6,714 nucleotides of DNA from NCBI GenBank assembly GCA_040757115.1, contig JBFLYA010000205.1, positions 1-6,714 of the forward strand, read 5' to 3'. The position numbers were made by a program, and so were the translations under genes. The notes under the pieces were generated by a model. The model was not told where the DNA came from. It saw only the letters and a list, made by a program, of their open reading frames with translations, and ran no database searches. The stretch is from a bacterium (GTDB taxonomy: Bacteria; UBA9089; CG2-30-40-21; SBAY01). How positions within the stretch are numbered: position 1 is the stretch's first letter; each line of letters begins with the position of its first letter. Below, piece by piece: positions 1 through 6,714 of the stretch.

Positions 1-88
1 AAACGGTTTCAAGCAGTCCTGGTCCAAGTTCCTTATGCACCGCAACCGCAACATCAACTATGATTTTCCCGATTTCATTTTCATTCAT
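1..88 (-). CDS. GxxExxY family protein, N-terminal part (cut by window edge)
   Basis: Twenty-nine codons are visible, from ATG at 88 to the left edge. The translation begins MNENEIGKIIVDVAVAVHKE and continues with LGPGLLETV; the one remaining base at position 1 starts a T-initial codon, as expected for the Tyr that would complete the GLLETVY form of the GxxExxY motif. This is the conserved N-terminus of GxxExxY proteins (about 125-130 residues), a family of unknown function thought to be PD-(D/E)XK nuclease-like. The start is supported by AAAGGA at 96-101, seven bases upstream. It is the first gene after the attC at 128-259, with a leader of about 45 bp from the recombination point, as expected for an integron cassette gene. 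The same family appears, truncated, at 5467-5613 with a similar leader. Confidence 0.8.
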   Translation of the reverse strand, partial: MNENEIGKIIVDVAVAVHKELGPGLLETV

Positions 89-127
89 CTTTGTGTCCTT
101 TGCGTCTCTGTGTGAGTATTTTTATTA

Positions 128-259
128 GTCTAACGATAGAGTTCAGGTGCGGCGGGGAGAATTACCACAAAAGTTTGATAGCAAGATAAAACTTTGAGAG
201 ACTACAAAACTCTGACCACGGCACAGTCCCCCGCCGTCAACTGCAACGCAGGGTTAGAC
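128..259 (-). other. attC site (integron cassette recombination site), end of HEPN cassette
   Basis: On the printed strand the site runs from GTCTAAC (128-134) to GTTAGAC (253-259), both exact matches to the RYYYAAC and GTTRRRY consensus. Inside them two arms pair: left CAGGTGCGGCGGGG against right CCCCGCCGTCAACTG, with one unpaired T at 237 in the right arm. Known attC sites have an extrahelical T on the recombining bottom strand in this position, so the printed strand is the bottom strand and the cassettes read on minus. The exchange point should lie between 134 and 133. The site begins 25 bp after the stop of the 340-residue gene and precedes the GxxExxY gene by about 40 bp. An inner inverted repeat AAAGTTT/AAACTTT lies in the central part. 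Confidence 0.92.
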
Positions 260-1342
260 AAAAGCTTCTAATGAACCAGTCTCATCAAGAGGTTGATATT
301 GCTCGTCCCCAGCTATCAAATGCACGAACATTACTGATCCCTGTTAAATCCAATTGCATCCCCCAGATATTCCTTCTGGCATCATCTGATAGTTTCCAAA
401 ATTCTCTTTGCTTCATTTCAGTTATAAAGTGCTTTCGGATAGTACAACTCTCAAGGATATGAGAATAGGCAAATGTAGCAAGTTGCTCCATCTGACGAGT
501 TCGGTGTAAGGCAACCATTTTTCTGTCATGTTCAGGATACGACACTACTGCTTCCTTCCAATCATTGAGATGCTCAGTCATACTGCGCAACTCAAATGCT
601 TCTTCTATGATTTGTTTTGTATGCGTACTCGCTTTTGCGAATGTTTGACATCGATGTGTAAACTGTCGCTTAGTTTTGCCGACTTCTGGCAAAATCAGTG
701 CTTCTAATGACCGAACAAATTGATGGATTCGCTCGTCACTATGCTCTTTTTGCAAACCATCCATTAGTACCCTCCAACCCCATTTCAAGCGTTTGAAATC
801 ATTAGGGGAAGAGTCCATTTCATCACGGGACTTTCTCAGTTGAACAGCTTTCTCCAGACGCTCTATGGTTACAGGGGTTCGAGAGTAACCCCTCGTTTGA
901 TAGAAAAACGGAAACTCACTCATTTGGCGAATCTCGGACTTTCCGTCAAAAAAAGATCCACACAGCAGGTTTGCACCCTCGTACTCTATGACCCCAGAAA
1001 GTTGTAATAAGCAGAAAGTTTGCGAAAGCCTTTTTTGGAGTTTCTTATGGTGTTCATCGAGCACCTGTGGATTTGCACTACCTTCACTGACGATCATGAT
1101 GAGATTGGAGTTTTCCAATCGCTCCAAGCGAATTGTCCCGATCCACTCTTTCCAATGAGTATCGATTATTACCGGTAATCGGACACAAATCCATGTTCCA
1201 TCAGATAATCGGTGTTGGTAGTTTTGATCATCCGGAAAATCGGTGTAAACGTTCTCAACTGATAGTAGCGCAAACTTACCTTGTCCTACGAACGAAAGTT
1301 CAGCCATTTCCTAACAACCTTCCATCCTCTAAAGTGGCCTAA
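134..1342 (-). mobile_element. Integron gene cassette C (HEPN-like gene plus attC)
   Basis: Bounded by the expected exchange points in the R' boxes of two flanking attC sites, this is a 1209-bp unit with one gene (285-1307) and its own attC at the 3' end. The gene starts about 36 bp after the upstream exchange point and stops 25 bp before its attC. This compact one-gene layout is the standard cassette form. The boundaries are inferred from the known G/TT cleavage rule, not from an observed excision. Confidence 0.8.
285..1307 (-). CDS. HEPN-like (Apea-type) protein, single-gene cassette cargo
   Basis: This 340-residue protein has no signal peptide or membrane segment and should be cytosolic. 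Residues 1-190 form an alpha/beta region I do not recognise, with a hydrophobic strand-rich part (about 40-125). Residues 190-290 are helical and fit the Apea-like HEPN pattern: IHQFVRSLEALILPE (about 194-208), a basic helix with RCQTFA (219-224), then ELRSMTEHLND with R241-x4-H246. The R-x4-6-H motif is the catalytic signature of HEPN ribonucleases, which act in toxin, abortive-infection and CRISPR systems. The ATG at 1307 has GGAAGG and AGGA upstream; neither is ideally spaced. No promoter is obvious, so it may depend on read-through from upstream cassettes. Function as an RNase is inferred. The family call rests on motif and helix pattern only; a non-catalytic HEPN protein is possible. Confidence 0.7.
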   Translation of the reverse strand: MAELSFVGQGKFALLSVENVYTDFPDDQNYQHRLSDGTWICVRLPVIIDTHWKEWIGTIRLERLENSNLIMIVSEGSANPQVLDEHHKKLQKRLSQTFCLLQLSGVIEYEGANLLCGSFFDGKSEIRQMSEFPFFYQTRGYSRTPVTIERLEKAVQLRKSRDEMDSSPNDFKRLKWGWRVLMDGLQKEHSDERIHQFVRSLEALILPEVGKTKRQFTHRCQTFAKASTHTKQIIEEAFELRSMTEHLNDWKEAVVSYPEHDRKMVALHRTRQMEQLATFAYSHILESCTIRKHFITEMKQREFWKLSDDARRNIWGMQLDLTGISNVRAFDSWGRAISTS

Positions 1343-1467
1343 CGATAGAGCTCACCTGCTGCGGGGCGGATTACCACCAAACTTTGTAAACAAGATAAAA
1401 GATTGAGATACCACAAAACTCTAATTACGGTACAGCCCCCGCAGTCAGGTGCAGCGCCGGGTTAGGC
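1337..1467 (-). other. attC site upstream of the HEPN cassette
   Basis: GCCTAAC (1337-1343) and GTTAGGC (1461-1467) are the outer boxes. The arms CACCTGCTGCGGGG and CCCCGCAGTCAGGTG pair, with one unpaired T at 1445, at the same distance (22 bases) from the right end of the site as in the other two attC copies. Inner TACC and GGTA segments give a second short stem. The exchange point is expected between 1343 and 1342. The arm sequence differs from its relatives (CTG in place of GCG-type steps) but stays paired, as expected for a selected hairpin. Confidence 0.92.
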
Positions 1468-1481
1468 AATATCCCCTGGAC

Positions 1482-1706
1482 TCAAGGTCTCCTCTGCTTG
1501 ATTAGATTTTGCTCTCCTCTGTAGTTCCTATTTACGGTTGTAGTATGTCTCTCGTCCTTCGTTTTGGTTGTGGTTCCTGGTCCCTCGACCGCATACCCTA
1601 GTTCTCTGTGGATGCTGACCGCTATCTGATTTTCTCTGGTTCGTCTCTGCGGGAATGCTGTGAGAAACCTTCCTCCTGGTTGCCGCAACAGCTGTAATTG
1701 GATCAT
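1482..1706 (-). CDS. Hypothetical 74-residue ORF, possible small-cassette cargo
   Basis: The ORF encodes a basic, low-hydrophobicity protein starting MIQLQLLRQPGG, rich in Arg, Thr and Gln, with no family that I recognise and no membrane segment. Its support is positional: the ATG lies 28 bp after the exchange point predicted at the collapsed site 1729-1747, and the stop is 14 bp before the attC at 1337-1467, which is the layout of a cassette gene. There is no convincing Shine-Dalgarno sequence before 1706. The composition is unlike a folded protein, so it may be a non-coding or decayed cassette. Confidence 0.3.
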   Translation of the reverse strand: MIQLQLLRQPGGRFLTAFPQRRTRENQIAVSIHRELGYAVEGPGTTTKTKDERHTTTVNRNYRGEQNLIKQRRP

Positions 1707-1728
1707 AATTTATGCGACGGATTCAAGT

Positions 1729-1747
1729 GCCTAACCTTAGATTAGGC
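1729..1747 (-). other. Collapsed attC-like site
   Basis: The 19-bp sequence GCCTAACCTTAGATTAGGC contains an exact R' box (GTTAGGC on minus, 1729-1735) and a one-mismatch opposing box (ATTAGGC in place of GTTAGGC) with only five bases between them. Its left 13 bases differ from the left end of the 6517-6576 site by a single base (GCC against GTC), and its last six bases equal that site's last six, so it looks like that site without its central hairpin. It lies 57 bp beyond the transposase stop and 28 bp before the 74-codon ORF. Confidence 0.4.
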
Positions 1748-1803
1748 AAAAATTAACCCCTCAATCGTCTCTAATAAAGTAGCCTGTCCCCTTTTCCCTT
1801 TTA

Positions 1804-2235
1804 TTAAAAGTCAAGTTTTAACTGGCGTCTGTCTTCTTCTGCTCTTTGATATTGGATGTATTTCTGTATAGTTTGTGCAGTTACTTTGTCGCCGGTTGCA
1901 CGTACAAAATATCCATCGCTCCACATTTCACCGCCCCAAAGTGACTTACGAAGCTTAGGAAATTCTTCAAATAGTTTTATAGCAGAAATGCTTTTTAGAA
2001 TTTGTACCAACCGTGAAACGCTATAGCGAGGAGGTGCTGAAACAAAAAGATGAACATGGTCTTTCTCTATGCCTTGTTCCAAGATTTCAAATCCATAGCG
2101 TTCGGCTATTCCTTGAAATATTTCTTTAAGTCGTTCTGCTATTTTGTCGTCAAGTACTACTCGTCTATACTTCGGTATCCAGACAAAATGATATTTGAGT
2201 TCATATACAGCGTGACTTGCTCGTCTTAGCTCCAC
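1804..2235 (-). mobile_element. tnpA: IS200/IS605-family TnpA (Y1 HUH transposase) segment, in frame with the upstream gene
   Basis: The last 143 codons match a full-length single-strand transposase. GTG at 2235 is the probable native start (VELRRASHAVYELKYHFVW). Counting from it, the HUH motif is H60-V-H62 within KDHVHLF, and the catalytic tyrosine is Y126 in IQKYIQYQ with Q130 four residues later, the same Tyr-to-Gln spacing as in IS608 TnpA. The length and all key residues are intact. No tnpB follows, so this is an IS200-type element. I cannot place its ends: no clear subterminal hairpin is visible upstream, and downstream there are only a small CTTTT/AAAAG hairpin at 1799-1811 and a GGGGACAGGCTACTTT stretch on minus. 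The insertion seems to have removed the stop codon of the hydrolase-like gene. Confidence 0.85.
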
Positions 2236-4986
2236 ATGAGTTCCAGAAAGTAACGACTCGCTCTGACTGATGACGGTGACGTATGCTCGTGAATTGATGC
2301 CATTGGGAACTTCGCAGGTAAACTTCACTTGATTTTCACCTGGTTCGAGAATAGGCACATCGCCTTGGGGCGTCACTTCGCTGATTAGTTCGCCTTTGGG
2401 ACCATAGAGTTTACAGTCGGACATCGAGTGGAACTCCAGATAACATCCACTTTCGATTTCTAGAGGAAAATACATCGTCTTGTCGCCGATGGTGACGGCA
2501 GGATTGCAAAGTTTTACATTGACCAGAGGTAACGCCCGGATTGAGCTTAGATAGCAGGTGACCGTTTTGTTAGGCGGAAGGTTGTTGTACCAAAGGCTTA
2601 GGGATTCCATCTGACTGTAGTTTACGGATTCGCGGTAGATTGAATAAATGCTACCGTAAGGCCACGAGTAGTCGGCATAGCGTTCTCCCTCCGGTTCGAT
2701 TAGTTCAAAATAACGCCAACCTGTAAAATCGACTATCACGTAATGCTCACCAATCCCACTAACGAGATGTTCGGGACTTCTCACCTGGAAATTCAAAACT
2801 TCTCCCTGACCATCGCCGTGGATCCAAACTCCCATGCCCTGTTGCTGGCTGAGGTCTAACGGTGGCGAAAACTTCTTGCCCATTTTAGTCCATGTGCCTT
2901 GTCGATTTTCCAGATTACTTGACGCGGTATAGCGTCCACTTATTTGTCCAAACTTCACTTTCACTGACGAAGGTTGTAGTTCTGCGGTAATTCCCGATGC
3001 TGTATCTTGTTCTGAAAAATCACCAACATCGGTGAAGTCCGTTAGTATCGCATTTTCTGGGTCATCATACGGTCCTGCCGACATCAGTGATTCGATGCGC
3101 AGTTGCACCGGTTGTTCGCCAAACTTATTGTGCGTTTTCCAAACGTTGCTCCATCCGTCGATGCCCTCCACTTTGTGTTTGACATACTGAATCGGCCTCA
3201 ACTTCCATTCTCCGTCGTCGCTTTGTATTAATTTGAACTCATCGCCGGGAACTCTCAACTTTGCTTTGACAGATTCAGGAAAATAATTCGCGTGGCGCAG
3301 ATTTTCATATCTTTTCATGATGGCGGCTAATCTTGGCAAGGCGGGAATATTGGAGACATTATCGGGGTTAATTCCCATGATGGCTAAACCTGTATCAGTG
3401 CTGAGACATTTGCCGCACAGATATTCTATATCATCAGCGAAGGTCGGTTCACCCTGCTGATTAGACCAAGTTTTAAACGCCCACCACCCAAGTTGCCCTG
3501 GTAAAAACATGCGGCGGCATTCTTCGTTGGCTTCGCAGTGGATGTCGATGAACTTTTTGTGGCTGCGCGTCGGATGGTCCCAAGCTCCCAGACGAGAACG
3601 GACATACCAGAGGTGATGGTGGAACGTGCTCATCTCCATAGCCGCCGGTCTTTTCAAATGTTTCCAAATCTCAAATACGTACTTCGACCCGTAGTGCCAG
3701 CCATTTTCCCAACCACCCAAGACATCCTCTCCATCCAGAGCATCCAGATACATCATGTCAAATCCACCTTCATTGAAGGCTTCCGCCGTCTTGGCCGCCA
3801 CTTCGGAAAGAAGCGTCGAATCTCCATCTGGCGCAAATAGACCGAAGCATTCTTTTAGATGATGTACCTTTGCGCCTTTATTATGGGGCGAGGGTTTCGT
3901 ACCACAAGCGCCGCGTTGGCAACCGGTGAAAGCGTAAGAAGACTCTTTGGAAACGCCGCTGTAGGTAATGAGTTCGTCGTTTATCTGAAGCGTCACGCTG
4001 TTGCGCACGAAAAATCCCGTGATAGCGGACATATCCTGCGTCGACTCGACTACTGGCACTTGGTCTGAATCCGCCGTCAAGGATTCCGCCAAAGTAAATG
4101 TCGCATCCTTCGCCAGCCGTGGGTCGGGCACAGGTGTCACCCAGGGACAGCTTTTGTCGATAAAAAACGCATACGTATGCAAACCAGCCATAATTCCCGC
4201 TTCATGTAGCTTATCTGTCACGGCTCTGAGACTGGCAAGTCCGCTCGGGTAAGTCTCTGGATTGGGTCGGCAGTCTCCGAATCGGAATGATTTGCCTCCG
4301 TGAAAATCGATTTGATTGATTCCGAGACTTTGTGCCAATTGAATCCAATCGTCCACCTTCTCTTCTGAAAGATTACCGAAGTTGAACAGGTATGAGCCTT
4401 TGCTGATTTCAGCGTCCAACGCCCACGGCCCGCCTACGGGCGACTGCGGCAACTCTTCGGCGGCGCTAACTACCTCCTGCATGACCCGACGGAGTTCGCT
4501 CTGAGGACATCCGATTATCGCAACTTTTGCTCCAGCAAAACCAAATTTCGGGTAGCACATCGCCCTTAGACGACTATTCGCACGAGGCAATTCATGAACA
4601 TTGGTTTGCAGATTCAACGCAAGCGTGCAACCGGCGAACGGTTCTTCTGGAATTCCTTGAAGTGTGAGCGGAAGGTCAACAAATGTCAACTCTTCAACCT
4701 GTTCACCTGTCACAGATAAAACCTCCAGAACGAAATAGTGTTCCTTCGCCGTTACTCCTATCACAACGCTGACTTTCGATTCACCGAAGCGAACAGTTAT
4801 TTTCCCGGCAGCGTATGATGCCTCAGAAGCATTGAATTCCTTATTCTCTTTCTTCACCCGTGCGAACGATGACTTAGGCTCTTGGACGCAATAATCTGTG
4901 TTAGTCCGGTTGTCGATGAAATGAAGATTAGTGCCATCTGACCCGATAACGTATCGGGCGTACTTATTCTCGATTGAGATAGTCAT
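1804..4986 (-). CDS. Glycoside-hydrolase-like protein fused in frame to IS200/IS605 TnpA
   Basis: This 1060-residue product starts at MTISIENKY; the ATG at 4986 follows a strong AGGAGG (4991-4996 region). An upstream in-frame ATG at 5139 would add 51 residues and has weaker AAGG support. No signal peptide is seen, so it should be cytosolic. Residues 1-180 are beta-rich, like the front sandwich of many hydrolases. Residues about 185-560 look like a TIM barrel: GGPWALDAEISKG (185-197), INQIDFHGG, AGIMAGLHTY, and FDMMYLDALDG (409-419) with D415 and D418 as candidate catalytic acids, then WDHPTRSHKKFIDIH (469-483). Residues about 700-810 and 820-910 look like jelly-roll sandwich modules. From about 918 the frame continues into a complete TnpA. 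I recall similar proteins from Poribacteria-like genomes; no substrate can be named. Own promoter at 5177-5205. Large for cassette cargo. Confidence 0.75.
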   Translation of the reverse strand: MTISIENKYARYVIGSDGTNLHFIDNRTNTDYCVQEPKSSFARVKKENKEFNASEASYAAGKITVRFGESKVSVVIGVTAKEHYFVLEVLSVTGEQVEELTFVDLPLTLQGIPEEPFAGCTLALNLQTNVHELPRANSRLRAMCYPKFGFAGAKVAIIGCPQSELRRVMQEVVSAAEELPQSPVGGPWALDAEISKGSYLFNFGNLSEEKVDDWIQLAQSLGINQIDFHGGKSFRFGDCRPNPETYPSGLASLRAVTDKLHEAGIMAGLHTYAFFIDKSCPWVTPVPDPRLAKDATFTLAESLTADSDQVPVVESTQDMSAITGFFVRNSVTLQINDELITYSGVSKESSYAFTGCQRGACGTKPSPHNKGAKVHHLKECFGLFAPDGDSTLLSEVAAKTAEAFNEGGFDMMYLDALDGEDVLGGWENGWHYGSKYVFEIWKHLKRPAAMEMSTFHHHLWYVRSRLGAWDHPTRSHKKFIDIHCEANEECRRMFLPGQLGWWAFKTWSNQQGEPTFADDIEYLCGKCLSTDTGLAIMGINPDNVSNIPALPRLAAIMKRYENLRHANYFPESVKAKLRVPGDEFKLIQSDDGEWKLRPIQYVKHKVEGIDGWSNVWKTHNKFGEQPVQLRIESLMSAGPYDDPENAILTDFTDVGDFSEQDTASGITAELQPSSVKVKFGQISGRYTASSNLENRQGTWTKMGKKFSPPLDLSQQQGMGVWIHGDGQGEVLNFQVRSPEHLVSGIGEHYVIVDFTGWRYFELIEPEGERYADYSWPYGSIYSIYRESVNYSQMESLSLWYNNLPPNKTVTCYLSSIRALPLVNVKLCNPAVTIGDKTMYFPLEIESGCYLEFHSMSDCKLYGPKGELISEVTPQGDVPILEPGENQVKFTCEVPNGINSRAYVTVISQSESLLSGTHVELRRASHAVYELKYHFVWIPKYRRVVLDDKIAERLKEIFQGIAERYGFEILEQGIEKDHVHLFVSAPPRYSVSRLVQILKSISAIKLFEEFPKLRKSLWGGEMWSDGYFVRATGDKVTAQTIQKYIQYQRAEEDRRQLKLDF

Positions 4987-5176
4987 GATTCCCTCCTCTT
5001 CCCTACCGAGCCATTTTGTGAAGTAATTCGGAAGTCTAAAATGAAAACTCAGTTTCTGGGTTTCAACTGTAATTCTCCAGATATTCCTTAAAAGCTTCGC
5101 CCAATTTTTGAACTGATAGGAAATTACTTTTTGGTGCATTTTGGATGTTACCTTCAGTTTTGCCCGTTATGGGAAT

Positions 5177-5205
5177 ATTTTACCAAAATCTTTCCCTATG
5201 GTCAA
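5177..5205 (-). promoter_or_regulatory. Sigma70-type promoter for the hydrolase-like gene
   Basis: On minus, TTGACC (5205-5200) and TAAAAT (5182-5177) are separated by exactly 17 bases. Transcription should begin near 5170, giving a leader of roughly 185 nt to the ATG at 4986, or about 30 nt to the alternative ATG at 5139. It sits in an AT-rich stretch and is the best promoter match I found in the window. It shows that the big gene does not depend on read-through from the integron promoter. Confidence 0.7.
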
Positions 5206-5466
5206 CAAAAATTTTTAACTGATCACCAAAAAAAGATCAAAAATTAGGTTCAAAAATAAGTTTGATGAGACAAAAACGAGAAAGTTTCATTTTAGCCATC
5301 AGATTTTGGACACACTTATCCTGCATGGTATGCTGAGGGGAGGAAAGTAGGATTACAAAACAGGTGAGAATTTAGGAAGGTTATCATCCACCAGAGGCAT
5401 TTGCCATCATAAAACCACTTCTTAGGTTTTGGCATGGTCTTCAGGATTTCCTCAATCTCTTCTTCT

Positions 5467-5613
5467 TTATAGACAATTTAATGCTATCCCTGCAAGAGCC
5501 ATTTCTCTGGCCAGGCATTGTTCGTAAGTAGATTCAAGTAAACCTGGGTCAAGAGCTCGATGCACCTCTATAGCACATCCAATAATTTTATTTGATAATG
5601 CATCAAATTTCAC
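5467..5613 (-). pseudogene. GxxExxY family protein, truncated
   Basis: GTG at 5613, six bases after AAAGG, opens a 48-codon frame starting [20 protein letters not shown] and continuing [28 protein letters not shown] before TAA. This is the N-terminal third of a GxxExxY protein, with the motif GLLESTY intact and the usual Gly before Pro replaced by Asp. The catalytic-like core of the family (the DxxV...ELK-type segment) is absent. In the next frame the sequence stays open for 51 more codons, to 5316, but that peptide ([20 protein letters not shown] onward) does not resemble the missing part. The gene is therefore deleted rather than simply frameshifted. It begins 36 bp after the exchange point of the attC at 5644-5775, so it is probably the original cargo of this cassette. 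Confidence 0.75.
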
Positions 5614-5643
5614 TTCGTGCCTTTCGTGGTTTAATCTCTTTTA

Positions 5644-5775
5644 GTCTAACGATAGAGTTCAGCGGCGGCGGGGAGGATTGCCACTAAACTTTGTAACCAC
5701 GATTACCTATTGAAATACTACAAAACTTTCAATCACGGCACAGCCCCCGCCGTCCGCTGCAACGATTTGTTAGGC
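5644..5775 (-). other. attC site, end of the toxin-antitoxin cassette
   Basis: GTCTAAC (5644-5650) and GTTAGGC (5769-5775) flank arms CAGCGGCGGCGGGG and CCCCGCCGTCCGCTG, with one unpaired T at 5753, again 22 bases from the right end of the site. Inner TGCC and GGCA segments pair where the 1337-1467 site has TACC and GGTA, a compensatory change. The site follows the antitoxin stop by 131 bp and precedes the truncated GxxExxY gene by 30 bp. Its exchange point is expected between 5650 and 5649. Confidence 0.92.
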
Positions 5776-5906
5776 TTACCTTCTTCTACTAATTCTCACT
5801 GTTTTTCTGTAACTATTTTTAACTGAAAGACAAAGAGTATCCTCTTCTCCCCTTCTAACCCATTACAATGGGAGAGTGCCATTCCCAAACTATCTTATTC
5901 TTTAGG

Positions 5907-6146
5907 TCAAGCATGAACCATTATACCAGCTTTTGTCCTTGTGTGCCTCTTAGCAAAAGTTGGAGAATAGGCTTCAATTCTGCGCATAGCTTGCCTATCA
6001 TAGACTCTTTCATCACAATCTGGACACACATAGAACTCTAACGATGGAACTGTATAGGATCGCCCTTGATACTTTTCAGTCCAGTCCTGCTTTACCTTTT
6101 TGATTTTATTACTACCGCAAGATGGACATATTGCAATTTTTATCAT
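5907..6146 (-). CDS. YgiT-type zinc-finger protein, MqsA-like antitoxin
   Basis: The 79-residue protein carries CPSC at 7-10 and CPDC at 41-44, the two halves of a zinc ribbon, with a hydrophobic stretch LEFYVCP between them. This is the N-terminal domain of MqsA/YgiT antitoxins. The C-terminal HTH of full MqsA (about 131 residues) is missing; the tail is basic (residues 55-72, with several Arg and Lys), so DNA binding, if any, would be through another route. Short YgiT-type proteins of this size are regular partners of DUF4258 toxins. The ATG at 6146 is preceded by AAGGAG, and only 15 bases separate it from the stop of the upstream gene, so the two are co-transcribed and translationally close. 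It is expected to bind and block the toxin in the cytosol. Confidence 0.85.
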   Translation of the reverse strand: MIKIAICPSCGSNKIKKVKQDWTEKYQGRSYTVPSLEFYVCPDCDERVYDRQAMRRIEAYSPTFAKRHTRTKAGIMVHA

Positions 6147-6161
6147 TGTTCTTATCTCCTT

Positions 6162-6473
6162 TCAAAGTGCTTTCTTGGAAGAAATGAGGAAGTAATAAGT
6201 TTCTTCTCCATCTTCACGAACGAATTTACCCTTAGAATAGATTGCCAATCCATCTAAGTTCGTGCTTTGAATGACATAAAGATATTCTCTGGAGTGTTTA
6301 CGAAACGGACTCTCTGAGCGAATCGTCTTGTAAATAGCAACAGCATTGAGAATTGACTCAGCCACATCAAGTTCTCTAAAACAATCTGCCTCCATTTCCA
6401 AGCGTGCCTTTTCGCTAAAGGCATATCGCCTCTCAAGAATTGCTCGTTTGATTCGTACTAAAACATTATTCAT
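6162..6473 (-). CDS. DUF4258 / MqsR-like toxin
   Basis: The 103-residue protein is basic at the N-terminus (VRIKRAILERRY), followed by FSEKARLEMEAD (19-30), a helix that matches the F-S-x-H/K-A-x-x-x-M segment of DUF4258 proteins, then LDVAESILNAVAIYK (35-49), a strand region EYLYVIQS and the C-terminal strand ETYYFLISSKK. DUF4258 proteins share the small RelE/MqsR-like fold, and MqsR is an mRNA interferase; ribonuclease activity here is inferred. The toxin-first order and the zinc-ribbon partner immediately downstream are those of mqsRA. The ATG at 6473 has only a weak purine-rich AAGAGAAAA upstream, which may keep toxin output low. Another internal reading frame at this locus is only a shadow. 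Confidence 0.8.
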   Translation of the reverse strand: MNNVLVRIKRAILERRYAFSEKARLEMEADCFRELDVAESILNAVAIYKTIRSESPFRKHSREYLYVIQSTNLDGLAIYSKGKFVREDGEETYYFLISSKKAL

Positions 6474-6528
6474 TGTTTGTTTTTCTCTTATTTCACTTTC
6501 AATGCAACAGTAAGTAGTCTAACCTTAG

Positions 6529-6549
6529 ATTATACTGCCTATTGGCAGT
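6529..6549 (-). promoter_or_regulatory. Possible -10 box and operator-like palindrome for the TA pair
   Basis: On minus, a consensus TATAAT (6534-6529) is immediately preceded by the perfect palindrome ACTGCCAATAGGCAGT (6549-6534). A start near 6522 would give a leader of about 49 nt. The hexamer 17 bases upstream (AATATA) is not a good -35 box. TA operons are commonly autoregulated through palindromes overlapping their promoters, so this fits, but the same palindrome is the core of the attC-like hairpin. Confidence 0.3.
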
Positions 6550-6569
6550 TTTATATTACTGCATTATAA
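6530..6569. repeat. 40-bp imperfect palindromic repeat, copy 1
   Basis: It runs from TTATACTGCC to GCATTATAA and matches the copy at 6664-6704 except for three substitutions and one indel. The termini are inverted (TTATA-x-TGC against GCA-x-TATAA). It lies exactly between the outer boxes of the attC-like site, offset from the left box by six bases and touching the right box. Confidence 0.75.
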
Positions 6570-6663
6570 GTTAGGCTATTTATAGAATAGCATAAATAAA
6601 ATATTCTGTCAAGAAAAATTTTAATATCAAAATTAGAAAATACTGAAAAATAACATCCTGGTA

Positions 6664-6704
6664 TTATACTGCCTATTAGCGGTTTTTATTTTACTGCATT
6701 ATAA
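6664..6704. repeat. 41-bp imperfect palindromic repeat, copy 2
   Basis: This second copy has the same termini as copy 1, but its inner hairpin is weakened (ACTGCC-TATT-AGCGGT, two changes from a perfect stem). Neither flank has the RYYYAAC/GTTRRRY boxes: the left flank is CATCCTGGTA and the right flank is a T-rich run. It could be a decayed attC or an independent small hairpin element. Confidence 0.75.
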
Positions 6705-6714
6705 ATTTTTTTCT

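Follow-up and report, generated by a model that had tools for sequence, protein, structure and literature searches.

What kind of integron locus holds three homologous repeats resembling attC sites and no intact integrase is the question raised by the window, our term for the whole stretch of DNA analysed here, which is the entire 6,714-bp contig C205 of a draft MAG (4.3 Mb, 462 contigs). A sequence-only reading had described it as a minus-strand array of three cassettes that was likely part of a longer, sedentary-type array or a cluster of attC sites lacking an integrase (CALIN). Our analysis, for which a genome of the same genus (G001) and a genome from another family of the same phylum (G039) served as comparisons, gives a partly different answer, namely that two partly decayed platforms very probably meet in the window and that both belong to a sedentary chromosomal integron with several platforms. 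The integrase IntI of integrons acts at the R' box, joining double-stranded attI to attC in the form of its folded bottom strand, and in this way cassettes are gained at attI; excision takes place between attC sites. The elements of such a system seen here are the structure of attC, attI, cassette borders in R' boxes, remnants of intI and a single intact integrase on another contig.

The three repeats are genuine attC sites

The sites lie at 128-259 (attC1, 132 bp), 1337-1467 (attC2, 131 bp) and 5644-5775 (attC3, 132 bp), all on the plus strand, which is the recombining (bottom) strand, with R' boxes at 128-134, where crossover is expected, 1337-1343 and 5644-5650. Common to all three are the R boxes (GTCTAAC/GCCTAAC...GTTAGAC/GTTAGGC), the spacer GATAGAG, GC-rich arms and a single unpaired T approximately 22 nt from the right end, and the plus strand of each folds as DNA with a z-score of -3.8 to -4.0 relative to shuffles. 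To avoid circularity, we built a covariance model (R2) without the window's own sites, using 30 short attC sites of about 60 bp from the window's genome and G001, and this model matches attC1, attC2 and attC3 with E-values of 3.8e-10, 2.2e-11 and 3.9e-15, respectively. Our attC calls rest on home-made covariance models and not on IntegronFinder's own; a search of Rfam at the gathering threshold reported no attC family.

Covariation points the same way. Among 18 long attC sites, several arm pairs have changed on both sides with pairing kept, and the stem of the 30 short sites contains 75 both-side changes compared to 31 in shuffles, while sliding the pairing of the short sites by a single column lowers it from 87% to 32-37%. 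With their imperfect palindrome, R' and R'' boxes, paired L arms and extrahelical base, the window's three sites are genuine attC, and the earlier description of three homologous sites of 131-132 bp whose arms differ yet remain paired is confirmed, both by the boxes, spacer and unpaired T that they share and by the both-side changes in the long and short sites.

Cassettes share borders inside the R' box and belong to extensive arrays

The 261-bp cassette body at 1468-1728 (minus strand), which lacks a convincing ORF, is found in four places, namely the window, L030 (2912-3172), L023 (2679-2939) and L141 of G001 (249-509), and its copies are 92-94% identical and bounded by attC. The left neighbours of the four copies all differ, with homology starting at the CTAAC of the attC2 R' box, and the right neighbours differ as well, with homology stopping at the GCCTAAC of window positions 1729-1735. 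On the attC1 side, the gene start to the left of the site has copies at 99% identity in both C244, where attI adjoins it, and C98, where another attC does so; identity with both contigs stops right after CTAAC, at window position 134. Sequence to the left of attC3 is common to several arrays up to position 5650, and a 765-bp cassette common to C98 and contig C89 of G001 shows the same border behaviour. Cassette borders are thus found inside the R' box (GTTRRRY), and because homology ends in R' boxes beside differing neighbours, the cassettes move as units. The sequence-only reading had staked its case on polymorphism borders falling in these boxes, and it survives on this point, given that they do so at 134/135, at about 1339-1343 and at 5650.

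We detected at least 137 attC sites on 32 loci of the window's genome (112 long and 25 short) and at least 88 in G001, both counts being lower bounds obtained with two models over those 32 loci and G001. Among the 120 cassettes that bear an ORF of at least 80 aa, 108 have their longest ORF on the attC-sense strand (60 of 69 in the window's genome and 48 of 51 in G001; binomial p 9e-21), such that the 3' ends of genes point toward attC in one orientation along the array. The sites are also highly similar and lineage-specific, being up to 99% identical within the genome, where some adjoin the intact intI on C39. Around IntI genes from other taxa, R2 finds almost no sites, which is the pattern that lineage-specific sedentary integrons should show (PMC8352920, PMC8618304). 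The 16S rRNA gene of the genome, which has no more than 83% identity to those of the named genomes used for comparison, lies on C63, the contig joined to the window by a 127-bp overlap, and this argues for a chromosomal location in the case of C63. The number of sites and the orientation bias support the earlier proposal that the minus-strand cassettes form part of a longer array of the sedentary type.

An attI region lies at the right end of the window

Positions 6517-6714 (plus strand) contain an attI and intI promoter region, copies of which flank intI remnants on C118, C30, C116 and C63 and also precede an intact intI in G039. In C118, C30 and C116, it takes the form of a 200-bp element starting GTCTAACCTTAGATTATACTGCC, with the first cassette on one side and the intI remnant on the other, and an element 75% identical to it lies before the intact, standard-length intI of G039; because the element recurs beside intI on several contigs and again ahead of the intact gene, we read 6517 as attI. 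The genome holds about eight copies of the attI region, several of which adjoin intI remnants. Full or long copies of the element are also present in C244, C298, C5 and C60 and short pieces of it in C326, C39, C229, C234 and C98. Consensus matches place a candidate cassette promoter Pc at 6584-6612 (minus strand; TTGACA-17-TATTCT with an extended -10), oriented toward the first cassette, and a weak candidate intI promoter at 6643-6670 (plus strand). We also considered whether the CTAACCTTAGATT sites are tiny or collapsed attC or toxin-antitoxin operators, which is ruled out for 6517 by the 200-bp element beside intI.

The last 127 bases of the window (6588-6714, plus strand) are the first 127 of C63, an exact stretch that occurs in no other contig, and C63 carries an interrupted intI along with the 16S rRNA gene. 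A join of C205 to C63, based on this exact overlap and not on a spanning read, would place the disrupted intI on the plus strand about 80 bp past the end of the window at 6714; on C63, the gene (MNLLEQVSDVMRKKHYSIRT...) starts at approximately 201, and an insert of about 150 bp breaks it. The inserted sequence (L025 on C63, approximately 685-840) has ends, GGTTATTA and TAATAACTG, that resemble inverted repeats, and it looks like a MITE. Elsewhere, the same CGACCTGTGCAGG... stretch replaces the start of intI after attI on C30 (L020, about 8120), on C5 (L160, about 5597) and on C97 of G001 (L158, about 7791), which suggests that a joint made by a deletion or an insertion has recurred or is common to these places.

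Via the 127-bp join, attI would lie between the first cassette and an intI gene that is divergent from the cassettes. The platform lacks an intact IntI, the C63 copy being interrupted, and the mark of a CALIN, an attC cluster with neither attI nor integrase beside it, is not seen. The earlier statement that no integrase is in view therefore stands for an intact integrase within the window and fails for the platform as a whole, considering the attI at 6517-6714 and the disrupted intI beyond the contig end, and these same features leave the proposal of a CALIN without an integrase unsupported.

A putative second attI borders a stretch that looks like non-cassette DNA

The earlier cassette layout had overlooked two borders, at 1729-1735 and 6517-6523. 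The former belongs to a 19-bp segment at 1729-1747 (plus strand; GCCTAAC CTTAGATTAGGC) that carries the CTAACCTTAGATT motif of the attI copies and sits exactly where the 1468-1728 cassette ends. We read this short segment as what is left of a second attI that has lost its integrase, and such a remnant implies that there are two integron platforms in the window and not, as previously supposed, a single array of three cassettes.

What follows, at 1748-5477, looks like non-cassette DNA. It includes a 1111-aa ORF at 1804-5139 (minus strand), glycosidase-like with an IS200 TnpA in frame at its C-terminus (aa 972-1098; Y1_Tnp 5.2e-43, IS200 1.2e-46), and this ORF does not conform to the claim that all genes in the window fit the cassette layout. 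The single frame arises because a glycosidase-like ORF of 970 aa runs at its end into the transposase without a change of frame. No close relative of the 1111-aa ORF was found in 30 other genomes, the best match having 29% identity, and a PDB search with the glycosidase-like part returned marginal matches only. At 5102-5477 lies a dispersed repeat that is 71-78% identical to sequences in L153, L024 and L170; this repeat of about 380 bp is also common to L167, and its copies lie outside an attC context. Directly next to the stretch, at 5482-5640 (minus strand), lies a second cassette gene of the GxxExxY/PDDEXK_3 type, truncated to a 5' part of some 50 codons (PF13366, 5.3e-10 over 53 aa). We infer that 1748-5477 was inserted by rearrangement; alternatively, it could be an oversized cassette that has lost its own attC.

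Cassette genes and ORF-less cassettes

At the left end of the window, positions 1-92 (minus strand) hold the 5' end of a GxxExxY/PDDEXK_3-type gene that belongs to the next cassette and is cut by the contig end; its match to PF13366 is weak (20.6 bits on 30 aa, below the curated cut-off), and the sequence recurs in C244 and C98, next to attI in the former and to another attC in the latter. The cassette gene at 285-1307 (minus strand) encodes 340 aa and has its stop codon 25 bp from attC1. Neither Pfam nor PADLOC assigned a domain or function to its product, and the gene was not found in G001. The first cassette at the right end contains a gene for an MqsA/YgiT-type zinc-finger protein at 5907-6146 (minus strand; YgiT_finger 33.2 bits, cut-off 20.2), the probable antitoxin of this cassette, and upstream of it a gene at 6162-6473 (minus strand) for a 103-aa protein that has no family match and that gene order alone marks as the probable toxin partner.

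A set of 108 cassette ORFs includes matches to the PIN, BrnT, HigB, HepT, ParE-like, CopG, TumE and HEPN/nucleotidyltransferase families as well as to restriction enzymes and DNA methylases, which is ordinary cargo for integrons. Cassettes without an ORF are common. One such cassette of 186 bp (L023, 9139-9324, and 18 other places) has copies that are 90-100% identical, 14 of them here and five in G001. No promoter in the cassette sense was found in the ORF-less cassette.

One intact integrase remains in the genome

A search with TIGR02249 identified one full-model integrase, a 460-aa IntI encoded on C39 (L019, 13616-14995, minus strand; 372.5 bits versus a cut-off of 265), together with about six broken intI copies on C63, C30, C118, C116, C114 and C324. 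The intact protein is extended at its N-terminus by about 137 aa; this extension, which 40 or more homologues in other taxa also carry, weakly matches a second SAM-like core-binding domain (Phage_int_SAM_4). Literature searches with strict terms returned nothing on N-terminally extended IntI and nothing on sedentary integrons in MAGs. We infer that this integrase still moves cassettes of window-type arrays in trans. A more speculative and rather doubtful extension of this idea is a distributed integron, in which about eight near-identical attI platforms, having independently lost their own standard-length integrases to decay, would all be served in trans by the single divergent, long IntI, with cassettes moving among many docking sites. 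If it were true that one intact integrase serves all platforms, the system would be an unusual one.

Two decayed platforms and their rivals

In our preferred reading, the right-hand platform would begin with the disrupted intI just past 6714 and the attI at about 6517, followed by a first cassette with the toxin-antitoxin-like pair, closed by attC3, and a second cassette, with the GxxExxY gene, cut off at about 5480. The left-hand platform would begin with the attI remnant at 1729-1747, followed by a first cassette without an ORF, closed by attC2, a second with the 340-aa gene, closed by attC1, and then a GxxExxY cassette that the contig end cuts short. The intI of this platform would be gone, with the repeat, the glycosidase-like gene and the IS200 transposase in its place. 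Were the window instead a CALIN, its cassettes would have been laid down by an integrase elsewhere and it would possess no platform of its own, which agrees with the lack of an intact integrase in the window and the presence of one on another contig; nonetheless, we consider this improbable in light of the complete attI region at 6517-6714, the interrupted intI on the contig that shares the last 127 bp, and the attI remnant at 1729.

The continuous array of the original description, in which 1343-5649 would be a 4.3-kb cassette, draws on the fact that full attC sites in the window number only three, but it is very improbable: three other places have 1343-1734 as a complete cassette on its own, neither attC nor gene continuity links it to 1748-5643, and an attI-type motif lies at the joint. 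Finally, a Y1 transposase nearby and repeats that are numerous and up to 99% identical might suggest palindromic mobile elements of the MITE or REP type, unrelated to integrons and moved by the window's IS200/RAYT-like transposase. We give this idea almost no credence, as it is at odds with the canonical layout of R and L boxes, the orientation bias of the genes, the adjacency to intI and attI, the occurrence of the same boxes in both short and long site types, and borders at which a gene and its site are exchanged as one whole unit, the border test already disfavouring it.

Comparison with known integrons

Every component of the window's system is already known, and the element is a sedentary chromosomal integron. 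Its striking features are how many attI platforms a single genome contains and how wide a range of decay stages they span; no equal case is known to us from a non-systematic look at the literature. Integron decay in progress can be seen in the genome and G001, where integrases beside recognisable attI copies range from intact through MITE-like-interrupted, frameshifted and truncated to lost, and cassettes common to the two genomes at shifted positions are natural evidence, from an uncultivated group, that cassettes move. Integrons are known to be spread across phyla, with up to 107 attC sites in one archaeal MAG (PMC9668308).

The closest likeness is to the superintegron type of Vibrio, which similarly has many cassettes, near-identical lineage-specific attC of about 130 bp, mostly hypothetical and toxin-antitoxin or defence cargo, and an intI divergent from the array (PMC8618304, PMC11023631). 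Unlike that type, the present system belongs to an uncultivated lineage, possesses a second, short attC type (about 60 bp) with the same boxes, and combines about eight attI platforms with one intact and about six broken intI genes in one draft genome. More than one intI occurs in over one fifth of integron-bearing lineages, and pseudogenes make up approximately one third of known intI genes (PMC2426708). A further parallel is one of length: the IntI of one clade (clade 15, Nemergut et al. 2008) exceed those of other clades by about 120 aa (PMC2426708), and our 460-aa IntI has its N-terminal extension with the weak second SAM-like match. ORF-less cassettes, some with promoter activity, are on record as cited in PMC8618304 (reference 16 there); here, by comparison, one 186-bp type recurs 14 times in a single genome and five times in G001. 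Lastly, the proposed origins of CALINs include the loss of intI by mutation, insertion or deletion (PMC8618304). The arrays described here resemble CALINs in having lost or broken integrases but differ from them in that attI and intI remnants are still recognisable, hence intermediate stages are visible and the origin of CALINs by intI loss becomes directly checkable within one lineage.

Follow-up and report, generated by a model that had tools for sequence, protein, structure and literature searches.

How do a gene for a glycosidase-type enzyme and a transposase gene come to share one reading frame, and is the combined product an accident or a protein under selection? Both questions are raised by a 6,714-nucleotide stretch of bacterial DNA (referred to here as the window), in which a single uninterrupted frame runs on the minus strand from ATG 4986 to TAA 1806-1804 over 1060 codons. 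An alternative start lies at ATG 5139, but it is ATG 4986 that is backed by homology. The ORF (1804-4986) unites, in frame, a full GH36/GH101-like protein and a full-length transposase TnpA of the IS200/IS605 type:

2236..4986, minus strand: upstream gene, 917 codons, predicted GH36/GH101-like glycoside hydrolase (homologues, fold search, weak GH36 profile match)
1804..2235, minus strand: tnpA, 143 aa, GTG start 2235-2233, stop TAA 1806-1804, HuH (DHVH) and Tyr/Gln (YIQYQ) intact
2233..2241, minus strand: fusion junction ACT-CAT-GTG, from the alignment to locus L018, which ends ...EGT*

The Junction and the Upstream Protein

The last host-like codon is ACT (2241-2239), CAT (2238-2236) stands where the stop codon would be and is followed directly by the GTG of tnpA. 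The window thus reads ...SLLSGT-H-[GTG]ELRR as compared to ...PLVEEGT* at the end of the nearest intact homologue, and the peptide SESLLSGTHVELRR spans the border between enzyme and TnpA. The open frame is no chance read-through and, judged from the alignments, nearly nothing is missing from either protein at the junction.

The upstream part is a conserved protein of about 915 aa. A genome scan yielded 23 related loci from Poribacteria, Verrucomicrobia, Planctomycetota, Lentisphaerae, Armatimonadetes, Latescibacterota and others, with top identities of 75-83%. The window's ...RAYVTVISQSESLLSGT aligns with ...RANVTVITQGEPLVEEGT* of Poribacteria locus L018, which stops exactly there, and the remaining relatives of short architecture stop no more than about 25 residues from the end point of L018. 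An earlier sequence-only reading had described a stop-free frame leading from a hydrolase-like protein into a full TnpA, had taken the upstream protein to reach its natural end before the GTG with the junction at the stop codon, and had proposed an alignment of homologues as a check; all of this is borne out. Loci L022, L025, L026, L029, L033 and L034 carry C-terminal extensions of about 320-520 aa that begin at the point where TnpA begins in the window. None of these extensions is a TnpA, and the four tested lack a Pfam match.

TnpA was found at none of the sampled loci for homologues of the host protein, neither was a second fusion detected when host homologues were inspected in the contigs of the genome and in relatives, and TnpA in relatives and viral contigs. 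Viral contigs contained no relative of the host protein, and a plasmid search with it returned only two matches, both distant and from Embleya.

According to the AlphaFold model, the host part is largely confident and multi-domain, with a last strand that ends at residue 908 (numbering of the 1060-aa protein). Foldseek retrieved GH101 and GH36 glycosidases (E 2e-13 to 2e-10, identity 8-11%), and a profile search gave a weak match to alpha-galactosidases. The model features a TIM barrel flanked by beta-sandwich domains, while the global TM-score is modest (0.25-0.3 on query length). The designation as hydrolase-like in the sequence-only reading was therefore right. The protein shares the predicted fold and the weak alpha-galactosidase profile match with GH36/GH101 glycosidases (clan GH-D and relatives), but it is only 8-11% identical to them and not filed in a GH family.

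A Complete Transposase without the Ends of Its Element

Within the C-terminal 143 aa, residues 978-1098 (numbered in the longer form starting at ATG 5139) match Y1_Tnp over profile positions 2-121 of 121 (E 5e-43); the score against the NCBIfam model NF033573 for IS200/IS605 transposases is 158 bits (cut-off 55). TnpA proteins of solved structure, i.e., 2ec2 (E 7e-34), 2f4f, 2xm3 and 2vhg from ISHp608, align end to end from residue 1. Met1 of the solved archaeal TnpAs falls on the window's GTG, and 2235-2233 is therefore the native start of the 143-aa TnpA. The motifs DHVH, W-S and Y-I-Q-Y-Q are present and closely resemble the subclass 1.1 signature of TnpA (PMC6006769); the HUH, Tyr and Gln residues had already been recognized as intact from the letters alone. 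The TnpA part was poorly modelled structurally due to lack of an alignment, and no claim is built on that model.

TnpA enzymes work on subterminal hairpins of about 20-25 nt at both ends of the element (PMC6006769). In the window, no stem of at least 6 bp occurs within 160 nt upstream of tnpA or between the tnpA stop and an attI remnant downstream of it (see below). DNA folding z-scores were +1.0 for the upstream and +0.3 for the downstream flank, whereas the flanks of three plasmid relatives scored between -1.7 and -4.2. In the TnpA relative L042 (58% identity), hairpins CTCCGTTCTTGAACGGAG and CCCCGCTCTTGAGCGGGG are located upstream of tnpA and just past its stop, respectively. A left-end hairpin was found in relatives L042, L043, L044, L140 and L141 and a right-end hairpin in L042, L044, L140, L141 and L142, with the hairpins of the plasmid copies L140-L142 being partly bulged. 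The palindrome TGCCTAATCTAAGGTTAGGCA was considered as an IS right-end hairpin and rejected, as one half is the attI remnant and the other the cassette 3 core; the sole downstream stem is part of the integron core. Behind tnpA, the motif AAAAGGGGACAGGCTACTTT (window 1771-1805) recurs on contig C20 (L115:6040-6073) and is possibly a REP-like half site. Motifs of this kind flank RAYT-like genes.

The genome contains no second copy of the element, for which a search had been suggested as a way to define the IS ends, and its other Y1_Tnp matches are distant. "Complete" hence applies to the transposase as a protein, but not to the element. Only about nine codons lie between the point where the conserved host protein ends and the start of tnpA. 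This is too short for a left end with a hairpin, and with both IS ends missing it points at deletion or rearrangement and not at insertion alone. The simple insertion of an IS at the stop codon that was first envisaged is thus not sustained.

The window's TnpA shares the full-length HuH/Y1 domain, the catalytic motifs and the native start with IS200/IS605 TnpA of subclass 1.1 (IS608, ISDra2, Sulfolobus TnpA 2f4f/2ec2), but differs in lacking end hairpins, in being the C-terminal part of another protein and in occurring as a single copy. A few unexpectedly long TnpA-Y1 proteins have been noted in each subclass and ascribed to gene fusions or annotation errors (PMC6006769). While those were discarded from analysis, the junction in the window is resolved on homologues and placed in an integron.

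The Fusion Gene Resides in an Integron Cassette Array

What had been overlooked in the sequence-only reading is that the window represents an array of integron cassettes. Three repeats of about 133 bp follow the attC plan, with RYYYAAC...GTTRRRY cores and a long foldback; a single base stays unpaired in the L'' arm (GCACCTGACTGC versus GCAGCAGGTG), R''/R' cores are present and all three sites are oriented along the gene direction. The right edge (6518-6714) recurs beside intI genes or fragments on contigs C118, C30 and C116 and therefore represents the attI/leader region. Its last part (6588-6714) matches the opening 127 bp of C63 without a difference; this contig carries intI in the opposite direction. 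On the minus strand, the order is attI, cassette 1, attC, cassette 2, attI remnant, cassette 3, attC, cassette 4, attC:

6518..6714, minus strand: attI/leader region (recurrence beside intI, overlap with C63)
5907-6473: cargo of cassette 1, a 103-aa ORF and a YgiT/MqsA-type zinc-finger ORF
5643..5775, minus strand: attC ending cassette 1 and opening cassette 2 (repeat and foldback)
5534..5642, minus strand: start of cassette 2, a truncated GxxExxY-type gene remnant, assigned by eye (5534-5620 87% identical to C212)
5102..5477, minus strand: diverged copy (71%) of the genome's own lexA/glycosyltransferase intergenic region on C130, with promoter-like site
1731..1745, minus strand: attI remnant TAATCTAAG (1744-1736) joined to the cassette core GTTAGGC (1735-1729), from attI comparison
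1336..1735, minus strand: cassette 3, a 74-aa ORF (1706-1482) and attC (1466-1336)
127..258, minus strand: attC repeat closing cassette 4, which carries a 340-aa ORF (1307-285)

The two proteins of cassette 1 are likely a toxin-antitoxin pair. In cassette 2, the GxxExxY remnant is followed by the lexA/glycosyltransferase spacer copy and the fusion gene; the spacer copy (window 5102-5477 versus L117:8542-8927) retains a remnant of the glycosyltransferase gene, namely its start. The 340-aa protein of cassette 4 (window 285-1307) was matched by nothing in Pfam, NCBIfam, PHROGs or PADLOC, and searches of Rfam and PADLOC in general yielded nothing.

Cassette 2 ends in a 9-nt attI remnant in place of attC, about 60 nt past the tnpA stop. 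Across the analysed contigs (853 kb of strand sequence), the 9-mer TAATCTAAG has 13 occurrences, ten of them immediately ahead of GTT in attI-like sites. Copies of cassette 3 on C282 and C93 (92-95% identical) begin exactly at 1735, and with the attI-end 9-mer directly before this position it follows that cassette 2 closes with a partial attI. Cassettes of such a delta-attI type have been described in class 1 and class 2 integrons, where IntI1 can excise and insert them (PMC12901181). The attC-ORF-(partial attI) layout and a similar remnant length before GTTRRRY are shared; the window's cassette differs by its location in a chromosomal integron of an environmental phylum and its composite cargo of about 3.9 kb. 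Contig C98 contains a second attI remnant inside an array (L114:1788-1816). Together with this remnant, truncated attI copies of varying lengths were noted in or beside arrays on C326, C229, C234 and C39, possibly representing more cassettes of the delta-attI type.

The genome is rich in integrons: it has at least 43 long attC-like sites and several copies of the attI/leader region, and intI occurs many times, whole or in fragments. Two of the several IntI genes exceed the family cut-off. The intI gene on C63 (L105:207-1330), which adjoins the array, is split by an insert of about 165 bp, while C39 has a whole intI. Sites of the same attC type were present in 10 of the 21 genomes of the phylum that were searched, the own genome included, and the 43 matches in the sole other genome of the genus support correct binning. 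A search of the literature on integrons in Poribacteria and on IS605 fusions found nothing direct.

Provenance and Expression of the Fused Genes

Similarity to Poribacteria on the DNA level sets in about 15 nt ahead of the ATG and is limited to the gene. GC content is 48.7% for the host part, 38.9% for tnpA and about 38% over 426 kb of the own genome, and GC3 amounts to 51% in the host part versus 27% in tnpA. The sole other genome of the genus lacks the host gene. On these grounds the enzyme gene is probably foreign and Poribacteria-like, and the GC contents suggest separate origins of the enzyme part and tnpA.

ATG 4986 is preceded by GAGGAGGGAATC and has a strong Shine-Dalgarno sequence; the GTG of tnpA has a poor ribosome site. 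The lexA/glycosyltransferase spacer copy, which reproduces a native promoter region, contains a conserved extended -10 promoter-like site (TTGACC-17-TAAAAT, 5205-5177), although such sites also arise by chance. Production of either TnpA from its own GTG or a chimera had been offered as alternatives. With no stop between the two parts, full translation of the host gene must yield the chimera and TnpA from its own GTG could only be additional. If the gene is expressed, the chimera would thus be the default product.

How the Fusion May Have Arisen

We consider it most likely, at a probability of roughly two in three, that the fusion was generated in frame by rearrangement and left behind a stranded, immobile TnpA, recent and unselected, in an unusual integron cassette. 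A foreign, Poribacteria-like glycosidase-type gene and an IS200/IS605 tnpA would have been joined with loss of the host stop codon, the left end of the IS and the 5' flank of tnpA on one side, and of the right end and most of the attI site on the other. In the simplest history, an IS inserted near the 3' end of the host gene and then lost its left end and the leader of tnpA, together with the host stop codon, to a deletion; the same picture would result if the two genes had been joined directly and illegitimately, the left end not included. No intermediate, i.e., host gene with stop codon plus whole IS, was found, and it is for this reason that we infer the deletion as cause. Expression, enzyme activity and lack of function are likewise presumed. 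The fusion is known from a single metagenome contig. Only rarely would random deletion preserve two coding parts nearly to the codon, as is the case here, and this speaks against deletion; the undamaged TnpA frame would also fit selection for function.

It is conceivable, albeit unlikely, that TnpA was recruited as a C-terminal domain for binding or nicking single-stranded DNA and that the chimera is selected. The almost seamless junction and the intact TnpA motifs would agree with such domestication, as would the several family members extended by about 320-520 aa at the same point, which indicate that the position tolerates added domains. Nevertheless, the tested extensions are neither TnpA nor matched by Pfam, the composition of tnpA is unlike that of the host part and, to our knowledge, glycosidases and transposases have no biological connection. 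An old domestication with TnpA-bearing homologues, named beforehand as the finding that would overturn an insertion, is not met with in the sampled loci. A much more specific proposal, a selected cytosolic glycosidase with a working Y1 nickase tail for single-stranded DNA that is spread as integron cargo and acts in trans on folded single strands, attC hairpins among them, appears barely credible to us. We also regard it as rather improbable that the junction or the absence of a stop codon stems from a chimeric assembly or a consensus error. The metagenome-assembled genome comprises 462 contigs with many near-identical integron repeats, but the sequence around the junction is unique and lies apart from these repeats, the frame is kept on both sides across hundreds of codons, and the contig ends at a repeat with a clean 127-bp overlap to C63, as is seen when assemblers break at repeats. 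It is very improbable that an IS200/IS605 element whose ends are unusual is still live here, having inserted 3' of TTAC (2253-2250) within the tail of the host gene, with TnpA translation coupled to that gene. TTAC is the known target of IS608 and the tetranucleotide stands 14 nt before the GTG, but it is common by chance, neither flank folds back, the 3' flank runs into the attI remnant about 60 nt past the stop and the genome holds no second copy.

Under the preferred reading of a stranded TnpA joined by rearrangement, the product is cargo of cassette 2, an unusual cassette of the delta-attI type in a chromosomal integron array. If it is transcribed, ribosomes starting at the host ATG would yield an enzyme-TnpA chimera of about 117 kDa, the enzyme part of which is expected to fold normally with TnpA as an appended domain. 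Having lost its own hairpin ends, the element would no longer transpose as an IS, but may still be mobilized by IntI as cassette cargo.

Taken as a mechanism, the fusion is probably an uncommon accident of rearrangement, and neither a working mobile element nor a new system. The locus constitutes a well-resolved case in which, once both ends of the element were gone, a transposase ORF became fused near codon-exactly to a host enzyme, and it presents a delta-attI-type cassette outside class 1 and class 2 integrons, in an array that holds a 3-kb foreign gene in an integron-rich genome. A fusion of this kind is a plausible first step of transposase domestication.
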